Assembly: GCA_947475715.1 (NCBI GenBank)
Contig: CANJNY010000008.1
Location: forward strand, 1-64,000
Length of the DNA: 64,000 nucleotides
Reading direction: 5' to 3'
DNA from: Prolixibacteraceae bacterium
GTDB lineage: Bacteria; Bacteroidota; Bacteroidia; Bacteroidales; Prolixibacteraceae
Shown: positions 1 through 64,000 of the stretch, in pieces
How the letters are laid out: each line of letters begins with the position of its first letter
Position numbering within the stretch: position 1 is the stretch's first letter
The notes under the pieces: generated by a model
Told to the model about the DNA's origin: nothing
Databases searched by the model: none
What the model saw: the letters and a program-made list of their open reading frames with translations, nothing else
Position numbers and translations under genes: made by a program

Positions 1-49
1 CAAGCACAATTGCCTGCTCAACAATAGTAAAACCCGATTTCTTTCTCAT
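1..49 (-). CDS. N-terminal fragment with prepilin-like leader, cut by the window edge
   Basis: Reading leftwards from an ATG at 49, sixteen codons remain before the window ends. They give a short basic stretch (Arg-Lys-Lys), then Gly-Phe-Thr, a Glu five residues after the putative cleavage point, and the start of a hydrophobic run. That is the arrangement recognised by prepilin peptidase in type IV pilin and pseudopilin precursors. Sixteen residues are too few to exclude chance or a transposase N-terminus (IS3 OrfA proteins also begin with basic residues and Phe-Thr). No clear ribosome binding site or promoter is seen upstream. Confidence 0.25.
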   Translation of the reverse strand, partial: MRKKSGFTIVEQAIVL

Positions 50-301
50 AATCCGAAATTTTATGGTGAATAATTTCGAAGTTTATAAAGAATCGGGTAC
101 TTTTAAATAGCTATCCGCGTAGGCGGATTTAGTTCAACAAAGGCTAAAATCAAGCGGGACCGAAGTGCTAAAATGAAAGGTATTACAACTAATAAACTTT
201 ATTGCAGGTTGATAGCGAAGTGCTCCGAAATACTCGCCAGCTTTTAGCCTCAGCCGTCATAAGCCATTTAAAAATCTACTAGCAACCAAACCTAATTAAC
301 A
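50..301. other. Non-coding spacer with long imperfect inverted repeat
   Basis: No convincing gene is present. The arms GGCTAAAA (142-149) and TTTTAGCC (242-249) could pair around a roughly 90-base interior. Just outside the left arm is GTTCAAC (132-138), which fits the inverse-core consensus RYYYAAC of integron attC sites, but the right side (GTCATAA at 256-262) does not fit the core consensus. The octamer GAAGTGCT occurs twice inside. It may be a decayed cassette recombination site or simply a structured spacer. Confidence 0.3.
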
Positions 302-820
302 ATGAAAAAACTTCTCTTACTCCTTCCAGCATTATTAGTAATAAATGTGTCAGTTAGTCAAACGAATTTTCAGTGGGAGAAAATAGATTCATTGAATAAA
401 TCAAAATCGCAAATTTATTCTGATACAAAGATGTTTATTGCTGAGTCCTGGAAATCAGCAAAAAATGTTATTCAAAATGATGACAAAGAAAGTGGAATGA
501 TTTTAGTCAAAGGTGGTTCATCAAAGAGTTGTATATACTTACTTAACCTGCATAATTTCAGTTTTTCATACACGGTTAAATTCTTTATGAAGGAGAATAA
601 ATTTAGGATTCAAATCGATAATGTTATAATGACTTCTCATACTTGTGCCGGCCACGTTTGGGGTACTATTACACCAATTGATAATTTTGATGGAAATGAA
701 AGCCTATCTGCCAGACTTGGTAATGAGATATTTACAGAATTAAAAGGTGAATTGCAAAGCATTTTTGATAGTTATCTTGAGTACATTAAAAAACCAGCAT
801 CTTCAAATAGTAACTGGTAG
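302..820 (+). CDS. Secreted protein resembling DUF4468 (TBP-like fold) proteins
   Basis: A 172-residue protein with a clear Sec signal peptide (Lys-Lys then a leucine-rich core, cleavage probably after the Val-Ser-Gln region near residue 20). The central part (about 35-125) has the pattern seen in Bacteroidetes DUF4468 proteins: a helix with 'Ala-Glu-Ser-Trp', then 'Val-Ile-Gln', a charged turn, 'Gly-Met-Ile-Leu-Val-Lys-Gly', and alternating beta strands. Two cysteines lie at about 78 and 115. The biochemical role is unknown; export to the periplasm or surface is inferred from the signal peptide. The gene stands alone, is AT-rich, and is followed by an attC-like site, so it reads as a single-gene cassette. 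Confidence 0.7.
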   Translation: MKKLLLLLPALLVINVSVSQTNFQWEKIDSLNKSKSQIYSDTKMFIAESWKSAKNVIQNDDKESGMILVKGGSSKSCIYLLNLHNFSFSYTVKFFMKENKFRIQIDNVIMTSHTCAGHVWGTITPIDNFDGNESLSARLGNEIFTELKGELQSIFDSYLEYIKKPASSNSNW

Positions 821-849
821 ATCATTAATATGAAGAGAATTAAAACGGC

Positions 850-938
850 TTATAACGAGCTTGCAACCACAACAAAATCAACATTGACGCGCTTAGCATA
901 CGTTCGTCGTTGCTGCGGTTGCAAGCGGGGCGTTATTT
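850..938 (+). repeat. attC-like palindromic site (cassette recombination site candidate)
   Basis: The outer arms are TATAACG (851-857) and CGTTATT (931-937), which are inversely related. The inner arms are CTTGCAACC (860-868) and GGTTGCAAG (917-925), which are perfectly complementary. The left spacer is 2 bases and the right spacer 5. This R''-L''...L'-R' architecture, about 90 bases long and lying just after a stop codon, is what integron cassette attC sites look like, although the outer boxes only loosely fit RYYYAAC/GTTRRRY. Confidence 0.5.
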
Positions 939-1012
939 ACAGACACCCTCCATTGTTTTGATAGACCAATTGATAATTTGATAAAATTGATAAATACATA
1001 AACTAAACTGAT

Positions 1013-1432
1013 ATGAATACTGACAGATTTAAAAATGAATATCCAGGACTTTCAACTATCTCTATAGTCTTTAAAGTGATAGGAAATGTTATAATTGTAT
1101 TTTCGGTAATTGGATTAATTTATGGATTATCATTACTTGGTGGATACGGAGATGAGAAAAAAATAGGATTATATTTTATAATCTCATCAATTGCAAGTGG
1201 ATTATTATTTTCTGTTCCATTTTTTGCCTTTGCCGAGTTAATAAAACTATTTGTCAGGATAGAATTTAATACTAGAAAAGATGCAAATAGTGGGATAAAT
1301 ATGGATTCTGATTTTACTGGATACCAACAAAAATCTGTAGATTCTGACAAAACGGAAATATTATACGAAGATTGGCAAAAGGATAATCCTGCTAAGAATA
1401 TAAATGATTATTATGCAACAATTAGAAAATAA
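1013..1432 (+). CDS. Small two-helix membrane protein of unknown function
   Basis: A 139-residue protein. Two hydrophobic segments, about 20-45 and 52-85, predict a hairpin in the inner membrane. The C-terminal 50 residues are polar and charged, ending with Asp- and Lys-rich sequence. I do not recognise the family and no catalytic motif is visible. It is flanked on both sides by palindromic attC-like spacers (850-938 and 1467-1595), consistent with a one-gene cassette. The start ATG at 1013 follows an AT-rich leader with no strong Shine-Dalgarno sequence, as is usual in Bacteroidetes. Confidence 0.6.
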   Translation: MNTDRFKNEYPGLSTISIVFKVIGNVIIVFSVIGLIYGLSLLGGYGDEKKIGLYFIISSIASGLLFSVPFFAFAELIKLFVRIEFNTRKDANSGINMDSDFTGYQQKSVDSDKTEILYEDWQKDNPAKNINDYYATIRK

Positions 1433-1466
1433 TTATGTTAACTTTAAGATTAAAAATAAACAACAC

Positions 1467-1595
1467 ATAACAAGCTATTATAAAATATTGGGGTTTAAGT
1501 GTTATGCCAAGTGCAATTCTCGCTTGCAAATTTTGTAACGGTGGATAAGTTAGCAATCACGAAGACCCCAACGATTTTATAGCCGCAGGCGATAT
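1467..1595 (+). repeat. Degenerate attC-like palindromic spacer
   Basis: Long imperfect inverted repeat: CTATTATAAAAT followed by TTGGGGT on the left pairs with ACCCCAACGATTTTATAG on the right (1565-1582). ATAAC (1467-1471) and GCGATAT-like sequence (about 1589-1595) lie outside the arms, where the simple sites would be. The interior holds further small palindromes. Placement right after the stop of the preceding gene and the size of about 130 bases fit a decayed cassette site. It could also be an unrelated hairpin. Confidence 0.4.
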
Positions 1596-1706
1596 TTTTT
1601 TAAAAGATTCATAAACAATTATCCTTTAAAATTGCAACTTATTAATTTTTTCAATCAGACAGACATTTCAAAGAACAAATTATATTATTAATTTTTAAAT
1701 TTATTT

Positions 1707-2306
1707 ATGAAAAGGATTCTTTTATTTTTTGTGCTTTCAACTTTTATTTCCATACCTTCAATAAATGCTCAAAACAAAGGTTATGAGAAATCAATAGAAA
1801 TCGGCTACTCAGTTGGTGTTGCAAAATATAATAATGACAATATTCATTTATCCATTATAAATGGATACAGGTTTAACAATACTTTGTATGCTGGAATAGG
1901 CGTTGGCGTAGGTTATTCAAATTCATTAGATGGTATTGATATATCTACACTCAGATATACAACTGAGTACAGAACGGATGCCATTCTTTTACCAATATAT
2001 GGCAATATCAAGGCCAATTTAAGCAATGACACGAAAATATCTCCTTTTTTGTCATTAAATATCGGATATACATTTGATGCTAACCAATACCTTAGAGATG
2101 CTCCTGGATTTTTTCTTCAACCAAACTTTGGCGTTGATTTCAAAATTACTGACCAAACTTCTATTTATGGTTTAGTCGGAATTAATTTACAACATTTTGA
2201 ATATACGTATACCCGAAATATTGGATCGACAACATCAGATTGGGAAATTACAACCAAATCAGAAATGTTTAAAGCTATTGATTTAAAAATTGGATTTAAG
2301 TTTTAA
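1707..2306 (+). CDS. Outer-membrane beta-barrel protein (porin-like, OmpA/PorT-type fold)
   Basis: A 199-residue protein with a signal peptide (Lys-Arg, hydrophobic core, cleavage probably after Ser-Ile-Asn-Ala near residue 21). The rest is made of amphipathic beta strands rich in Tyr, Gly and Asn and ends in a strand closing with Phe-Lys-Phe, the C-terminal aromatic signature recognised by the BAM complex. The size fits an eight-stranded barrel. The ligand or role cannot be told from sequence. It is very AT-rich and lies in the island between an attC-like spacer and the SRAP gene; no obvious attC-like site follows it (2307-2448 shows nothing clear). Confidence 0.7.
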   Translation: MKRILLFFVLSTFISIPSINAQNKGYEKSIEIGYSVGVAKYNNDNIHLSIINGYRFNNTLYAGIGVGVGYSNSLDGIDISTLRYTTEYRTDAILLPIYGNIKANLSNDTKISPFLSLNIGYTFDANQYLRDAPGFFLQPNFGVDFKITDQTSIYGLVGINLQHFEYTYTRNIGSTTSDWEITTKSEMFKAIDLKIGFKF

Positions 2307-2448
2307 AGATTATTATTTTACGAAACTGATTTTTAGTTATTAACGAAAATCTTATTTTATTTCAAATAAAAATTAGTTATTAAACCTCAAGATTCAATTC
2401 TATTTCTTTTGATTATATTACAATCGTTAATTTGATTAAAATATAATC

Positions 2449-3252
2449 ATGCCTGAAAAATATCTCCTCGCAAGTGACCTTGAAACAATCGAAACCCGTT
2501 TTAATGTTCGGCTTGATCGTGTATTTGAACCTATTCCAAAAAAATATGGAATCTCCTCCGGCGATAACAGCTATGTGATTACAAGTGAAGATCCCAATAT
2601 TTTGCAACCCCTCCGGTTCGGATTGACCCCCTTTTATGCCACCGATCCGGTTATTATTACTGCTGCCAGGGCAGAAGGGGATAAAAACAGCCGGAATGAT
2701 CCGGAATATAATGGATCAAGAGCCTTATTTCTAAAACCTGAATTCCGTAAACCGATTCTGTCGCAGCGCTGCCTGGTGATGGCCGATGCCTGGTATGGAA
2801 AGTCCGGTACTAATAAACCCTGGCTCTTTTACCTTCAGAAAAAAAACAGGCCACTGGCGATGGCCGGTATCTACGATCACTGGCAAAATCCCAAAACAGG
2901 AGAGATTATTTCGGGATTTTGTGTGATAACCACTGTTGCCAGTGACCTTTTGCGATCTGTCGGGGTAATGCGTATGCCGGTAATTCTCTCCCGGTCTGCT
3001 GAAAAACGGTGGATCAAATCTTCCGCCCCTTTATCCGATCTGCTAAGCCTGCTGCTCCCCTACCCCTCTGATAATCTGAATGGTTATCCGCTGTCCGAAC
3101 TGGCAGATATTCCCGGGTTTAATGATCCGACAATGCTCGATCCCTTGGGTGAACGATTAAGAGCTGAAGCGCATCCCCTAAAGAACTTACATAGACATCG
3201 GGCACACCGGGAGAAGGGAAATTCAGGGATTGCCTGGTTTGATCCAACTTAA
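2449..3252 (+). CDS. SRAP-domain (YedK/HMCES family) protein lacking the catalytic residues
   Basis: A 267-residue protein matching the SRAP fold along its length: an N-terminus of the type Met-X-X-X-Tyr-X-Leu, 'LRFGLTPF', 'ARAE', 'KPEFRKPILSQRCLV', 'PLAMAGIYDHW', and 'VMRMPVIL'. SRAP proteins crosslink to abasic sites in single-stranded DNA through Cys2, helped by Asn, Glu and His. Here residue 2 is Pro, Asn of Asn-Ala-Arg is Ala, Glu of Phe-Tyr-Glu-Trp is Gly, and the His before Arg-Met-Pro is replaced (Gly-Val-Met). Only the Arg survives. An in-frame stop directly upstream fixes the start, so a missed Cys is not the explanation. It is probably a pseudo-enzyme that may still bind DNA. It is clearly more GC-rich than its island neighbours, and part of it is duplicated at 4584-4678. 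Confidence 0.75.
   Translation: MPEKYLLASDLETIETRFNVRLDRVFEPIPKKYGISSGDNSYVITSEDPNILQPLRFGLTPFYATDPVIITAARAEGDKNSRNDPEYNGSRALFLKPEFRKPILSQRCLVMADAWYGKSGTNKPWLFYLQKKNRPLAMAGIYDHWQNPKTGEIISGFCVITTVASDLLRSVGVMRMPVILSRSAEKRWIKSSAPLSDLLSLLLPYPSDNLNGYPLSELADIPGFNDPTMLDPLGERLRAEAHPLKNLHRHRAHREKGNSGIAWFDPT
2805..2899 (+). repeat. 95-bp exact direct repeat, copy 1 (inside the SRAP gene)
   Basis: This segment encodes the SRAP residues from about Thr-Asn-Lys-Pro-Trp to Asn-Pro-Lys-Thr. It is identical base for base to 4584-4678. In this copy the reading frame continues naturally on both sides, so this is the source copy. Confidence 0.95.
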
Positions 3253-3274
3253 TTTGGTTATTCGTTTATTTTTA

Positions 3275-3372
3275 GCCTAAATCCGATGGATAGCGCTCTT
3301 CAAATAATTACTTTTACTATCATCACTCCGGGGCGTTTATCTGGCCTATTCGCCCCATTTGGAACGTTAGGT
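3275..3372 (+). repeat. attC-like site with a perfect core box
   Basis: GTTAGGT at 3366-3372 matches the attC core GTTRRRY exactly. The left end GCCTAAA (3275-3281) is one base off the inverse core RYYYAAC. The inner arms CCGATGG (3283-3289) and CCATTTGG (3355-3362) are imperfect complements. An extra hairpin GGGGCG/CGCCCC (3330-3335 and 3351-3356) lies inside and might also act as a terminator. The site starts 22 bases after the stop of the SRAP gene. Confidence 0.5.
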
Positions 3373-3453
3373 CTGAGTTTATAAGAACTATATAAAAGCT
3401 TGGAGCAATGCAAGAAAACCGAGCAATCAGATGAGATTCTCAATGATTATTAG

Positions 3454-3461
3454 TAAATTTG
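3454..3461 (+). promoter_or_regulatory. Bacteroidetes-type -7 promoter box
   Basis: TAAATTTG fits TAnnTTTG. Transcription would start near 3468, after the ATG at 3466, which supports use of the downstream TTG (3508) as start of the following gene. Confidence 0.5.
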
Positions 3462-3507
3462 TAGCATGACAAAGAAGGTATAACATATTGATATAGAAAT
3501 TGATAAA

Positions 3508-3990
3508 TTGACAAATAGTATCGAGAATGCATTTTCTGGAGATAGTTTTGATACAGAGTTGTTACCTATTTCAAAAGAGGATTTAAGACCAATAAAAAAA
3601 GAAAATGGATGGTCATTTGATTGGAAATATGAGTTTGAGCAACCAGATAGGCAAGTTTACAAATTAACAATAAGAGGTAACCCAAATGTGATTCAAGGAC
3701 TGATTAGTTTTTCGGACGAGAATGACCATCTCTTTATGCATCTGATTGAGAGCGCACCGTTTAATAAGGGGAAAAATAAAATTTATGTTGGAGTAGCAGG
3801 AAACTTAGTTGCGTTTTTGTGCAAAGAATCATGGAGCAGAAAATATGATGGTTTCGTTTCATTTATTTCAAAAACTAGATTGATTGAGCATTACGAAAAG
3901 ACTTTAGGAGCTGTTCATGTTGGTAATCACAAAATGGTGATTTTTCCTAAAGAAGCATTACGATTGATTAAGAAATATTTTAAAATTTGA
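3508..3990 (+). CDS. GNAT-like acetyltransferase fold protein
   Basis: A 160-residue protein. The segment from about 85 to 155 (ESAPFNKGKNK, YVGVAGNLVAFLCKES, GFVSFISKT, LIEHYEKTLGA, and a final helix ALRLIKKYF) has the beta-strand/helix pattern and the 'long-time residents' feel of GNAT N-acetyltransferases, but no clear substrate is indicated. The start is uncertain. TTG at 3508 is the first usable codon, while an in-frame ATG at 3466 is followed after four codons by TAA (3481-3483) and then by in-frame sequence that looks coding. Three bases separate it from the 55-residue gene downstream, so the two are surely co-transcribed. Confidence 0.55.
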   Translation: MTNSIENAFSGDSFDTELLPISKEDLRPIKKENGWSFDWKYEFEQPDRQVYKLTIRGNPNVIQGLISFSDENDHLFMHLIESAPFNKGKNKIYVGVAGNLVAFLCKESWSRKYDGFVSFISKTRLIEHYEKTLGAVHVGNHKMVIFPKEALRLIKKYFKI

Positions 3991-3993
3991 GAT

Positions 3994-4161
3994 ATGGGAT
4001 TAGTTAGAGAACCAGAGGGAGTGGATTTTGTAGTTGACCCAAGACCATTAAAGGATTGGGAGAAAAAGCAAATAAGTGATATAATAGCTCACTACAAAAA
4101 GACTGGAGAGATTAAAAAAATTTCTGCTTCTAAAAAGATTAAAAAAGGGCAGACTGTATAA
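3994..4161 (+). CDS. Small basic protein (55 aa) paired with the GNAT-like gene
   Basis: An ATG at 3994 opens a 55-codon frame ending with TAA at 4159-4161. The protein begins Met-Gly-Leu-Val-Arg-Glu-Pro, has a central Pro-Leu-Lys-Asp-Trp-Glu segment and a predicted helix, and ends in a lysine-rich tail. The 3-base gap to the upstream gene and the similar base use indicate a two-gene unit, possibly a single cassette. Partner or antitoxin-like roles are possible but nothing in the sequence proves one. Confidence 0.55.
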   Translation: MGLVREPEGVDFVVDPRPLKDWEKKQISDIIAHYKKTGEIKKISASKKIKKGQTV

Positions 4162-4346
4162 ATAATGTGCATACGCCCAAAAATGGGTATTAAGAATGGG
4201 ATTTTGAGTGGTTATTTGAGCATTCTACCACGCAATAGGTTCGGTGAATATTGAAATGAAAGTCGTCCGCAATACTCAACGATTTCATACCGCAGACCGT
4301 TGTGCCCCATTGTAGAAGAAATTGTTTACCAATATAAGATTGATAA
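4162..4346. other. Non-coding spacer with scattered inverted repeats
   Basis: No gene supported. CCGTTGTGCC (about 4297-4306) and GCATACG (about 4169-4175) lie near the two ends in the positions of core and inverse core boxes, and short palindromes lie between. It resembles the other island spacers, but the fit to attC is weak. A reading frame on the minus strand across it has no protein-like features. Confidence 0.3.
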
Positions 4347-4764
4347 ATGAAAGAGACTTTTGGGAATAAAATCAGCAATGATTTAAAAGAAAGTCAGATT
4401 AATTGGATTGTTATCATTTTATTTATACCAATTGCTTTCATTACCTATATTTTCCATGAGTTCGGACATTGGATATTTGGAGAACTATTTTGGAATGATA
4501 TGAGAATAGGTTTAAATTATGCATCTCCGAAAGGCAGCTATTTTATTAAAGAATCTCATGCTTTATGGACTGCAACGGGAGTTCGGTACTAATAAACCCT
4601 GGCTCTTTTACCTTCAGAAAAAAAACAGGCCACTGGCGATGGCCGGTATCTACGATCACTGGCAAAATCCCAAAACAGTTATAAAAGATGATTTTGCCTA
4701 TTTTCAAAAAAATGGCTTTGACAAAGTGTTGATAGCTAAGGCAACAGCAGATTTAAAACTTTAA
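4347..4764 (+). pseudogene. Disrupted M50-like membrane metalloprotease gene
   Basis: The intact part (4347-4583, about 79 codons) has one hydrophobic helix ending in His-Glu-Phe-Gly-His-Trp, the HExxH zinc motif placed in a membrane segment as in M50/site-2 proteases. At 4584 the sequence switches to an exact 95-bp copy of the SRAP gene and the original frame stops at 4592. After the copy, 4679-4761 resumes AT-rich, protein-like sequence in another frame, ending at TAA 4764. Deleting the 95 bp does not restore a frame (a stop follows at once), so sequence was replaced, not merely inserted, or the tail belongs to another gene. A functional product is unlikely. Confidence 0.65.
4584..4678 (+). 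repeat. 95-bp exact direct repeat, copy 2 (inside the broken protease gene)
   Basis: Identical to 2805-2899 with an offset of 1779 bases. The left border shares a few extra near-matching bases (AGTC/AGTT before CGG), as expected for a microhomology-guided joint. No terminal inverted repeats or target-site duplication are seen, so this is not an insertion sequence. Confidence 0.95.
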
Positions 4765-4884
4765 AAATAGTTATTGTTATTGTTAAATATCTCTTGAATT
4801 TTCAACTAAAACAGTATAAAAATAATCCAGTTTGGAATCGGACTTTTTCAAAAAGCAGTATAAAAAACAATATAAAAAATACAA

Positions 4885-4917
4885 AAGCCTGTCAATCATC
4901 TGATTAACAGGCTTTTT
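4885..4917 (-). terminator. Intrinsic terminator of the tRNA-Arg gene
   Basis: The stem AGCCTGT ... ACAGGCT is flanked by A-runs on one side and T-runs on the other, so it can work in both directions. It lies directly downstream of the minus-strand tRNA. Confidence 0.7.
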
Positions 4918-4991
4918 GGTGACCCCACCGCGATTCGAACGCGGATCAAAGGAACCGGAATCCTCCATTCTATCCATTTAACTATGGGGCC
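4917..4991 (-). tRNA. tRNA-Arg, anticodon CCG
   Basis: Read on the minus strand from 4991. The acceptor arms GGCCCCA and TGGGGTC pair (one G-T), and the T arm CCGCG/CGCGG encloses TTCGAAT. The anticodon stem GAGGA/TCCTT encloses the loop TTCCGGT, putting CCG at positions 34-36, which reads the arginine codon CGG. The discriminator is A, and a 3' CCA is encoded (4917-4919). It marks the right border of the accessory island. Confidence 0.93.
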
Positions 4992-5146
4992 AATTACCGG
5001 AACAGCTACAAAAGTAGCATTTTTCTTCAAACAGAAAACCATTTTAACCAATTTGCCGTTTTAAACAGTGGATTAAATCTTTAATGTTAATTTTTCGCGC
5101 CCCTCTCTTATTCATGATATTTGTTCGTGTTTTCCCGCTAATTTAG

Positions 5147-5154
5147 TACTTTTG
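5147..5154 (+). promoter_or_regulatory. Bacteroidetes-type -7 promoter box for the HD-domain gene
   Basis: TACTTTTG fits TAnnTTTG, 24 bases before the start codon at 5178. Confidence 0.6.
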
Positions 5155-5177
5155 TATTCGAATCAAGGAAAAATACT

Positions 5178-5948
5178 ATGTTACCCGGTGAATTAATTTT
5201 CTCATTACGCAAAGTTTATCAGGAATTCATAAACACCGTTAAATCTGAAGTTTCCAATTCAGATTCAACTATTGAAAGGACCATTTTTCATATTGAAAAA
5301 GTTGTGGAAAACAGTCTTATCCTTGCTGATTCTCTTGGGTTAAATGATAAAGCTATGGTTGAAATTGCCGCCTTGTTCCATGATATTGGCAGACTATGGA
5401 TTCTTCTTCCTGAAAATTCGGGAATTAACAGGACAGATCATTCACTCTATAGCATTGAATTTTTAAAATCGTGTGCCCCATTTAAGGAGCTGGATGACTC
5501 AGTTCAAGATATAATCAATCAGGTTATTATAAATCACAACAAACCAGATCTGCCCACTAAGGAAAGTGAAATCAATCTGTTCTATATTAAACTATTACGT
5601 GATGCGGATAAACTGGATATCTGGCGGGAAACAAGTGAATATATTACACATAAGTCGGGCAAACCCAATATGGCAATTCGCTTGAATCTTTCTGAAAAAC
5701 AAGTGGTTACTTCTTCATTTTGCAAAGTAATTGTGGAAGGTGGAATTCCGGTTAAAAGTGATTTGATCACATTTAATGATTTTGTTATTTTTCAAATGTC
5801 GTGGATCTTCGACCTCCATTATAAGAAGAGTTTTCAAATAGTCAATCAGAAACAGTATATTCGTCATCTTTACGACTCACTTCCAAAGAATGACAATGTA
5901 ATTGAGATTTACAGGATGATCCGGATTTATATCGAGAACAGGATCTGA
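5178..5948 (+). CDS. HD-domain metal-dependent phosphohydrolase
   Basis: A 256-residue protein. His38, then His68-Asp69 in the HDIGR motif and Asp in 'RDADKLD' (about 137-143) make the metal-binding set of the HD superfamily; a further His pair near 111-113 (NHN) fits HD-GYP-like or nucleotidase relatives. Such proteins hydrolyse nucleotides or phosphate esters; the substrate cannot be told. It is monocistronic with its own promoter and stands between the tRNA and the exonuclease gene. It is cytoplasmic, with no signal peptide or membrane segment. Confidence 0.75.
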   Translation: MLPGELIFSLRKVYQEFINTVKSEVSNSDSTIERTIFHIEKVVENSLILADSLGLNDKAMVEIAALFHDIGRLWILLPENSGINRTDHSLYSIEFLKSCAPFKELDDSVQDIINQVIINHNKPDLPTKESEINLFYIKLLRDADKLDIWRETSEYITHKSGKPNMAIRLNLSEKQVVTSSFCKVIVEGGIPVKSDLITFNDFVIFQMSWIFDLHYKKSFQIVNQKQYIRHLYDSLPKNDNVIEIYRMIRIYIENRI

Positions 5949-6038
5949 AATCAGGTATCCTCAAGTGATAATTTTAATCCAAACGACCTGTATTTTGTAA
6001 TCAGGCTCTCTAATTAACAGCCAAGTTTTGAATCAAGT

Positions 6039-7385
6039 ATGTATGCCATTATCGATGTTGAAACAACCGGAACTGCTGCTGTCCATGGAAAATTAACGGA
6101 GATTGCCATAATTCTTCACGATGGAACAGGTGTTAGTGAGACCTACAATACCCTGATTAATCCCGAGTGTAATATTCCATACCACATTACCAGATTGACC
6201 GGTATAACGAACGAAATGGTTGCAAATGCTCCAAAATTCTATGAGGTTGCAAAAAAAATTATTGAATTAACCGCCGGAAAAATATTTGTAGCTCATAATG
6301 CAACCTTTGACTATTCATTTGTAAAAGAAGAATTTAAACGTTTGGGCTATGATTTCAAACGAAAAACAATTTGCACTGTTAAACTTGGTCGTAAGCTTCT
6401 TCCCGGGCATCGTTCCTATTCGCTGGGTAATATCTGTGCCGATCTTGGGATTGAAATTACCGACAGACACCGGGCAATTGGAGATGCGCTGGCTACTGCC
6501 AAACTTTTTGAAATATTAGTTGATCGAAATGCCCGGCTTGAATCATCCCTGTTTGTCAATCACTCCTCCCCTCTCCCCAAAGATAAAATGGATTCAATTC
6601 CTTCGAAAACAGGAGTTTATTATTTCTATGATTCACAAGGTAACCTGATTTATATTGGAAAGAGCAAAGACATTCATCAACGCGTTTTAACTCATCTAAG
6701 CAATTCTCAGACCAGGAAGGCCATTGAAATGCGCGATAAAATAGCTGATATCTCCTGGGAAGAGACCGGAAGTGAACTCGTGGCGCTCTTGCTTGAATCA
6801 TCTGAAATTAAGAAATACAAACCACTGTTTAACCGAAGTCAGCGCAGATCGGCATTTAACTTTGGTTTATTTGCGTTCGAAGATGGTGCCGGATATTTAA
6901 ACCTTAAAATAGCTAAAATTGAAGGGGAAGAGATTCCACTGACAACGTTTCACTTTCAACAGGAGGGGATCGAATTTCTGCACAATTTAGCTCAAAAGTT
7001 TGCCCTTTGCAAGAAGCTCTGTCATCTCGATAACAATACTGCGGGTTGTTTTAATTCACAACTTCATGATTGCCGTGGAGCATGCACCGGACTGGAAGGT
7101 CCGGAGAGTTATAATCTGCGGGTAAATAAATCAATCCATCCCTTAAATTACCGTTCACCTAATTTTCTGATTATCGATCAGGGAAGGAATCCGGAAGAGA
7201 AGACAATTATCGATATTTCAAATGGACGATATACCGGATTTGGATATATATCAATGGATTACACATCCCATGATACAGAATTATTACGCGATTGTATCCG
7301 CAAATATGACGATAACAGAGATATCCGATCGATTATTAAAGGTTTCATTAATCGCAATAAACATCTAAAAATCATTGAATTATAA
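6039..7385 (+). CDS. DEDDh exonuclease fused to GIY-YIG endonuclease domain (DnaQ/UvrC-Cho type)
   Basis: A 448-residue two-domain nuclease. Residues 1-165 are a proofreading-type 3'-5' exonuclease: IDVETTG with Asp6 and Glu8 (Exo I), HNATFDYSF (Exo II), and HRAIGDALAT (Exo III with the His and Asp of DEDDh). Residues about 188-275 are a GIY-YIG domain (TGVYYFYD ... YIGKSKDI ... R), the 3'-incision domain of UvrC and of Cho. The C-terminal part includes a Cys-containing segment like that following the UvrC nuclease domain (CKKLC, C...C). Fusions of this kind are known in other bacteria and are thought to act in DNA repair. It is alone and convergent with phr. Confidence 0.88.
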   Translation: MYAIIDVETTGTAAVHGKLTEIAIILHDGTGVSETYNTLINPECNIPYHITRLTGITNEMVANAPKFYEVAKKIIELTAGKIFVAHNATFDYSFVKEEFKRLGYDFKRKTICTVKLGRKLLPGHRSYSLGNICADLGIEITDRHRAIGDALATAKLFEILVDRNARLESSLFVNHSSPLPKDKMDSIPSKTGVYYFYDSQGNLIYIGKSKDIHQRVLTHLSNSQTRKAIEMRDKIADISWEETGSELVALLLESSEIKKYKPLFNRSQRRSAFNFGLFAFEDGAGYLNLKIAKIEGEEIPLTTFHFQQEGIEFLHNLAQKFALCKKLCHLDNNTAGCFNSQLHDCRGACTGLEGPESYNLRVNKSIHPLNYRSPNFLIIDQGRNPEEKTIIDISNGRYTGFGYISMDYTSHDTELLRDCIRKYDDNRDIRSIIKGFINRNKHLKIIEL

Positions 7386-7394
7386 ACCTTTCGC

Positions 7395-8720
7395 CTAATC
7401 TGTCTGAAACCCCAACCCTTCAGCGTACCTTTTCAGTGCCCTTTCGCGTGCAAATCGATGCTCTACAACAGGCGGGCAATAATCCATGGTATCAAACTCG
7501 GGAACCCATTTTCGGATATACTCATAATCAGGGTCAAATTTCTTTGCCTGAAGTTCCGGATTAAAGATTCGGAAGTACGGTGCTGCATCGCAACCTGATC
7601 CTGCAGCCCATTGCCAGCCGCCATTATTTGAGGCAAGATCATAATCGTCAAGTTTACTTGCGAAGTAGGTTTCGCCCCATCGCCAGTCGATCAGTAAATG
7701 TTTGCACAAGAAACTGGCTGTTACCATTCTTAACCGATTATGCATAAATCCGGTTTCATTTAACTCCCTCATTCCTGCATCAACCATTGGATAGCCGGTT
7801 TTTCCTTTACACCAGGCATTAAAATGATCCAGGTTATTTTCCCATTTAATATTATCGTATGCCGGCTTAAATGATCTGGTCACAACATGCGGAAAATACC
7901 AAAGGATCTGACTATAAAAATTACGCCAGATAAGTTCTGACAGGAAAGTTTCTGAGTGCAAAATAGCCAGGGCAGTCACTTTGCGGATGCTTATTGTGCC
8001 GAACCTCAAATGGACACTTAGTTTTGATGTGCCATTCAGGGCCGGGAAATCCCTGTTGGCAGCATATCCTTCCAATAACGACTGCGGCAATGCCTTGGAT
8101 GGAAATGTGATGTTCAGCGGCTCAAATCCCAGCTTCTCAATACTGATCATTGGAAGCGGTTCAATCCTGATAAAATTGTGAAAATACTGAGTGGTATTTA
8201 ACGGTTTTACCATCTCTTTATTAAACCTTTGAAGGAATTTATTTTTGTAAGGGGTGAACACGGTATACGGTTTTCCATCCTCCTTCACAAGTTCGTCCTT
8301 TTCGAAAAGGAGATGATCCTTATAGGAATGATATTCAATCTTATTGATAGTGAGGAATTTCTCAACCTGAGAATCCCGGTAAACCGAATATGGCTCATAA
8401 TCACGATTGGCATAAACACTGCAAATGTGAAATTCTTCAGCCATTTTTTTAAAAATATCCTGCGGTCTTCCATGGGCTATATAAATGCTTGATCCAATCT
8501 TCTCCAGAGTCTCCTTAATTCCGGCGATTGTCTTGTAAATAAAGTTTACTCTGAAATCAGGACGAACCTCCATGCGCTCTAAAATGTCGGGATTATAGAT
8601 AAACAGAGGCAGCACATTCTCGCGGGTCTTCAATGCATGAAAAAGCGCTGTATTATCCTCTAATCTTAAATCGCGCCGCATCCAAAATATATTTACGACT
8701 GTTTTATCCTTCTTAATCAT
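7395..8720 (-). CDS. phr: Deoxyribodipyrimidine photolyase (cryptochrome/photolyase family)
   Basis: A 441-residue class I photolyase-like flavoprotein that uses blue light to split cyclobutane pyrimidine dimers. The N-terminal antenna domain begins NIFWMRRDLRLEDN. The C-terminal FAD domain shows LIWRNFY, GYPMVDAGMREL, HNRLRMVTASFL, WRWGE.YF and the NNGGWQWAAG segment, all standard for CPD photolyases. It lacks a C-terminal cryptochrome extension. Length is slightly under the usual 450-480. It is convergent with the exonuclease/GIY-YIG gene and diverges from threonine aldolase. Confidence 0.92.
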   Translation of the reverse strand: MIKKDKTVVNIFWMRRDLRLEDNTALFHALKTRENVLPLFIYNPDILERMEVRPDFRVNFIYKTIAGIKETLEKIGSSIYIAHGRPQDIFKKMAEEFHICSVYANRDYEPYSVYRDSQVEKFLTINKIEYHSYKDHLLFEKDELVKEDGKPYTVFTPYKNKFLQRFNKEMVKPLNTTQYFHNFIRIEPLPMISIEKLGFEPLNITFPSKALPQSLLEGYAANRDFPALNGTSKLSVHLRFGTISIRKVTALAILHSETFLSELIWRNFYSQILWYFPHVVTRSFKPAYDNIKWENNLDHFNAWCKGKTGYPMVDAGMRELNETGFMHNRLRMVTASFLCKHLLIDWRWGETYFASKLDDYDLASNNGGWQWAAGSGCDAAPYFRIFNPELQAKKFDPDYEYIRKWVPEFDTMDYCPPVVEHRFARERALKRYAEGLGFQTD

Positions 8721-8854
8721 TCATTGGAATTTAGTAAATTATAAAACCTTAGGAAACCCTAATTAGATGTGTGAAATATAACAAAAAGCCAAAAACAAAA
8801 CATATTTTTACAAAAAAATATTTTATTCGGTAAACTATACTGTAATTAACAAAT

Positions 8855-9886
8855 ATGGGACAAAGAGGTTTTGCAAGTGATAATAATTCAGGAATTCACC
8901 CGCAGATTTTAAAGGCAATCGGGGAAGCAAACTCCGGTCATTCGGTTGGGTATGGCGACGATCCCTGGACAAAAGAGGCTATTGCGCTGTTTAAGAATGA
9001 GTTTGGTGAGGATACCGAAGTTTTTATGGTCCTTACCGGCACTGGAGCCAATATTCTTAGTATTCAATCGGCGGTGCATTCATTTCATTCCATAATTTGT
9101 TCAGAAACAGCTCATATTCAAACTGATGAATGTGGAGCACCCGAAAAATTCACTGGAAGTAAACTAATTCCGGTTCCTACTCTGGACGGAAAGATTACTC
9201 CCAAACAACTGGAGAAGTACCTTCATGGATTTGATTCAGAACACCATTCGCAGCCTGGTTTAATCAGTATTACTCAGGTAACTGAATTAGGAACTATTTA
9301 TTCGGTACAGGAAATCAGGGAAATTGCTGAGCTGGCCCATAACCATGGCATGTATCTGCATATGGATGGAGCCCGAATTTCCAATGCTGCGGTATCTCTT
9401 GGAGTTCCATTCAGAACCTTTACCAGGGATGCCGGTGTTGATATCCTTTCATTTGGGGGGACAAAAAATGGAATGATGATTGGTGAAGCCGTTCTGTTTT
9501 TTAATCCTTCACTATCTGCCTACACTAAATATTACCGGAAGCAGGCGGCACAGCTTTTTTCAAAGATGCGATTTGTAGGGGCACAATTTGTCCCCTACCT
9601 CAGGGATGAAATCTGGAAAATTAATGCCACACATTCCAACAAAATGGCCAAAATTCTTGAAACTGAAGTACAGAAGCTCAAGGGAATAAAAATTACGCAG
9701 GCAGTTCAGGGTAACGGGATTTTTGCACTTGTTCCTCATGCGTTGATTCCTTTATTACAACAGCAGTTTTTCTTTTATGTCTGGAATGAATCCCGGGGTG
9801 AAGTGAGATGGATGACCTCCTTTGATACTACGGAGGATGAGATTTATAACTTTGCGAATTTATTAAGAAAATTACTCAACGAATAA
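8855..9886 (+). CDS. ltaE: Low-specificity L-threonine aldolase
   Basis: A 343-residue PLP enzyme of fold type I that cleaves threonine or allo-threonine to glycine and acetaldehyde. Key features are GFASDNNSGIHP at the N-terminus, HMDGAR (Asp171, pairs with the PLP nitrogen), and FGGTKNGM with Lys204 as the Schiff-base lysine. Length matches the family. The gene starts 10 bases before the rhomboid gene ends its gap, i.e. the next gene follows after 9 bases, suggesting an operon. The 134-base gap to phr holds the divergent promoters, but I could not place clear boxes. Confidence 0.9.
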   Translation: MGQRGFASDNNSGIHPQILKAIGEANSGHSVGYGDDPWTKEAIALFKNEFGEDTEVFMVLTGTGANILSIQSAVHSFHSIICSETAHIQTDECGAPEKFTGSKLIPVPTLDGKITPKQLEKYLHGFDSEHHSQPGLISITQVTELGTIYSVQEIREIAELAHNHGMYLHMDGARISNAAVSLGVPFRTFTRDAGVDILSFGGTKNGMMIGEAVLFFNPSLSAYTKYYRKQAAQLFSKMRFVGAQFVPYLRDEIWKINATHSNKMAKILETEVQKLKGIKITQAVQGNGIFALVPHALIPLLQQQFFFYVWNESRGEVRWMTSFDTTEDEIYNFANLLRKLLNE

Positions 9887-9895
9887 TCGATCCTG

Positions 9896-10597
9896 ATGCC
9901 GTTACTTTCGCGATACTATCCGTCAAATTATACCGAGGATCAGTTCTTGCTCGAAAAACGAATAGTCAGACATGCTCTTTTTGTATCACTCTCATTGATT
10001 GTGATCTTGTGGCTTGTCAAAATTTTTGAGGTAGAATTTAAATTCGAATTTACCCAATGGGGAATCCTTCCATTATCGGTAAAAGGGTTACGAGGGATCT
10101 TTTTATCACCCTTGATTCATGCCAATTTTGAACATTTAATCGCCAATACATTTCCACTTTTCATTCTCACATTTTCACTCTTCTTTTTCTACCGCAAATC
10201 AGCCTATACGATCTATTTATTAATCTATTTATTATCGGGCTTTTTTGTCTGGCTGGATGGTCGTGAGGCCTTGCATATCGGGGCCAGTGGCATTATCTAT
10301 GGGCTGGCAGCCTTCTTATTCATGAGTGGTATTATTAGCCATAATATACGACTTTTAACCATATCGATGATTGTGTCGTTATTTTATGGCGGATTATTCT
10401 GGGGGATATTTCCTGTTAAACCCGAAATATCGTGGGAATCTCATTTATGGGGAGGTGTGTCAGGACTGGGACTTGCATTGTTATACAGGAAATCAGCACC
10501 GGCAATTCCACCGGTTGAAGAGGACGAAGAACCGGATGTTTCGGATGAAAACAGTGAATTCGATGCAGAATCCGATCATTCAGAAGAGGGCAATTGA
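9896..10597 (+). CDS. Rhomboid-family intramembrane serine protease
   Basis: A 233-residue polytopic membrane protein with about six hydrophobic segments between residues 28 and 197. The catalytic dyad is Ser131 in GASG and His183 in SHLWGG; His75/His80 and Asn84 in HANFEHLIAN match the conserved loop-2 motif. The last 30 residues are a soluble acidic tail (Glu/Asp rich). Rhomboids cut transmembrane helices of partner proteins; substrates are unknown. It is probably co-transcribed with threonine aldolase. Confidence 0.88.
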   Translation: MPLLSRYYPSNYTEDQFLLEKRIVRHALFVSLSLIVILWLVKIFEVEFKFEFTQWGILPLSVKGLRGIFLSPLIHANFEHLIANTFPLFILTFSLFFFYRKSAYTIYLLIYLLSGFFVWLDGREALHIGASGIIYGLAAFLFMSGIISHNIRLLTISMIVSLFYGGLFWGIFPVKPEISWESHLWGGVSGLGLALLYRKSAPAIPPVEEDEEPDVSDENSEFDAESDHSEEGN

Positions 10598-10624
10598 GCA
10601 ACTCAGATTTTTATTGTACTTTTG
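10594..10624 (+). promoter_or_regulatory. Bacteroidetes-type promoter of the nusB operon
   Basis: TTG at 10594-10596 and TACTTTTG at 10617-10624 are 20 bases apart, matching the -33/-7 pattern. The -33 element overlaps the stop codon region of the rhomboid gene. Confidence 0.65.
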
Positions 10625-10662
10625 CATCCGAAATTTTAATTGAAACCAGTTCTGTTTAAATC

Positions 10663-11610
10663 ATGATAAGTCGAAGGATAATCCGCACCAAGGTTCTACA
10701 AATATTATACGCTCACGTATCATCCCCCGAAAAAACGATCACCCAATCAGAATCTGAGCTTCATTTCAGTATTAGAAAAACATACGATCTATATCATCTG
10801 TTATTTGCTATTCTTGGTGAGCTAAGTGACTTCGCCAACGAACGGATCGAGGCACGGAAAATGAAAAATTTCCCATCTGAAGATGATCTCAACCCAAACC
10901 TCCGTTTTGTAAATAACAGACTGATTTCCAGATTAAAATCCGATAAAAGTCTGAATAAATATTTGGATGGAAATAAGCTTAACTGGTCAAATTATCCGGA
11001 CCTGATACGCGGCATATATACTTCGCTGATTGAATCGGATCTGTATAAAGAGTATATCAATTCGGCAATTGATGACTTCGGGAATGATCGCAGATTTTGT
11101 GAGGATTTCTTTAGTATAATATTGGTTAACAGCGATATAATGCTGAACGAACTGGAAGAACAGAGTATTTACTGGAATGACGATCTCGACTTTACAATTT
11201 CGATGGTAATTAAAACAATTAAGAAATTCAAGAGTAGCGACGACCAAAATGAGTACCTGATGTCTCTTTACAAAGATGAAGAGGACCAGGAATTTACAAA
11301 AAAATTATTCCGAAAGGCGCTTGTTAACAATACCGAGAATAGAAAAATCATCGAAAATTACACGAAGAACTGGGATGTTGACAGGGTTGCAATTATGGAT
11401 ATTCTAATTATGCAGCTGGCATTGACAGAATTGATGGAATTCCCCTCGATACCGATAAAAGTAACTTTAAATGAGTATATTGAACTTGCCAAGTATTACA
11501 GTACCAACAAGAGCAGTACTTTTATTAATGGAGTCCTTGACCGGATCACAAAAGATTTTAAGGAAGAGGGAAAAATAGTCAAAGCCGGACGCGGATTATT
11601 GGAAACATGA
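10663..11610 (+). CDS. nusB: Transcription antitermination factor NusB (long Bacteroidetes form)
   Basis: A 315-residue protein, about twice the length of E. coli NusB. The start (SRRIIRTKVLQILYAH) and the C-terminal part (about 210-305, with 'LFRKALVNN', 'NWDVDRVAIMDILIMQLALTELMEFPSIPIKVTLNEYIELAKYYST...STFINGVLD') carry the NusB RNA-binding helical fold. The insert between is typical for Bacteroidetes. NusB binds boxA RNA with NusE (S10) and supports rRNA antitermination and processing. It is the first gene of an overlapping run; its stop overlaps the next start by four bases. Confidence 0.92.
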   Translation: MISRRIIRTKVLQILYAHVSSPEKTITQSESELHFSIRKTYDLYHLLFAILGELSDFANERIEARKMKNFPSEDDLNPNLRFVNNRLISRLKSDKSLNKYLDGNKLNWSNYPDLIRGIYTSLIESDLYKEYINSAIDDFGNDRRFCEDFFSIILVNSDIMLNELEEQSIYWNDDLDFTISMVIKTIKKFKSSDDQNEYLMSLYKDEEDQEFTKKLFRKALVNNTENRKIIENYTKNWDVDRVAIMDILIMQLALTELMEFPSIPIKVTLNEYIELAKYYSTNKSSTFINGVLDRITKDFKEEGKIVKAGRGLLET

Positions 11611-12071
11611 AAACATGCAGTTATCCAATAGCAATAATTTACAGTTTCCTGCTGCTGGTTTCCCAATATTCGTGCAACTTCAATACAGGAAATAGTGGTT
11701 CCCAACCGATTAAAGCGACTGAAAAAAAGAGCAAGGGGAAAATTGTTTTTGACAAGGAAATTCATAATTTTGGTTCGCTTAAGGAGGGAGAGATTGTTTC
11801 ATATTCGTTTATCTTTCGAAATGTGGGGGGCTCGCCTTCGAAATTTATTAATGCAGATAAATCATGCGGCTGTATTGAGTTGCATTACAGTGAAGTTGAA
11901 ATTGCGCCGGGAGAATCTTCCACTGTAGAGATCACCTTAAATACTTCAGGAGAATGGGGAAACTTAATTAGAGAGGCAACCCTTGAAACCTCTGAAGGGG
12001 AGAAAAAAGAGTTGAAGATTGGCGCTTATATTGAGAATAAACAGTTTAACATTTTAAATACACAACAATGA
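11607..12071 (+). CDS. DUF1573 lipoprotein
   Basis: A 154-residue protein with an N-terminal hydrophobic segment ending in Tyr-Ser-Cys at about residue 23, a plausible lipobox. The rest is one DUF1573 domain, an Ig/ASH-like fold: FDKEIHNFGSLKEGE, FRNVG, 'KSCGCIE', and 'VEIAPGESSTVEITLNT'. Found widely in Bacteroidetes, often next to yajC; its function is unknown, with extracytoplasmic location inferred. Both junctions are four-base ATGA overlaps (nusB upstream, yajC downstream), so translation is coupled. Confidence 0.85.
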   Translation: MKTCSYPIAIIYSFLLLVSQYSCNFNTGNSGSQPIKATEKKSKGKIVFDKEIHNFGSLKEGEIVSYSFIFRNVGGSPSKFINADKSCGCIELHYSEVEIAPGESSTVEITLNTSGEWGNLIREATLETSEGEKKELKIGAYIENKQFNILNTQQ

Positions 12072-12394
12072 ATTCAATTTTATTTATTATTGCCCAGGCG
12101 GGAGGAGCTCCGGCGGCAGGATCATCCATGAATATGCTATTGATGATGGGTCTGATGATTGTGGTTTTCTATTTTTTCATGATCCGTCCGCAAATGAAAC
12201 GTCAGAAAGAGATGACAAAATTTCGTGATGCGCTTCAAAAAGGGGACAAAATTGTAACAACAGGTGGAATTTACGGAAAAATCGATGAAATTAAAGATAA
12301 TGTCATTATTCTTGAAGTTGCCCCAAATACAAAACTGAAAGTTGACAAAAGTGTTGTTTTGAGGGATATGTCAGATGCACCGGTTCAGAAATAA
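12068..12394 (+). CDS. yajC: Preprotein translocase accessory subunit YajC
   Basis: A 108-residue single-pass membrane protein. A transmembrane helix (about 22-40, with MMGLMIVVFYFFMIRPQMKRQKE at its end) is followed by the small cytoplasmic domain GDKIVTTGGIYGKI typical of YajC. YajC associates with SecDF at the Sec translocon. The gene overlaps the DUF1573 stop by four bases and is followed by a strong terminator. Confidence 0.95.
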   Translation: MNSILFIIAQAGGAPAAGSSMNMLLMMGLMIVVFYFFMIRPQMKRQKEMTKFRDALQKGDKIVTTGGIYGKIDEIKDNVIILEVAPNTKLKVDKSVVLRDMSDAPVQK

Positions 12395-12461
12395 ATCGCA
12401 TTTACAATTTATCACGAATAAATCAGTTCTATTCGGAATGAATCATTTAAATTAATTTCTG

Positions 12462-12486
12462 AAAGGCCGGTTAACCGGCCTTTTTG
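12462..12486 (+). terminator. Intrinsic terminator after yajC
   Basis: GGCCGGTTAACCGGCC (12465-12480) is a perfect 16-base palindrome followed by TTTTTG. It probably separates the nusB-yajC unit from ybbR-coaE, in part or wholly. Confidence 0.8.
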
Positions 12487-12509
12487 TTTAATTCAATAAT
12501 TTTTACACC

Positions 12510-13502
12510 ATGTTTAGACGGGTTATTGCCTACATAAAGAGCGAAATAAAAACAATTGGTAATGGAAAAGCGTTTGTTTTTATCGTTTGTTTGGCATTAG
12601 CATCGTTCCTGTGGTTTCTTAATGCCCTCGACAAAAGGTATACCGATCACATTACAGTTCCTGTAAAATACGTTAATTTACCGCTAAAAAAAGAGCTTAC
12701 CGGAAGGCTTCCCGAGAAATTGGATCTTACAGTTGATGCAATTGGCTACAGTCTTTTACGCTTAAAATTCACATCTTCCCTCTCACCGCTGCTTATTGAT
12801 GTGAATGAATTGTCCAATAATCTTCTTGAAAACAGTTATATTTCCAAATATTCCTTTTCTACCAATGGGCATAAGGAGGAGTTTGCCAAACAAATAAGCA
12901 ACGAAATTGGAATTATCAGTATCAGACCCGATTCAATTACATTTAAGGTAAGTCGGGTAATTGAGAAACAGGTAAAGGTTCACCCCATTATTGAAGTTTC
13001 ATTTGCCAGAGAGTTTACCCTTCAAAAACCACCAACGGCTACTCCTGCTGCAATTTTGGTCAAAGGGCCGGTCGATATCGTGGATACACTCCGTGAGATA
13101 TTCACAACTCCTTTGGAAATCAAAAATCTATCTCAGAGCCTGATTAAGGATGCATCACTAATAATTCCCGATGAGATCAAATCAGAATCGGTGAAGGTAT
13201 CGGTTGCTATTGCTGTTGAGCAATATACAGAAGCCAAATTTGAAATACCTGTCACGATACTCAATCAGCCTGATAATTTAATAATAAAGACTTTTCCGTC
13301 GAAAGTGAAAATCTCATGCCGCATTGGAATAAGTCAATATAACAAGCTGAACAGTAGCAGTTTTAAGGCATTTATTGACTATTCCAGTCGATCATTGATA
13401 TTATCCAAATTACCTGTTATTTTGGATAATATCCCGGAGAATGTGCTGTCTGTTGATTATTTCCCCAAAGAGGTCGATTATATTATTGAAAAAAAACAAT
13501 GA
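12510..13502 (+). CDS. YbbR-like domain protein (CdaR-related)
   Basis: A 330-residue protein with an N-terminal membrane anchor (about 21-40, 'AFVFIVCLALASFLWFLNAL') followed by extracytoplasmic YbbR-type repeats of beta strands (for example 'VPVKYVNLP', 'ILVKGPVDIVDTL', 'KVKISCRIG'). In Firmicutes the related CdaR regulates the diadenylate cyclase CdaA, but no cdaA is in this window, so that role is not shown. The stop overlaps the coaE start by four bases, pointing to a ybbR-coaE unit as seen in other Bacteroidetes. Confidence 0.82.
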   Translation: MFRRVIAYIKSEIKTIGNGKAFVFIVCLALASFLWFLNALDKRYTDHITVPVKYVNLPLKKELTGRLPEKLDLTVDAIGYSLLRLKFTSSLSPLLIDVNELSNNLLENSYISKYSFSTNGHKEEFAKQISNEIGIISIRPDSITFKVSRVIEKQVKVHPIIEVSFAREFTLQKPPTATPAAILVKGPVDIVDTLREIFTTPLEIKNLSQSLIKDASLIIPDEIKSESVKVSVAIAVEQYTEAKFEIPVTILNQPDNLIIKTFPSKVKISCRIGISQYNKLNSSSFKAFIDYSSRSLILSKLPVILDNIPENVLSVDYFPKEVDYIIEKKQ

Positions 13503-14098
13503 TAAAAATAGGGATAACGGGTGGAATAGGAAGCGGAAAAACAACTGTTTGTGAAATATTTAAGTTGTTTAAAATTCCGGTATTCCATGCTGACATAGAG
13601 GCTAAATATCTTCAAGATAATGATTTAATCGTTAAAAACAAGATTATTGAACGCTTTGGAGTGGAGGTATATTCCAGTGAAGGCAACCTTGACAGAAAAA
13701 AGATAGCCGCATTAATTTTCAATGATAAGAATGCACTAACTGCCATGAATGAAATTATTCATCCTGCTGTTAGAAACCGTTTTCTGCAATGGATTGAAGA
13801 TTATCTGACGGTTCCCTATATTTTATATGAAGCAGCTATATTATTTGAAAGCGGTTATAGTTCTGATTTCAACCTTAATATTCTGGTTTTAGCAGACGAA
13901 AAACTCCGAATTGAACGGGTAATCAAGCGGGATAATTTAACTGAAGATATTATTATGCTACGCATTAACAATCAAATGGCTGATAGTGATAAAATTAAAA
14001 AAGCAAATTTTATTATTGAAAACAATGCGGATAGCTTATTAATTCCGCAGATTTTAAAAATTGATCAATTAATTAGAGAAAATGGCAAAACTTGGTAA
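13499..14098 (+). CDS. coaE: Dephospho-CoA kinase
   Basis: A 199-residue P-loop kinase that adds the 3'-phosphate in the last step of coenzyme A synthesis. The Walker A motif GGIGSGKT is at residues 8-15, 'FHADIEAK' carries the catalytic Asp (29-36, HADI), and 'IHPAVR' and 'YEAAILFESG' match the CoA and acceptor-site segments. The length is normal. The 3' end overlaps the next gene by 17 bases. Confidence 0.94.
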   Translation: MIKIGITGGIGSGKTTVCEIFKLFKIPVFHADIEAKYLQDNDLIVKNKIIERFGVEVYSSEGNLDRKKIAALIFNDKNALTAMNEIIHPAVRNRFLQWIEDYLTVPYILYEAAILFESGYSSDFNLNILVLADEKLRIERVIKRDNLTEDIIMLRINNQMADSDKIKKANFIIENNADSLLIPQILKIDQLIRENGKTW

Positions 14099-14819
14099 GT
14101 GGATAGGAGGTGGATTAGGGTTTACATTAGGGGGTCCTTTGGGCGCTTTAGCCGGATTTTTCCTGGGTTCATTTTTTGATGAAGCAGATACTGTGATTCA
14201 AAAACCGCAGGCATCACAATTTGGAAAAGCACAAATTACTCAGGGCGACTATATGTTTAGCCTTTTAGTTCTTGTTACTGCCGTACTAAAGGCCGATGGA
14301 AAGATTCTGCGCTCAGAACTGGATTATGTAAAAGAGTTTCTAATCCGGAGTTTTGGAACAGAGGGAGCCAGCCAGGCCTTAGTGATTTTAAAGGATCTTA
14401 CCCAACAGAATATTCCGGTAATCGATATCTGCAATCAAATCAGACAATATGTCGATTACTCATCTCGTTTGCAACTGGTTCATTTTTTGTTTGGTATAGC
14501 CAATGCAGATGGCCTGGTTCATCCCGATGAACTGACACTAATCAGGCAAATTGCTACAGCACTTAGGCTCTCTGAGGCAGATTATAAATCACTTGAAGCG
14601 ATGTTTGTCCCTAAAACTGACTGGGCATACGACATTCTTGAAATTGAAGAAACAGCTACAAATGAACAGGTTAAGAAGGCTTATCGGAAGATGGCACTTA
14701 AATATCATCCGGATAAGGTAAGCTACCTGGGCGAAGATGTTCAAAAAGCGGCGAATGAAAAATTTCAGAAGCTCAATGAGGCATATCAGCTTATTGTTAA
14801 AGATCGCGGAATGTCTTAA
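14082..14819 (+). CDS. TerB/DnaJ-domain co-chaperone (DjlA-like)
   Basis: A 245-residue protein in three parts: a glycine-rich hydrophobic N-terminus (10-31) that may touch the membrane, a TerB-like helical domain (about 55-165, with 'VLKADGKILRSELDYVKEFL' and 'ANADGLVHPDELTLI'), and a C-terminal J domain (about 182-245, ending 'YRKMALKYHPDKV' with the His-Pro-Asp motif that stimulates DnaK). The order TerB-DnaJ matches DjlA of Proteobacteria. It overlaps coaE by 17 bases and is the last gene of the run. The client is unknown. Confidence 0.88.
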   Translation: MAKLGKWIGGGLGFTLGGPLGALAGFFLGSFFDEADTVIQKPQASQFGKAQITQGDYMFSLLVLVTAVLKADGKILRSELDYVKEFLIRSFGTEGASQALVILKDLTQQNIPVIDICNQIRQYVDYSSRLQLVHFLFGIANADGLVHPDELTLIRQIATALRLSEADYKSLEAMFVPKTDWAYDILEIEETATNEQVKKAYRKMALKYHPDKVSYLGEDVQKAANEKFQKLNEAYQLIVKDRGMS

Positions 14820-14935
14820 ATGAATTCTGCCATTAAAATGGTTTACAGTAGGCTGTGGATAGACTTAAAATTATATTAACTTCGTTGTACGGATAATTTA
14901 AATTGTTTTTCACCTTTACTTAAGAACGAATCATC

Positions 14936-15562
14936 ATGAAAAAATTGATCCTTACAATCGCTTTAATTATTTTCGCCTCCGCTATTTATGCACAATTACC
15001 TTTTACTTTTGATCTTGGACTAAAAGGCAGTATCAATTCAAGTGAGCTTAAAACCGGCGATGCAACAATCAATAATATTTCCTATGCCAATTTCAAATCG
15101 GCAACCAAATCGGGATATAATCTGGGTATATTTGCCCGCTTAGGGGGGAAACGGATGTACTTTCAACCAGAAATAATGTATTGCCAGAAAAACGGACAAT
15201 CAAATATTGGTACCTTAGTTATTCAGACACTTGATTTAAAAACAATACAGATTCCGTTATTGGCTGGTTATAAGTTAATTGACCTCAAAGTGGCCTCCAT
15301 TCGCGCCTTTACAGGTCCGGCCATGTCTTTTCCGACCTCCGGAAGTGGTATAAAGTCAAATCTGACCAATGTATCGCCCAATAATCTGAATAAAAATATC
15401 TGGGACTGGCAACTTGGTGCGGGCATTGATATTCTTAAATTTACACTTGACGTTCGCTACGAATGGGGCCTCTCCAATATCTCAGATTCGAACCCTTCAA
15501 AAATAGGTTTTGTAAATAAAGGTAACGTACTGACATTTTCACTTGGATTTAAATTCATTTGA
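14936..15562 (+). CDS. PorT-family outer-membrane beta-barrel protein
   Basis: A 208-residue protein with a signal peptide (Lys-Lys, hydrophobic core, cleavage probably after Ala-Ile-Tyr-Ala near 19). The mature part has the outer-membrane barrel pattern 'DLGLKGSINSSEL', 'GYNLGIFARLGGKRMYFQPEIMY', 'IQIPLLAGYKL', and closes with a strand ending Phe-Lys-Phe-Ile. This is the general PorT-like barrel, common in many copies in Bacteroidetes; it is not evidence of a type IX secretion system on its own. It is a single gene converging with the SpoIIE phosphatase gene. Confidence 0.78.
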   Translation: MKKLILTIALIIFASAIYAQLPFTFDLGLKGSINSSELKTGDATINNISYANFKSATKSGYNLGIFARLGGKRMYFQPEIMYCQKNGQSNIGTLVIQTLDLKTIQIPLLAGYKLIDLKVASIRAFTGPAMSFPTSGSGIKSNLTNVSPNNLNKNIWDWQLGAGIDILKFTLDVRYEWGLSNISDSNPSKIGFVNKGNVLTFSLGFKFI

Positions 15563-15579
15563 TTTAATCCGTTTTATTG

Positions 15580-17562
15580 TCACTCCTGATGGTCTGGTTG
15601 ATACTTCACCACCACCAGGGCAATATCATCGTGCACATCGACATTACCCCGAAAAGCACCAAATGCTTCAAGTGTTTTATTAACAAGGATTTTTGCAGAT
15701 TGATCGCGAAATGGTTTTAATACGGCCAGGAGTCCATCAATTCCCCAAAATGCACCTTCCCCATTTGATTGTTCTGTAATTCCATCGGTGAATGCAATAA
15801 ACGATTCCCCGGGAGCCAATTGCATAAGATTTTCAGAATAGGTCAGATTTTGTTTCACACCTACAGGAATTCCCTGCGAAGAGGTTAAAACCTCTTCCCT
15901 GTTATCCTGTCGCAGTATAAAGGGATATGGATGTCCGGCATTACAATAGGTTAATTCACCTGTTTTCAGATCTAATTTAGCTAAAAAAACGGTAGCAAAC
16001 ATATCCGTATCATGAACGATGGTCAGGACATCGTTTAGGGACTCCATCATCTTTCCAAGGCGTGTAATTGGATTTGCAATACTTCGGATAAAGGTTCTGG
16101 TCATTACCGAATACATTGCAGCAGGAATACCTTTGCCCACGGTATCGGTAATCGATAAAAACAGTTGATGATCATCCAATAAAAACAGATCAAATAGATC
16201 ACCTCCCACAATTCTTGCAGGAATTAGTCGTCCAAAACAATCAAAATCAGTTCGCCCCGCAACAAGGGGAAATATGGTTGGAACCATTTTCATTTCAATA
16301 TCTCTGGCCAAATTCAACTCCTTGTCCATCTCCTTCCAATCGAGAGAGTTTTGAACTGCAATTTTCCTGTAAAGGGCTAAGCGATCCTTTATTTTCTCCA
16401 GATTAAAGGTGAGTGCTTCAATATCTTTCACACGCGAATAGGGTCTTCTTTGGGAGAGTTGCCAGATCAGGTCACTGTCAGAAAGAATTTCACTATTTTT
16501 CAAATTGAATTCCCGCTCGAATCCTACCTCCTCCACTAATTTTTGGGAATCATTAACTAAATTCGAAATTGGCAATACAAGCTTAATGGAGTTATAAATA
16601 ATAATTGAAGCAGCAATGCTTCCGATAAATAGAATGAGGGGGATTAAAAATAGTAATAATCGTTTTAGCTGAGATATAAACATATTCTCCGGAATTATTG
16701 TAATCATATACCAACCTGATGATTTGATCGGCCAAAAAATTACCACTGCCCTTTTTATTTTCATGCTTACTGAATAAATAAGCCGATACCCCGAAAGTCT
16801 GCCATCGATTAATGCTTTAACGTCAAAATTACTTTTACCAAAATAGCTGTTTAGCGATTTAATATCATGGCCGGTTTCGGAAATATCGGTTTCATAGACG
16901 ATTTGACTTTTTTCGTTTAACAGAACTGTATACCCCGAGCCTAACATTTTATGATTATTCAGGTTAGAAAGATTTTTATCAAGATTTACAGCACAAAATA
17001 ACGTAGCATGAATATTGACTCCATTATCCTTATAATCGAATGGATATGAATAAATTATTGCTCTGGCGCCAATTTCAGGATCATAAAAAGGGGCACTCCA
17101 TTGAGGTTTATCCTGTGAAAGCATTTGATTTAGCCACTCATTAGTCTTTTTATTGGCAGAGTGAAAACTTACCGTATCGGTTGTAATACGATTTCCTAGA
17201 AAGCTAACGGTATAATCGGGAATATGGCGTGATTTTTTTATGGTTTTGGATGATACAATCCCTAAAGAATAGGTATTGGGTTGACCAACAAATACCATTG
17301 ACATATATTTAGGGAGATCTTTATGGATGATTATTTGGCTGAAATCCAATACCAGATGTCTGGTAAACCGGGAGGCGTCATCCATTGAATTCTCAACATC
17401 ATCCAGGACCTCACGCACCTCAAATTGCAAACGATACTGATAACTGCTGAAGATTAAATCACGGGCATAATAATAGCCAGTCAGAATAAAAATACCAGAA
17501 AGAATAATGGCTATAATTAAAAAGTAAATGCTTAACCGATACGAAAGGCTCCTTTTTTCCAC
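15580..17562 (-). CDS. Membrane-bound sensor with SpoIIE-type PP2C phosphatase domain
   Basis: A 660-residue signalling protein. A transmembrane helix (about 9-32) and a second one (about 302-325) bracket a large extracytoplasmic sensor region resembling a dCache/PAS-like ligand domain. The linker (330-400) is helical. Residues about 420-655 are a SpoIIE-type PP2C phosphatase: 'IPARIVGGDLFDLF', 'ITDTVGKGIPAAMYSVM', 'GHPYPFIL', 'AFTDGITEQ' and 'DDIALVVV' hold the metal-binding Asp residues. Such proteins dephosphorylate anti-anti-sigma factors; none is adjacent. GTG at 17562 is the start. Confidence 0.88.
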   Translation of the reverse strand: MEKRSLSYRLSIYFLIIAIILSGIFILTGYYYARDLIFSSYQYRLQFEVREVLDDVENSMDDASRFTRHLVLDFSQIIIHKDLPKYMSMVFVGQPNTYSLGIVSSKTIKKSRHIPDYTVSFLGNRITTDTVSFHSANKKTNEWLNQMLSQDKPQWSAPFYDPEIGARAIIYSYPFDYKDNGVNIHATLFCAVNLDKNLSNLNNHKMLGSGYTVLLNEKSQIVYETDISETGHDIKSLNSYFGKSNFDVKALIDGRLSGYRLIYSVSMKIKRAVVIFWPIKSSGWYMITIIPENMFISQLKRLLLFLIPLILFIGSIAASIIIYNSIKLVLPISNLVNDSQKLVEEVGFEREFNLKNSEILSDSDLIWQLSQRRPYSRVKDIEALTFNLEKIKDRLALYRKIAVQNSLDWKEMDKELNLARDIEMKMVPTIFPLVAGRTDFDCFGRLIPARIVGGDLFDLFLLDDHQLFLSITDTVGKGIPAAMYSVMTRTFIRSIANPITRLGKMMESLNDVLTIVHDTDMFATVFLAKLDLKTGELTYCNAGHPYPFILRQDNREEVLTSSQGIPVGVKQNLTYSENLMQLAPGESFIAFTDGITEQSNGEGAFWGIDGLLAVLKPFRDQSAKILVNKTLEAFGAFRGNVDVHDDIALVVVKYQPDHQE

Positions 17563-17691
17563 CTTTATATTAATTGGTTAATAAATGTCATTTTAGTATA
17601 TTAAAGGGTATTTTATTCGCTGTCATAAGTGAACAGATATTGCAATATACGAATAAAACAGATGTAAAAAGTAAAAAATTATTATTTAGGG

Positions 17692-17724
17692 AATAAAAAA
17701 AGGAACCGACGAATCAGCTCCTTT
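17692..17724 (-). terminator. Intrinsic terminator after fabG
   Basis: On the minus strand AAAGGAGC and GGTTCCTTT pair with a 9-base loop, followed by a T-run. It lies 80 bases downstream of the fabG stop. Confidence 0.6.
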
Positions 17725-17805
17725 ATATTTATTGTAAAAGTAAAATAGGTATACCTTTAAAATTTTCAATCCTATTCAATTATAATTGTAATGACAACCT
17801 GAAAT

Positions 17806-18552
17806 TTAGGTATTCATCGCACCACAGACATTAATTACCTGTCCTGAGACATAGGATGCCAGGTCAGAAGCGAGGAACAATGCCACTTTAGCAACCTCCT
17901 CAGGCAATCCGCCACGTTTCATGGGGATATTGGCTTCCCATTGTTTACGGGCATCTTCAGGTATCTTAGCTGTCATTTCAGTAATGATAAATCCGGGAGC
18001 TATCGCATTTGAACGAATTCCCCGTGAACCTAATTCCTTTGCAATTGATTTAGTAAACCCGATAATACCGGCTTTGGAGGCAGAATAGTTTGACTGACCG
18101 CCGTTTCCGCTTACACCAACAACTGAACTCATATTAACAATTGAGCCACTCCTTTGCTTAAGCATACCTGCTTGTACTGCCTTTGTGAAATTAAACACCG
18201 ACTTTAGATTTACGGTGATCACTGCATCCCACTGATCCTCTGTCATACGCATCAATAAGGTATCCTTCGTAATTCCAGCATTATTAACCAGGATATCTAC
18301 TGACCCAAAATCTGAGGTAATCTGGTTTACAACATTTTGTGTATCTTCAAATTTTGAAGCATCGGAAGCATATCCTTTTGCCTTTACCCCCATTGCTACA
18401 AGCTCAGTTTCGGTTGCCTTTGCAATATCATCATAAAAAAGATCCGTAAAAGCTATATTGCACCCCTCTTCTGCAAATTTGATTGCTATCGCTTTGCCTA
18501 TACCGCGAGATGCTCCGGTAATAATTGCCGTTTTTCCCTCTAAAAGTTTCAT
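17806..18552 (-). CDS. fabG: 3-oxoacyl-[acyl-carrier-protein] reductase
   Basis: A 248-residue short-chain dehydrogenase that reduces beta-ketoacyl-ACP with NADPH in fatty acid elongation. The cofactor motif is GASRGIGKA (13-21), NNAG follows at about 90, and the catalytic set is Ser in 'NMSSVVG' with Tyr-X-X-X-Lys in 'NYSASKAG'. The C-terminal 'SGQVINVCGAM' closes the family pattern. The assignment to FabG, not another SDR, rests on the strong overall pattern and length. It is monocistronic, with a terminator after it. Confidence 0.9.
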   Translation of the reverse strand: MKLLEGKTAIITGASRGIGKAIAIKFAEEGCNIAFTDLFYDDIAKATETELVAMGVKAKGYASDASKFEDTQNVVNQITSDFGSVDILVNNAGITKDTLLMRMTEDQWDAVITVNLKSVFNFTKAVQAGMLKQRSGSIVNMSSVVGVSGNGGQSNYSASKAGIIGFTKSIAKELGSRGIRSNAIAPGFIITEMTAKIPEDARKQWEANIPMKRGGLPEEVAKVALFLASDLASYVSGQVINVCGAMNT

Positions 18553-18693
18553 TTTTCAAAATTTAATTAGAGTACAAAAATACAAATCTTTCTTGATATT
18601 GTTACGAAACCTCCAATCAGGGAACATACAATTTTGTATAATATTCATATTTAGCAATATATGACTTTAAAGACCATTGTCAGATCTGAAAAA

Positions 18694-19950
18694 TCAGACC
18701 CTGTTAACATCCACTAACCGAATCTCTGATAACTTTTGAAGTCGTTGTAAAAGGGTCGGATGTGAATAATGAAAAAATACATAGAACGGGTGTGGAGTCA
18801 GATTACTTAAATTGCTAACCGATAACTTCTTCAGGGCCATAGCCAGGTATTGGCTGCCATAATGCTGAGCTGCAAAATGATCAGCCTGATACTCGTTAAA
18901 TCTCGATTTATAATTCATTACCAGCCCTATGATCAGAGACAATGGGGTATATAGAATCCCAAATGAAATAACCGATAAATGAAATCCCGCTGTTTCAGAT
19001 CCTAGAACCTGAGCAAAGGCCGGATTTCCGCTTACAAGAGCAAAAATATAAAGCATTAAGGCGGTAGATATCAGCGAAAAAAATAATCCGGAATAGACAT
19101 GTTTTTTCTTATAATGACCTATTTCGTGTGCTAAAACAGCGACTATCTCATGAGTATTCAGCTCATTGATCAACGTATCATAGAGGACAATCCTCTTTTT
19201 ACTTCCCAAGCCGGTAAAGTAGGCATTTGCCTTGGTTGATCGTTTCGAACCATCAATAACATAAATATTATCGAGCAAAAAACCGGCTTTCTGGCTAAAA
19301 GCTGTTATGGCCTCTTTGAGTTCCCCATCAGCAAGTGAAGTTTGCCTGTTAAAGAGGGGGACGATTATATTTGAATAAAACAGTAGCATAAACACCGAAA
19401 ACGATGCAATAACTGCCAGAGCATATAACCAGAATAAGCTTCCTGAAATAAGGTATATCCAAACAATCAGGTAGAGGATCGATCCTCCCAGAATCGTGGC
19501 AATAATCAAACCCTTGAGCTGATCAAGGAGAAAAAGAGGGCGAGTGGTTTTATTAAATCCAAATTTAGCCTCGATAACAAATGTATGATAATATTTAAAT
19601 GGGAACGACAAGATCTCAGAGAGCAATCCCAATATCCCAAAATAAAGAAGAGCCACATGAATCGGGTTATTTACCCAAACTCTGACAAAACGATCTAAAA
19701 TGCCAAAGCTTCCAGTTGCGAATAATGTTAAAATAGCAATAAAACCAAGTGATTCGCTAATCGTTGCAAATCGATGTTTTATTTTTTCGTAGGCTATAGA
19801 TTTTTGATACTTCTCAGCATCATAGATATCCTGAAGTTCCAGCGGGAGTACTGAGGATAGTTTGGTCGTATTGAGATAATCAAGCCAACGGTCAAAAATA
19901 AAGTTAACAATCAGTATTAAAAGAATTGAATAATAAAGAGTTACGACCAT
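18694..19950 (-). CDS. M48 family membrane metalloprotease (Ste24/CAAX protease type)
   Basis: A 418-residue polytopic membrane protein with about seven hydrophobic segments. The zinc site is His-Glu-Ile-Gly-His in 'VLAHEIGHYKKKH', with a downstream Glu in 'RFNEYQADHFA', as in M48A enzymes. The segment 'STKANAYFTGLGSKKRIVLYDTLI' just before it is characteristic of the Ste24 branch. Bacterial members probably act in membrane protein quality control. It runs in the same direction as the DUF6340 genes upstream with a 34-base gap, so they may share a transcript. Confidence 0.9.
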   Translation of the reverse strand: MVVTLYYSILLILIVNFIFDRWLDYLNTTKLSSVLPLELQDIYDAEKYQKSIAYEKIKHRFATISESLGFIAILTLFATGSFGILDRFVRVWVNNPIHVALLYFGILGLLSEILSFPFKYYHTFVIEAKFGFNKTTRPLFLLDQLKGLIIATILGGSILYLIVWIYLISGSLFWLYALAVIASFSVFMLLFYSNIIVPLFNRQTSLADGELKEAITAFSQKAGFLLDNIYVIDGSKRSTKANAYFTGLGSKKRIVLYDTLINELNTHEIVAVLAHEIGHYKKKHVYSGLFFSLISTALMLYIFALVSGNPAFAQVLGSETAGFHLSVISFGILYTPLSLIIGLVMNYKSRFNEYQADHFAAQHYGSQYLAMALKKLSVSNLSNLTPHPFYVFFHYSHPTLLQRLQKLSEIRLVDVNRV

Positions 19951-19984
19951 AATTAAGTATTAAAACAGATAGAAATTAGAATGA

Positions 19985-21034
19985 TTAATTTTGAGGGGTG
20001 GTTTTAAGTACCATATTTAATTTTGCAGCTTTTAGCTTTCGTTCGAAAATTATGGCTGCATAAGCTCTGGCAATTTTCCCCGCTTCGCCATTCTTAAGCA
20101 GTTTAACCGATTGATCAGACCATTTGGAGGCTTGGTCCAAATCGCCAAGCATCTCCTGAGCAATGGCATAATCCAGGGCTGCAATTCCTGCAATTCCGGG
20201 CTGTGAACTTAATGTGTATTTTTTCCAGATCGAAGATGCCTCTTTCCAATTATTTTTAAGGGCATAATTAAAAGCTTGTTGAAATTCAGGGTTATCCCTT
20301 CCTAACAAAAGTCGTTTAGATTCAGTCCAGTATGGAACGACTCTTTTACTGTAATTTTTTGCGGCAATGCTGCAAGCCAATGTAACCGCCTCCTTTCGGC
20401 CTGGAAGTTTAGATTTCTGGTTGTTGATTACTTGACTCTTATCCGACCATCGAACCACCTCAGAATGGGTAAAACGGTCAACCGGACCATTATTCTTTGG
20501 GGTATAAACAGACCAGATAGCTGTAATTTTAGTGTTCGCACCCTCCGCTATTTCACGACCAGCTGAGGCATTATGACGACTGTAGAAGAAACTAAGCATA
20601 TCCAAAGAGATGACAACACTTGTTTCACTCTCGGCACAAACTGCTTGAATAAAACTTTGAGATAAAGGCAATTCCCTGGTTCCGGTATGAGGTTTAATTA
20701 AGTTATAAGGATAAACAAAGACTTCGTCAAACCTTCCCGATTCGAGCAGTACTTTGCGAAGCTCCTCAAGACTCTTGGTAATGGCCAGGCTGTCGATCAC
20801 GCGATTCTCACTTTCAGATCCCTTTGTAAGCCGGAAATTATGGTTCCAATAATGACCCAACGTATCGATCGAAAATTTAAAGTTCCGGGAAATTAATGCC
20901 ACTTTTCGCACCTGAGCCGGTAACGTTACTTTTCCAGGTTCCAACTGATCAATTGAAACACTTTGTGTTGTCAGGCAAGATGTTAAGATTAAACCAATAA
21001 TGAAAAGCCCTGTAAATTTATCCAATGTGTTCAT
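19985..21034 (-). CDS. DUF6340 lipoprotein, paralogue A
   Basis: A 349-residue protein with a lipoprotein signal (Leu-Thr-Ser-Cys at about residue 20). The first half is a mixed alpha/beta region ('KVALISRNFKF', 'ALEELRKVLLESGRFDEVFVYPY'); the second half (about 240-345) is alpha-helical with TPR-like repeats ('FQQAFNYALKNNWKEASSIWKKYT', 'AALDYAIAQEMLGDLDQASKWSDQSV'). It matches the Bacteroidetes DUF6340 family, of unknown function. A second member lies immediately upstream, from which it has diverged strongly. Confidence 0.78.
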   Translation of the reverse strand: MNTLDKFTGLFIIGLILTSCLTTQSVSIDQLEPGKVTLPAQVRKVALISRNFKFSIDTLGHYWNHNFRLTKGSESENRVIDSLAITKSLEELRKVLLESGRFDEVFVYPYNLIKPHTGTRELPLSQSFIQAVCAESETSVVISLDMLSFFYSRHNASAGREIAEGANTKITAIWSVYTPKNNGPVDRFTHSEVVRWSDKSQVINNQKSKLPGRKEAVTLACSIAAKNYSKRVVPYWTESKRLLLGRDNPEFQQAFNYALKNNWKEASSIWKKYTLSSQPGIAGIAALDYAIAQEMLGDLDQASKWSDQSVKLLKNGEAGKIARAYAAIIFERKLKAAKLNMVLKTTPQN

Positions 21035-21119
21035 GATTTGATTTGCTTATTAGATTATTGATTTATAAATGGTATTTCTTCGACCAGATTACAATCAAAA
21101 ACAGTGCCAGTTAAGTAAA

Positions 21120-22199
21120 TCAATACCGTTCTTTCGACTCCTTTTGTTTTGCTTTTCTACTAAAATCCAGGATTTTAAGATATTCCTCGGCAGCAGTTGA
21201 ATAATTCGTTTTAAAAGATTTTAACCCCCATTCAATTGCCAGATTTAAATCACCATTCATCTCCGCAGCCAGGGCCAGATTGAATTCGACCTTACTGCGG
21301 ATCCGCTTCGAATCGATAGCTGCATATTTTGTCCAGATTGCCGCGGCTTCCTCCCATTTATTTTCTTTTATCAAAGGTACTGCACGATCAATATCATTAT
21401 TATTTGTCATAAAATAGTACCGAATTCGTTTGATCCATTTTGGGGCGATATAGTTTGCCATCTTTATTCCAGAGGCAATGCCTCCACCAATCAGCGCCTC
21501 TTTGGTCCGAGGCAATTGTGAATAGAGATTGTTTAAATCGTAATTACTGGATTTCCAAAAAATCGAATCACCGATCTGAAATCGAATAGCGGGCTTATTG
21601 CTGTCGGGTCGGTAAAGTCGCCATTCCGATTTGTAATTAAGATCAATAGTACCTTCAAAGCCTCCTCCTGCACTCAAGGGTAAATAATCGTAGTTTGAAT
21701 TAATTTGCTCATCAAACCCTTCAAGAACCAACACACCATTTACATCGTAAGCCTTGCATAAGCGTTGTATTGCATTAACATCTAAAGGGTTAATTATAAT
21801 TCGGTCATCGTTGCGATTGATATTATATTCTTTGGGAATAACAACATCAAACCTTCCCGAATTATAAAGCTCGCGGGCAGTAACGTGAATCACCGTATCA
21901 GCGGCAATACTGTCCCTAAATACAGTATCCATGACCATCTTTTGCCTGATAAATATTTTCTCAAGCGAATCTGATGAAATGTTTGTAAATTGACTGTTCA
22001 TGCTTCTGTTAAGCAGTGCCAAACTCTGAATATCGTCCGAAATGGGGTATTCCGGAAATGAAGCCGTTTCAATTTCGATGTTCCTCAGTGATGAGCAGCC
22101 AACAAAAAGAAAAAATATAGAGATGATTACTAATTCTTTAAAATATGAATACCTTATTCTGGACAACGAATTTAAAAGTTTAAGTTGAAAATATTCCAT
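21120..22199 (-). CDS. DUF6340 lipoprotein, paralogue B
   Basis: A 359-residue protein. After a basic N-terminus and hydrophobic segment, Val-Gly-Cys at about residue 35 is a probable lipobox. The layout matches its neighbour: 'IQSLALLNRSM' near the start, an Arg-Phe-Asp segment ('LYNSGRFDVVIPKEY'), and a C-terminal pair of TPR-like helices ('DRAVPLIKENKWEEAAAIWTKYA', 'FNLALAAEMNGDLNLAIEWGLKSF'). The role is unknown. The gap to paralogue A is 85 bases, so they look like a tandem duplication followed by divergence. Confidence 0.78.
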   Translation of the reverse strand: MEYFQLKLLNSLSRIRYSYFKELVIISIFFLFVGCSSLRNIEIETASFPEYPISDDIQSLALLNRSMNSQFTNISSDSLEKIFIRQKMVMDTVFRDSIAADTVIHVTARELYNSGRFDVVIPKEYNINRNDDRIIINPLDVNAIQRLCKAYDVNGVLVLEGFDEQINSNYDYLPLSAGGGFEGTIDLNYKSEWRLYRPDSNKPAIRFQIGDSIFWKSSNYDLNNLYSQLPRTKEALIGGGIASGIKMANYIAPKWIKRIRYYFMTNNNDIDRAVPLIKENKWEEAAAIWTKYAAIDSKRIRSKVEFNLALAAEMNGDLNLAIEWGLKSFKTNYSTAAEEYLKILDFSRKAKQKESKERY

Positions 22200-22247
22200 A
22201 AAAAATCCAAAGTAAAATTGAATTACAAATAAACTAATTTTTAACCA

Positions 22248-23366
22248 TTAGGCATGAAAAATTAACATCGGTATTTCAAGTTGGAATAATAACTCTTTGG
22301 TTAAGCTTGGCCTGAAGATCGAAGTTAACAGATTTCGTTTATGCGAAGTTATACTAATGATGTCAATTTCATGATCTAAAATATAATTTTTAATCCCTTT
22401 GGCCTGATTTTTATTCACAATCAAATCAAAATCCATCGTTACTTTTGGCAAATTGCCGATATATTTCTCCTTAAAATGGGCTAAATCATAATTAATAAAC
22501 GGATTATCATCTGTATCATCAACATGCACAACACTGATGTGTGTTTCCAATGGTTTGGCGATTTTAACCAATTTCCGAATCGCTTTTCCATCTGACTTAT
22601 CAAAATTAGTAGCATACATGAGTCGTTTAAACATCGACTCTTTGTAAATTGCTTTTTCAGGTATAGCCAAAACGGGGATAAGCGACTTATTGATAATCTC
22701 AAAAGCAAAACTTCCGAGCCATTCAACTTCGCCCCCTCTTCCCTTAATTCCAATGATCAGCATATCAAATTTACCGGTGTTGGCGAAATCGAGCACGCAA
22801 TCCTCAGCAGTTCCACCAATTATCTCAATATTTAAGGGAAGATCTGAAATATTATGCTCATTCAAATAGAAATTTAGCTTTTTACTAAATTCATTCATCA
22901 ATATTCTGGCATTGTCGATAATTTCATTGACCGTTTCGGCAAAAGAGGTGGGAAATGAATAAAAATGATCACCTGCTATGGGATCTGTTACCGGATTAAA
23001 ATAGACATGGATCAAGGTTAATGCAGCCCCTTTTTGTTTGGCCACATGGGCTGCATAACAGGCAGCATTGAACGAGATATCCGAGAAATCGACCGGAATA
23101 AGTATCTTTTGGATAATCTGAACATCTTCGTTTAGTTGGTCAACAAGTGGATTATCGGCCATATTTCCAATAATTTCGAGCGCTTTTAAGGCGTCTGTAT
23201 CATTGACCTGAAGCTCAACCTCCCCTTCGAGCTGCATTACTGCCTCAAGATTTATTCCATGATCCAAAATATAACTTTCAATCCCTGCAGAATCGAGCCA
23301 CTCTTGAATCCTAATAGCCTGATTAATATTTTCTAATGGAGCTATTGAAATAAGTTTATTTGCCAT
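22248..23366 (-). CDS. DUF2007-like domain fused to two universal stress protein domains
   Basis: A 372-residue cytoplasmic protein. Residues 1-75 ('NQAIRIQEWLDSAGIESYILD' ... 'VELQVNDTDALKALEIIG') resemble the small DUF2007 signal-transducing domain. Residues about 88-225 are a first UspA domain ('KILIPVDFSDISFNAACYAAHVAKQ', 'IGIKGRGGEVEWLGSFAFEIINKS'), with a G-2X-G-9X-G-like ATP-binding signature. Residues about 235-372 are a second, more divergent UspA domain. Usp proteins respond to starvation and stress; the DUF2007 fusion is unusual. It is monocistronic. Confidence 0.8.
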   Translation of the reverse strand: MANKLISIAPLENINQAIRIQEWLDSAGIESYILDHGINLEAVMQLEGEVELQVNDTDALKALEIIGNMADNPLVDQLNEDVQIIQKILIPVDFSDISFNAACYAAHVAKQKGAALTLIHVYFNPVTDPIAGDHFYSFPTSFAETVNEIIDNARILMNEFSKKLNFYLNEHNISDLPLNIEIIGGTAEDCVLDFANTGKFDMLIIGIKGRGGEVEWLGSFAFEIINKSLIPVLAIPEKAIYKESMFKRLMYATNFDKSDGKAIRKLVKIAKPLETHISVVHVDDTDDNPFINYDLAHFKEKYIGNLPKVTMDFDLIVNKNQAKGIKNYILDHEIDIISITSHKRNLLTSIFRPSLTKELLFQLEIPMLIFHA

Positions 23367-23493
23367 TTTGTCAGATTTTTAAGGATTTAATAATATCATT
23401 CACCCTAAATTTTAAACAATTCCTGCAAAAACAGATTTATCGGAAACGTTACTATAAATATACAAAAAAAAACGTTGAAAACTCAAAGAACTG

Positions 23494-24945
23494 TCAATAA
23501 TTACTCAGTACATCCACCAAAAGTTTCCAGAATTTATCTACCGTTTGAATATTTATTTTCTCATCGGGAGAATGAACCCCGCGCATGGTTGGACCAAAGG
23601 AGATCATATCAAGTTCGGGAAATTTTTCAAGAAAAAGTCCGCACTCAAGTCCTGCATGAATCGAGCGAACGATAGGTTCAACGTGAAACAGGTTAATATA
23701 GGATTGTCTGGTAATTTTCAATAGCTCCGAAGAGGGGTTTGGAGTCCAGCCTGGATAGCCGTCGCCATGCTTAACATCTGCTCCAATCATTTGAAATACA
23801 GACTCAACCATGTTAGCAGCATCATTTTTTCCGCTTTCCAGGTCACTACGCTGACTGGTGGTGATTTCGATCAGGTTGCCCGATTTAATCTTTATGGAAG
23901 CCAGATTGGTAGATGTTTCAACCAGCCCGGGCATCCGCGTGCTCATCGTTAATACACCGTGAGGACAAGCATAAATGGCATTGACCAATTTAGTTTGGCT
24001 TATCGGGTCAATAACCATAAGCGGAGCATCGGCCGATTCGAGTGAAAGGATCATACCTTGTTCATTCAGTGCAATTTCAGCCTCCATAGCTGCTCTGAAG
24101 ATATTAAAATCGATGGTGAGTTTCTCTTTTCTGGAACCGGGCACCAAAACGATTGCATAAGCTTCTCTGGCAATGGCATTCCGAAGATTTCCTCCCTCGT
24201 AATGAGCAAGATGAATTTCATACTTTTGCATCGTTTGCCAGATAAACCGGTTCAATATCTTGATTGCATTTCCCCTGTTTTTGTTAATATCATCCCCTGA
24301 ATGTCCACCCTGCAATCCTTTCACTGAAATCTTCACCGGAAATAATCCTTTTGGAACTTCAATAGCCTCATAATGAATTGAAGCCACCGTGTCAATTCCG
24401 CCGGCACATCCGATAAACAGTTCACCCTCGTCCTCTGAATCGAGGTTAATAAGTGCTTTCCCGCTGAAAAAACCATTATCAAGCGCTTTGGCACCGGTAA
24501 GACCGGTCTCTTCGTCAACCGTAAACAAACATTCAATAGGTCCATGTTTGAGGTCCTTTGCGGTTAAAATAGCCAGTTGAGTTGCAATTCCTATCCCGCA
24601 ATCAGCTCCAAGTGTGGTCCCTTCAGCGGTAACCCATTCTCCATCGATATAGGGCCTTATCGGATCGGTTAAAAAATTATGTATCGTATCACTATTTTTT
24701 TCGCATACCATATCAAGATGCGATTGCAAAACCACCACTGACCTGTTTTCCATTCCCTGTGTTGCCGGTTTACAAATCAGAATATTACCTGCAGAATCTT
24801 CTTTAATGGTGAGCTCATGCAGCAAGGCAAACCCTTTCAAATATGCAATAATCTTCTCTTCATGCCTCGAAGGGCGTGGAATTTGACATATTGATTCAAA
24901 ATAACTCCAAACAGAGCCAGGAATTAGTCCACTTAACTTATTCAT
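23494..24945 (-). CDS. pepD: Aminoacyl-histidine dipeptidase (M20 cytosol nonspecific dipeptidase)
   Basis: A 483-residue zinc dipeptidase of the PepD family. The motifs are 'VVVLQSHLDMVCEKN' (His and Asp metal ligands), 'EGTTLGADCGIGIA' (bridging Asp), 'FTVDEETGLTGA' (catalytic Glu-Glu pair), and 'SIHAGLECGLF' near the C-terminus (last ligands). It hydrolyses Xaa-His and other dipeptides in the cytoplasm. Length is as expected (about 485). It diverges from the B12-uptake locus, with a 423-base region between the two first codons. Confidence 0.93.
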   Translation of the reverse strand: MNKLSGLIPGSVWSYFESICQIPRPSRHEEKIIAYLKGFALLHELTIKEDSAGNILICKPATQGMENRSVVVLQSHLDMVCEKNSDTIHNFLTDPIRPYIDGEWVTAEGTTLGADCGIGIATQLAILTAKDLKHGPIECLFTVDEETGLTGAKALDNGFFSGKALINLDSEDEGELFIGCAGGIDTVASIHYEAIEVPKGLFPVKISVKGLQGGHSGDDINKNRGNAIKILNRFIWQTMQKYEIHLAHYEGGNLRNAIAREAYAIVLVPGSRKEKLTIDFNIFRAAMEAEIALNEQGMILSLESADAPLMVIDPISQTKLVNAIYACPHGVLTMSTRMPGLVETSTNLASIKIKSGNLIEITTSQRSDLESGKNDAANMVESVFQMIGADVKHGDGYPGWTPNPSSELLKITRQSYINLFHVEPIVRSIHAGLECGLFLEKFPELDMISFGPTMRGVHSPDEKINIQTVDKFWKLLVDVLSNY

Positions 24946-25044
24946 AGATTTATATAATTGAATTACAATAAATTAAAATCAATACAATTGAAATGATCTC
25001 ACGACTAAAGGTATAATTTTTTTAAGTAGAAATATCCGCTTTTA

Positions 25045-25075
25045 TTTGATTCACCAAACTAATTGCTTATTTTTG
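25045..25075 (+). promoter_or_regulatory. Promoter of the cobalamin-uptake transcript
   Basis: TTTG at 25045-25048 and TATTTTTG at 25068-25075, separated by 19 bases, fit the Bacteroidetes -33/-7 consensus. Transcription would start near 25082, just before the riboswitch. Confidence 0.72.
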
Positions 25076-25082
25076 CGATGAA

Positions 25083-25262
25083 TTGGTGCCCAATGGGCTT
25101 AATTTGGGAATCCGGTGTAAATCCGGGACAGTACCCGCTGCTGTAAAACCCGATTCCGCTTTTGCGGAATAGTATGTTTCTGGTTGATAGCCACTATTCT
25201 TTCCAAAAAAGAATGGGAAGGTAACCAGAAATCGGGATAAGTCAGAAGACCAGCCATTCACG
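25083..25262 (+). promoter_or_regulatory. Cobalamin (B12) riboswitch
   Basis: The region shows the class-I-like cobalamin pattern: TTGGTGCC at the 5' end, GGGAATCCGGTGTAAATCC (25106-25124), GACAGTACCCGCTGCTGTAA (25128-25147), a variable arm, and the 3' B12-box segment AAGTCAGAAGACC (25239-25251). It sits between a strong promoter and a TonB-receptor operon, so it is expected to shut off expression when adenosylcobalamin or a related cobamide is plentiful. No clear terminator stem follows, so control may be at translation initiation of 25369. Confidence 0.93.
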
Positions 25263-25368
25263 GTTTAAGCTTTCGGGATAAAAGCGTACAGATGGCCGAT
25301 TTCCATTCTGCAATACTTCCCATTAGCTTAAAATCATTTAATGTTTAACTATTAAATTGATTTTAAGT

Positions 25369-26517
25369 ATGTTGAAAATTAAATTTCAGGTTTTAATACC
25401 TGTTTTAGTCATTCTCGGATTATTCTTTTCCTGTAAGCAGGCGAATAAACTCACCGGACCTGTAATCTCGTTTGTTATTCCTGCTTCAGGGTTTAAAGTC
25501 GAACTGGGGGCATCGCTTCCATTGAGTCCGAATGTGGTTAATGGAGATAACTCAACCTACTCCTGGTCTGTAAACGGATCGGTCGTCTCCTCAAATAAAA
25601 TATATTCATTTAAACCGTTTAAGATTGGTAATTATACACTTAAACTTAAAGTGTCAAATGATATAGGGAGTGATGATAAGTCCATTCAGGTTGATGCTTT
25701 TTCAAACTTTTCCCCATTTATCGCCAAAATTTTTGATTTTCAGTACGCGCCCGGCCAAAATGCCTCATTAATACCTGTCGACTGGAAGGGTGAGGATTTT
25801 ATTGGAAAACCATGGACAGCCACCAGGCAATATACAGCTTTGGGGGGATGGGGCGGATACATTATTGCAGGATTTGACCATTCAATTTCAAATGTTGAAG
25901 GTCCTGACTTTGCAGTTTTTGCACAGCCAGGCCCCGGTTCTGAACCTGGAGTTGTCTCGGTTATGGCCGATAGTAACAACGATGGAATTCCCAATGATGG
26001 CGATTGGCTTGAAATTAAGGGGAGTGAATACAACAATCCTGAAACAATTCATAATTACCAGGTAACCTATTTAAAACCAATAAATAACGGAAACGTTACC
26101 TGGAAGGATAACCAGGGAAACAGCGGAGAACTAATCCCCGAATATGGTTCGGCAAGCTGGTGGTGGGGTGGATATGGCAGCAAAACAGAGGTGATTTATA
26201 ATGGCGAAAAATTGCCAAATGCCTATGTTAACACATCCACTACCCCTGACGTTGAAAACTGGTCAGTAAGACCCGGATTATTTTCATCAGGATATGCTGA
26301 ATGCTACTCGAATCTCGACTTTAATAATTCACTCAAATCCAATCTTCTCGATATTTCCAATGCGGTTGATAAGGCAGGCAACAAGGCCAATCTGAAAGAA
26401 ATCAACTTTATAAAGGTCCAAAGTGGCGTTTTTCAGATTGCCGGATGGCTCAACGAAATATCGACGGAAATCAGTGGAGCAGTTGATCTCTCCTTAATCG
26501 AATATACCGCCAATTGA
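25369..26517 (+). CDS. Surface lipoprotein with PKD-like domain, first gene of B12 operon
   Basis: A 382-residue lipoprotein. A hydrophobic signal ends in Leu-Phe-Phe-Ser-Cys at about residue 21. Residues 30-105 form a PKD/Ig-like sandwich ('SFVIPASGFKVELGASLPLSP', 'YSWSVNG', 'FKIGNYTLKLKVSNDIG'). The remainder is a beta-rich domain with many Trp and Gly ('GGWGGYIIAGFDHS', 'SWWWGGYGS') as in cell-surface glycan- or cobamide-binding proteins. The ATG at 25369 is taken as start; an in-frame TTG lies 12 bases upstream. Position directly after the riboswitch implies a role in cobamide capture; equivalence with BtuH of Bacteroides is not established. Confidence 0.75.
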   Translation: MLKIKFQVLIPVLVILGLFFSCKQANKLTGPVISFVIPASGFKVELGASLPLSPNVVNGDNSTYSWSVNGSVVSSNKIYSFKPFKIGNYTLKLKVSNDIGSDDKSIQVDAFSNFSPFIAKIFDFQYAPGQNASLIPVDWKGEDFIGKPWTATRQYTALGGWGGYIIAGFDHSISNVEGPDFAVFAQPGPGSEPGVVSVMADSNNDGIPNDGDWLEIKGSEYNNPETIHNYQVTYLKPINNGNVTWKDNQGNSGELIPEYGSASWWWGGYGSKTEVIYNGEKLPNAYVNTSTTPDVENWSVRPGLFSSGYAECYSNLDFNNSLKSNLLDISNAVDKAGNKANLKEINFIKVQSGVFQIAGWLNEISTEISGAVDLSLIEYTAN

Positions 26518-26530
26518 TTTACTATAATTG

Positions 26531-28582
26531 ATGGTTACAAAAACTTCAAAACAATGGTCTCCCTGTTATAAAAATATAATATCCCTTAAGGTAATACTGT
26601 TTTTTTCAATCTGGTTTTGTGCGTTGTTTTCAAAGGCGCAGCATGTGAGCGATACCTTAAAAATTAAACCGATTACCATTTTTGCAAAATTAATTATTAA
26701 AGAGGAGGCTGGAAAAACTTCACTGAAAATCGACTCCGTTTCAATGATTAAAGCCTTGACAGTTAATTTGTCAGATTTAATTTCACAAAATACACCAATC
26801 TTTATAAAGGAGTATGGGCGTGGTGCGATGGCAACCGCTTCATTTAGAGGAACGGCCCCATCGCATACCCAGGTACTATGGAATGGAGTCAATCTTAATT
26901 CGCCGATGCTTGGCATGGTTGACTTCTCAATGATACCGGTCTATTTTACCGATAATGTTACCCTGTTATATGGATCCGCCTCTTTATCCGAGCGGAGTGG
27001 CGCTTTAGGAGGAATTGTCAAACTTGAAAATTCTACACAATGGCACGATAAACTATCCGGACGCTTTCTGACTGGTGTCGGAAGTTATGGATCGAAAGAT
27101 GAGTTTATAAAAATAAGCGGTGGAAACAAAAAAATTCAGTCACAGACAAGAGCGTTTTACAATTACTCTGATAATGACTATCCCTTTGTTAATAAGCTAA
27201 TTGCAGATATTGATCCTGAAACTGGAAGCTACCTGTACCCTACCCAGCGAAATTTAAACTCGAAATATCAGAACTATGGTCTTCTTCAGGAAATCTACCT
27301 TCATCCCACTCCAAAAACCATTTTAACTTTCCGCTACTGGTACCAGCATAACGAACGCACCCTTCCCAGGTTACTGACCAACGAGACTGATGCCAATGCC
27401 AATATCAACCGGCAATCAGAACAAGCACACCGTCCATTGACCGAATTGAAATATTATGGAAATAAAGGGATACTAAACGTTAGTGCCGGTGCCAATATAC
27501 AGCTCTCAAAGTACCTCTTGAAGACTAAAATATCGGGGGCCCCGGATCAGATTGTAACAGATTCCCGATCAAGGTTTGAATCCTATTTTATTAAAGCCAG
27601 TTACAATTATCAGTTGTCCGATAAACTTTCCTTTATCACAAGTGCGAATTCAGATATAAACCAGGTAAATTCAACCAATACGCCTCCGAATCAACAACCG
27701 CAAGGGTACGATCAGCAGCGGATTGATCATTCACTCTCGGTTCAGCTCAGTAACTCTTTTAATGATCGGTTATCCGCCAATATATCTGCGCGGCAGGATA
27801 TTACGGGCGATAAACCGACACCTGTTATACCTTCAGCAGGTATTGAGTATCACCCTTTAGCCGTCAAAGGTTATTTTTTAAAGGGGAGTTTGTCACGAAA
27901 TTATCATCAGCCTTCGCTTAACGACCTGTATTATATTCCTGGTGGTAATCCGCGGTTAAAGGCTGAAGAGGGCTATATGGCAGATGTTGGAAGCGGTTTA
28001 TCAGATACAATCGGAACGATAAAGCTACATGGTTCGATAACAGGGTATTGCTCGGGTATTAATAATTGGATTATTTGGCTTCCAACTCCACAGGGTTATT
28101 GGGAACCGTATAACATGAAAAGAGTGAATACCAGTGGATTGGAATTTAACGTTGGAATCAGCGGAAAAGCCGAATCTTTTGACTTTAAAATCAATGGTAA
28201 TTATGCTGTAAACAAGTCAATTAATCGTGATGCCCCACATAGCTGGGCTGATGAGTCGGTAGGAAAACAACTTCCTTTTATACCCCGGAAATCGGCAAAT
28301 CTGGTGGCGAATATTTCCACAATGAGATACCACTTCACTTGGCTTTGGACATATTACAGTGAGCGGTTTACCACTTCAAGTAACGATAAGAGCTCAAATT
28401 TTGATGTGCTCTACCCCTATTATATGAATAACCTTAATTTTGGTAAAGAAATCCACCTGAATCATGGCATATTTAATCTTGAAATAAAAATACTCAATCT
28501 GTTTAATGAAACTTACCGGACTGTTCTTCAGAATCAAATGCCAGGGAGGAATTATTCATTACTGATCCGATACGACTTCTGA
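26531..28582 (+). CDS. btuB: TonB-dependent outer-membrane cobalamin receptor (BtuB-like)
   Basis: A 683-residue outer-membrane receptor. After a signal peptide, the plug domain (about 55-155) has 'LSDLISQNTPIFIKEYGRGAMATASFRG', 'TQVLWNGVNLNSPMLGMVDFSMIPV' and 'YGSASLSERSGALGG', the standard TonB-plug order. The rest is a 22-strand barrel ending 'GRNYSLLIRYDF' with terminal Phe. The ligand is inferred from the riboswitch and the flanking lipoproteins. ATG at 26531 is preferred over the adjacent TTG. The downstream gene starts after two bases. Confidence 0.87.
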   Translation: MVTKTSKQWSPCYKNIISLKVILFFSIWFCALFSKAQHVSDTLKIKPITIFAKLIIKEEAGKTSLKIDSVSMIKALTVNLSDLISQNTPIFIKEYGRGAMATASFRGTAPSHTQVLWNGVNLNSPMLGMVDFSMIPVYFTDNVTLLYGSASLSERSGALGGIVKLENSTQWHDKLSGRFLTGVGSYGSKDEFIKISGGNKKIQSQTRAFYNYSDNDYPFVNKLIADIDPETGSYLYPTQRNLNSKYQNYGLLQEIYLHPTPKTILTFRYWYQHNERTLPRLLTNETDANANINRQSEQAHRPLTELKYYGNKGILNVSAGANIQLSKYLLKTKISGAPDQIVTDSRSRFESYFIKASYNYQLSDKLSFITSANSDINQVNSTNTPPNQQPQGYDQQRIDHSLSVQLSNSFNDRLSANISARQDITGDKPTPVIPSAGIEYHPLAVKGYFLKGSLSRNYHQPSLNDLYYIPGGNPRLKAEEGYMADVGSGLSDTIGTIKLHGSITGYCSGINNWIIWLPTPQGYWEPYNMKRVNTSGLEFNVGISGKAESFDFKINGNYAVNKSINRDAPHSWADESVGKQLPFIPRKSANLVANISTMRYHFTWLWTYYSERFTTSSNDKSSNFDVLYPYYMNNLNFGKEIHLNHGIFNLEIKILNLFNETYRTVLQNQMPGRNYSLLIRYDF

Positions 28583-28584
28583 TT

Positions 28585-29646
28585 ATGATCATAAACCGTT
28601 TAAATATTCCCCTCCTGGCCTTTACTCTTCTTGCATTCGCAGGATGTATGAAGGATGATTTGTGGGTTAAAAGCCATCAAAGTACGAATCGGATGACCCA
28701 TGGAGTGTTTATTATTAATGAGGGGAATTTTATGTACGGAAACTCTTCGCTCTCATTTTATGATCCGGAAACACATACATTGCAAAATGATATATTCTTT
28801 AATATTAATGGTTTGCCTCTTGGTGATGTGGCACAATCAATGACCATTCATAATAACCAGGGATTTATCGTGATTAATAATTCCGGAAAAATTTATGTCA
28901 TCAATTCCTCTGACGGGAAATATACAGGAAAAATTACAGGTCTGACTTCTCCCCGGTATATTCATTTTGTAAACAACGAAAAGGCATATATATCAGATCT
29001 TTATGCAGGTAAAATTACAATTGTCAATCCTGTGACCTTACAGATTACCGGAGTTATTTTAACGCCTGGGCATGCATCAACCGAGCAGATGGTGCAATGG
29101 AACGACCTTTTATTTGTCAGTTGCTGGTCCTTCGACAATAAAATTATTGTTATCGATACCCGGACAGATCAGGTGATCAATGAGATAACTACAGGAAAAC
29201 AACCTGGCGGAGTGGTGCTCGATAAATTCAATAAAATATGGACCCTATGTGATGGTGGGTGGGTACGAAACGGAACGGGCACCAGAGTTCCAATGCTTCA
29301 ACGTATTGATCCGGTATTACAGCTGGTTGAAAAGAGTTTTAAGCTAACCTCCGATGGAGCCCCTTCGAGATTAGCCATAAACGGTTCAGGGGATTCAATT
29401 ATGTTTATAAATAATGGCATCTGGAAGCTTGGAGTCACTCAGAGTTCACTGGATGACCACCCATTTTTAAATACCGGGTCCCATCTCTATTACAGTCTGG
29501 GTATTGATCCTCATACTTCAGAGATTTATATAAGCGATGCAATTGATTATCAGCAGCAGGGAATAATATACCATTATTCCTCTTTAGGAGCCAAAATTGA
29601 CAGTTTTAAGACCGGTATAATTCCTGGCTCATTCTGTTTTAACTAA
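28585..29646 (+). CDS. Beta-propeller surface lipoprotein (BtuG-like, DUF5074/YncE type)
   Basis: A 353-residue lipoprotein with lipobox Phe-Ala-Gly-Cys (about residue 20). The mature part is built from repeated four-stranded blades: 'GVFIINEGNFMYGNSSLSFYDP', 'GFIVINNSGKIYVINSSDG', 'AYISDLYAGKITIVNPVT', 'KIIVIDTRTDQVINEITTGKQPGGVVLDKFNKIWTLCDGG'. Bacteroides BtuG has this fold, sits on BtuB and binds cobalamin very tightly, so the gene order (receptor then propeller under a B12 riboswitch) supports the same role here. It is the last gene of the operon, convergent with PAP2. Confidence 0.83.
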   Translation: MIINRLNIPLLAFTLLAFAGCMKDDLWVKSHQSTNRMTHGVFIINEGNFMYGNSSLSFYDPETHTLQNDIFFNINGLPLGDVAQSMTIHNNQGFIVINNSGKIYVINSSDGKYTGKITGLTSPRYIHFVNNEKAYISDLYAGKITIVNPVTLQITGVILTPGHASTEQMVQWNDLLFVSCWSFDNKIIVIDTRTDQVINEITTGKQPGGVVLDKFNKIWTLCDGGWVRNGTGTRVPMLQRIDPVLQLVEKSFKLTSDGAPSRLAINGSGDSIMFINNGIWKLGVTQSSLDDHPFLNTGSHLYYSLGIDPHTSEIYISDAIDYQQQGIIYHYSSLGAKIDSFKTGIIPGSFCFN

Positions 29647-29658
29647 CGATTTTAAAGC

Positions 29659-30432
29659 TTAAAGCACCATTGCAAAGGAGACTCCTCCCCCATTTTTAAG
29701 AATCTCAGGAAGAATTACAATATTCCCCTTTTTTCCAAAACGATAACGATGTGTAAAATAGACAATCCTGGTTGAAAAAATACCTATCCCGGCTCCGATA
29801 AACACATCCGAAATCCAATGTTTATTATTGATCATTCGGTAAACTCCCGTGGTTGTGGCGGCAGCATAACCAGCCACACTAATCCAGGGTGATACATTCC
29901 TGTATTCCATATCAAGAATCGTTGCAGAGACAAAAGCCTGAGCAGTATGGCCAGAAGGCATTGTTTTGGTGCTCCCGTCCGGTCTCAAATCAGGAATTCC
30001 GAATTTCATTCCTTGAACGATAACATTCATTAAAAGTTCAGCCTTTGCTGTTATGGCAACCTGATTAATCAAATCACTGCGGCTTTTTAATCCCGATCCT
30101 TTTAGTGCAAATACTGCTGCCAAAGGGGCAAATTGCAAATAATTATCAACGTGAGAGGTGCTGCCAGGAAACATTTCAAGCACTCTTCCATGAATGGTAT
30201 ACTTACTTAACAAACACCAGGATTCAGGTAAAAGTGTGATTGATCCTGCAATAACCAATGCCGCGGGTAAAATTGCACCCTTAATCCATTTCGAATGAAC
30301 ATTTGTTTCTGATCCCTTTATCGGACTAACCGTCATTCTCTCAGAATATCTTTCAGAATTAGGAATCTGACCGATAATAAATTGAGGAGTTAAAAGAATA
30401 CCAGTTATAATAATCAGCACCAGTTTATTCAT
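29659..30432 (-). CDS. PAP2-family phosphatase
   Basis: A 257-residue protein counted from the ATG at 30432, with a signal peptide or N-terminal helix. The PAP2 signature is present: Lys and Arg in 'KFGIPDLRPDGSTKTMPSGHTAQAF' (Pro-Ser-Gly-His, catalytic His) and 'RMINNKHWISDVFIGAGIG' (Arg and second His with Asp). The enzymes dephosphorylate lipid phosphates such as undecaprenyl diphosphate or phosphatidate in the envelope. It converges with the BtuG-like gene and is divergent from ywbE. Confidence 0.85.
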   Translation of the reverse strand: MNKLVLIIITGILLTPQFIIGQIPNSERYSERMTVSPIKGSETNVHSKWIKGAILPAALVIAGSITLLPESWCLLSKYTIHGRVLEMFPGSTSHVDNYLQFAPLAAVFALKGSGLKSRSDLINQVAITAKAELLMNVIVQGMKFGIPDLRPDGSTKTMPSGHTAQAFVSATILDMEYRNVSPWISVAGYAAATTTGVYRMINNKHWISDVFIGAGIGIFSTRIVYFTHRYRFGKKGNIVILPEILKNGGGVSFAMVL

Positions 30433-30476
30433 AATTAACAATTAATTTTTTGAGCAAAGAAATCTAAATTTTGGTA

Positions 30477-30484
30477 TATTTTTG
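30477..30484 (+). promoter_or_regulatory. Bacteroidetes-type -7 promoter box for ywbE
   Basis: TATTTTTG fits TAnnTTTG, 56 bases before the ywbE start. Confidence 0.55.
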
Positions 30485-30539
30485 CGACTAAATTCAAAAT
30501 GCACTTATCTGACTAATGATTTTCAGTTAAAAATTTAAA

Positions 30540-30743
30540 ATGGACGGTACAAACAGAAATAATATTAAGCCAGGTATTGAGGTTGCTATAGTTTTAAAGG
30601 AGGATCAACGAACCGGAAGACTTACTTATGGAGTGGTTCAGAACATACTAACCAGCAGTTTATTTCATTCACATGGGATAAAAGTGAGACTTACCAATGG
30701 GAAAATTGGAAGAGTTAAGGAGATCGTAATCGGAAAAGAATAG
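30540..30743 (+). CDS. YwbE family protein
   Basis: A 67-residue protein nearly entirely made of the YwbE (DUF2196) fold: '[27 protein letters not shown]', '[24 protein letters not shown]'. The family is widespread and conserved, with a small beta-barrel-like pattern, but its function is not known. It has its own promoter and a strong terminator, so it is monocistronic. Confidence 0.9.
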
Positions 30744-30754
30744 TCAAAGTACAG

Positions 30755-30788
30755 AGGAGAAACAAAAAAAGCGCTTTTTCTCCTTTTA
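30755..30788 (+). terminator. Intrinsic terminator after ywbE
   Basis: AGGAGAAA (30755-30762) and TTTCTCCT (30777-30784) pair and are followed by TTT. Confidence 0.75.
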
Positions 30789-30846
30789 GTGGAATATTCT
30801 TTGATTCACTAAATGGTTTATCTTCGAAATGTCACATTTTTCTTAC

Positions 30847-30854
30847 TAGTTTTG
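30847..30854 (+). promoter_or_regulatory. Bacteroidetes-type -7 promoter box for ribH
   Basis: TAGTTTTG fits TAnnTTTG, 18 bases before the ribH start codon. Confidence 0.6.
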
Positions 30855-30871
30855 TAAAAAAAAATCAAAGA

Positions 30872-31375
30872 ATGGCTACAAAGAATCTTTCAGCATACGA
30901 TCTGAATTCTGTTCCCGATGGGAAGGATATGAAATTCGGCATTGTTGTATCGGAATGGAATTATGAAATAACTGGGGCATTGGCTCGTGGTGCAGTGGAA
31001 ACACTTAAAAAGCATGGGGTAAAAGATGATGATATTCTGGTGAATCATGTTCCCGGAAGTTTTGAATTAACCCTTGGAGGACAATTCTTTGCCGAGTATA
31101 CCGATGTAGATTCAATTATTCTGTTAGGATGTGTAATTCAGGGTGAAACCCGTCATTTTGATTTTATCTGTCAGGGAGTGGCCAAGGGGGCTACCGATCT
31201 GAATATAAAGTATAATCTTCCTGTAATATTTGGCATATTAACCACTGATAATCAACAACAAGCACTTGATCGTGCAGGAGGAAAACTGGGCAATAAAGGG
31301 GATGAGGCTGCAGTAACAGCAATCAAGATGGTTTCATTGCAGAAGAATTTTGAGTCTGAAATTCAGATTGAATAA
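30872..31375 (+). CDS. ribH: 6,7-dimethyl-8-ribityllumazine synthase
   Basis: A 167-residue enzyme that condenses 5-amino-6-ribitylaminouracil with dihydroxybutanone phosphate in riboflavin synthesis, usually as a large oligomeric shell. The motifs '[21 protein letters not shown]', '[12 protein letters not shown]', and '[21 protein letters not shown]' (with the catalytic His) are present. Length is normal. The gene stands alone; no other rib genes are here, and no FMN riboswitch is visible upstream. Confidence 0.94.
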
Positions 31376-31473
31376 AATTAGTTAAGAATAATTTTCCCCT
31401 TTTTAAACTTAAAGTGCACATAATCGTTATTCACTTATAAGATACGATTGGTTTTTAATTTGTAATATTTAAT

Positions 31474-33894
31474 ATGCATCTGGAAGAAGACAAGCTATCA
31501 ACGTCGTTACCTATTGCCAAAGAGATCGTTATTGACGATTATTATACGGCATTTTTAAGCCGTCAGCTCAGCATTTTAGGGCGAAAAGAGGTACACGCAG
31601 GACGTGCACATTTCGGTATATTTGGCGACGGTAAAGAGCTTGCCCAGGTGGTCTTTGCCAAGTATTTCGAGAAGGGAGACTGGAGAGCGGGATATTACAG
31701 GGATCAGACCTTTATGATGGCGGCTGATTTACTGAGTCCTGAAGAGTTTTTTGCTCAGATTTATGGAGATACCGATCTGGAAAATAACCCTTCAACCGGT
31801 GGACGGAATTTCAACAACCATTACGCCACTAAAACTTTTACCAAAGGAGTTGGTTTGGATAATTTAATGGCCCAGAAAAACTCCTCTTCCGATGTTTCGT
31901 CAACGGGCGGACAGATGCCCCGACTCTTAGGATTGGCACAGGCCTCAAAACTGGTAAGAGAGAATCCTCAATTGGCGCCATATCTTAAAAACAAGATCAA
32001 TGGGAACGAGGTCGCCTTTGGTACAATTGGTGAATCAAGTACCTCAGAGGGGATGTTTTTCGAGACAATCAATGCAGCCTGTGTGCTTCAGGTTCCAATG
32101 GCTTTGACCATATATGATGATGGATTTGGTATAAGTGTTCCCGTAGAACTACAGACAGCGAAAGGGAGTATTTCGAAAGCGCTGAAAGGATTCGAAGCCA
32201 ACGGCAAGGATGCAGGATGCAAAATATTCGTTTGTCCGGGATACGATTATTCTGCCCTTACTCAAATTTATGAAAAGGGAATCCGAATATGCCGTGAGCA
32301 ACAAATACCGGTTATTTTTCATATTACTCACCTCACACAACCATCGGGTCATTCGACCTCAGGTTCACATGAACGGTATAAGAGTGATAAACGAATTGCA
32401 TGGGAAAAAGCTCATGACCCAATTGTAAAGTTCCGTGAATGGATAATTCAGCAGGATATAGCGGATGAATATACCTTGCTAACTATTGAAAACAGGGCCG
32501 TTGAACGTGCCCGGCTCGCAAGAGAACTTGCCTGGCAATCGTTTATTCATGATTTTGACGTGGAAAAAAGACAACTTCAGGAATTAATAACTTCGATCGG
32601 ATTTGATAGTAACCCCTCTCTTTCGAAGATATCCCAGGAATTGGAGATGGTTCTGACAGCTTCGTTTCCAACCCGAAAAAAATTGCTAGCCCTTGCAAAA
32701 ATGCAGCTTCGCTCAATGCATGGAATTACAGAGCTTCAGAAAAATAAACGGAATCTAGCAACCTGGATTTCAAAAATCGAGAAGAAAGGTTACGAAAAGT
32801 ACAACACACATATATTTAATGATTTAGACTGTTTTAAATCAAGTATCGAAATAAAACCTGTCTATTCCGTTGATTCAATTTCGGTTCCCGCACATGAAGT
32901 GTTGAATCAAAATTTTGATACCTTGTTTGCTAAATATCCGCTCTTGTTAACCTTTGGTGAGGATACTGGTCGCCTTGGTGATGTAAATCAGGGGATGAAA
33001 GGAATGCAGGAAAAATATGGCATTCACAGGGTTTTTGACACCGGAATCAGGGAGGCCACAATTATAGGACAGGGAATAGGTTTGGCAGTAAGAGGATTTA
33101 GACCCATTGCAGAGATTCAGTATCTCGACTATCTGCTCTATGCCTTGCCGACGATTTCTGACGATCTTTCAACACTTTATTACCGAACCAGCGGACAACA
33201 GATCGCTCCGCTTATCATTCGTACCAGGGGTCATCAATTGCAGGGAATGTGGCATTCCGGATCACCCCTGGGAATGCTTATTGGATCCATTGGTGGAGTT
33301 AATATCTGTGTTCCAAGGAACATGACTCAGGCCGCCGCATTTTACAATACGCTGATGAAGTCCCACAATCCCGCGCTGGTAATCGAACCACTTAAAGGGT
33401 ATTATATCCGTGAATTGCTTCCTGAAAACCTGGGAGAATTCACACTTCCACTGGGAATTCCGGAAATTCTGGAAGAAGGAACCGACATCACAATCGTTAC
33501 TTACGGTTGGAATGTCACAATTGCACATAGTGCGGTTAATAGATTAAAAGCATTAAACATATCTGCTGAATTAATTGATGTACAAACACTTATACCTTTC
33601 GATATTCAGCAGATCATTAGTCGGTCGGTTCAAAAAACAAAGAAGATTATTTTTATAGATGAGGATGTACCCGGTGGAGCAACAGGGTATATGATGCAAA
33701 AAGTTCTTGAAGAACAGAAGGCATTCAAATATCTCGAGGCGCCTCCTGCAACACTGACTGCAAAAGTCCACAGAGGAGCCTATGGTACGGATGGCGAGTA
33801 CTTTTCGAAACCAAATACCGAAAGCGTAATTGAAGCCATTTATGACATCATGCACGAATTTAATCCGGCTAAATATCCGGGGCTTTATGATTGA
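31474..33894 (+). CDS. Branched-chain 2-oxoacid dehydrogenase E1, fused alpha and beta subunits
   Basis: An 806-residue thiamin diphosphate enzyme. The alpha part (about 20-420) has 'SRQLSILGRKEVHAG', 'YRDQTFMMAADL' and 'GESSTSEGMFFETINAACVLQVPMALTIYDDGFGIS' (ThDP-binding stretch, with Glu-Ser for the usual Gly-Asp-Gly and Asp-Asp for Asn-Asn). The beta part (about 475-806) has 'LLTFGEDTGRLGDVNQGMKG', 'FDTGIREATIIGQGIGLAVRGFRPIAEIQYLDYL' and 'VTYG...DVQTLIPFD'. This fused form is common in Bacteroidetes. A branched-chain substrate is inferred mainly from context, since leucine catabolism genes follow after 13 bases. The E2 and E3 subunits are not in the window as a set. Confidence 0.82.
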   Translation: MHLEEDKLSTSLPIAKEIVIDDYYTAFLSRQLSILGRKEVHAGRAHFGIFGDGKELAQVVFAKYFEKGDWRAGYYRDQTFMMAADLLSPEEFFAQIYGDTDLENNPSTGGRNFNNHYATKTFTKGVGLDNLMAQKNSSSDVSSTGGQMPRLLGLAQASKLVRENPQLAPYLKNKINGNEVAFGTIGESSTSEGMFFETINAACVLQVPMALTIYDDGFGISVPVELQTAKGSISKALKGFEANGKDAGCKIFVCPGYDYSALTQIYEKGIRICREQQIPVIFHITHLTQPSGHSTSGSHERYKSDKRIAWEKAHDPIVKFREWIIQQDIADEYTLLTIENRAVERARLARELAWQSFIHDFDVEKRQLQELITSIGFDSNPSLSKISQELEMVLTASFPTRKKLLALAKMQLRSMHGITELQKNKRNLATWISKIEKKGYEKYNTHIFNDLDCFKSSIEIKPVYSVDSISVPAHEVLNQNFDTLFAKYPLLLTFGEDTGRLGDVNQGMKGMQEKYGIHRVFDTGIREATIIGQGIGLAVRGFRPIAEIQYLDYLLYALPTISDDLSTLYYRTSGQQIAPLIIRTRGHQLQGMWHSGSPLGMLIGSIGGVNICVPRNMTQAAAFYNTLMKSHNPALVIEPLKGYYIRELLPENLGEFTLPLGIPEILEEGTDITIVTYGWNVTIAHSAVNRLKALNISAELIDVQTLIPFDIQQIISRSVQKTKKIIFIDEDVPGGATGYMMQKVLEEQKAFKYLEAPPATLTAKVHRGAYGTDGEYFSKPNTESVIEAIYDIMHEFNPAKYPGLYD

Positions 33895-33907
33895 TTAATA
33901 TCTCAAA

Positions 33908-35476
33908 GTGAAACAGATCCATTCAAATATAAATCGATCCGACGATCAGTTTAACCAAAAGGTTGAATCATTTGCTGAACTGATGAATGTTTACCATGGC
34001 CGGATGAATAGTATAATGCGGCGTGAAAAAGATTTATCGGTTATCAGACACCTTTCGAGAGGCAAACTGGATGCCAGACACAGAATTGAGCTGTTAATTG
34101 ATGAACAAACGCCCTTTTTGGAATTATCACCATTAGCTGCTTTCGGACAATATGACAATCAGTTTCCATCGGCTGGGATAATTACCGGAATTGGTAAAAT
34201 CCAGGGCAAAACATGTATGATTATTGCCAATGATGCAACGGTAAAGGGTGGAACCTATATTAGCGAAACGGTAAAAAAACATTTGCGCGGACAGGAGATC
34301 GCACTTCAAAATCACCTTCCATGTGTATATCTGGTCGATTCAGGTGGGATCTTCTTACCCGAACAAGCCAGAATCTTCCCTGATCACGATGGATTTGGGC
34401 GTATATTCTACAATCAGTCCCTAATGTCGGCAGCAGGTATACCCCAAATTTCGATTGTAATGGGGTCGTGCACTGCCGGCGGCGCATACGTGCCGGCAAT
34501 GAGTGATGAAACCATTATTGTTAAAAATCAGGGGACAATTTTTATCGGTGGTCCGCCTTTGGTTAAGGCTGCAACGGGCGAAGAGGTAACTGCAGAGGAG
34601 CTCGGTGGTGCCTTCGTTCATACCGGAATTTCCGGCGTAGCTGACCATCTTGCTGAAAACGAAATAGATGCTATACGAATCTGCAGAAATATCTTTGAAT
34701 TAATTCCACAGAACGACCCCCAGCAATTTGAAAAGCATCCCATCCGGGAGCCTGCTTTTGATGCGAAAGAATTGTACGGCTTGGCACCCATTGATCTGCG
34801 AAAACAGGTTGACGTTTATGAAATTATAGCCAGAATCGTTGACGGCAGTAATTTTGAAGAGTTTAAACGTGATTATGGAACAACACTAATTACCGGATAT
34901 TCCAGAATTTTAGGGTTTCCTGTTGGTATCATTGCCAATAATGGATTTCTAACTTCCGAATCATCCTTAAAAGGGGCCCATTTTATTGAGATCTGTAATT
35001 TCAGGAAAATCCCTCTACTCTTTCTTCAAAATATTTCCGGATTTATTGTGGGAAAAAAATACGAACACGAAGGAATAGCCCGCAACGGGGCAAAACTTAT
35101 TCATGCAGTTGCAACTGCTGTGGTACCAAAAATAACGGTAATTATTGGTGGTTCTTTTGGTGCCGGAAATTATGCAATGTCAGGAAGGGCTTATAATCCC
35201 AATTTCCTGTTTATGTGGCCCAATGCCAAAATCGGTGTAATGGGTGGACAACAGGCACAGCAAGTACTCAATTCGATAAAGGGGAACAGTGCAGATCAAA
35301 ATTCAGATCTGATTACCAGTTTTGAACAGGAGAGTTCAGCATATTACAGTTCATCAAGACTTTGGGATGACGGAATTATTGATCCGGCAGATACCCGATC
35401 AGTCGTTGGTCTGGCGATCTCAATCGCTTCAAATAAAAAGACAGGGGCACCTAAAACCGGAATATACAGAATGTAA
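33908..35476 (+). CDS. liuB: Methylcrotonyl-CoA carboxylase, carboxyltransferase (beta) subunit
   Basis: A 522-residue carboxyltransferase of the acyl-CoA carboxylase family. It transfers CO2 from carboxybiotin to 3-methylcrotonyl-CoA, giving 3-methylglutaconyl-CoA. The signatures are '[19 protein letters not shown]', '[24 protein letters not shown]', '[15 protein letters not shown]', '[19 protein letters not shown]' and '[17 protein letters not shown]'. The size matches MCC-beta. Neighbouring liuC and the biotin subunit decide for MCC over propionyl-CoA carboxylase. Start is GTG at 33908; no ATG fits. One base separates it from the next gene. Confidence 0.87.
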
Positions 35477-35477
35477 A

Positions 35478-36260
35478 ATGGAAGATTACCTAACCATAAA
35501 AACACAAATCAAAGGAGAGGTCATAACACTCTGGCTATCAAGGCCGGAGGTCCATAATGCCTTGAATGATCTGATGATTCGTGAAATATCATCCTTCTTC
35601 ACTGAGATTGAAGAAAATAACAAGGTAAGAATTGTAATAATCCGTGGAATGGGTAAATCATTTTGTTCAGGTGCCGACCTTGCCTGGATGAAAAGCTCCT
35701 TTACACTGAATGAAGCAGAAAATCTAAAGGAGAGCCATCAGTTATCCAATATGTTTAACCTGATCTTTAAAAGTAATAAAGTAATAATTGGCGCAATTCA
35801 CGGAAACGTTTTTGGGGGAGGTTTAGGATTAGTTGCTGCTTGCGACCTCGCATATTGTGTGACAAACGCTAAATTTTCACTTAGCGAAACGCGTATTGGG
35901 ATGGCCGCAGCCTCAATTACACCTTATCTGCTGCAAAAAATAAACCCTTCGAATCTGAAAGAACTGATATTTACAGCTAAAATCTTTGATGGAAATGAAG
36001 CAGTAAAGTATCAATTAATAAATCAGTCATTTATTGATCAAGAAGTTATGGATATTTATCTGAATTCGATTATTGATCAGATTATCCGCAATGGAAAGCA
36101 GGCAATCGTTATATCCAAGAAGTTGATTAATCAGCTTACGGAAATTGCCGTAACTGAAAAGATAAAACAGATTCCTCAATTATTAGCGCAGATCAGGGTA
36201 TCGCCAGAGGCACAGGAGGGATTTTCAGCATTTCTTGAAAAACGAAAACCAAAATGGTAA
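35478..36260 (+). CDS. liuC: Methylglutaconyl-CoA hydratase (enoyl-CoA hydratase family)
   Basis: A 260-residue crotonase-fold enzyme. 'LSRPEVHNALND', 'IRGMGKSFCSGADLAWMK' (oxyanion-hole region) and 'VFGGGLGLVAACDLAYC' followed by 'FSLSETRIGMAAASITPYLL' (catalytic Glu) are present. 'CSGADLAWMK' is the typical methylglutaconyl-CoA hydratase form. It converts 3-methylglutaconyl-CoA to HMG-CoA. The ATG at 35478 is chosen over a longer reading frame opening inside the preceding gene. Its place between the two MCC subunits is as in liu operons. Confidence 0.87.
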   Translation: MEDYLTIKTQIKGEVITLWLSRPEVHNALNDLMIREISSFFTEIEENNKVRIVIIRGMGKSFCSGADLAWMKSSFTLNEAENLKESHQLSNMFNLIFKSNKVIIGAIHGNVFGGGLGLVAACDLAYCVTNAKFSLSETRIGMAAASITPYLLQKINPSNLKELIFTAKIFDGNEAVKYQLINQSFIDQEVMDIYLNSIIDQIIRNGKQAIVISKKLINQLTEIAVTEKIKQIPQLLAQIRVSPEAQEGFSAFLEKRKPKW

Positions 36261-36315
36261 TTCTTACAAAAAAATACTTAATTCCAACTTTAAAATATTA
36301 TAAAACAGTAATATA

Positions 36316-38313
36316 ATGGAATTATTGAATAAAATATTAATTGCGAACAGGGGTGAGATAGCCTTACGAATAATCCGTTCGGCAAAAAAATTATCCATTA
36401 AAACAGTGGTAATTTATGCTGAATCCGAAAAGGAGGCAGATTATGTTTTTTTGGCAGATGAAGCTGTTAGTCTTGGCGAGGGGGATCTGGCATCTACTTT
36501 TTTGAATATCGAAAAGATTATTCAAATAGCAATTTCAACAAATTCTCAGGCAATTCATCCCGGTTACGGATTTCTTTCCGAAAGTACCGCTTTTGCAAAA
36601 GCATGCGAAGAGCATCAAATCATATTTATAGGCCCCCGTTCGGAGGTGTTGGAGTTAATGGGAAGTAAACCTGCGGCTAAGCTGCTTGCCGAAAGTCTCG
36701 GAATTCCTGTAGCTTTCAGTCATAAAATTGACTCTGATGGAACCCTGCCAGATGAAAATCAAATCAGTTTTCCGGTGTTGATCAAGGCTTCCTACGGCGG
36801 CGGCGGCAAAGGAATGGAACTTGTTCAGAACTATCAGGAGTTGAAGGATAAAGTTGATAAATCATCACGGATTGCATTGAATTACTTTGGAAATGGCGAG
36901 CTGTTTATTGAACAATTCATTCAAATGGCACGTCATGTCGAAGTTCAGATATTGGGTGATAATTTACACAATATCATACATTTATACGAGCGTGAATGTT
37001 CTATTCAAAGGAATCATCAAAAAATTATTGAAGAAGCTCCTGCAATTTTCTTATCCCCGGACCTACGTCAACGGATATTGAGTGCAGCTCTTACATTAGG
37101 TAAAGCTGTAGCCTATTCGGGGGCCGGTACCGTCGAATTTTTAGTCGATGAATCGGGAAATTTTTTCTTTATGGAGATGAATCCGCGAATTCAGGTTGAA
37201 CATGCTGTCACAGAACAGATAACAGGAATCGATATCGTTAGTGAGCAATTCAGGATCGCATCAGGATTTCAACTCTCTGTTTCGCAGGATGAGGTAAAAT
37301 TAACAGGACATTCCATTGAATTAAGAGTTTATGCCGAAAATCCGACGACCAATTTCACCCCTTCCACTACCCCACTGTTATGGGTTAATATACCGGAAAA
37401 TCCGTTTTTAAGAGTTGAATCTGATATTAATTCAAATCAGGCAACAAAAAATCAGTTTGATCCGTTATTGATAAAATTGATTGGTACAGCAACCGATCGT
37501 AAAACGGCAATTGTCCTGTTAAGGGAGCAGATTAAAAACCTGAACATTATAGGTCCTGAAACAAATACAAAATACCTGGAAACGATACTCGATCATTCGG
37601 AATATCTGGAAAATAAAATTTCAGTTGAATTCTGCAAAGAAAATCACAAAAATCTAATTGACAGTTATTCAACTAAATCCGATGTGCCCGGATTAGGTTA
37701 TTTAATCGCTTACTCGATCTTGATAGGCTACCTTAAACAAATTAAGGCTGAATCTGCTGACCCCTGGAAATACCTCGGATACTGGCGACTATCCTCTTTA
37801 GCAATCCCGCTGTCAATTGATGGAGAAATTTATTCAGTTTATTTGAACTTAAGAGAAAATCCAGATCCGGCGTTTAACCTGAACGGAATTAAAACTGAGT
37901 TCAGAATAGAGAATCAAACGATAAATAGTGCAGAAATTGTAATAAATAAACAAGCAAGGAGAATTTCAGCTATATTTGAAAATGAATATTTGCTAAGATT
38001 AAGCCTTGAAAATATTCAACATCTGATATTATTTCCCGGTATATTAAAAAAATATCCGGAAATAATTGGAAGATCGGAGGATGAATCAAACCTTGATAAA
38101 GGTGAAATAAAATCTCCATTACATGGAAAAATACTTGAAATCAATGTAAAAGAGAATCAAATCGTAAAAAAAGGGGATCTTTTGATGGTGATTGAAGCGA
38201 TGAAATCTGAGAATCGCATCCTCTCACCCAGAGATGCCAGAGTGAAAAAAATTGCTGTTATTGTGGGATCTCAGGTGACAGATCGGATGCCACTTATATT
38301 TCTGGAGGAATAA
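36316..38313 (+). CDS. liuD: Methylcrotonyl-CoA carboxylase, biotin carboxylase/carrier (alpha) subunit
   Basis: A 665-residue biotin enzyme. Residues 1-450 are biotin carboxylase: 'KILIANRGEIALRIIRSAK', 'HPGYGFLSES', 'KASYGGGGKGMELV' (glycine-rich ATP loop), 'VEVQILGD' and 'EMNPRIQVEHAVTE'. Residues about 595-665 are the biotinyl domain with Lys630 in Glu-Ala-Met-Lys-Ser-Glu-Asn. The usual Met after the biotinylated Lys is Ser here. The intervening BT region is divergent. It forms the MCC holoenzyme with the liuB product. The next gene starts one base after the stop. Confidence 0.87.
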   Translation: MELLNKILIANRGEIALRIIRSAKKLSIKTVVIYAESEKEADYVFLADEAVSLGEGDLASTFLNIEKIIQIAISTNSQAIHPGYGFLSESTAFAKACEEHQIIFIGPRSEVLELMGSKPAAKLLAESLGIPVAFSHKIDSDGTLPDENQISFPVLIKASYGGGGKGMELVQNYQELKDKVDKSSRIALNYFGNGELFIEQFIQMARHVEVQILGDNLHNIIHLYERECSIQRNHQKIIEEAPAIFLSPDLRQRILSAALTLGKAVAYSGAGTVEFLVDESGNFFFMEMNPRIQVEHAVTEQITGIDIVSEQFRIASGFQLSVSQDEVKLTGHSIELRVYAENPTTNFTPSTTPLLWVNIPENPFLRVESDINSNQATKNQFDPLLIKLIGTATDRKTAIVLLREQIKNLNIIGPETNTKYLETILDHSEYLENKISVEFCKENHKNLIDSYSTKSDVPGLGYLIAYSILIGYLKQIKAESADPWKYLGYWRLSSLAIPLSIDGEIYSVYLNLRENPDPAFNLNGIKTEFRIENQTINSAEIVINKQARRISAIFENEYLLRLSLENIQHLILFPGILKKYPEIIGRSEDESNLDKGEIKSPLHGKILEINVKENQIVKKGDLLMVIEAMKSENRILSPRDARVKKIAVIVGSQVTDRMPLIFLEE

Positions 38314-38314
38314 A

Positions 38315-39457
38315 ATGAATGAATTATTAGACAGCCGGTATATTGAATACCGGCAAAAAATCAGAGAATTTGCCGAGAGTTTTGTTAAGCCTGTAGCAGT
38401 TATTCAGGATGAAAAAGAAGAATTCCCGGTTGATTTGGCCTTAAAAATGGGCAAAGCAGGATTATTCGGAATTACAATACCTGCCAAGTATGGAGGACAA
38501 GGTTTAGACTACATCTCCTATATAATTGCTGTTGAAGAACTTGCACGCGTAGATAGTTCACCTGCCGCTACAATTGCAGCACACAATTCACTGGGGTTAA
38601 ATCCGATTTATACTTTCGGAACTGAAGAACAGAAGCTAAAATACCTTCCTGGATTATGTACAGGCGAAAAATTATGGGCATTTGGCCTGACTGAAGATAA
38701 TGCCGGTTCTGATGCAAAAGGGGTCGAAACGGAAGCGACTCTTGAAAATGGGGAATGGGTGATAAACGGAACAAAAATGTTTATTACAAACAGTTGTTCT
38801 TCCATTGCTAAAGGAATTACTGTTCAGGCTATTACCGGCTATAACGGGGATAAAAAGGAGTTATCGGCAATCCTGCTCGACAGGTCGGTACCCGGATACT
38901 CAACCTCCGCTATAAAGGGGAAGTTGATGTGGCGTGCCGTTGATAACGGCAAACTCAATTTTGAAAATTGCAGGGTTCCCGAATCCAATATTCTGGGGAA
39001 ACGGGGAGAAGGGATGAAAATAATGCTTTCGACTCTTGATGGCGGAAGATTGTCGATCGCGGCAATCGGCCTTGGACTGGCACAAGGTGCTTATGAAATG
39101 GCAGTGGCCTATGCTCAGAAGCGCAGACAGTTCGGAAAAGCGTTGGTTGACTTTCAAACCACCTCTTTTAAACTCGCAGAAATGGCGATGAAGATTGAAC
39201 TGGCACGAAACACGCTCTATCATACCTGCAGGCTTAAAGAGGCAGGATTACCATACGGAAAGCAGGCAGCAATGTCTAAACTATATTGCTCTGATATTGC
39301 ACGTGAAATCGCAGGTGAATCACTTCAGATTCATGGCGGGTTCGGATTTCTGCGCGAAAACCATATTGAGCGGTTTTACAGGGATCAAAGACTTCTTTCA
39401 ATTGGCGAAGGGACATCTGAAATATTAAAGATGGTCATAGCCCGATACGTTTTATAG
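38315..39457 (+). CDS. liuA: Acyl-CoA dehydrogenase, probably isovaleryl-CoA dehydrogenase
   Basis: A 380-residue FAD-dependent acyl-CoA dehydrogenase that desaturates acyl-CoA at C2-C3 and passes electrons to ETF. The motifs are 'GLFGITIPAKYGGQGLDY', 'LWAFGLTEDNAGSDAKGVET', 'GTKMFITN', 'GGRLSIAAIGLGLAQGAYEMAVAYA', 'RRQFGKALVDFQ', 'LQIHGGFGFLRENHIERFYRDQR', and 'IGEGTSEILKMVIARYVL' (C-terminal Glu is the catalytic base in short- and medium-chain enzymes). In true isovaleryl-CoA dehydrogenase the base lies elsewhere, so the substrate call is based on operon context. It is followed after 18 bases by fni. Confidence 0.83.
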   Translation: MNELLDSRYIEYRQKIREFAESFVKPVAVIQDEKEEFPVDLALKMGKAGLFGITIPAKYGGQGLDYISYIIAVEELARVDSSPAATIAAHNSLGLNPIYTFGTEEQKLKYLPGLCTGEKLWAFGLTEDNAGSDAKGVETEATLENGEWVINGTKMFITNSCSSIAKGITVQAITGYNGDKKELSAILLDRSVPGYSTSAIKGKLMWRAVDNGKLNFENCRVPESNILGKRGEGMKIMLSTLDGGRLSIAAIGLGLAQGAYEMAVAYAQKRRQFGKALVDFQTTSFKLAEMAMKIELARNTLYHTCRLKEAGLPYGKQAAMSKLYCSDIAREIAGESLQIHGGFGFLRENHIERFYRDQRLLSIGEGTSEILKMVIARYVL

Positions 39458-39475
39458 CACAATTTCGAAAAAATC

Positions 39476-40537
39476 ATGGCACTAGCTGATATTCCGGATA
39501 TCCCCAAAAATGATACTATTGGAGACGATTCACAACGAAAATCAGATCATATAAATCTGACAATAAAATCGCAAACATTGGCAAATGAAGCAGATAATCG
39601 TTTCTACTATGAGCCAATGATTTCAGGATTTCCATTGAAACCTTTAGAGGCCACCCCATTTGCGGGAAAATTAATGAAGGTTCCAATCTGGGTTTCCAGT
39701 ATGACCGGAGGCCATCTCGCTTCAGGTAAAATAAACCGTCATCTCGCCATGGCTTGCAAGGAATTCGGTATGGGTATGGGACTTGGTTCGTGCCGGATGC
39801 TTCTTCGCGAAGAGACCTATTTTAACGATTTCGATGTCCGTTCGATCATCGGTGACGAAAATCCACTCTTTGCCAACCTTGGAATTGCTCAGATTGAAGA
39901 GATGGTTGAACGAAATCAAACTGACCAACTTCGCCGCTTAATCGATCGCTTAAAAGCTGACGGACTGATCATTCATGTCAATCCGCTTCAGGAGTGGGTT
40001 CAACCGGAAGGAAACATAATTAAACATTCGCCTGTTGAAACCATCGAAAGATTATTGGAATTAATTGATTTTAAATTAATTGTAAAAGAAGTTGGACAAG
40101 GTTTCGGACCCAAAAGTATCCACCGTCTGTTGCAGCTCCCTCTTGCAGCGATTGAATTTGGGGCTTTTGGAGGAACCAATTTTGCGAAAGTTGAAATATT
40201 ACGCAGCTCGACCTTAAAACAAGAACTACACCAACCATTTGTTAATGTAGGTGTTACCGCCACTGAGATGGTTGATTTAGTGAACGATATGGTCTTGAGC
40301 GGGAATAAATTTGTTTGTAATCAGCTGATTATATCCGGAGGTATACATAGTTATCTCGACGGTTATTACCTGACCCAGAAATCGGTACTGCCAGCTATTT
40401 ATGCACAGGCATCTTCATTTTTGAAATATAGCCAGGGCGATTATGCTGAACTACAGCAATTTGTTACTGCACAAATTGAAGGGTATAAAATGGCAAGGAA
40501 CTTCCTCACGTTGAAGGAACCCAAGAGATTCCAATAA
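39476..40537 (+). CDS. fni: Type 2 isopentenyl-diphosphate isomerase
   Basis: A 353-residue FMN-dependent enzyme that interconverts IPP and DMAPP. 'QRKSDHINLTIKSQTL' at the start, 'VPIWVSSMTGGHLASGKINRHLA', 'GMGLGSCRMLL', 'ADGLIIHVNPLQEWVQPEG', 'VKEVGQGFGP' and 'AIEFGAFGGTNFAKVE' match the Fni/IDI-2 family. It follows the acyl-CoA dehydrogenase gene after only 18 bases, physically linking leucine degradation to isoprenoid synthesis. HMG-CoA reductase follows after 96 bases. Confidence 0.9.
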   Translation: MALADIPDIPKNDTIGDDSQRKSDHINLTIKSQTLANEADNRFYYEPMISGFPLKPLEATPFAGKLMKVPIWVSSMTGGHLASGKINRHLAMACKEFGMGMGLGSCRMLLREETYFNDFDVRSIIGDENPLFANLGIAQIEEMVERNQTDQLRRLIDRLKADGLIIHVNPLQEWVQPEGNIIKHSPVETIERLLELIDFKLIVKEVGQGFGPKSIHRLLQLPLAAIEFGAFGGTNFAKVEILRSSTLKQELHQPFVNVGVTATEMVDLVNDMVLSGNKFVCNQLIISGGIHSYLDGYYLTQKSVLPAIYAQASSFLKYSQGDYAELQQFVTAQIEGYKMARNFLTLKEPKRFQ

Positions 40538-40633
40538 CATCTTGAATAAGCTATTCGTAACCAGTTTCAGGAATCAAAGTCCCCATTTTAGCTGATATTT
40601 AAATATCTCAAAGAAAATTATTTACCTTTAGGC

Positions 40634-41941
40634 ATGACCATTATCTCAGGTTTCTCGAAATTCACACATAAGCAGCGATTAGCTTTTCTTGTCGGTCATT
40701 CTGATTTAAATGATTCACAGGCAATGTGTTTTAATGAATTCAATGCTACGGAAGAGAATCAGCAGCGCCTGTTAAGTGAAATGATTGAAAACTATATTGG
40801 AAATTTTCCAATACCAATGGGTGTGGTAACCAATATGATGATTAATAATGAGTCATATATCGTCCCTTTTGTGACCGAAGAGAGTTCAGTGGTAGCTGCA
40901 GCTTCGAAAGCAGCCAAATATTGGGCAGAAAGGGGTGGCTTTCATGCCAGAGTTGAAGCAATGACCAAAAAAGGGCAGGTACACTTTACATGGAATGGAA
41001 ATTCGGCGGTGATACAACAATTATTTCCGGAAATCAAAATTAAATTCCTTGAAGCAACCAGCGAAATAACAGGTAAAATGAGACAAAGGGGAGGTGGAAT
41101 ATCGGATATTCAACTTCTTGATAAAACAAAGGAACTAAAAGATTATTATCAGATTGACGTCTCTTTTGAAACTTCAGATGCCATGGGTGCCAATTTTATA
41201 AATACGACCCTCGAGAAAATTGCATCCGTTTTACTAAATCTGCCCCAACTAAATACCGATGAATTTAGGATTGAAATAATCATGTCAATCCTCTCAAACT
41301 ATACACCCGATTGTAAAGTAACTTGTTGGGTAGAATGTCCTGTTGAAAAATTATCAGGATGGAATAAAACATTGCCATATAATACTTTTGCTTCGAGATT
41401 TAAACAATCAGTTGATATAGCCAATCTTGATATTTCGAGGGCGGTGACCCATAACAAAGGCATTTTTAATGGCATCGATGCTGTATTGGTGGCAACCGGT
41501 AACGACTATAGGGCCACAGCAGCTGGAGCTCATGCCTATGCTTCCAGGAAAGGTACTTACAAAGGATTAACCATGGTAACGCTCACTGAGGGTATGTTCA
41601 GGTATGAACTTGAAATTCCATTGGCAATCGGAACGGTAGGAGGAATTACACAGGTCCATCCGATCGTAAAAAATGTGATGGCTGTTTTAAAATTTCCGGA
41701 TGCCAAAAAGCTGATGATGATTGCAGCAGCTTCGGGTCTTGCCAATAATTTCTCAGCTATTGCGTCATTAATTACAACCGGCATCCAGACCGGTCATATG
41801 AAAATGCACCTTTCCAACCTATTAAATCAGCTTAATGCTACTGAAACAGAACGAAGCCTTGCGAATGAATTCTTCTCAGATAAAACAGTAAGTAATTCGG
41901 CTGTAAATGATTTCATTATTTCAATTAGGGCGGAATTATAA
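40634..41941 (+). CDS. mvaA: Hydroxymethylglutaryl-CoA reductase (class II-like)
   Basis: A 435-residue enzyme that reduces HMG-CoA to mevalonate. 'VPFVTEESSVVAAASKAAKYW' holds the catalytic Glu, 'RAVTHNKGIFNGIDA' the Lys, 'DAMGANFINT' the cofactor loop, 'GTVGGIT' the turn, and 'GIQTGHMKMHL' the catalytic His. Bacterial class II enzymes have this order. The 96-base gap upstream holds a near-promoter box TACCTTTA (about 40624), so it may have its own start as well as readthrough. Direction in the cell is not fixed by sequence; the downstream kinases argue for mevalonate synthesis. Confidence 0.92.
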   Translation: MTIISGFSKFTHKQRLAFLVGHSDLNDSQAMCFNEFNATEENQQRLLSEMIENYIGNFPIPMGVVTNMMINNESYIVPFVTEESSVVAAASKAAKYWAERGGFHARVEAMTKKGQVHFTWNGNSAVIQQLFPEIKIKFLEATSEITGKMRQRGGGISDIQLLDKTKELKDYYQIDVSFETSDAMGANFINTTLEKIASVLLNLPQLNTDEFRIEIIMSILSNYTPDCKVTCWVECPVEKLSGWNKTLPYNTFASRFKQSVDIANLDISRAVTHNKGIFNGIDAVLVATGNDYRATAAGAHAYASRKGTYKGLTMVTLTEGMFRYELEIPLAIGTVGGITQVHPIVKNVMAVLKFPDAKKLMMIAAASGLANNFSAIASLITTGIQTGHMKMHLSNLLNQLNATETERSLANEFFSDKTVSNSAVNDFIISIRAEL

Positions 41942-41952
41942 ACATTGCTGAG

Positions 41953-42867
41953 ATGAAAACCTTTAAATCGCAAACTAAATTAATGTTAACCGGTGAATAC
42001 CTTGTACTTAAGGGTGCAATTTCACTTGCCTTACCATTAAAGTTCAGCCAGCAACTAACGGTTCAGCAATATCAGGGAATCCCTTCAGTGAAGTGGACCT
42101 CTCTGATTGATAACGATTTATGGTTTCATGCCACTATTCTACTCCCCGACTTTCATATTTCAGAAACAAATAATCCGGGTTTATCCGAAACTCTTGTTAA
42201 GATTCTTCAAACTGCCAAAATACTCAATCCTAGATTCTTAGAGCATGGTACAGAGCATCAGGTAACTTCGTTAATGGATTTTAATCCGGCATGGGGAATC
42301 GGTTCAAGCAGTTCACTGATCTCAAACATCGCCTGGTGGGCAGAATGTGATCCTTTCAAACTTAATAATTTAATTTTTAATGGTTCAGGATATGATATTG
42401 CATGTGCCAGATCTTCATCGCCGATCCGATACCAGATATCTGAAAACCAACCACTTTATCAGAAGTCCGATTTTCATCCCGACTTCTACCGACAGATTTA
42501 TTTCATTTACCTTAACCGCAAACAAAACTCGAAGGAAAGTATTGGCAAATCAGATCTCTCGAATGTGAAGCCCGGGGATATTGATTCAATCTCTGAACTC
42601 ACCCTTGCACTTGAAAAGGCAAATAGCCTTTCAATATTTAAGGAATTAATGAATCAACATGAGGAATTAATTTCAACTATTCTTCAAATAGAACCTGTTA
42701 AGTCTTTGTATTTTAATAATTTTAAAGGATCTATCAAATCATTGGGCGCATGGGGTGGTGATTTTATAATGGCTGCCTCTTCCGAATCAGAGCAGTATAT
42801 ACGAAACTATTTTACAGAGAAAAATTTAACTACTATTTTCAGATATGATGAAGTTATTCCATTTTGA
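41953..42867 (+). CDS. GYDIA-family GHMP kinase, candidate phosphomevalonate kinase
   Basis: A 304-residue member of the GHMP kinase superfamily. 'WGIGSSSSLISNIAWW' (about 116-131) is the ATP-binding loop and 'GSGYDIACARSSSPIRYQ' (about 142-159) is the family's name motif. A second GHMP glycine-rich segment 'SIKSLGAWGGDFIMAAS' is near the C-terminus. The family is specific to Bacteroidetes and lies among mevalonate genes; its substrate has not been established to my knowledge. As both mevalonate kinase and the decarboxylase are recognisable nearby and no classical phosphomevalonate kinase is, it is the best candidate for that missing step. Confidence 0.82.
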   Translation: MKTFKSQTKLMLTGEYLVLKGAISLALPLKFSQQLTVQQYQGIPSVKWTSLIDNDLWFHATILLPDFHISETNNPGLSETLVKILQTAKILNPRFLEHGTEHQVTSLMDFNPAWGIGSSSSLISNIAWWAECDPFKLNNLIFNGSGYDIACARSSSPIRYQISENQPLYQKSDFHPDFYRQIYFIYLNRKQNSKESIGKSDLSNVKPGDIDSISELTLALEKANSLSIFKELMNQHEELISTILQIEPVKSLYFNNFKGSIKSLGAWGGDFIMAASSESEQYIRNYFTEKNLTTIFRYDEVIPF

Positions 42868-42901
42868 TAGCTTCTGAAAACAGATAATACAAAACACTAA
42901 A

Positions 42902-43969
42902 ATGAGCGAAGAGTCAATAAATATCGGCTGGCGTGCCCCTTCGAATATCGCGTTGGTTAAATATTGGGGAAAAAGGGATAATCAGCTCCCTGAGAATGGA
43001 TCATTAAGCATAACCCTTGAAAAATCAACCACAACCACATTTCTATCTTTTTGTAAAAAGGGGGTGGAGAATCGGGATATTTCACTGAAGTACTATTTTC
43101 ACAATGAGCAGGTTCTCCCATTCGAGAAAAAAACAGCACTGCTTCTAAATAAATTAGTCTCTGAAATGTCGTTTCTTAGCGATTATGAACTTATTTTTCA
43201 TAGTGAAAACAACTTTCCCCATTCAACCGGCATCGCCTCTTCTGCATCATCCATGGGTGCACTCGCCCTTTGTCTGGTCAGTATGGAGGAGATTATCACA
43301 AAAATTAAACTAAGTAAGGATGATTTCTTCAGAAGAGCTTCTTATATTGCAAGGCTTGGCTCAGGAAGCGCCTCGCGATCTGTTTACGGAGGTCTTGTGT
43401 CATGGGGCAAGAGTGAGTCCATTTTAGAATCCTCGGACCAATATGCCACCCCTTTCCCCCTGCATGAGGGTAGTCGCCTTAAAACAGTTATGGATATAAT
43501 CCTGATCGTTAGTGCACAGGAAAAATCAGTCTCAAGTTCCAGGGGGCATGCACTGATGAACGTTCACCCTTACCGCGAAGCCAGAAAAACACAGGCGAAC
43601 AATAACCTTACTGAAATTACGCAAGCCATTCGCAATGATGATTATCAGTCAATTGCATCGATTGCTGAAAATGAAGCGCTCTCGCTTCATGCATTGCTAA
43701 TGACCTCCGGATCTGATGGCCTGTTATTAAAGCCCAATACCTTAAATATTATAGAAGAAATTAAGCGATTTAGAGAGCGATCCGGACTTGATCTGTTTTT
43801 TACCATTGATGCAGGGCCTAATGTTCATCTGATTTATTACCTGGATCAACGGGATCAGGTGCTTGAATTTGTTAATCAAACACTGAGTCAGTATTGCGAA
43901 GAGGGAAAGTGGATCGATGATCAAATTGGTAATGGCCCCCAACTATTAACTACACCGGTGACAAACTAA
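42902..43969 (+). CDS. mvaD: Diphosphomevalonate decarboxylase
   Basis: A 355-residue GHMP-family enzyme that phosphorylates and decarboxylates mevalonate diphosphate to IPP. The motifs 'WRAPSNIALVKYWGKRD', 'PHSTGIASSASSMGALA' and 'ARLGSGSASRSVYGGLVSWG' are diagnostic, the last holding the Ser/Arg that bind substrate. The catalytic Asp is in 'FTIDAGPNVH'. It sits between the GYDIA kinase and mevalonate kinase; one base separates it from the latter. Confidence 0.92.
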   Translation: MSEESINIGWRAPSNIALVKYWGKRDNQLPENGSLSITLEKSTTTTFLSFCKKGVENRDISLKYYFHNEQVLPFEKKTALLLNKLVSEMSFLSDYELIFHSENNFPHSTGIASSASSMGALALCLVSMEEIITKIKLSKDDFFRRASYIARLGSGSASRSVYGGLVSWGKSESILESSDQYATPFPLHEGSRLKTVMDIILIVSAQEKSVSSSRGHALMNVHPYREARKTQANNNLTEITQAIRNDDYQSIASIAENEALSLHALLMTSGSDGLLLKPNTLNIIEEIKRFRERSGLDLFFTIDAGPNVHLIYYLDQRDQVLEFVNQTLSQYCEEGKWIDDQIGNGPQLLTTPVTN

Positions 43970-43970
43970 G

Positions 43971-44876
43971 ATGGACTACCCGGCCAAAATAATTCTGTTT
44001 GGTGAGTATGGAATAATTTTAAATTCCAAGGCTTTAGCAATCCCCTTCCCGCGATTTTCGGGAAGGCTAAAAGTTACTCAAAGTTCAGATCTAAAACTTT
44101 CAAAAAAAGCTTTAGAATCTAACGCAGCCTTATCTGAATTAAATAATTACTTTAAAAATTATAACGAAAAGTTTAAATTTTTGGATCTTATCCGGTTTAA
44201 TGAGGATGTAAATCAGGGATTGTACTTTGACTCCTCAATTCCATCCGGATCGGGTTTAGGCAGTTCAGGGGCACTTACAGCGGCGCTTTATGACAAATAT
44301 TGTACCGTTAATCATTTGAATGATTTACAGGTAATCAAAAATAAACTGGCTGATATTGAATCGTGCTTTCATGGTATAAGTTCAGGAACCGATCCATTTA
44401 TATCCTGGATACAGAAACCGGTACTGCTTGAGAACGACAGTTCCCCTAATGCGTCGATTGACCTCTCCCCTTTTTTAAAAAACTACACCTTATTTCTAAT
44501 CAATTCGCATGCTATCGGAAATACAGGTGCCCTGGTAAATCTATTCATGAAAAATTATCAGCAACCCGATTATAAAGAAAAGATTGATCATCACTATCTC
44601 CCCATAATAAATCAAACTATTGAAGCTGTTTTAGCAGCTGATTTTAGTACTTTTGAATCCTCAATAAGTAAGTATTCGCAGTTTCAGCTTAACTATCTCG
44701 GACAAATGATCTCACCCGATATGGTCAACTTTTTTAAGCATGGAAATGAGAGCGGTGATTTTTACCTAAAAATCTGTGGTTCAGGAGGTGGTGGATTTAT
44801 TCTGGGTATTTCAAGCCAACCGGAGAAAGCAGAAGCTTATTTTAATTTAAACCATCTTGATTATTTGATTGTTTAA
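43971..44876 (+). CDS. mvk: Mevalonate kinase
   Basis: A 301-residue GHMP kinase with 'AKIILFGEYGIIL', the ATP loop 'SGSGLGSSGALTAALYD', 'IESCFHGISSGTDPFISW' (catalytic Asp in the Ser-Gly-Thr-Asp-Pro segment), and 'KICGSGGGGFILGI' near the C-terminus. This set fits mevalonate kinase. It starts one base after the mvaD stop and is the last gene of the mevalonate group. Confidence 0.88.
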   Translation: MDYPAKIILFGEYGIILNSKALAIPFPRFSGRLKVTQSSDLKLSKKALESNAALSELNNYFKNYNEKFKFLDLIRFNEDVNQGLYFDSSIPSGSGLGSSGALTAALYDKYCTVNHLNDLQVIKNKLADIESCFHGISSGTDPFISWIQKPVLLENDSSPNASIDLSPFLKNYTLFLINSHAIGNTGALVNLFMKNYQQPDYKEKIDHHYLPIINQTIEAVLAADFSTFESSISKYSQFQLNYLGQMISPDMVNFFKHGNESGDFYLKICGSGGGGFILGISSQPEKAEAYFNLNHLDYLIV

Positions 44877-44970
44877 AAGATAGCAACTGACAACCAGCGG
44901 CTGGCAACTGGCAGTTGGATACTGACAAAGAATCGTTAATCCAATAAAATATTAAGAACAGATCGAATTT

Positions 44971-45825
44971 ATGAGTACAATTACCCGAAGACTTCCTGAT
45001 TGGATGAAAACACCGCTCCCTTCCGGGAAAGAATATATTGCCTTAAAAAACCTGGCAGCAACTCAGCAGTTAAACACAATCTGTGTAAGCGGTAATTGTC
45101 CCAACAAAGCAGAATGTTGGGGAGCTTCGACGGCCAGTTTTATGATATTAGGTGAAAAATGCACAAGGAACTGTCGATTTTGTGATGTAAAGAATATGAT
45201 TCCTGATCCTGTCGATATGGAAGAGCCGCTCAGATTGGCAGAAACGATTAATGCACTTAAGATTAAGCATTGCGTTATCACCTCAGTAACGCGCGACGAT
45301 CTTGATGACGGAGGTGCTGCACTTTGGGCGTTAACGATTAAAACCGTAAAGAAATTGAATCCCGGCATCACGATGGAAACGTTAATTCCCGATTTTTATG
45401 CCAATAAAGATTTGATCCAACAGGTTATTGATGCCAGACCCGAAGTGATTTCGCACAATATGGAGACGGTTCGCAGGCTTACCCCAAAAGTTAGAGATAT
45501 CGCACGTTATGACCGAAGTCTTAAAGTTATTGGAATTATTGCGGCCTCGGGAATTGTCCCAAAATCAGGAATTATGGTTGGATTAGGCGAAACTGAAGAG
45601 GAAGTCTTCCAAACGATGGATGATCTGCTTGAGGTTGGCTGCAAAGTATTAACAATCGGTCAATACCTTCAACCCAGCTCCCATCATCTGAAAATTGAGG
45701 AGTTTATAAAACCCGAAATCTTTATCAAATACCGCGAAGCTGCTCTTGAAAAAGGTTTCAGCATGGTTGAGAGCAGCCCGCTGGTCCGTTCATCATACCG
45801 TGCCGAAAGACATGTGCACGCATAA
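44971..45825 (+). CDS. lipA: Lipoyl synthase
   Basis: A 284-residue radical SAM enzyme that inserts two sulfurs into octanoyl groups on lipoyl domains. The auxiliary cluster ligands are Cys38, Cys43 and Cys49, with the Arg-Ser-Ser-Tyr motif near the C-terminus. The radical SAM cluster ligands are Cys64, Cys68 and Cys71 (C-X3-C-X2-C). The product serves 2-oxoacid dehydrogenases such as those encoded at both ends of this window. The gap to mvk (94 bases) has imperfect short repeats but no clear promoter. Confidence 0.95.
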   Translation: MSTITRRLPDWMKTPLPSGKEYIALKNLAATQQLNTICVSGNCPNKAECWGASTASFMILGEKCTRNCRFCDVKNMIPDPVDMEEPLRLAETINALKIKHCVITSVTRDDLDDGGAALWALTIKTVKKLNPGITMETLIPDFYANKDLIQQVIDARPEVISHNMETVRRLTPKVRDIARYDRSLKVIGIIAASGIVPKSGIMVGLGETEEEVFQTMDDLLEVGCKVLTIGQYLQPSSHHLKIEEFIKPEIFIKYREAALEKGFSMVESSPLVRSSYRAERHVHA

Positions 45826-45836
45826 GTATCTTTAAA

Positions 45837-46496
45837 GTGAAAAAAAAAATAACTTACAGTAAAGTTCTCGGAGTCAAAAATCTGACCGAATCAACCTATA
45901 TTATTAGTCTCGAAAGGGGTGATTTCAATTTTAAGGCCGGGCAATACCTGGTGCTCAAAGTTACGGGAGAAAATAAGGCGCGCGAATATTCGATTTACAG
46001 TCCGGAAGATTCTCCTGCCATTGATCTGCTGATTAAAGAGGTAGATAATGGCGAGGTTTCCAAAGAATTAAAATATATGCCCATTGGGACCAATGTGGAA
46101 CTTACCGGTCCTTTTGGTTTTTTTGTACTCCGGGAAGATAAAAATGGCTTAAATAATCATTATACCTTTATCGCTACCGGTACCGGTATATCTCCATTCC
46201 ACAGCATTATTTTATCGAATCCGGATCTTAACTATGAGATAATCCATGGTGTTCGAAATGGATATGAAGCTTATGATTCTTCAGACTATCAAGAGGATAA
46301 TTATCATCTTTGTACTTCCCGTGAACAAAGTGGAAATTTTCATGGTAGGGTAACCCAGTATCTTACAGAGAAAGGGATCAGAAAAGATTCAATATATTAT
46401 ATATGCGGAAATTCGGCCATGGTCAATGAAGTGACCGATTTACTTGAGCAGAACGGGATCAAACCTGAAAATATTCGCACAGAGATTTTCTTTTGA
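45837..46496 (+). CDS. FAD-binding ferredoxin/flavodoxin-NADP reductase-like protein
   Basis: A 219-residue flavoprotein reductase. The FAD half has 'GDFNFKAGQYLVLKV' and 'AREYSIYSPED' (Arg-X-Tyr-Ser motif). The NAD(P) half has 'FIATGTGISPFHSIIL' and ends with 'YYICGNSAMVNEVTDLLEQNG'. The fold matches ferredoxin-NADP+ reductases; the partner is unknown. GTG at 45837 is the start, 11 bases after the lipA stop, so it is probably co-transcribed with lipA. Confidence 0.85.
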   Translation: MKKKITYSKVLGVKNLTESTYIISLERGDFNFKAGQYLVLKVTGENKAREYSIYSPEDSPAIDLLIKEVDNGEVSKELKYMPIGTNVELTGPFGFFVLREDKNGLNNHYTFIATGTGISPFHSIILSNPDLNYEIIHGVRNGYEAYDSSDYQEDNYHLCTSREQSGNFHGRVTQYLTEKGIRKDSIYYICGNSAMVNEVTDLLEQNGIKPENIRTEIFF

Positions 46497-46521
46497 CCTC
46501 GATTATTAAATTTTTTAAACA

Positions 46522-46725
46522 GTGTATTCAAAGTACGACCCTTCAGCTTGTGCCCGCTGCAGTAAACTGCATCTTTGCACCGGAACACCGGTCTGCCCCT
46601 GTTTTGATATTCCTGTGCCCGAGCAGACCCTTGAATATATAGCCAATCATTTTGATGAATGTCTTTGTCAGGATTGTATCGATGAGCTAAAAATCGAAAC
46701 AAAGAATAGAAATCCTCGTGATTAA
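46522..46725 (+). CDS. Cysteine-rich CWC-family small protein
   Basis: A 67-residue protein with seven cysteines (CARC, C, CPC, CLC, C) arranged like a zinc-binding pair of knuckles. It matches the cysteine-rich CWC family, with Cys-Pro-Cys where the name motif is. 'LEYIANHFDECLCQDCIDEL' is the typical C-terminus. The function is unknown, and a metal-binding role is inferred. The start GTG at 46522 is the only candidate giving the full pattern. It follows the reductase by 25 bases. Confidence 0.7.
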   Translation: MYSKYDPSACARCSKLHLCTGTPVCPCFDIPVPEQTLEYIANHFDECLCQDCIDELKIETKNRNPRD

Positions 46726-46732
46726 TAACTCG

Positions 46733-46885
46733 ATGTTAGCAAATAGCCATGATTTAACATCACATGAACAAATTTCGGCATATCAGATTGGTTTCAATGA
46801 TCTGCTGGATAATTTTGATCTGCTGATCTCCCAATTCGAATTAATTCCGGAATATGCACCCAATGAAAGTGATATTAGCAATTAG
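46733..46885 (+). CDS. Short hypothetical reading frame (50 aa)
   Basis: An ATG at 46733, seven bases after the CWC gene stop, gives a 50-residue acidic peptide ending at TAG. It has a leucine-rich amphipathic middle ('DLLDNFDLLISQFELI'). No family is recognised. It may be a real short gene in the same transcript or a remnant; the AT-rich following bases hold no clear signals. Confidence 0.3.
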   Translation: MLANSHDLTSHEQISAYQIGFNDLLDNFDLLISQFELIPEYAPNESDISN

Positions 46886-46961
46886 AATCTTACAGATCCT
46901 GATGGACTGCGCCGGTAAAGCCGTCCTTGCTGCGGAAAATGGTTTGTAGGTGCTGAAGACA

Positions 46962-47558
46962 TTATTCCTCCGGATTTTCTCTTTCCGAGAGTAATTTCAA
47001 TAACCGTTTAAAATAAATCTCAAGATTTTCACCCGATTGAATGGGAATAGATTCCAGGGCGGATGAAAAACCATTTATAAAATTAGTATATCTGATAAAA
47101 GTGGCCTGCAGTATAGCCAAATCGTTTGTTTCCCAATAATTCCCCTCATCTGAAAGCTTAAAATCGGTAAAATATTTTTGATTAAGATAACGAAATAGCT
47201 GAATAATAACTTGATGCATCTCACTTCCGGCATATTGCGTTTTAACTGAAATCCGATATAAATATTCATGTTCCGCTCGCACCTCCGTTTTTCCATAGAA
47301 ACACAAGTTTGAATAATCGCTCATCCGTCCATTGGATAGAAAGCAGATAGGAATGGTTTCGCATTGGGGAGGGGTGAAACTAATTCCGTATATTTCCTCG
47401 TTATAATCGGGATTAGTAAACTGATTTTCAGGAAAACTTTGATTGAAAATAAAATATTTCCAATTAAAAACCTTGGCAATATCTTGAATTTCATCAATTA
47501 AGGATGATAACATCTCCGGTTTTGAAATACTTCCACTGTAATGAAAACTTAAACCCAT
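46962..47558 (-). CDS. Hypothetical protein (198 aa)
   Basis: A 198-residue cytoplasmic protein without signal peptide or membrane segment. It begins 'MGLSFHYSGSI', has a predicted helix (15-32), several beta strands with aromatic residues in the middle, and a charged helical C-terminus. It looks like a genuine gene from codon use and composition. I do not recognise the family. It is followed at lower coordinates by an 80-base gap and stands alone. Confidence 0.65.
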   Translation of the reverse strand: MGLSFHYSGSISKPEMLSSLIDEIQDIAKVFNWKYFIFNQSFPENQFTNPDYNEEIYGISFTPPQCETIPICFLSNGRMSDYSNLCFYGKTEVRAEHEYLYRISVKTQYAGSEMHQVIIQLFRYLNQKYFTDFKLSDEGNYWETNDLAILQATFIRYTNFINGFSSALESIPIQSGENLEIYFKRLLKLLSERENPEE

Positions 47559-47660
47559 GATAAACCTCCTTCCATTCTTAATTAAAGGCCAGGCGGGCCC
47601 GAACAGACAATGAATTTACAACAAAAATCCGAAATAAACAATAATTCGACTTTCAAAAAA

Positions 47661-47691
47661 AAAAGCTGCTCCGGTTATGGAACAGCTTTTT
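47661..47691 (-). terminator. Intrinsic terminator of yidC
   Basis: AAAAGCTG (47661-47668) and CAGCTTTT (47683-47690) pair around a GC-containing loop; on the minus strand a T-run follows. Confidence 0.75.
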
Positions 47692-47709
47692 ATCGAATTT
47701 TATTTTTTT

Positions 47710-49653
47710 CTATCTTTTCTTCTGAGGAACATTCCGTTGTTTGGACATCTCCTCAAGACGGGTCTGAAATTTAGATTTTGTAACAGGCATTTTCTGTTTG
47801 GCTTTTAATTGAGCATGAATTGCATCTTCGTTGACCAGCTTTTTAAAGATAAACATCTGAACAAAGGTAAATACCAATGATAAGAAGTAGTATAAACTTA
47901 AACCTGAGGCATAACTGTTAAAGATAAACAGGAACATTACAGGCATCATATACATCATCGTTTTCATTCCTGGCATCTGCTGTGTTCCTGCAGCACTCAT
48001 CTCATTATTATACTTTACATACAGAATATTGGTCGCAGTCATCAATAAACAGAAGAGACTAACATGACTTCCGTACCAGGGTATTTCAAAAGGGAGTGTA
48101 GCTATTGAATCAAACGAGGAAAGATCATGTGCCCAAAGGAAGCTTTGTTGCCTTAATTCGATTGAAATAGGGAAGAAATAGAACATTGCAACCAGGATTG
48201 GCATTTGAAAGAGCATCGGTAAACATCCACCCATCGGATTTACACCCGCCTTCTTATAGAGTGCCATTACAGCCTGCTGCGATTCCATCTTTTTTTCATC
48301 GCCATATTTCTTTTGGATCTCTTCAACTTCAGGCTTTAATAATCGCATCTTAGCCTGTGAGATATAAGACTTATAGGTAAATGGAGCGACGATAAGCTTG
48401 ACATAAATGGTCAACAGTAAAATAATTAATCCAAAATTGCCGATATATCTTCGCAGAAAATCAAAAGCAGGAATAATGATATATTTATTTACCCAGCCAA
48501 TTACTGTCCAACCCAGCGACAACTCCTCTTCCAGATTAATATTGTATTGTTTAAGGGTATTATACTGATTAGGACCAAAATAGAACCTTGCCGGAAAAGT
48601 TTCGCTTCCCGAATTATCCAATGGGATTGTTAAATCTGCACTCATATCCGAAACAAAGGCTGGATCTTTATCCCTTATTTTGGTACTTACCTGGCCATTT
48701 AGAAAGGCTTTATCAGTAGCAATTAAGGCCGAAGAGAAGAATAGCGTCTTGAAACTAACCCATTCAACTTTGGTTGTCAATGGCTTTGTTTCAGATTTTG
48801 TAGGGGCAATTTTATCAACCTCATCCTTGAAATATTTAAAATAGCTGGTTGCATAGTTGTCTTCTCCAAATTTTGAAACCTTCTCCTGCCTTGGTAATTC
48901 CATCGTCCAGGCAAAATTAATATAGTTTGAATTAGCACCCATTACGTTTTTAAGACCTGAGGTGTGGATATCAAATCCAACCATAAAGGAATTATGTTTC
49001 AAGGAATAGGTATATTCAACAAGGACACCGTTTCCTGCATCAAGACGCATTGTAAGCGATTTGGCTCCCGCTTTTCCTTCTGCATTAAATTTTTCGCGAC
49101 CCTCCTTCCCTTTTGAAACAGCTGCTCCCGAAACTGTAAGAACAGTATCAGTTACAGAAGGGACAAAAAAGAACTGGTCGGTCTGAATACTCTTATTTTG
49201 CGAAAAGAAATTTAGTCCAAAGCGGTTTTTATCCCCTTCAAAAAGAATAAGTGGTTCGCCATTAAACCTTTTATATCCCTTTAATTCAACGGAATAAATT
49301 TTACCACCCTTATTTGAAATCTTGATTTTCATCAGATTATTCTCCAGCGTAATCAAATGCTCATTACCCTTGACAGCGTCTGAAAAAACGCCGTAAAGAC
49401 TTTTCAATTCATTGTTTGCCTGGGCTTTACCGGTACTGTCAGAACTAAAACCTGACAATTTTGTTTTAAGAGCTGCATCGGTCTCTTTTGCTTTTAGATC
49501 AGCTTGCCGACTATTCTCTGCTTCTACCTGAACAATTGAATCATTTTGACGTTTTGCTGCATCAATTTCGCTTTGCGAGGGTTTATTAAAGTAACTGAAG
49601 GTAATGAGAATGAAGAAAATCAGGGCGAGGCCTGTAACCGTATTTTTATCCAT
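47710..49653 (-). CDS. yidC: Membrane protein insertase YidC
   Basis: A 647-residue protein. An N-terminal membrane helix (8-24) is followed by the large periplasmic P2 beta domain (about 60-370) and the Oxa1-type insertase domain (about 390-620, with 'LLLTIYVKLIVAPFTYKSYISQAKMRLLKPEVEEIQKKYGD', 'QMPILVAMFYFFPISIELRQQSFLWAHDLSSFD'). The charged C-tail ends with Lys-Lys-Arg. It inserts and folds inner-membrane proteins with or without SecYEG. It follows pyrG by 21 bases on the same strand, so they probably share a transcript. Confidence 0.95.
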   Translation of the reverse strand: MDKNTVTGLALIFFILITFSYFNKPSQSEIDAAKRQNDSIVQVEAENSRQADLKAKETDAALKTKLSGFSSDSTGKAQANNELKSLYGVFSDAVKGNEHLITLENNLMKIKISNKGGKIYSVELKGYKRFNGEPLILFEGDKNRFGLNFFSQNKSIQTDQFFFVPSVTDTVLTVSGAAVSKGKEGREKFNAEGKAGAKSLTMRLDAGNGVLVEYTYSLKHNSFMVGFDIHTSGLKNVMGANSNYINFAWTMELPRQEKVSKFGEDNYATSYFKYFKDEVDKIAPTKSETKPLTTKVEWVSFKTLFFSSALIATDKAFLNGQVSTKIRDKDPAFVSDMSADLTIPLDNSGSETFPARFYFGPNQYNTLKQYNINLEEELSLGWTVIGWVNKYIIIPAFDFLRRYIGNFGLIILLLTIYVKLIVAPFTYKSYISQAKMRLLKPEVEEIQKKYGDEKKMESQQAVMALYKKAGVNPMGGCLPMLFQMPILVAMFYFFPISIELRQQSFLWAHDLSSFDSIATLPFEIPWYGSHVSLFCLLMTATNILYVKYNNEMSAAGTQQMPGMKTMMYMMPVMFLFIFNSYASGLSLYYFLSLVFTFVQMFIFKKLVNEDAIHAQLKAKQKMPVTKSKFQTRLEEMSKQRNVPQKKR

Positions 49654-49674
49654 AAATAGTGTTGATCGTATTTT

Positions 49675-51303
<1,629 letters not shown>

Positions 51304-51384
51304 CTAAAAGTTTGCAAAGTAACGAATTTTAATCGTAAACCCCGTATGAAAGGATTAAAATTCGGTTACATTCCTGAATCGAAA

Positions 51385-51430
51385 AGTCCGGGCCCGACTG
51401 GTTCATACTTGAACAAGTCGGACTCGGACT
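51385..51430 (-). terminator. Long GC-rich hairpin between DUF349 gene and pyrG
   Basis: AGTCCGGGCCCGACT (51385-51399) pairs with AGTCGGACTCGGACT (51416-51430), 13 of 15 bases, with an additional inner palindrome GTTCA/TGAAC in the loop. On the minus strand it is followed by TTTT. It is probably the DUF349 gene terminator, although the T-run is short. Confidence 0.55.
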
Positions 51431-51453
51431 GAATTTACGCTAAAAGTAAAACG

Positions 51454-53742
51454 TCAGTTGATCTCCTCTTGAGAATCGATTATCTTTAACTTCTCCTTGA
51501 GATAATCTATCTGAACCTTAATCTTATCGATCTGAATATTTACCCCTTGAATCAATGATTGAGCCCCCTTGCTTGTACCGAAGAATCCAACATTATTACC
51601 GAGTGTATTTATGTCATTTTCAAGCTGTTTAAGATGCTGCGAACACCTGTCACGCTCCATATTAATCTTCGACCAACCACGTGGCTGAGAGGCCAGATGT
51701 TCAATTTTACTCTTAAATTTATAGAGTCCCATATCCTGATCATCCAATTTTAACTGATCAAAATAGCCATCAATTAACCCGTGATAACGTGCCTGTAACT
51801 CCTCTTTTTTGCGGAATGGCACAAAACCAATATCTGACCACCTTTCCTGGAATTTCTTAAGAATTTCAATATCTTCCTTCGGATTCCCGATCGCCTTAAA
51901 ATTTTCAATTTCAGCAATCAACGCCTTTTTAGCCTTGTAATTTTCATCCTGATCACCCGTGACACCAGAAAAATGGGTTGTTTTACGATTAAAGAAATCG
52001 TCGCAAGCACTTCTGAACCGTTTCCAGATTAGCTCAGATTGTTTACGTGGAACAGGTCCAACTTCCTTCCATTTCTTCTGAAGTGCAATCAGCTTATCGG
52101 TTGTCGCCTTCCAGTCATCTGACTCTTTTAATTTTTCAGCCTGCTCACAAATTTCCAATTTAAGTGCCAGGTTTTTATTGAGTTGATCTTTACTCTTATT
52201 CCAAAAGTTACGTTTGTTTTGAAAGAATGCATCATTGGCTGCCCTGAAACGCTCCCAAACTTTAGCATTTTCTTTGCGTGGACCAAATCCCGAATTTTTC
52301 CAGGCTTCCTGCAACGATATTACCTTTTCTGTAATATCATTCCATTCGCGGGGATTTTCAGAAGTAAATTCACAATATTGCTCTGCTAATTCACAAAGCT
52401 CAATCTTCTTCTGCAACTGTTCCTTCTGTGTGGTTCTCTCCTGCTCAAAAAACTGCTGATAACGCTTATTGATCAGCGTTGTGGCAGACTTAAACCGCTC
52501 CCAAAGTTCCTGCTTACTTTCACGTGGAACAGGTCCAATTTCCCTCCACGACTCATGCAGTTTTTGAAGCTCTCTGAAAGTAAACAATGCCTCAGCATCA
52601 GCCGAAGCTGCCAGTTCTTCCGCCTTCAGACAAAGCTTGTTCTTCTCGTCCATATTCCGGCGAAGATCCAAATCGCGCAACTCCCGGTTTATCTTTACAA
52701 AATCATAAAAAAGTTCAACGTTATAATGGTAATTTTCCCATAAATCTTTAACCTTTGTTTGAGGAACCTGCCCGATATTCTTCCATTTATCCTGAAGATT
52801 ATTAAACTCCTGAAAAGTCATATTAATTGACTCTTCACTATTGATTAACGATTTAATCTCTTCAATAATTGCCAGTTTTCTATGGTAATTATCCTCTTTT
52901 ACTGCTTCCTGCTTCTTATTTAACTCGGCCCGTAAATTTTTATATTCACGAAGCAAATCCTTTAATTCAGCTTCATTTGCATCTTCCTGAACTTCAAACA
53001 ACTCTTCTTCATTACCCTGAGCAATGAAAGCCGCTTTCTGCTCCTGAATCTCGACATTACGAATTTTATAAAAACACCCTTTAATCGCTTCGGCATGAGG
53101 CCTGATTTCATCCGCAGTACCTTCAGACAATATTTTTCTTAACGTATTAACTAATTGTATTTTACTGTAGGAAGAATAATCATGTATCGGAATGGCATGA
53201 ACATCAGATTCCCGATCGCTAAAAAGATCATCATCGTCATCAGATTCTTCCGGAACCTGAACAATCTGATCAATCAGGGTCGTTTCTGCAATTCCTGCAA
53301 CTTCAATAACCGGTTTTGGTATATTACCCAGATTAATAACAGGTTCGGTAATCTCTATCTCCTTTTCAACTAAAATAGATTCCTCCAAATTTGCTTCCTG
53401 AACTACTTTTGCTTTTAACTCCTTTTTGATAGCAGGTCGCTTTTCGCTCTTCGGAACTTCTGATTTTGCGATGGGTTCTTCTACTATTTCAGGAACTTTC
53501 ACCTCTTCTGATTCATCTTTTGGAGCCGCAACTTCAATGATCTCATCTTCAACACCAATGGGATCGCTTAAAGAGTCTGATTCTTTATCCGGAGCCGGAT
53601 CTACCCTCTCTTCAGCAGATACTACATTTTCACTGTCAGTACTTTCGAGAGTCGCCTCCTCTGGAGTTACTTCATCATTTCGGAGCAACTCAGTCTCTTC
53701 GGATGCTGCGTTTTTTTTCAATTCGTTAGATTCCATCTGCAA
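51454..53742 (-). CDS. DUF349 repeat protein
   Basis: A 762-residue cytoplasmic protein. The first 200 residues are low-complexity and acidic (Glu, Val, Pro, Lys). The remainder is helical and has about five DUF349 repeats, each with the 'Trp-Lys-X-Ile/Val-Gly-X-Val-Pro' and 'Leu/Val-Trp-X-Arg-Phe' pattern (for example 'SWREIGPVPRESKQELWERFKSA', 'KWKEVGPVPRKQSELIWKRFRSAC'). It is common in Bacteroidetes and of unknown function; coiled-coil or scaffold roles are guesses. It may be co-transcribed with nothing else, as the hairpin at 51385 ends it. Confidence 0.85.
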   Translation of the reverse strand: MQMESNELKKNAASEETELLRNDEVTPEEATLESTDSENVVSAEERVDPAPDKESDSLSDPIGVEDEIIEVAAPKDESEEVKVPEIVEEPIAKSEVPKSEKRPAIKKELKAKVVQEANLEESILVEKEIEITEPVINLGNIPKPVIEVAGIAETTLIDQIVQVPEESDDDDDLFSDRESDVHAIPIHDYSSYSKIQLVNTLRKILSEGTADEIRPHAEAIKGCFYKIRNVEIQEQKAAFIAQGNEEELFEVQEDANEAELKDLLREYKNLRAELNKKQEAVKEDNYHRKLAIIEEIKSLINSEESINMTFQEFNNLQDKWKNIGQVPQTKVKDLWENYHYNVELFYDFVKINRELRDLDLRRNMDEKNKLCLKAEELAASADAEALFTFRELQKLHESWREIGPVPRESKQELWERFKSATTLINKRYQQFFEQERTTQKEQLQKKIELCELAEQYCEFTSENPREWNDITEKVISLQEAWKNSGFGPRKENAKVWERFRAANDAFFQNKRNFWNKSKDQLNKNLALKLEICEQAEKLKESDDWKATTDKLIALQKKWKEVGPVPRKQSELIWKRFRSACDDFFNRKTTHFSGVTGDQDENYKAKKALIAEIENFKAIGNPKEDIEILKKFQERWSDIGFVPFRKKEELQARYHGLIDGYFDQLKLDDQDMGLYKFKSKIEHLASQPRGWSKINMERDRCSQHLKQLENDINTLGNNVGFFGTSKGAQSLIQGVNIQIDKIKVQIDYLKEKLKIIDSQEEIN

Positions 53743-53919
53743 TTTCGTTACGGCGATTAAGCCAGGATGTATACAAGATTATTTTTCACGAAAATAGATA
53801 TTTACAAGCTAATCCTCAACTAATTCGAAAACATATTTTTGTTCCAAATAAGCAAGAGGCGGCAGAATAGATCTTAAAGTCCTTTAATGATCTAATTTAC
53901 AATTAAATAATAACTTAAT

Positions 53920-54234
53920 TTAGAATAATATTTTTAGCTTCGTTTCACGCTCTTCAACCTTTTGAGAAATAATATTTTTCAGAATCACATCTGAAGAGGT
54001 AGCATTGATCAGTTTCACAGCCACCGTGACTGGGATTTTAAAGCGCCGGATAAAACTTATTAAACCAAATTTCCGATGCAGATATCTTTCATTTTCAATA
54101 AGTTTTTCTTCTGTTCTCCCCCTGAAAATAAGAAGTTTGTCCTGAAATTGCATTTCAATTTGCTCCCTGGTTATTCCAGATACAGCGATTCCAATTTTAA
54201 ATTTTCTTTTCCTTCGACAATATTGGCATTAAAT
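53920..54234 (-). pseudogene. Frameshifted Hsp20 (alpha-crystallin, IbpA-like) remnant
   Basis: On the minus strand from 54234 the frame reads [10 protein letters not shown], then loses register at a T-run (about 54197), and continues in another frame as [16 protein letters not shown] ... Asp-Lys-Leu-Leu-Ile and 'FIRRFKIPV'. This aligns with the alpha-crystallin domain of small heat-shock proteins such as IbpA. Adding one T in the run would join both parts. No start codon or N-terminal region remains: a TGA lies two codons upstream, next to trmD. An intact reading from ATG 54153 (77 codons) would lack the first strands. Confidence 0.55.
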
Positions 54235-54261
54235 CAAATTGGGAAGATCAATCCGGAATGG

Positions 54262-54269
54262 TATTTTTG
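54262..54269 (+). promoter_or_regulatory. Bacteroidetes-type -7 promoter box for trmD
   Basis: TATTTTTG fits TAnnTTTG and lies 13 bases before the trmD start, leaving a very short leader. Confidence 0.6.
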
Positions 54270-54282
54270 CAGAAAATTAAAT

Positions 54283-54963
54283 ATGCGTATCGATATACTC
54301 ACCGTCGTTCCAGAACTTCTGGAAAGCCCCTTCAACCATTCCATTCTTAAACGAGCAAAAGAGAAAGGATTAGTTGAGATCTGTATTCATAACATCAGGG
54401 ACTGGTCAACAGACAAGCACAAGCGTGTGGATGATTATGCCTTTAGTAAAGGTGCAGGTATGGTTATGTGTATCGAACCTATTGATAAGGCAATTAGCGA
54501 ATTAAAAAGCCAACGGGAGTATGACGAAGTAATCTTTCTCACCCCTGACGCGCGTCAGTTTGTTCAGCGTGATGCGAATATGTTATCCTTGAAGAAAAAT
54601 TTAATCCTTTTATGCGGACATTATAAGGGTATAGACCAACGAGTTCGGGATAATCTGGTTACGCTGGAATTATCAATTGGTGATTATGTTCTAACCGGTG
54701 GCGAATTGGCTGCTGCAATCGTAGCAGATGCCATTGTCCGTTTGATTCCGGGGGTCTTATCCGATGAAACCTCAGCCCTTACAGATTCCTTTCAGGACGG
54801 CTTACTCACTCCGCCCGTTTACACCCGGCCAGCGGAATATAAAGGGTGGCGCGTTCCGGAGGTGCTCCTTTCGGGAAATGATAAACTTATCGATAATTGG
54901 AAACAAGATCAGGCTTACGAAAGAACCAAAAAAATCCGGCCCGATTTGCTCGATAAAGTTTAA
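54283..54963 (+). CDS. trmD: tRNA (guanine37-N1)-methyltransferase
   Basis: A 226-residue SPOUT-class methyltransferase that makes m1G37 using S-adenosylmethionine. '[32 protein letters not shown]' starts the protein, and the trefoil-knot motifs '[13 protein letters not shown]' and '[30 protein letters not shown]' (AdoMet site) are intact. The ATG at 54283 starts the family pattern; an upstream in-frame extension from 54076 is not protein-like and overlaps the Hsp20 remnant. Confidence 0.95.
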
Positions 54964-55028
54964 CTTATTAATACTCCTAATAGTCTTAAATTTAATTACT
55001 TAAAATTAATGCTTTAGTATTTCCCAGG

Positions 55029-57950
55029 TCATTTTCTGCAGATCTGACGGTACGGGCAATATTTACAATGATCCTGATTTGTAGTCTGTATAAAGGGAAT
55101 CTCACTATTGAATATTTCTTCAATTAACTGCTTTAAAAGTCCTTCAAACTGATCTGAGATTGGCAAAAAATCTACCGGCAGATTTCCGTTTTCTTTCGAA
55201 CACAACGAAGGGTTAAAATTCTCGTCAAAGATTCCGCGTAAAGAGTATATACCGGGATGAATATTATTCAGTTCAGGCTGATTTTTCTGCAGAATATAGG
55301 AGTATACAAGTGTCTGAAAAGCTGCTTTATTACGGGTTTTATTGTCGCTGTCGAAAAGCGACATAAGAACCGGAAAACTTAGCTCTGCCTTTCCTGTCTT
55401 ATAATCGAAAATATACATGGCATCCCCAACGCGATCGATTCGATCAATCGTTCCACCTATCAATACATTTTTCGCTCCATTATTTATTGCCAAAGATGCG
55501 CTTACCTTTTTCTCGAGACCTATTATTTCGAATGGGGCCCGTTTGAGGTCTAATGCCAGTAATTGATTGACATACTTTTTTACTACTTGAAAAATCAACC
55601 AGTTCCGACCGGTTAATTGCAATTTTTCGGCTGAATTCCCCCCTTTAAAATAAACGCTTTGGAAGGATGATTGAATTATTTTACCAACAAATTCAGGATC
55701 ATTGACCATGGAATCAATATGTTCGTATTGAACTATTTTGCCAATAAAAGGCTTATAAATATTTTCCATTGCATTATGGAACAGCAGCCCAAAAATCATA
55801 GCATCCACCTCTTCTGATATTTCGTCTGGTTGGTCAAGACCAGCCGAATACCTGAAATAAAATTGTAACGGACAAGTCAGGTATTTATCAATGGCACTTG
55901 GCGAAAGGGGCCGCATCCCATTCAGATAACCCTTTAAGCGGGCCATAACCTTCTCATCCTTATTCACAATTATCGGTTTTACAGCAATATGGGCTACATT
56001 AAACACCATATCGGTCTCTTCGATATTAAAGGGTGATTCAAGCAACAGCTGATAAAGATAACGGCTTTTTTCACCGGTAAACTGTCCATTCGCCCCTGAA
56101 TCATAAACAAATGTCACATTTTCTGCCCGCTGGATCAACCGATAAAAATAATAGGCATACATGGCATTTTGCTCCTCAATAGTTGGCAGTCCGAATACCC
56201 GTCTTAAGTTGTAGGGAATAAACGATCCTGAAGATGAAATCTTAGGCATTATCCCATCATTCATCGAAAGGATGATAAGATTGCTGAAATCAAGTGTTCT
56301 GGTCTCCAAAATTCCCATAATCTGCAACCCTTCGAGTGGCTCCCCCTCAAAAGGAATGGTAAGTCCACTAAGATATTGTGTTAAAAAACGGAAGAAGGCC
56401 TCTTTTGAAATGAAATTATCGGTTTCAAAGACCTTAAACCCATCGTTAACTAAAATATCCTTTAGCCTGCTTACAGCCAGATAGGATTGGTAGAGATATT
56501 CGCAATATAATGCAGAATTCTCCCCTTGTTTATTACTATTCTGATTATCGTAATCCAACTCATTTTGGTCTCCCCCTTTCTTTTGCCAATGGGTAAAAAT
56601 CACTTTGAGGATTTCAAGAAAATAGTCAGCCAGAGCTAATATACTTTGTGGCGCACAAAAAAGCTGTTTGAAAAATTTATTTTTAACCAGATCATTATCT
56701 GATAAATAGATGATATTGTTTTCCAGAATCGAATCTATAAAATCCTTACTGACCAATGGTTCAAAATCGATAACCAATTGATGATTCAGGACCCGAATCA
56801 CATCTTTATTATAAAAAGTTGATTCACCGCGCTCTCCCACCCGAATATTTTTCTGCAATGCGATTAGTTGAGCGACCAAACTGAAAACCGGGGTCATCTT
56901 TAACGGATACCCCATGGTGATGTTGACTTTATTGCTTGTGCCTGGCAATGCATTGATAACCGGCAAAAGTAACTCCTCATCGCAAAGTACAACCGCAGTC
57001 TGATCAAATTCAAATTCCCCATCCATCTGATTAATAAGCTCATTTGCTGCCACTTGTGCCTGACCTACCTGTGATGAAATATTTATAATTTTCAATGACT
57101 TGGCAGATGACATATTCACTTCGCTTTCAGGGAAATACCCGATGTGTGGAAAACGGATCAGATTTTTTCGCAAAAAATACCCCGCTTCCTGGGTTGAATC
57201 CGCATAATAATAGTTATCAAAATCCCAAAAAAAGGCAGCTTGTCCTTTATTCTGAAGGTAATCGAAGAGCGACTCTTCGCATTTATTTAATGCGTTGAAA
57301 CCAATAAATATATATTGTTTTCCGTGAAATAATTGTGGCTTTTCCTGAAAATTATTTTCCACGACATCCCGGTAAAGCATCCCTTCATAGGCAAACCCCT
57401 CATGAGCCAGTGAAGCCTTCAGTTTAGTATAAACCCCATCAATATCTTCCCATAGTCTCAAAAATTCCAGCTGATTAGGCGTTTTCTCCTCACTTGAAAG
57501 GGTCCTCCAGAAACTACCCAGTCGTTCTCTTTCGTCCTCGGGCATTTCACTAAATCGAACATCAATCTCCTTTAATTCAGTTACATTTGTAAATAAATCG
57601 TGTGCGTTCACGAGATATTTATCCACCTGATCAAAATCGCTGATCAACATCTCACCCCAAAAATAAAAATCATCAAAAAGTTCAGTGGACCGGGTCGATT
57701 CACAATAAATTTTATAAAGTCTAAAAATAAGACTTAAGCGATCGTGAACATGTAATGGCGAAAGTTCGGAGAAAAGTTCATTAATTGTTTTAATCTGAGG
57801 CGAGATCAAAGGTGAAACGACCAAACTATTCAGATAATTTGTAAAAAACACCCCACCTCTGCGGTTCGGAAAAACAAGCGTCAGCTGACTGATGTTCTCT
57901 TGATGTGTTTTAAACAAATGGGCAGCAACTTGTTTTAAAAATCCGTTCAT
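55029..57950 (-). CDS. PD-(D/E)XK nuclease family protein, AddB-like
   Basis: A 973-residue protein resembling AddB, the exonuclease partner of the AddAB recombination complex. The C-terminal nuclease domain has 'LSPSAIDKYLTCPLQFYFRYSAGL' and the catalytic core Asp-Tyr-Lys in 'IFDYKTGK'. One Cys near residue 692 and Cys962, Cys965 and Cys971 (C-X2-C-X5-C) fit the AddB iron-sulfur cluster. The N-terminal segment 'LTLVFPNRRGGVFFTNYL' replaces the usual Walker A loop, so helicase ATPase activity is not expected. No AddA-like gene lies nearby. It is alone and convergent with trmD. Confidence 0.83.
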   Translation of the reverse strand: MNGFLKQVAAHLFKTHQENISQLTLVFPNRRGGVFFTNYLNSLVVSPLISPQIKTINELFSELSPLHVHDRLSLIFRLYKIYCESTRSTELFDDFYFWGEMLISDFDQVDKYLVNAHDLFTNVTELKEIDVRFSEMPEDERERLGSFWRTLSSEEKTPNQLEFLRLWEDIDGVYTKLKASLAHEGFAYEGMLYRDVVENNFQEKPQLFHGKQYIFIGFNALNKCEESLFDYLQNKGQAAFFWDFDNYYYADSTQEAGYFLRKNLIRFPHIGYFPESEVNMSSAKSLKIINISSQVGQAQVAANELINQMDGEFEFDQTAVVLCDEELLLPVINALPGTSNKVNITMGYPLKMTPVFSLVAQLIALQKNIRVGERGESTFYNKDVIRVLNHQLVIDFEPLVSKDFIDSILENNIIYLSDNDLVKNKFFKQLFCAPQSILALADYFLEILKVIFTHWQKKGGDQNELDYDNQNSNKQGENSALYCEYLYQSYLAVSRLKDILVNDGFKVFETDNFISKEAFFRFLTQYLSGLTIPFEGEPLEGLQIMGILETRTLDFSNLIILSMNDGIMPKISSSGSFIPYNLRRVFGLPTIEEQNAMYAYYFYRLIQRAENVTFVYDSGANGQFTGEKSRYLYQLLLESPFNIEETDMVFNVAHIAVKPIIVNKDEKVMARLKGYLNGMRPLSPSAIDKYLTCPLQFYFRYSAGLDQPDEISEEVDAMIFGLLFHNAMENIYKPFIGKIVQYEHIDSMVNDPEFVGKIIQSSFQSVYFKGGNSAEKLQLTGRNWLIFQVVKKYVNQLLALDLKRAPFEIIGLEKKVSASLAINNGAKNVLIGGTIDRIDRVGDAMYIFDYKTGKAELSFPVLMSLFDSDNKTRNKAAFQTLVYSYILQKNQPELNNIHPGIYSLRGIFDENFNPSLCSKENGNLPVDFLPISDQFEGLLKQLIEEIFNSEIPFIQTTNQDHCKYCPYRQICRK

Positions 57951-58002
57951 AAATAGTCTTAATTTAACAATAAAGAGTAAAAATAGCTAAATAATAGGTT
58001 AC

Positions 58003-58036
58003 TTTGCCAAGTTTTTACTTATTTACAATAGCTTTG
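58003..58036 (+). promoter_or_regulatory. Promoter of sucA-sucB
   Basis: TTTG at 58003-58006 and TAGCTTTG at 58029-58036, 22 bases apart, fit the -33/-7 pattern. The leader to sucA is about 125 bases. Confidence 0.6.
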
Positions 58037-58168
58037 TAAAATAGGGATAAATAAAAATTAAAAATTATTTTTTTTAAAATAAATACAGAGAAAAATTGCT
58101 CATCAACAGCTGTATTATTGAACTTATGCTGTATTTATTTGTAATTGTTATGGAATTAAATAAAAGAA

Positions 58169-60883
58169 ATGGATAAATTTTCGCTTGTAGGAAACCATGA
58201 AATTGGTGCGATTGAAGAGTTATACAAAAGTTATCTTCAAAACCCTCAGGATATTGATCAAAGTTGGTGCAATTTTTTTGAAGGCTTCGAGCTTGCACGC
58301 AAATCGTATGAAACAAAATCGATTGAATTGGTTGACAAAAGTCAACTCGAAAAAGAGTTTTGTATTCTAAATCTGATCAATGGTTATCGTCAGCGTGGTC
58401 ATCTTTTTACGCGGACAAATCCGGTTAGAAGACGCAGACAGTACACTCCAACCCTTGATTACCGCAATTTTGGATTAGTGGAGAGCGATTTAAATGTGCT
58501 TTTTGAAGCAGGTAAAGAAATTGGAATTGGTGCAGCTTCACTCAGCGCAATTGTATCACATCTTGAACATACTTATTGCCAATCAATAGGCGTTGAATAT
58601 TTATATATGCGTCAACCGGAATTAATCGATTGGCTAAAACTTAAGATGGAAAGTAGTCGCAATACCGAGAATCTTTCCATTGAAAATCAAAAAGATATTT
58701 TCAATCACCTCAAAGAAGCTGCGGGTTTTGAAAATTTTATTCATAAGAAATTTGTTGGTGCAAAACGATTTTCACTTGAAGGTACAGAAGGATTGATTCC
58801 TGCCTTAAAAGCAATTATCGAACATGGGGTTGCCCTTGGACTGGAGGAATATGTAATCGGAATTTCCCATCGTGGAAGATTAAATGTTTTGGCTAATATT
58901 CTGAAGAAGCCTTATGAAAATATTTTTAAGGAATTCTATGCTACTGAATATGAAGATGGAATTGTACTGGGTGATGTTAAATATCATCTTGGATTCGACA
59001 AGGAGGTTATCACTAAAAACGGTTCTAAGGTTAAACTAAGCCTTCTGCCAAATCCATCTCATCTTGAGACCGTTGCGCCCCTTGCTGAGGGGATGGTCAG
59101 GGCCAAAATCGATTTTATACACCAAGGAGATTTTAATAAGATTGCTCCGATAATTATTCATGGTGATGCTGCAATTGCAGGACAGGGTGTTGTTTATGAG
59201 GTTGTTCAAATGGCGCTTTTACCCGGGTACAAAACAGGGGGAACCATCCATATTGTGGTGAATAACCAAATTGGATTTACCACTGACTACCTCGATGCAC
59301 GGTCTAGCACCTATTGTACAGACGTGGCAAAGATTACCCGCTCACCCGTTTTCCATGTCAATGGTGATGATGCCGAAGCGATTATATTTACTGTAAAAAT
59401 GGCCCTTGAGTTCAGACAACATTTTCACAGTGATGTTTTTATTGATATTTTATCCTATCGCAAATATGGTCATAACGAAGGAGATGAACCTCGTTTTACC
59501 CAACCATTTCTTTATAAGGCCATTGCGCAGCACCCCAATCCTCGTGATTTGTATGCTACTAAACTGATCGAATCAGGAGTAATGACACAACAGGAGGTAT
59601 TGGACGAGATTGAAAATTTCAACCAGCATCTTGAGGAAAAATACGAGGTAAGTAAAGGTATCCAAAAGGTTAAAATTAAAAGCTTTCTGGTTGAAGAGTA
59701 TAAAAATTACCGGTTTCCTGAACCTGCCGAAATAAATTCAACCCCTACGGCAGTCTCGGAAACAAAACTAAAAGAGTTAGCATTAAAAATTAATACCCTT
59801 CCTGATGAGCAGAATTTTTTCGGTAAGATAATTAAACTTTTGGCTGACCGCAGACAGCTTATCGCTGAAAATAAAGTAGACTGGGCCCTGGCAGAACAAC
59901 TGGCTTTTGCCACCCTGCTATCCGAAGGGATTCCCGTTCGTTTGAGCGGACAGGACTGCGAGCGGGGAACATTCTCACACCGACATGCTGCAATTGTAAT
60001 GGAAGAGGGAAATGAAAAATATTTTCCACTCAAAAATATCTCATCCGATCAGGCAAAATTTAGCGTATTTAATTCACCATTGAACGAATATGGCGTTATG
60101 GGCTTCGAATATGGCTATTCACTCTATTATCCTAAAGGTTTAACGATATGGGAAGCTCAGTTCGGAGATTTCAGCAATGTTGCACAAGTAATAATTGATC
60201 AATATATAAGTTCCGCCGGAGATAAATGGGGATTAATGAATGGTTTGGTTTTATTCCTGCCACATGGTTACGAAGGTCAAGGTTCGGAACACTCAAGCGG
60301 CAGAATTGAAAGAATGTTGTCGTTGTGCACCAATTACAATATGCAGGTAATGATCCCTACAACTCCTGCCAATATGTTTCATTTATTACGCCGGCAGGTT
60401 CTTGGAGATATCAGGATTCCAATGATCGTATTTACTCCAAAGAGTCTGCTTCGGCATCCTTTAGTGATTTCACCAATCGAACATCTCACCAAACATGAAT
60501 TTTTGGAAATCATCCCGGATGATAAAGTTGCACCAGGAAAAGCTGAAGTATTAATCTTTACATCGGGTAAAATCTATTACGAATTATTGGAACGTCGTGA
60601 GAAATTAGAACGCCAAAATTTCGCGATCATCCGCCTCGAACAACTCTATCCATTCCCTGCTGAAGAAATTCGGAATATTAAGTTTGAAAATCCAAACGCT
60701 AAAAGGGTGCTATGGGTTCAGGATGAACCTGCCAATATGGGTGTCTGGCCATTCATCGCACGTAAATATCCGGAACTCGAATTTGAGTTAATAAGTCGGC
60801 CCGAAAGTGCAAGTCCTGCAACCGGACTTTTAGAGAGACATAAAAAAAGTCTCGAGCGAATTCTCAATGCTGTGTTTAATTAA
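58169..60883 (+). CDS. sucA: 2-oxoglutarate dehydrogenase E1 component
   Basis: A 904-residue thiamin diphosphate enzyme of the TCA cycle that oxidatively decarboxylates 2-oxoglutarate. The N-terminus 'IEELYKSYLQNPQDIDQSW' is the E2-binding start, 'GISHRGRLNVLANIL' and 'HGDAAIAGQGVVYE' hold the ThDP site, 'GHNEGDEP' follows, and 'LSGQDCERGTFSHRHA' and 'GYEGQGSEHSSGRIERML' are diagnostic. It has its own promoter and precedes sucB by 24 bases. The E3 subunit is not nearby. Confidence 0.96.
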   Translation: MDKFSLVGNHEIGAIEELYKSYLQNPQDIDQSWCNFFEGFELARKSYETKSIELVDKSQLEKEFCILNLINGYRQRGHLFTRTNPVRRRRQYTPTLDYRNFGLVESDLNVLFEAGKEIGIGAASLSAIVSHLEHTYCQSIGVEYLYMRQPELIDWLKLKMESSRNTENLSIENQKDIFNHLKEAAGFENFIHKKFVGAKRFSLEGTEGLIPALKAIIEHGVALGLEEYVIGISHRGRLNVLANILKKPYENIFKEFYATEYEDGIVLGDVKYHLGFDKEVITKNGSKVKLSLLPNPSHLETVAPLAEGMVRAKIDFIHQGDFNKIAPIIIHGDAAIAGQGVVYEVVQMALLPGYKTGGTIHIVVNNQIGFTTDYLDARSSTYCTDVAKITRSPVFHVNGDDAEAIIFTVKMALEFRQHFHSDVFIDILSYRKYGHNEGDEPRFTQPFLYKAIAQHPNPRDLYATKLIESGVMTQQEVLDEIENFNQHLEEKYEVSKGIQKVKIKSFLVEEYKNYRFPEPAEINSTPTAVSETKLKELALKINTLPDEQNFFGKIIKLLADRRQLIAENKVDWALAEQLAFATLLSEGIPVRLSGQDCERGTFSHRHAAIVMEEGNEKYFPLKNISSDQAKFSVFNSPLNEYGVMGFEYGYSLYYPKGLTIWEAQFGDFSNVAQVIIDQYISSAGDKWGLMNGLVLFLPHGYEGQGSEHSSGRIERMLSLCTNYNMQVMIPTTPANMFHLLRRQVLGDIRIPMIVFTPKSLLRHPLVISPIEHLTKHEFLEIIPDDKVAPGKAEVLIFTSGKIYYELLERREKLERQNFAIIRLEQLYPFPAEEIRNIKFENPNAKRVLWVQDEPANMGVWPFIARKYPELEFELISRPESASPATGLLERHKKSLERILNAVFN

Positions 60884-60907
60884 ATTTAGTCATTAATTTT
60901 TTCTGAT

Positions 60908-62176
60908 ATGATTCTTGAAATCAAAATACCTACTCCTGGTGAATCAATTACGGAGGTTGAAATCGGTAAATGGCTCATTGAAGATGGTGCATTCATAAAT
61001 AAAGATCAGGAGATTGCTGAAATTGAGTCTGATAAAGCAACCCTGTCATTAACCGCCTCTGCATCCGGTACAATAAAAATATTATTAAAAGAAGGTGAAA
61101 GGGTTGCCGTAGGAACAATCGCATGCACAATCGACAGCGACGCTAGCATTCAGCCAACGGAGAGTGGATCTTTACTGTTAAATAGAAACCTGTCGGCTGA
61201 ACCGGAGAAGGTAAAACCAGCAACTCCTGTTGTAGAACAAAAAAAGGTTACAAATCCAGAAATCAAGCCGGCAATTGGCGCCAATGATTTAGTGAAAATA
61301 ACTCCGGCGGCAAAGGCTGTCATGGAAGAGGCCGGTTTGAATATCGATGATATATTAAATGGGCTGCATCGGATCACCCGCAAAGATGTTGAATCTGTTC
61401 TGATTGCCCCATCGCATACACTAACTGATCAACCCATTGAAAAAAGCAGGGATTCTGATCGTGCAGCCATGTCGCCTCTTCGGCGCAAATTGAGTCAAAG
61501 GCTTGTTGCAGTGAAAAACGAAACGGCAATGCTCACAACCTTTAATGAGATTGACATGAGTCAGCTGATGGAACTGAGAAAAAAATATCAGCAGCCATTT
61601 GTTGAGAAATACGGAATCAAACTTGGGTTCATGTCCTTTTTTGCAAAAGCTGCAAGTATTGCACTTGCAAACCATCCGACAGTAAATTCACTAATTGAGA
61701 ATGAAGATATTGTAACCCCTCGATATCATGATATCGGAATTGCAGTTCAAACTCCAAAAGGGTTAATGGTACCAGTTGTTCGTAATGCGGAGGTCAAGAG
61801 TATTGAAGCCATAGAGCGCGAGATTAAGGAACTGGCAGAAAAAGCAAGGGATAAAAAGCTTACAATTCAAGAGATGACCGGAGGGACGTTTACAATTACC
61901 AACGGAGGTGTATTCGGCTCATTGATGTCTACACCGATTCTTAATCCGCCCCAAAGTGCAATTCTGGGAATGCATTCTATTAAAGATCGGCCAATTGCAG
62001 TTAATGGCCAAGTAAAAATTCGTCCAATGATGTATGTCGCACTATCGTATGACCACCGAATAATCGATGGCAAAGACTCGGTAGGATTTCTGGTCAAAGT
62101 AAAAGAACTAATTGAAGATCCTGCAAAACTTCTCTTTGGTGGAAAAAGTGCTGAGGAGAGGTTACTCGGATTATAA
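60908..62176 (+). CDS. sucB: Dihydrolipoyllysine-residue succinyltransferase (E2 of 2-oxoglutarate dehydrogenase)
   Basis: A 422-residue E2 component. Residues 1-78 are the lipoyl domain with the lipoylated Lys in '[13 protein letters not shown]'. A Pro/Ala/Lys-rich linker leads to a peripheral subunit-binding domain ('[20 protein letters not shown]'), and the catalytic acyltransferase domain ends with '[18 protein letters not shown]' (His and Asp of the active site). It links E1 (sucA, upstream) to E3. A strong terminator follows. Confidence 0.96.
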
Positions 62177-62280
62177 ACTCCTATATAACTCTTTTCTCAC
62201 GCTAAGTACCCGGCAGTTTCACCGCAAACGATTACTTTGCTAAGGGGGTAACTAATTATTTCGCAACATAACTCTATAAA

Positions 62281-62318
62281 AAAAGGTTTACTGAAAGCAA
62301 TTTCAGTAAACCTTTTTT
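62281..62318 (+). terminator. Strong bidirectional terminator after sucB
   Basis: A perfect 16-base stem (62281-62296 with 62301-62316) closes on a GCAA loop and is flanked by A- and T-runs. It serves sucB on the plus strand and could serve the pyrophosphatase gene on the minus strand. Confidence 0.9.
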
Positions 62319-62340
62319 TATGAACAAACCCCAAAACAAA

Positions 62341-62438
62341 GGCATCCTTTTTGAGGATGCCCTATGTTAACCTAACCAAAATCTATGAAAAAAAGTGCTT
62401 TACTCTTATGTGTCAAAAATGCAACAGAATTTCGTTAA
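62341..62438 (+). other. Hairpin plus leader-like short reading frame
   Basis: A hairpin GGCATCC/GGATGCC (62341-62361) is followed by an A-rich leader and an ATG at 62385 that opens a 17-codon frame (Met-Lys-Lys-Ser-Ala-Leu-Leu-Leu-Cys-Val ...) closed by TAA at 62438. The start looks like a signal-peptide or lipoprotein leader cut short. I have an impression that similar leader sequences precede genes elsewhere in Bacteroidetes, but it cannot be checked here. It may be the relic of a lost gene or an independent element. The rest of 62177-62493 shows no other gene. Confidence 0.35.
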
Positions 62439-62493
62439 GACGATTCAATAGATCTTAAATATTGTTAAATATCCATTTAACGTAAAAATCTCG

Positions 62494-64000
62494 CTATTTG
62501 ACAATTCTCATATTATAGAATGAACGATATACGAAGTAAAGTGCAATTGCAAAAAATACTGCGCCTACATAAGGTGCTACAGAATAAAAGCTGTCAGATA
62601 TTGCGATCTCCATGGCCAGTAAACCAAATAAGGTGGTAAACTTAATAATTGGATTAAGAGCTACTGAAGAGGTATCCTTAAACGGATCGCCCACGGTATC
62701 ACCTACAATTGAGGCTTCGTGCAAAGCAGTACCTTTTTCACGCAGGTCAACTTCAACTACCTTCTTTGCATTATCCCATGCACCTCCGGCATTGGCCATA
62801 AAGAGAGCCTGAAAAAGTCCAAAGACTGCGATAGAGATCAGATAACTGACAAAAAACGATGTAGCTGCAAACTTAAGAGCTGGAGTGGCAGCAGTCATGT
62901 CACGATATCCGGCAAAGAACGCGAATGCCAGTGCAAATGAGAAAATAGCAATAAAGATATTGAACATCCCAGTCTGGGCATATTGGGTACAAATCTTAAC
63001 AACCTCTTTGGATGTCTCAATTGATGCACTGCTATCTGCACCTTCATCGAGGTGGATGTTTTTCTTAATATATTCTACAGCACGATAGGCACCTGTAGTT
63101 ACAGCCTGAATTGATGCGCCTGTAAACCAATAAATTACAGATCCTCCTGCCAGAAATCCTAAAATAGTATATGGATTTAGAACATTTAAGATGGTCTCCG
63201 GTTCAATTCCAAATTTGCCTTTAATCAATAGAATTAAGGAAAAGATCATTGTTGTTGCACCAACCACTGCAGTACCGATAAGAACCGGTTTTGCGGTAGC
63301 CTTAAATGTATTACCTGCACCATCGTTTGCTTCAAGATAGTGTTTGGCATTATCGAAATCAGGGATGAAACCAAACTCTTTTTCAATCTCAGCAGCTGCA
63401 TTTGGATTTTCCTCAATCAACGAAAGTTCATAGATACTTTGAGCATTATCAGTAACCGGTCCATAACTGTCGACAGCTATGGTCACAGGTCCCATTCCGA
63501 GAAATCCAAAAGCCACAAGACCAAAAGCGAAGATTGAAGGATAGATCATCAGGGCGTCAAGACCATGATTTGATGAAAAATAGGCCACAAACATCAGTAC
63601 AAGGAAAACCATACCTTGCCAGAATGCACTAAAGTTTCCTGCAACAAGACCTGAAAGAATATTGAGTGATGCGCCCCCTTCGCGTGAAGCTGTAACAATT
63701 TCGTTTACGTGAGCCGATTTAGGACTGGTAAATATTTTGGTAAATTCGGGAATAAGCGCTGCACCAAGAGTTCCGCAACTTATAATAACTGAAAGTGTTA
63801 ACCAAAGATTATTGGCTAAGGCACCAAGCATGATATAACTTACGGCAAAAGTAACCAGGATTGAGAGTATGGAAGTTATCCAGACCAGGGTGGTGAGAGG
63901 TTTTTCAAAATCAAGATCCAAAACACCATGGTATTTTGCATTAGTATATAATTTATTCACATAAAATGCACCTATTGAAGTAACTACCATCAAAATACGC
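62494..64000 (-). CDS. hppA: Membrane-bound proton- or sodium-translocating pyrophosphatase (C-terminal part; 5' end off window)
   Basis: About 502 codons of the C-terminal part are present; the frame is open to the right edge, and full-length members have about 700-800 residues. Multiple transmembrane helices are visible. 'DSYGPVTDNAQSIYE' matches the substrate-binding Asp-Tyr-Gly-Pro-X-X-Asp-Asn motif. 'GNTFKATAK' carries Lys where K+-dependent enzymes have Ala, pointing to K+ independence. The enzyme couples PPi hydrolysis to ion pumping. Whether H+ or Na+ is moved cannot be told from this part alone. Confidence 0.9.
   Translation of the reverse strand, partial: RILMVVTSIGAFYVNKLYTNAKYHGVLDLDFEKPLTTLVWITSILSILVTFAVSYIMLGALANNLWLTLSVIISCGTLGAALIPEFTKIFTSPKSAHVNEIVTASREGGASLNILSGLVAGNFSAFWQGMVFLVLMFVAYFSSNHGLDALMIYPSIFAFGLVAFGFLGMGPVTIAVDSYGPVTDNAQSIYELSLIEENPNAAAEIEKEFGFIPDFDNAKHYLEANDGAGNTFKATAKPVLIGTAVVGATTMIFSLILLIKGKFGIEPETILNVLNPYTILGFLAGGSVIYWFTGASIQAVTTGAYRAVEYIKKNIHLDEGADSSASIETSKEVVKICTQYAQTGMFNIFIAIFSFALAFAFFAGYRDMTAATPALKFAATSFFVSYLISIAVFGLFQALFMANAGGAWDNAKKVVEVDLREKGTALHEASIVGDTVGDPFKDTSSVALNPIIKFTTLFGLLAMEIAISDSFYSVAPYVGAVFFAIALYFVYRSFYNMRIVK

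Follow-up and report, generated by a model that had tools for sequence, protein, structure and literature searches.

A gene cluster from a Prolixibacteraceae bacterium (contig CANJNY010000008.1) probably constitutes a dedicated pathway from leucine to isoprenoids. Within the 64,000-nucleotide stretch of DNA analysed here (the window), positions 31474–44876 of the + strand carry ten genes, E1 through MVK, that lie exactly where the original prediction had placed them (Table 1). Coordinates and family models agree on a one-strand run of leucine-degradation genes followed by mevalonate genes, and the gaps, said to be mostly below 100 bases, reach 96 bases at their widest, between IDI2 and HMGR. 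Terminator-like patterns are not in excess across the operon (16, versus 15.1 with an s.d. of 4.1 in shuffled sequences). The operon may continue into lipA and an FAD/NAD oxidoreductase gene. 2-oxoacid dehydrogenase complexes use lipoate as their cofactor, and a lipA relative is also found 3′ of MVK in L034–L038, L047, L053, L054, L055, L057, L098, L112 and L225.

Table 1 Genes of the operon and its possible continuation. Searches used an MCC-beta query of 33923–35473, five residues short, and a hydratase query of 35463–36257, starting five codons 5′ of the first ATG.
Gene product	Position	Strand	Family evidence
2-oxoacid dehydrogenase E1, alpha-beta fusion, 806 aa	31474..33894	+	Pfam E1_dh, Transket_pyr, Transketolase_C
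3-methylcrotonyl-CoA carboxylase (MCC) beta, carboxyltransferase	33908..35476	+	scores to MCC-beta chains; MCC-type Phe
Crotonase-family hydratase, proposed methylglutaconyl-CoA hydratase (LiuC-like)	about 35478..36260	+	NCBIfam PRK07468 and gamma-carboxygeranoyl-CoA hydratase, both below cut-off
MCC-alpha, biotin carboxylase and biotin carrier domain	36316..38313	+	Biotin_carb_N/C, CPSase_L_D2, Biotin_lipoyl; biotin motif EAMKS
Acyl-CoA dehydrogenase (ACAD), proposed isovaleryl-CoA oxidiser	38315..39457	+	Acyl-CoA_dh N/M/1
Type 2 isopentenyl-diphosphate delta-isomerase (IDI2)	39476..40537	+	TIGR02151, 184.6 bits, below cut-off 281.3
HMG-CoA reductase (HMGR), class II type	40634..41941	+	PF00368, 289 bits; TIGR00532, 252.5 versus cut-off 259.95
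GYDIA-family GHMP kinase, proposed phosphomevalonate kinase	41953..42867	+	NF040656, 343.7 bits, above cut-off 225
Diphosphomevalonate decarboxylase (MVD)	42902..43969	+	TIGR01240, 163 bits, cut-off 171.35
Mevalonate kinase (MVK)	43971..44876	+	TIGR00549, 91 bits, cut-off 163.05; GSGLGSSGAL motif
Lipoyl synthase LipA, possible operon member	44971..45825	+	TIGR00510, 334.6 bits, above cut-off 310.25
FAD/NAD oxidoreductase, no role assigned	45837..46496	+	FAD_binding_6, NAD_binding_1

In the proposed pathway, leucine would be transaminated and then oxidatively decarboxylated to isovaleryl-CoA, a step for which an E1 gene adjoins the operon in the window's genus. The acyl-CoA dehydrogenase would convert isovaleryl-CoA to 3-methylcrotonyl-CoA, MCC would carboxylate this product to 3-methylglutaconyl-CoA, and the crotonase-type hydratase would yield HMG-CoA. 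HMG-CoA reductase would then form mevalonate, from which MVK, the GYDIA kinase (as phosphomevalonate kinase), MVD and IDI2 would make IPP and DMAPP. We infer the substrates of E1, the dehydrogenase, the hydratase and the GYDIA kinase, as well as the direction of the reactions and the flow of leucine carbon through the operon to isoprenoids.

Two enzymes that act on HMG-CoA are absent to the sensitivity of our searches. No HMG-CoA synthase was found in the window's genome (98.94% complete, 315 contigs) or, with either PF01154 or a Bacteroidota synthase alignment, in any of 140 Prolixibacteraceae-like genomes (hereafter the family), so neither place yielded the mvaS gene that the original prediction had proposed searching for. 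The Bacteroidota alignment gave 13 strong matches in 295 class genomes, the same 13 that match PF01154 strongly. HMG-CoA lyase is likewise missing from all 140 family genomes at E 1e-20 and has no match above cut-off in the window's genome, where three weak matches to the lyase model are LeuA, a CimA-like synthase and a PycB/OadA-like protein; the same model gives 389 bits on the lyase beside the liu genes of locus L115. A missing lyase, previously noticed only within the cluster, is thus a feature of the nearly complete genome and of the sampled family. The standard bacterial liu cluster comprises MCC, hydratase, dehydrogenase and HMG-CoA lyase. The operon shares with it MCC alpha and beta, a hydratase and an acyl-CoA dehydrogenase, but carries mevalonate genes at the place of the lyase. 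Because no synthase was found in the 140 genomes, MCC and the hydratase are the only source of HMG-CoA found, and the lack of both enzymes suggests that leucine breakdown ends in isoprenoids, with leucine (or isovalerate) as the starting point of the mevalonate pathway.

Linkage of the two halves is conserved. Operon-type HMGR is present in 70 of the 140 family genomes and a close MCC-beta in 66; both occur together in 63, HMGR alone in 7, MCC-beta alone in 3 and neither in 67. The two genes share a contig in 52 of the 63 genomes, with MCC-beta 4–7 kb upstream on the same strand every time, and lie on separate contigs in 11. Five of the seven HMGR-only contigs were inspected (all except G118 and G120): liu genes run to the contig end in G008, G018 and G125, the G011 contig begins inside HMGR, and in G122 a partial HMGR is accompanied by fragments resembling MCC-beta. 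The order MCCb-ECH-MCCa-ACAD-IDI2-HMGR-GYDIA-MVD-MVK is kept on one strand in 18 of 20 family contigs inspected, which, together with the linkage, rules out a chance neighbourhood. Locus L047 retains the full order minus IDI2, and on the short contig L041, which stops ahead of the GYDIA gene, IDI2 is absent and ACAD and HMGR lie 2.8 kb apart. Median gaps at the junction of the two halves are 23.5 bases for ACAD-IDI2 and −6 for IDI2-HMGR (26 loci each). Pairwise distances of MCC-beta and HMGR across 24 loci correlate with r = 0.91 (0 of 2,000 permutations), a value calculated without a housekeeping control. Far from being unique to this contig, as would have spoken against the original prediction, the linkage is kept in 13 genera of the family. 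In an HMGR tree, 33 of the 34 family or linked rows form one weakly supported group (67) that leaves out bin L098, and we do not claim that the linkage arose only once.

The beta subunit of the carboxylase scores 625 bits against human MCC-beta, 607 against Pseudomonas MCC-beta and 421 against geranyl-CoA carboxylase; among chains named PCC, 9tps gives 619 bits and the next one named PCC(-beta) 271, and the two top-scoring PDB chains (667 and 649 bits) carry other or generic names. According to the available part of PMC4673880, Phe191 of the MCC active site stands where geranyl-CoA carboxylase has Gly. The window's DGFGR lines up with the human DHFGR, in which the Phe, counted at chain position 191, is presumably the residue meant there, and the pattern for this Phe is matched in 26 of 28 family or linked rows. 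Scores and diagnostic Phe support an MCC lineage for the beta subunit. Geranyl-CoA carboxylase, and with it acyclic terpene degradation, was ruled out by the same two lines of evidence, and propionyl-CoA carboxylase by the scores. The genome encodes further carboxyltransferases, at 34–37% identity. For MCC-alpha, the best PDB chain is human MCC-alpha (449 bits). The biotin attachment motif is AMKM; E[A/S]MK is present in 29 of 31 MCC-alpha rows, where the next residue is S or T in 26 rows, I in 2 and M in 1, such that the Lys and the preceding Met are retained and the final Met is mostly swapped.

The two best solved relatives of the hydratase bear generic names only, and 3-methylglutaconyl-CoA is its predicted substrate. 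The acyl-CoA dehydrogenase had been counted as a leucine gene; it does belong to the acyl-CoA dehydrogenase family, but it is closest to butyryl/short-chain dehydrogenases (356 bits, versus 214–231 for isovaleryl-CoA dehydrogenases). Isovaleryl-CoA dehydrogenase has no catalytic Glu near the C terminus. All 31 ACAD rows carry GEGTSE with this Glu and so depart from canonical isovaleryl-CoA dehydrogenase (LiuA), and action of the enzyme on isovaleryl-CoA is possible. Similarly, the predicted branched-chain dehydrogenase E1 is indeed an E1 fusion, but its PDB matches mix branched-chain and pyruvate E1 and do not bear out the specificity; gene context suggests a branched-chain 2-oxoacid as substrate. 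An E1 gene next to the operon was seen in the window's genus, in two named loci, of which one is itself a contig of that genus, and on a single contig from a different genus, and nowhere else.

The lower half contains the HMGR, mevalonate kinase and diphosphomevalonate decarboxylase of the classical mevalonate set. As with IDI2 and the hydratase, their single-model NCBIfam scores fall under the curated cut-offs. HMGR residues E83, K275, D291 and H388 are invariant in an alignment of 15 sequences. Its highest-scoring NCBIfam model is the 'degradative' one, below cut-off; degradation of mevalonate as its main role was rejected because no lyase was found to complete such a route. MVD matches solved decarboxylases with E values down to 4.5e-41 and has DAGPN and GSGSASR motifs, and IDI2 has no Pfam match at E 0.001. 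The predicted fold of the GYDIA kinase (mean pLDDT 94.1) matches GHMP kinases, with mevalonate kinases first (1vis, 1kkh) and, later, phosphomevalonate kinase 3gon (TM 0.70 by query length) and galactokinases (0.64–0.69). We infer that it serves as the phosphomevalonate kinase of the pathway.

The lower half of the operon recurs in mevalonate gene sets of Bacteroidota, whole (IDI2-HMGR-GYDIA-MVD-MVK) or in part, but in 67 of the 80 named HMGR loci the flanks at hand, some of them short, contain no liu gene belonging to this set. Class II-type HMGR occurs in 51 class genomes, 38 of them without a synthase match, and MCC-like genes are equally common in HMGR-negative (25 of 29) and HMGR-positive (47 of 51) genomes. 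These counts rule out synthase absence alone as proof of leucine feeding. Moreover, three Bacteroidia genomes of 97–100% completeness (G283, the one-contig G333 and G411) have a class II-type HMGR and match neither synthase nor MCC, and thus a source of HMG-CoA other than these two may exist in the class. One genome without a synthase match (G384) is of the same genus as G202, which has one; an unfiltered profile run over 1.2 Mb of it (about half) gave a best score of 9.7 bits, compared with 711–745 bits on its six source synthases, which match by construction.

Those three genomes bear on the alternative that the operon holds two independent pathways, in which an unrecognized lyase ends leucine breakdown and an unrecognized synthase feeds mevalonate synthesis. 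Locus L115, where mevalonate and liu genes lie close together with a lyase present, fits such an arrangement too. Nevertheless, we consider it unlikely, as both enzymes would have to be unrecognizable in all 140 family genomes, and the joint gain or loss of liu and mevalonate genes in the family is not required of independent functions. A comparably small chance attaches to the alternative that, in place of leucine, isovalerate or 3-methylcrotonate (dimethylacrylate) feeds the upper half, taken from outside or released by the breakdown of prenyl groups. The core of MCC, hydratase and dehydrogenase that is conserved in the family contigs inspected would suit this supply, as would the sighting of an adjoining E1 in no more than the window's genus and a single contig of a different one; set against it are the E1 and lipA genes adjoining the operon in the window, the LeuA encoded in the same genome and, in most rows, the Phe that by the available part of PMC4673880 excludes geranyl-CoA.

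It is very improbable that the set operates in reverse, from HMG-CoA to isovaleryl-CoA, as in the myxobacterial aib route. The genes from HMG-CoA to IPP are complete here, and running MCC as an ATP-forming decarboxylase is unfavourable. Leucine-short myxobacteria do form isovaleryl-CoA from HMG-CoA, but, as far as the available text of PMC9548883 goes, their route draws on the HMG-CoA synthase that was not found in the 140 family genomes. Myxobacteria also use a separate aib operon. The myxobacterial reverse route was rejected here for lack of the synthase.

Standard teaching derives IPP either from acetyl-CoA, by the mevalonate pathway, or from pyruvate plus glyceraldehyde phosphate, by the MEP pathway. 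The MEP enzyme DXR, whose coexistence with the operon was not foreseen in the original prediction, is encoded in the window's genome and in 64 of the 70 HMGR carriers of the family. The operon is therefore probably an additional, leucine-fed route to IPP beside MEP, and DXR may make the leucine route dispensable in those 64 carriers. DXR has no match in a few carriers, G089 and G091 from the window's genus among them. A broader proposal is that leucine, as the sole entry to mevalonate without acetoacetyl-CoA or HMG-CoA synthase, is a regular option among Bacteroidia, fused in the Prolixibacteraceae-like genomes, served by unlinked liu genes in many other HMGR-positive, synthase-less Bacteroidia, and perhaps the only source of IPP in the few carriers lacking DXR; we regard this as tentative and rather doubtful.

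Flux from leucine to isoprenoids is already known, to the extent covered by the available parts of the sources, in trypanosomatids, halophilic archaea and myxobacteria. In Leishmania and Trypanosoma, leucine passes through isovaleryl-CoA and 3-methylcrotonyl-CoA to HMG-CoA and then by HMGR into isoprenoids, the same path as proposed for the operon; these organisms differ in being eukaryotes with an additional acetyl-CoA-to-HMG-CoA synthase branch and a functional isovaleryl-CoA dehydrogenase (PMC5993337). Halobacterium salinarum, a prokaryote like the operon's host but an archaeon, is reported to feed leucine carbon into mevalonate with isovaleryl-CoA dehydrogenase (Yamauchi 2010); in a control search of its relative Haloferax, HMG-CoA synthase was matched and DXR was not. 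Myxobacteria, as bacteria, likewise connect leucine degradation to the mevalonate pathway through HMG-CoA, in both directions, but with HMG-CoA synthase taking part (PMC7321100, PMC9548883). The available parts of these two myxobacterial accounts contain no fused liu-mevalonate operon, those of the trypanosomatid and Halobacterium accounts mention no operon, and we found no description of a synthase-free, lyase-free bacterial leucine-mevalonate operon in the literature searched.

If the leucine-to-isoprenoid reading is correct, amino-acid breakdown would form a built-in first half of the mevalonate pathway and a third dedicated bacterial entry to IPP, showing how mevalonate genes persist without HMG-CoA synthase and explaining why HMG-CoA lyase is unneeded. 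The genes could also be used as an alternative feed in terpenoid engineering. The prediction can be tested, because the cluster is present in a cultured strain, Tangfeifania diversioriginum DSM 27063 (L060), with MCC-beta and HMGR identical to those of family genome G132.

All ten genes that the original prediction had named from the sequence are present, close-packed on one strand, and Pfam and NCBIfam domain models concur at the family level. Among the hydratase, IPP isomerase, HMG-CoA reductase (HMGR), decarboxylase, mevalonate kinase and GYDIA-family kinase, only the last scores over its NCBIfam cut-off. Because many scores lie below these curated values, the fine names rest on family and context. 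The genome (5.77 Mb) is 98.94% complete. Relatives of lipA, which follows the mevalonate kinase gene in the window, also occupy this place in some other genera, and a lumazine synthase gene lies upstream of the set in the window.

Genes of the leucine-mevalonate set, with NCBIfam scores, and other loci discussed
Feature	Location	Basis	Score	Curated cut-off
Whole gene set	window 31474-44876, + strand
E1, 806-residue single chain		Pfam E1_dh + transketolase domains
Carboxyltransferase (MCC-beta)		domain models, family level
Enoyl-CoA hydratase		NCBIfam	224.8	350
Biotin carboxylase with carrier domain (MCC-alpha)		domain models, family level
Acyl-CoA dehydrogenase		domain models, family level
Type 2 IPP isomerase (IDI2)		NCBIfam	184.6	281.3
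HMG-CoA reductase (HMGR)		NCBIfam	252.5	259.95
GYDIA-family GHMP kinase		NCBIfam	over cut-off
Diphosphomevalonate decarboxylase (MVD)		NCBIfam	163	171.35
Mevalonate kinase (MVK)		NCBIfam	91.1	163.05
Lipoyl synthase LipA, then FAD/NAD oxidoreductase	window 44971-46496	LipA over its cut-off
Class I-type HMGR-like gene, window's genome	contig C26:20973-22079 (L140:9333-10601)	TIGR00533	337 bits	441.8
FabH-like gene directly before HMG-CoA synthase, genome G202	L135:395-1474	named by eye from first residues
IDI2-HMGR-GYDIA-MVD-MVK, Bdellovibrionales; about 2 kb on, opposite strand, HMG-CoA lyase, MCC-alpha, hydratase, MCC-beta	L115:8937-21217

By its sequence, the window carboxyltransferase is a member of the 3-methylcrotonyl-CoA carboxylase (MCC) line, matching human MCC-beta at 625 bits and Pseudomonas MCC-beta at 607, against 421 for geranyl-CoA carboxylase. 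One chain deposited as propionyl-CoA carboxylase (9tps) reaches 619 bits, and the next so-named chain 271. The available part of one report (PMC4673880) places Phe in MCC at a site where geranyl-CoA carboxylase has Gly. Phe stands at the presumed aligned place in the window protein, and of 28 rows from the family or from linked loci, 26 match a pattern containing it (misses, L038 and L224). The alpha subunit scores highest against human MCC-alpha (449 bits) and carries the biotin motif EAMKS; E[A/S]MK, followed mostly by S or T, occurs in 29 of 31 related rows, a set (also used for the dehydrogenase motif and gap counts) that contains two genomes twice (L042/L060 and L043/L075). The acyl-CoA dehydrogenase is nearest to butyryl- and short-chain-like enzymes, at 356 bits, against 214-231 for chains that bear the name isovaleryl-CoA dehydrogenase. 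The Glu of its GEGTSE motif, which is not known from canonical isovaleryl-CoA dehydrogenase, is kept in 31/31 rows. Its putative role on isovaleryl-CoA is thus assigned from context.

In the mevalonate half, HMGR residues E83, K275, D291 and H388, presumably catalytic, are invariant among 15 sequences, and the decarboxylase contains DAGPN and GSGSASR. An alignment of 31 sequences gave a predicted GYDIA kinase structure (mean pLDDT 94.1) that resembles GHMP kinases; mevalonate kinases rank first (1vis, 1kkh), and phosphomevalonate kinase 3gon (TM 0.70) and galactokinases (0.64-0.69) also match, so that the fold is compatible with more than one substrate. Because the operon already holds a separate mevalonate kinase, the GYDIA kinase likely performs the phosphomevalonate step. 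The genome also has a stand-alone class I-type HMGR-like gene, adjoining genes for an alpha/beta hydrolase and a PCMD-domain protein; no relatives of IDI2, GYDIA kinase, MVD or MVK lie near this type in 20 class loci fetched.

The joining of leucine-degradation (liu) to mevalonate genes, on which the original prediction turned, is conserved beyond the window: 18 of 20 fetched family contigs share the one-strand order MCC-beta, hydratase, MCC-alpha, dehydrogenase, IDI2, HMGR, GYDIA kinase, MVD, MVK, and the MCC-beta-HMGR pair occurs in 63 of 140 family genomes. IDI2 is missing from L047, where 10 bases separate dehydrogenase and HMGR, and from the short contig L041, where this gap is 2.8 kb and the contig ends ahead of the GYDIA gene. 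The junction between the halves is mostly tight, with gaps (26 loci of 31) of median 23.5 bases and maximum 193 between dehydrogenase and IDI2, and of median -6 and maximum 196 between IDI2 and HMGR. Pairwise distances of MCC-beta and HMGR correlate across 24 loci (r = 0.91; 0/2000 permutations as high), a value that vertical inheritance alone could explain. Among 80 named HMGR loci, 10 (L054-L057, L060, L074, L075, L098, L102 and L112) have MCC, hydratase or dehydrogenase genes adjoining; in Ancylomarina loci L058 and L059 the dehydrogenase is the sole such gene, Bdellovibrionales locus L115 carries liu genes together with a lyase on the opposite strand, and 67 others have none within the available flanks, some of them short.

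Window-type HMGR is present in 70/140 family genomes and 13/23 genera, and close MCC-beta (61-100% identity; next listed matches, 33-38%) in 66/140. Both occur in 63 genomes, HMGR only in 7, MCC-beta only in 3 and neither in 67, counts that are not independent samples, the genomes being mutually related. The two genes share a contig in 52 of the 63, and in every one of these MCC-beta lies upstream of HMGR, on its strand and separated from it by 3,971-6,881 bases; in 11 they lie on different contigs. Five of the seven HMGR-only genomes were fetched (G118 and G120 were left out): liu genes run to the contig end in G008, G018 and G125, the contig starts within HMGR in G011, and in G122 MCC-beta-like fragments lie against a partial HMGR. 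In genus g3, four of eight genomes have both halves and four neither; the halves can be jointly present or jointly missing inside one genus. One member of the family is Tangfeifania diversioriginum DSM 27063 and another is a Prolixibacteraceae bin, for which reason the family is here termed Prolixibacteraceae-like; MCC-beta and HMGR are identical between G132 and L060, and between G099 and L075.

The original prediction had also held that the set could supply HMG-CoA without HMG-CoA synthase and that it includes no lyase; genome-wide checks found neither enzyme here or in any of the 140 family genomes. Synthase was sought by PF01154 (0/140), which matched 7/14 control genomes (6 over cut-off, including Lactococcus and four archaea; the Escherichia coli match is probably due to a FabH-like protein), and by an alignment of six Bacteroidota synthases drawn from class matches (0/140), which gave 20 matches among 295 class genomes, 13 of them scoring at least 433 bits and the others no more than 24. 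Nor does any of the 80 named HMGR loci have a synthase in its flanks. Lyase was sought by NF004283 (E 1e-20; 0/140); three weak matches in the window's genome are LeuA, a CimA-like synthase and a PycB/OadA-like protein. The presence of LeuA suggests that this genome can make leucine. With synthase and lyase not found, MCC and the hydratase are the only HMG-CoA maker found, and HMGR the only user.

Synthase absence alone is no proof of leucine feeding. HMGR occurs in 80/295 class genomes, the window's included; of the other 79, 51 were taken as class II-type by score (gene neighbours agree in the 18 fetched), and synthase was found in 13 of these, with no match in 38. MCC-like carboxylase (E 1e-100) is as common in HMGR-negative controls (25/29) as in class II-type genomes (47/51), so the stand-alone argument fails. 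In a tree with the 30 best class MCC-like carboxylases, 28 fall in two other clades and those of G280 and G311 with the family's. In G280 (L216 and L154) and G311 (L217 and L218), which belong to another family of the class (f66), the MCC genes of this clade, with hydratase and dehydrogenase, lie on a contig separate from the mevalonate genes. G283, G333 and G411 have class II-type HMGR but no match in either the synthase or the MCC search, and some Bacteroidia may have an HMG-CoA source of novel type. The case for the window therefore lies in linkage, co-occurrence and lack of lyase taken together, which uphold the operon, as a genomic prediction, as a quite probable leucine-to-isoprenoid route.

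Leucine-to-isoprenoid metabolism itself is already known: in the accessible parts of the sources, leucine carbon passing through HMG-CoA to isoprenoids is established in trypanosomatids (PMC5993337) and reported for Halobacterium (Yamauchi 2010) and myxobacteria (PMC7321100, PMC9548883). What is probably new here is a synthase-free operon in bacteria that combines liu and mevalonate genes. The titles and abstract openings of the papers listed, from few subscription journals, describe no such operon, and the main text of a survey from 2026 on isoprenoid pathways in bacteria (PMC13001223) lacks the terms 'leucine' and 'bacteroid'.

DXR, an enzyme of the MEP pathway, is encoded in 130/140 family genomes, including the window's, and in 64/70 HMGR carriers, so the operon is probably a second route to IPP. 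DXR had no match in carriers G005, G028, G089, G090, G091 and G135 (88, 95, 82, 97, 92 and 66% complete, respectively), which could depend on the operon route or have gaps. Of these, G089, G090 and G091, from the window's genus, and G028 are candidates for sole dependence on the leucine-mevalonate route.
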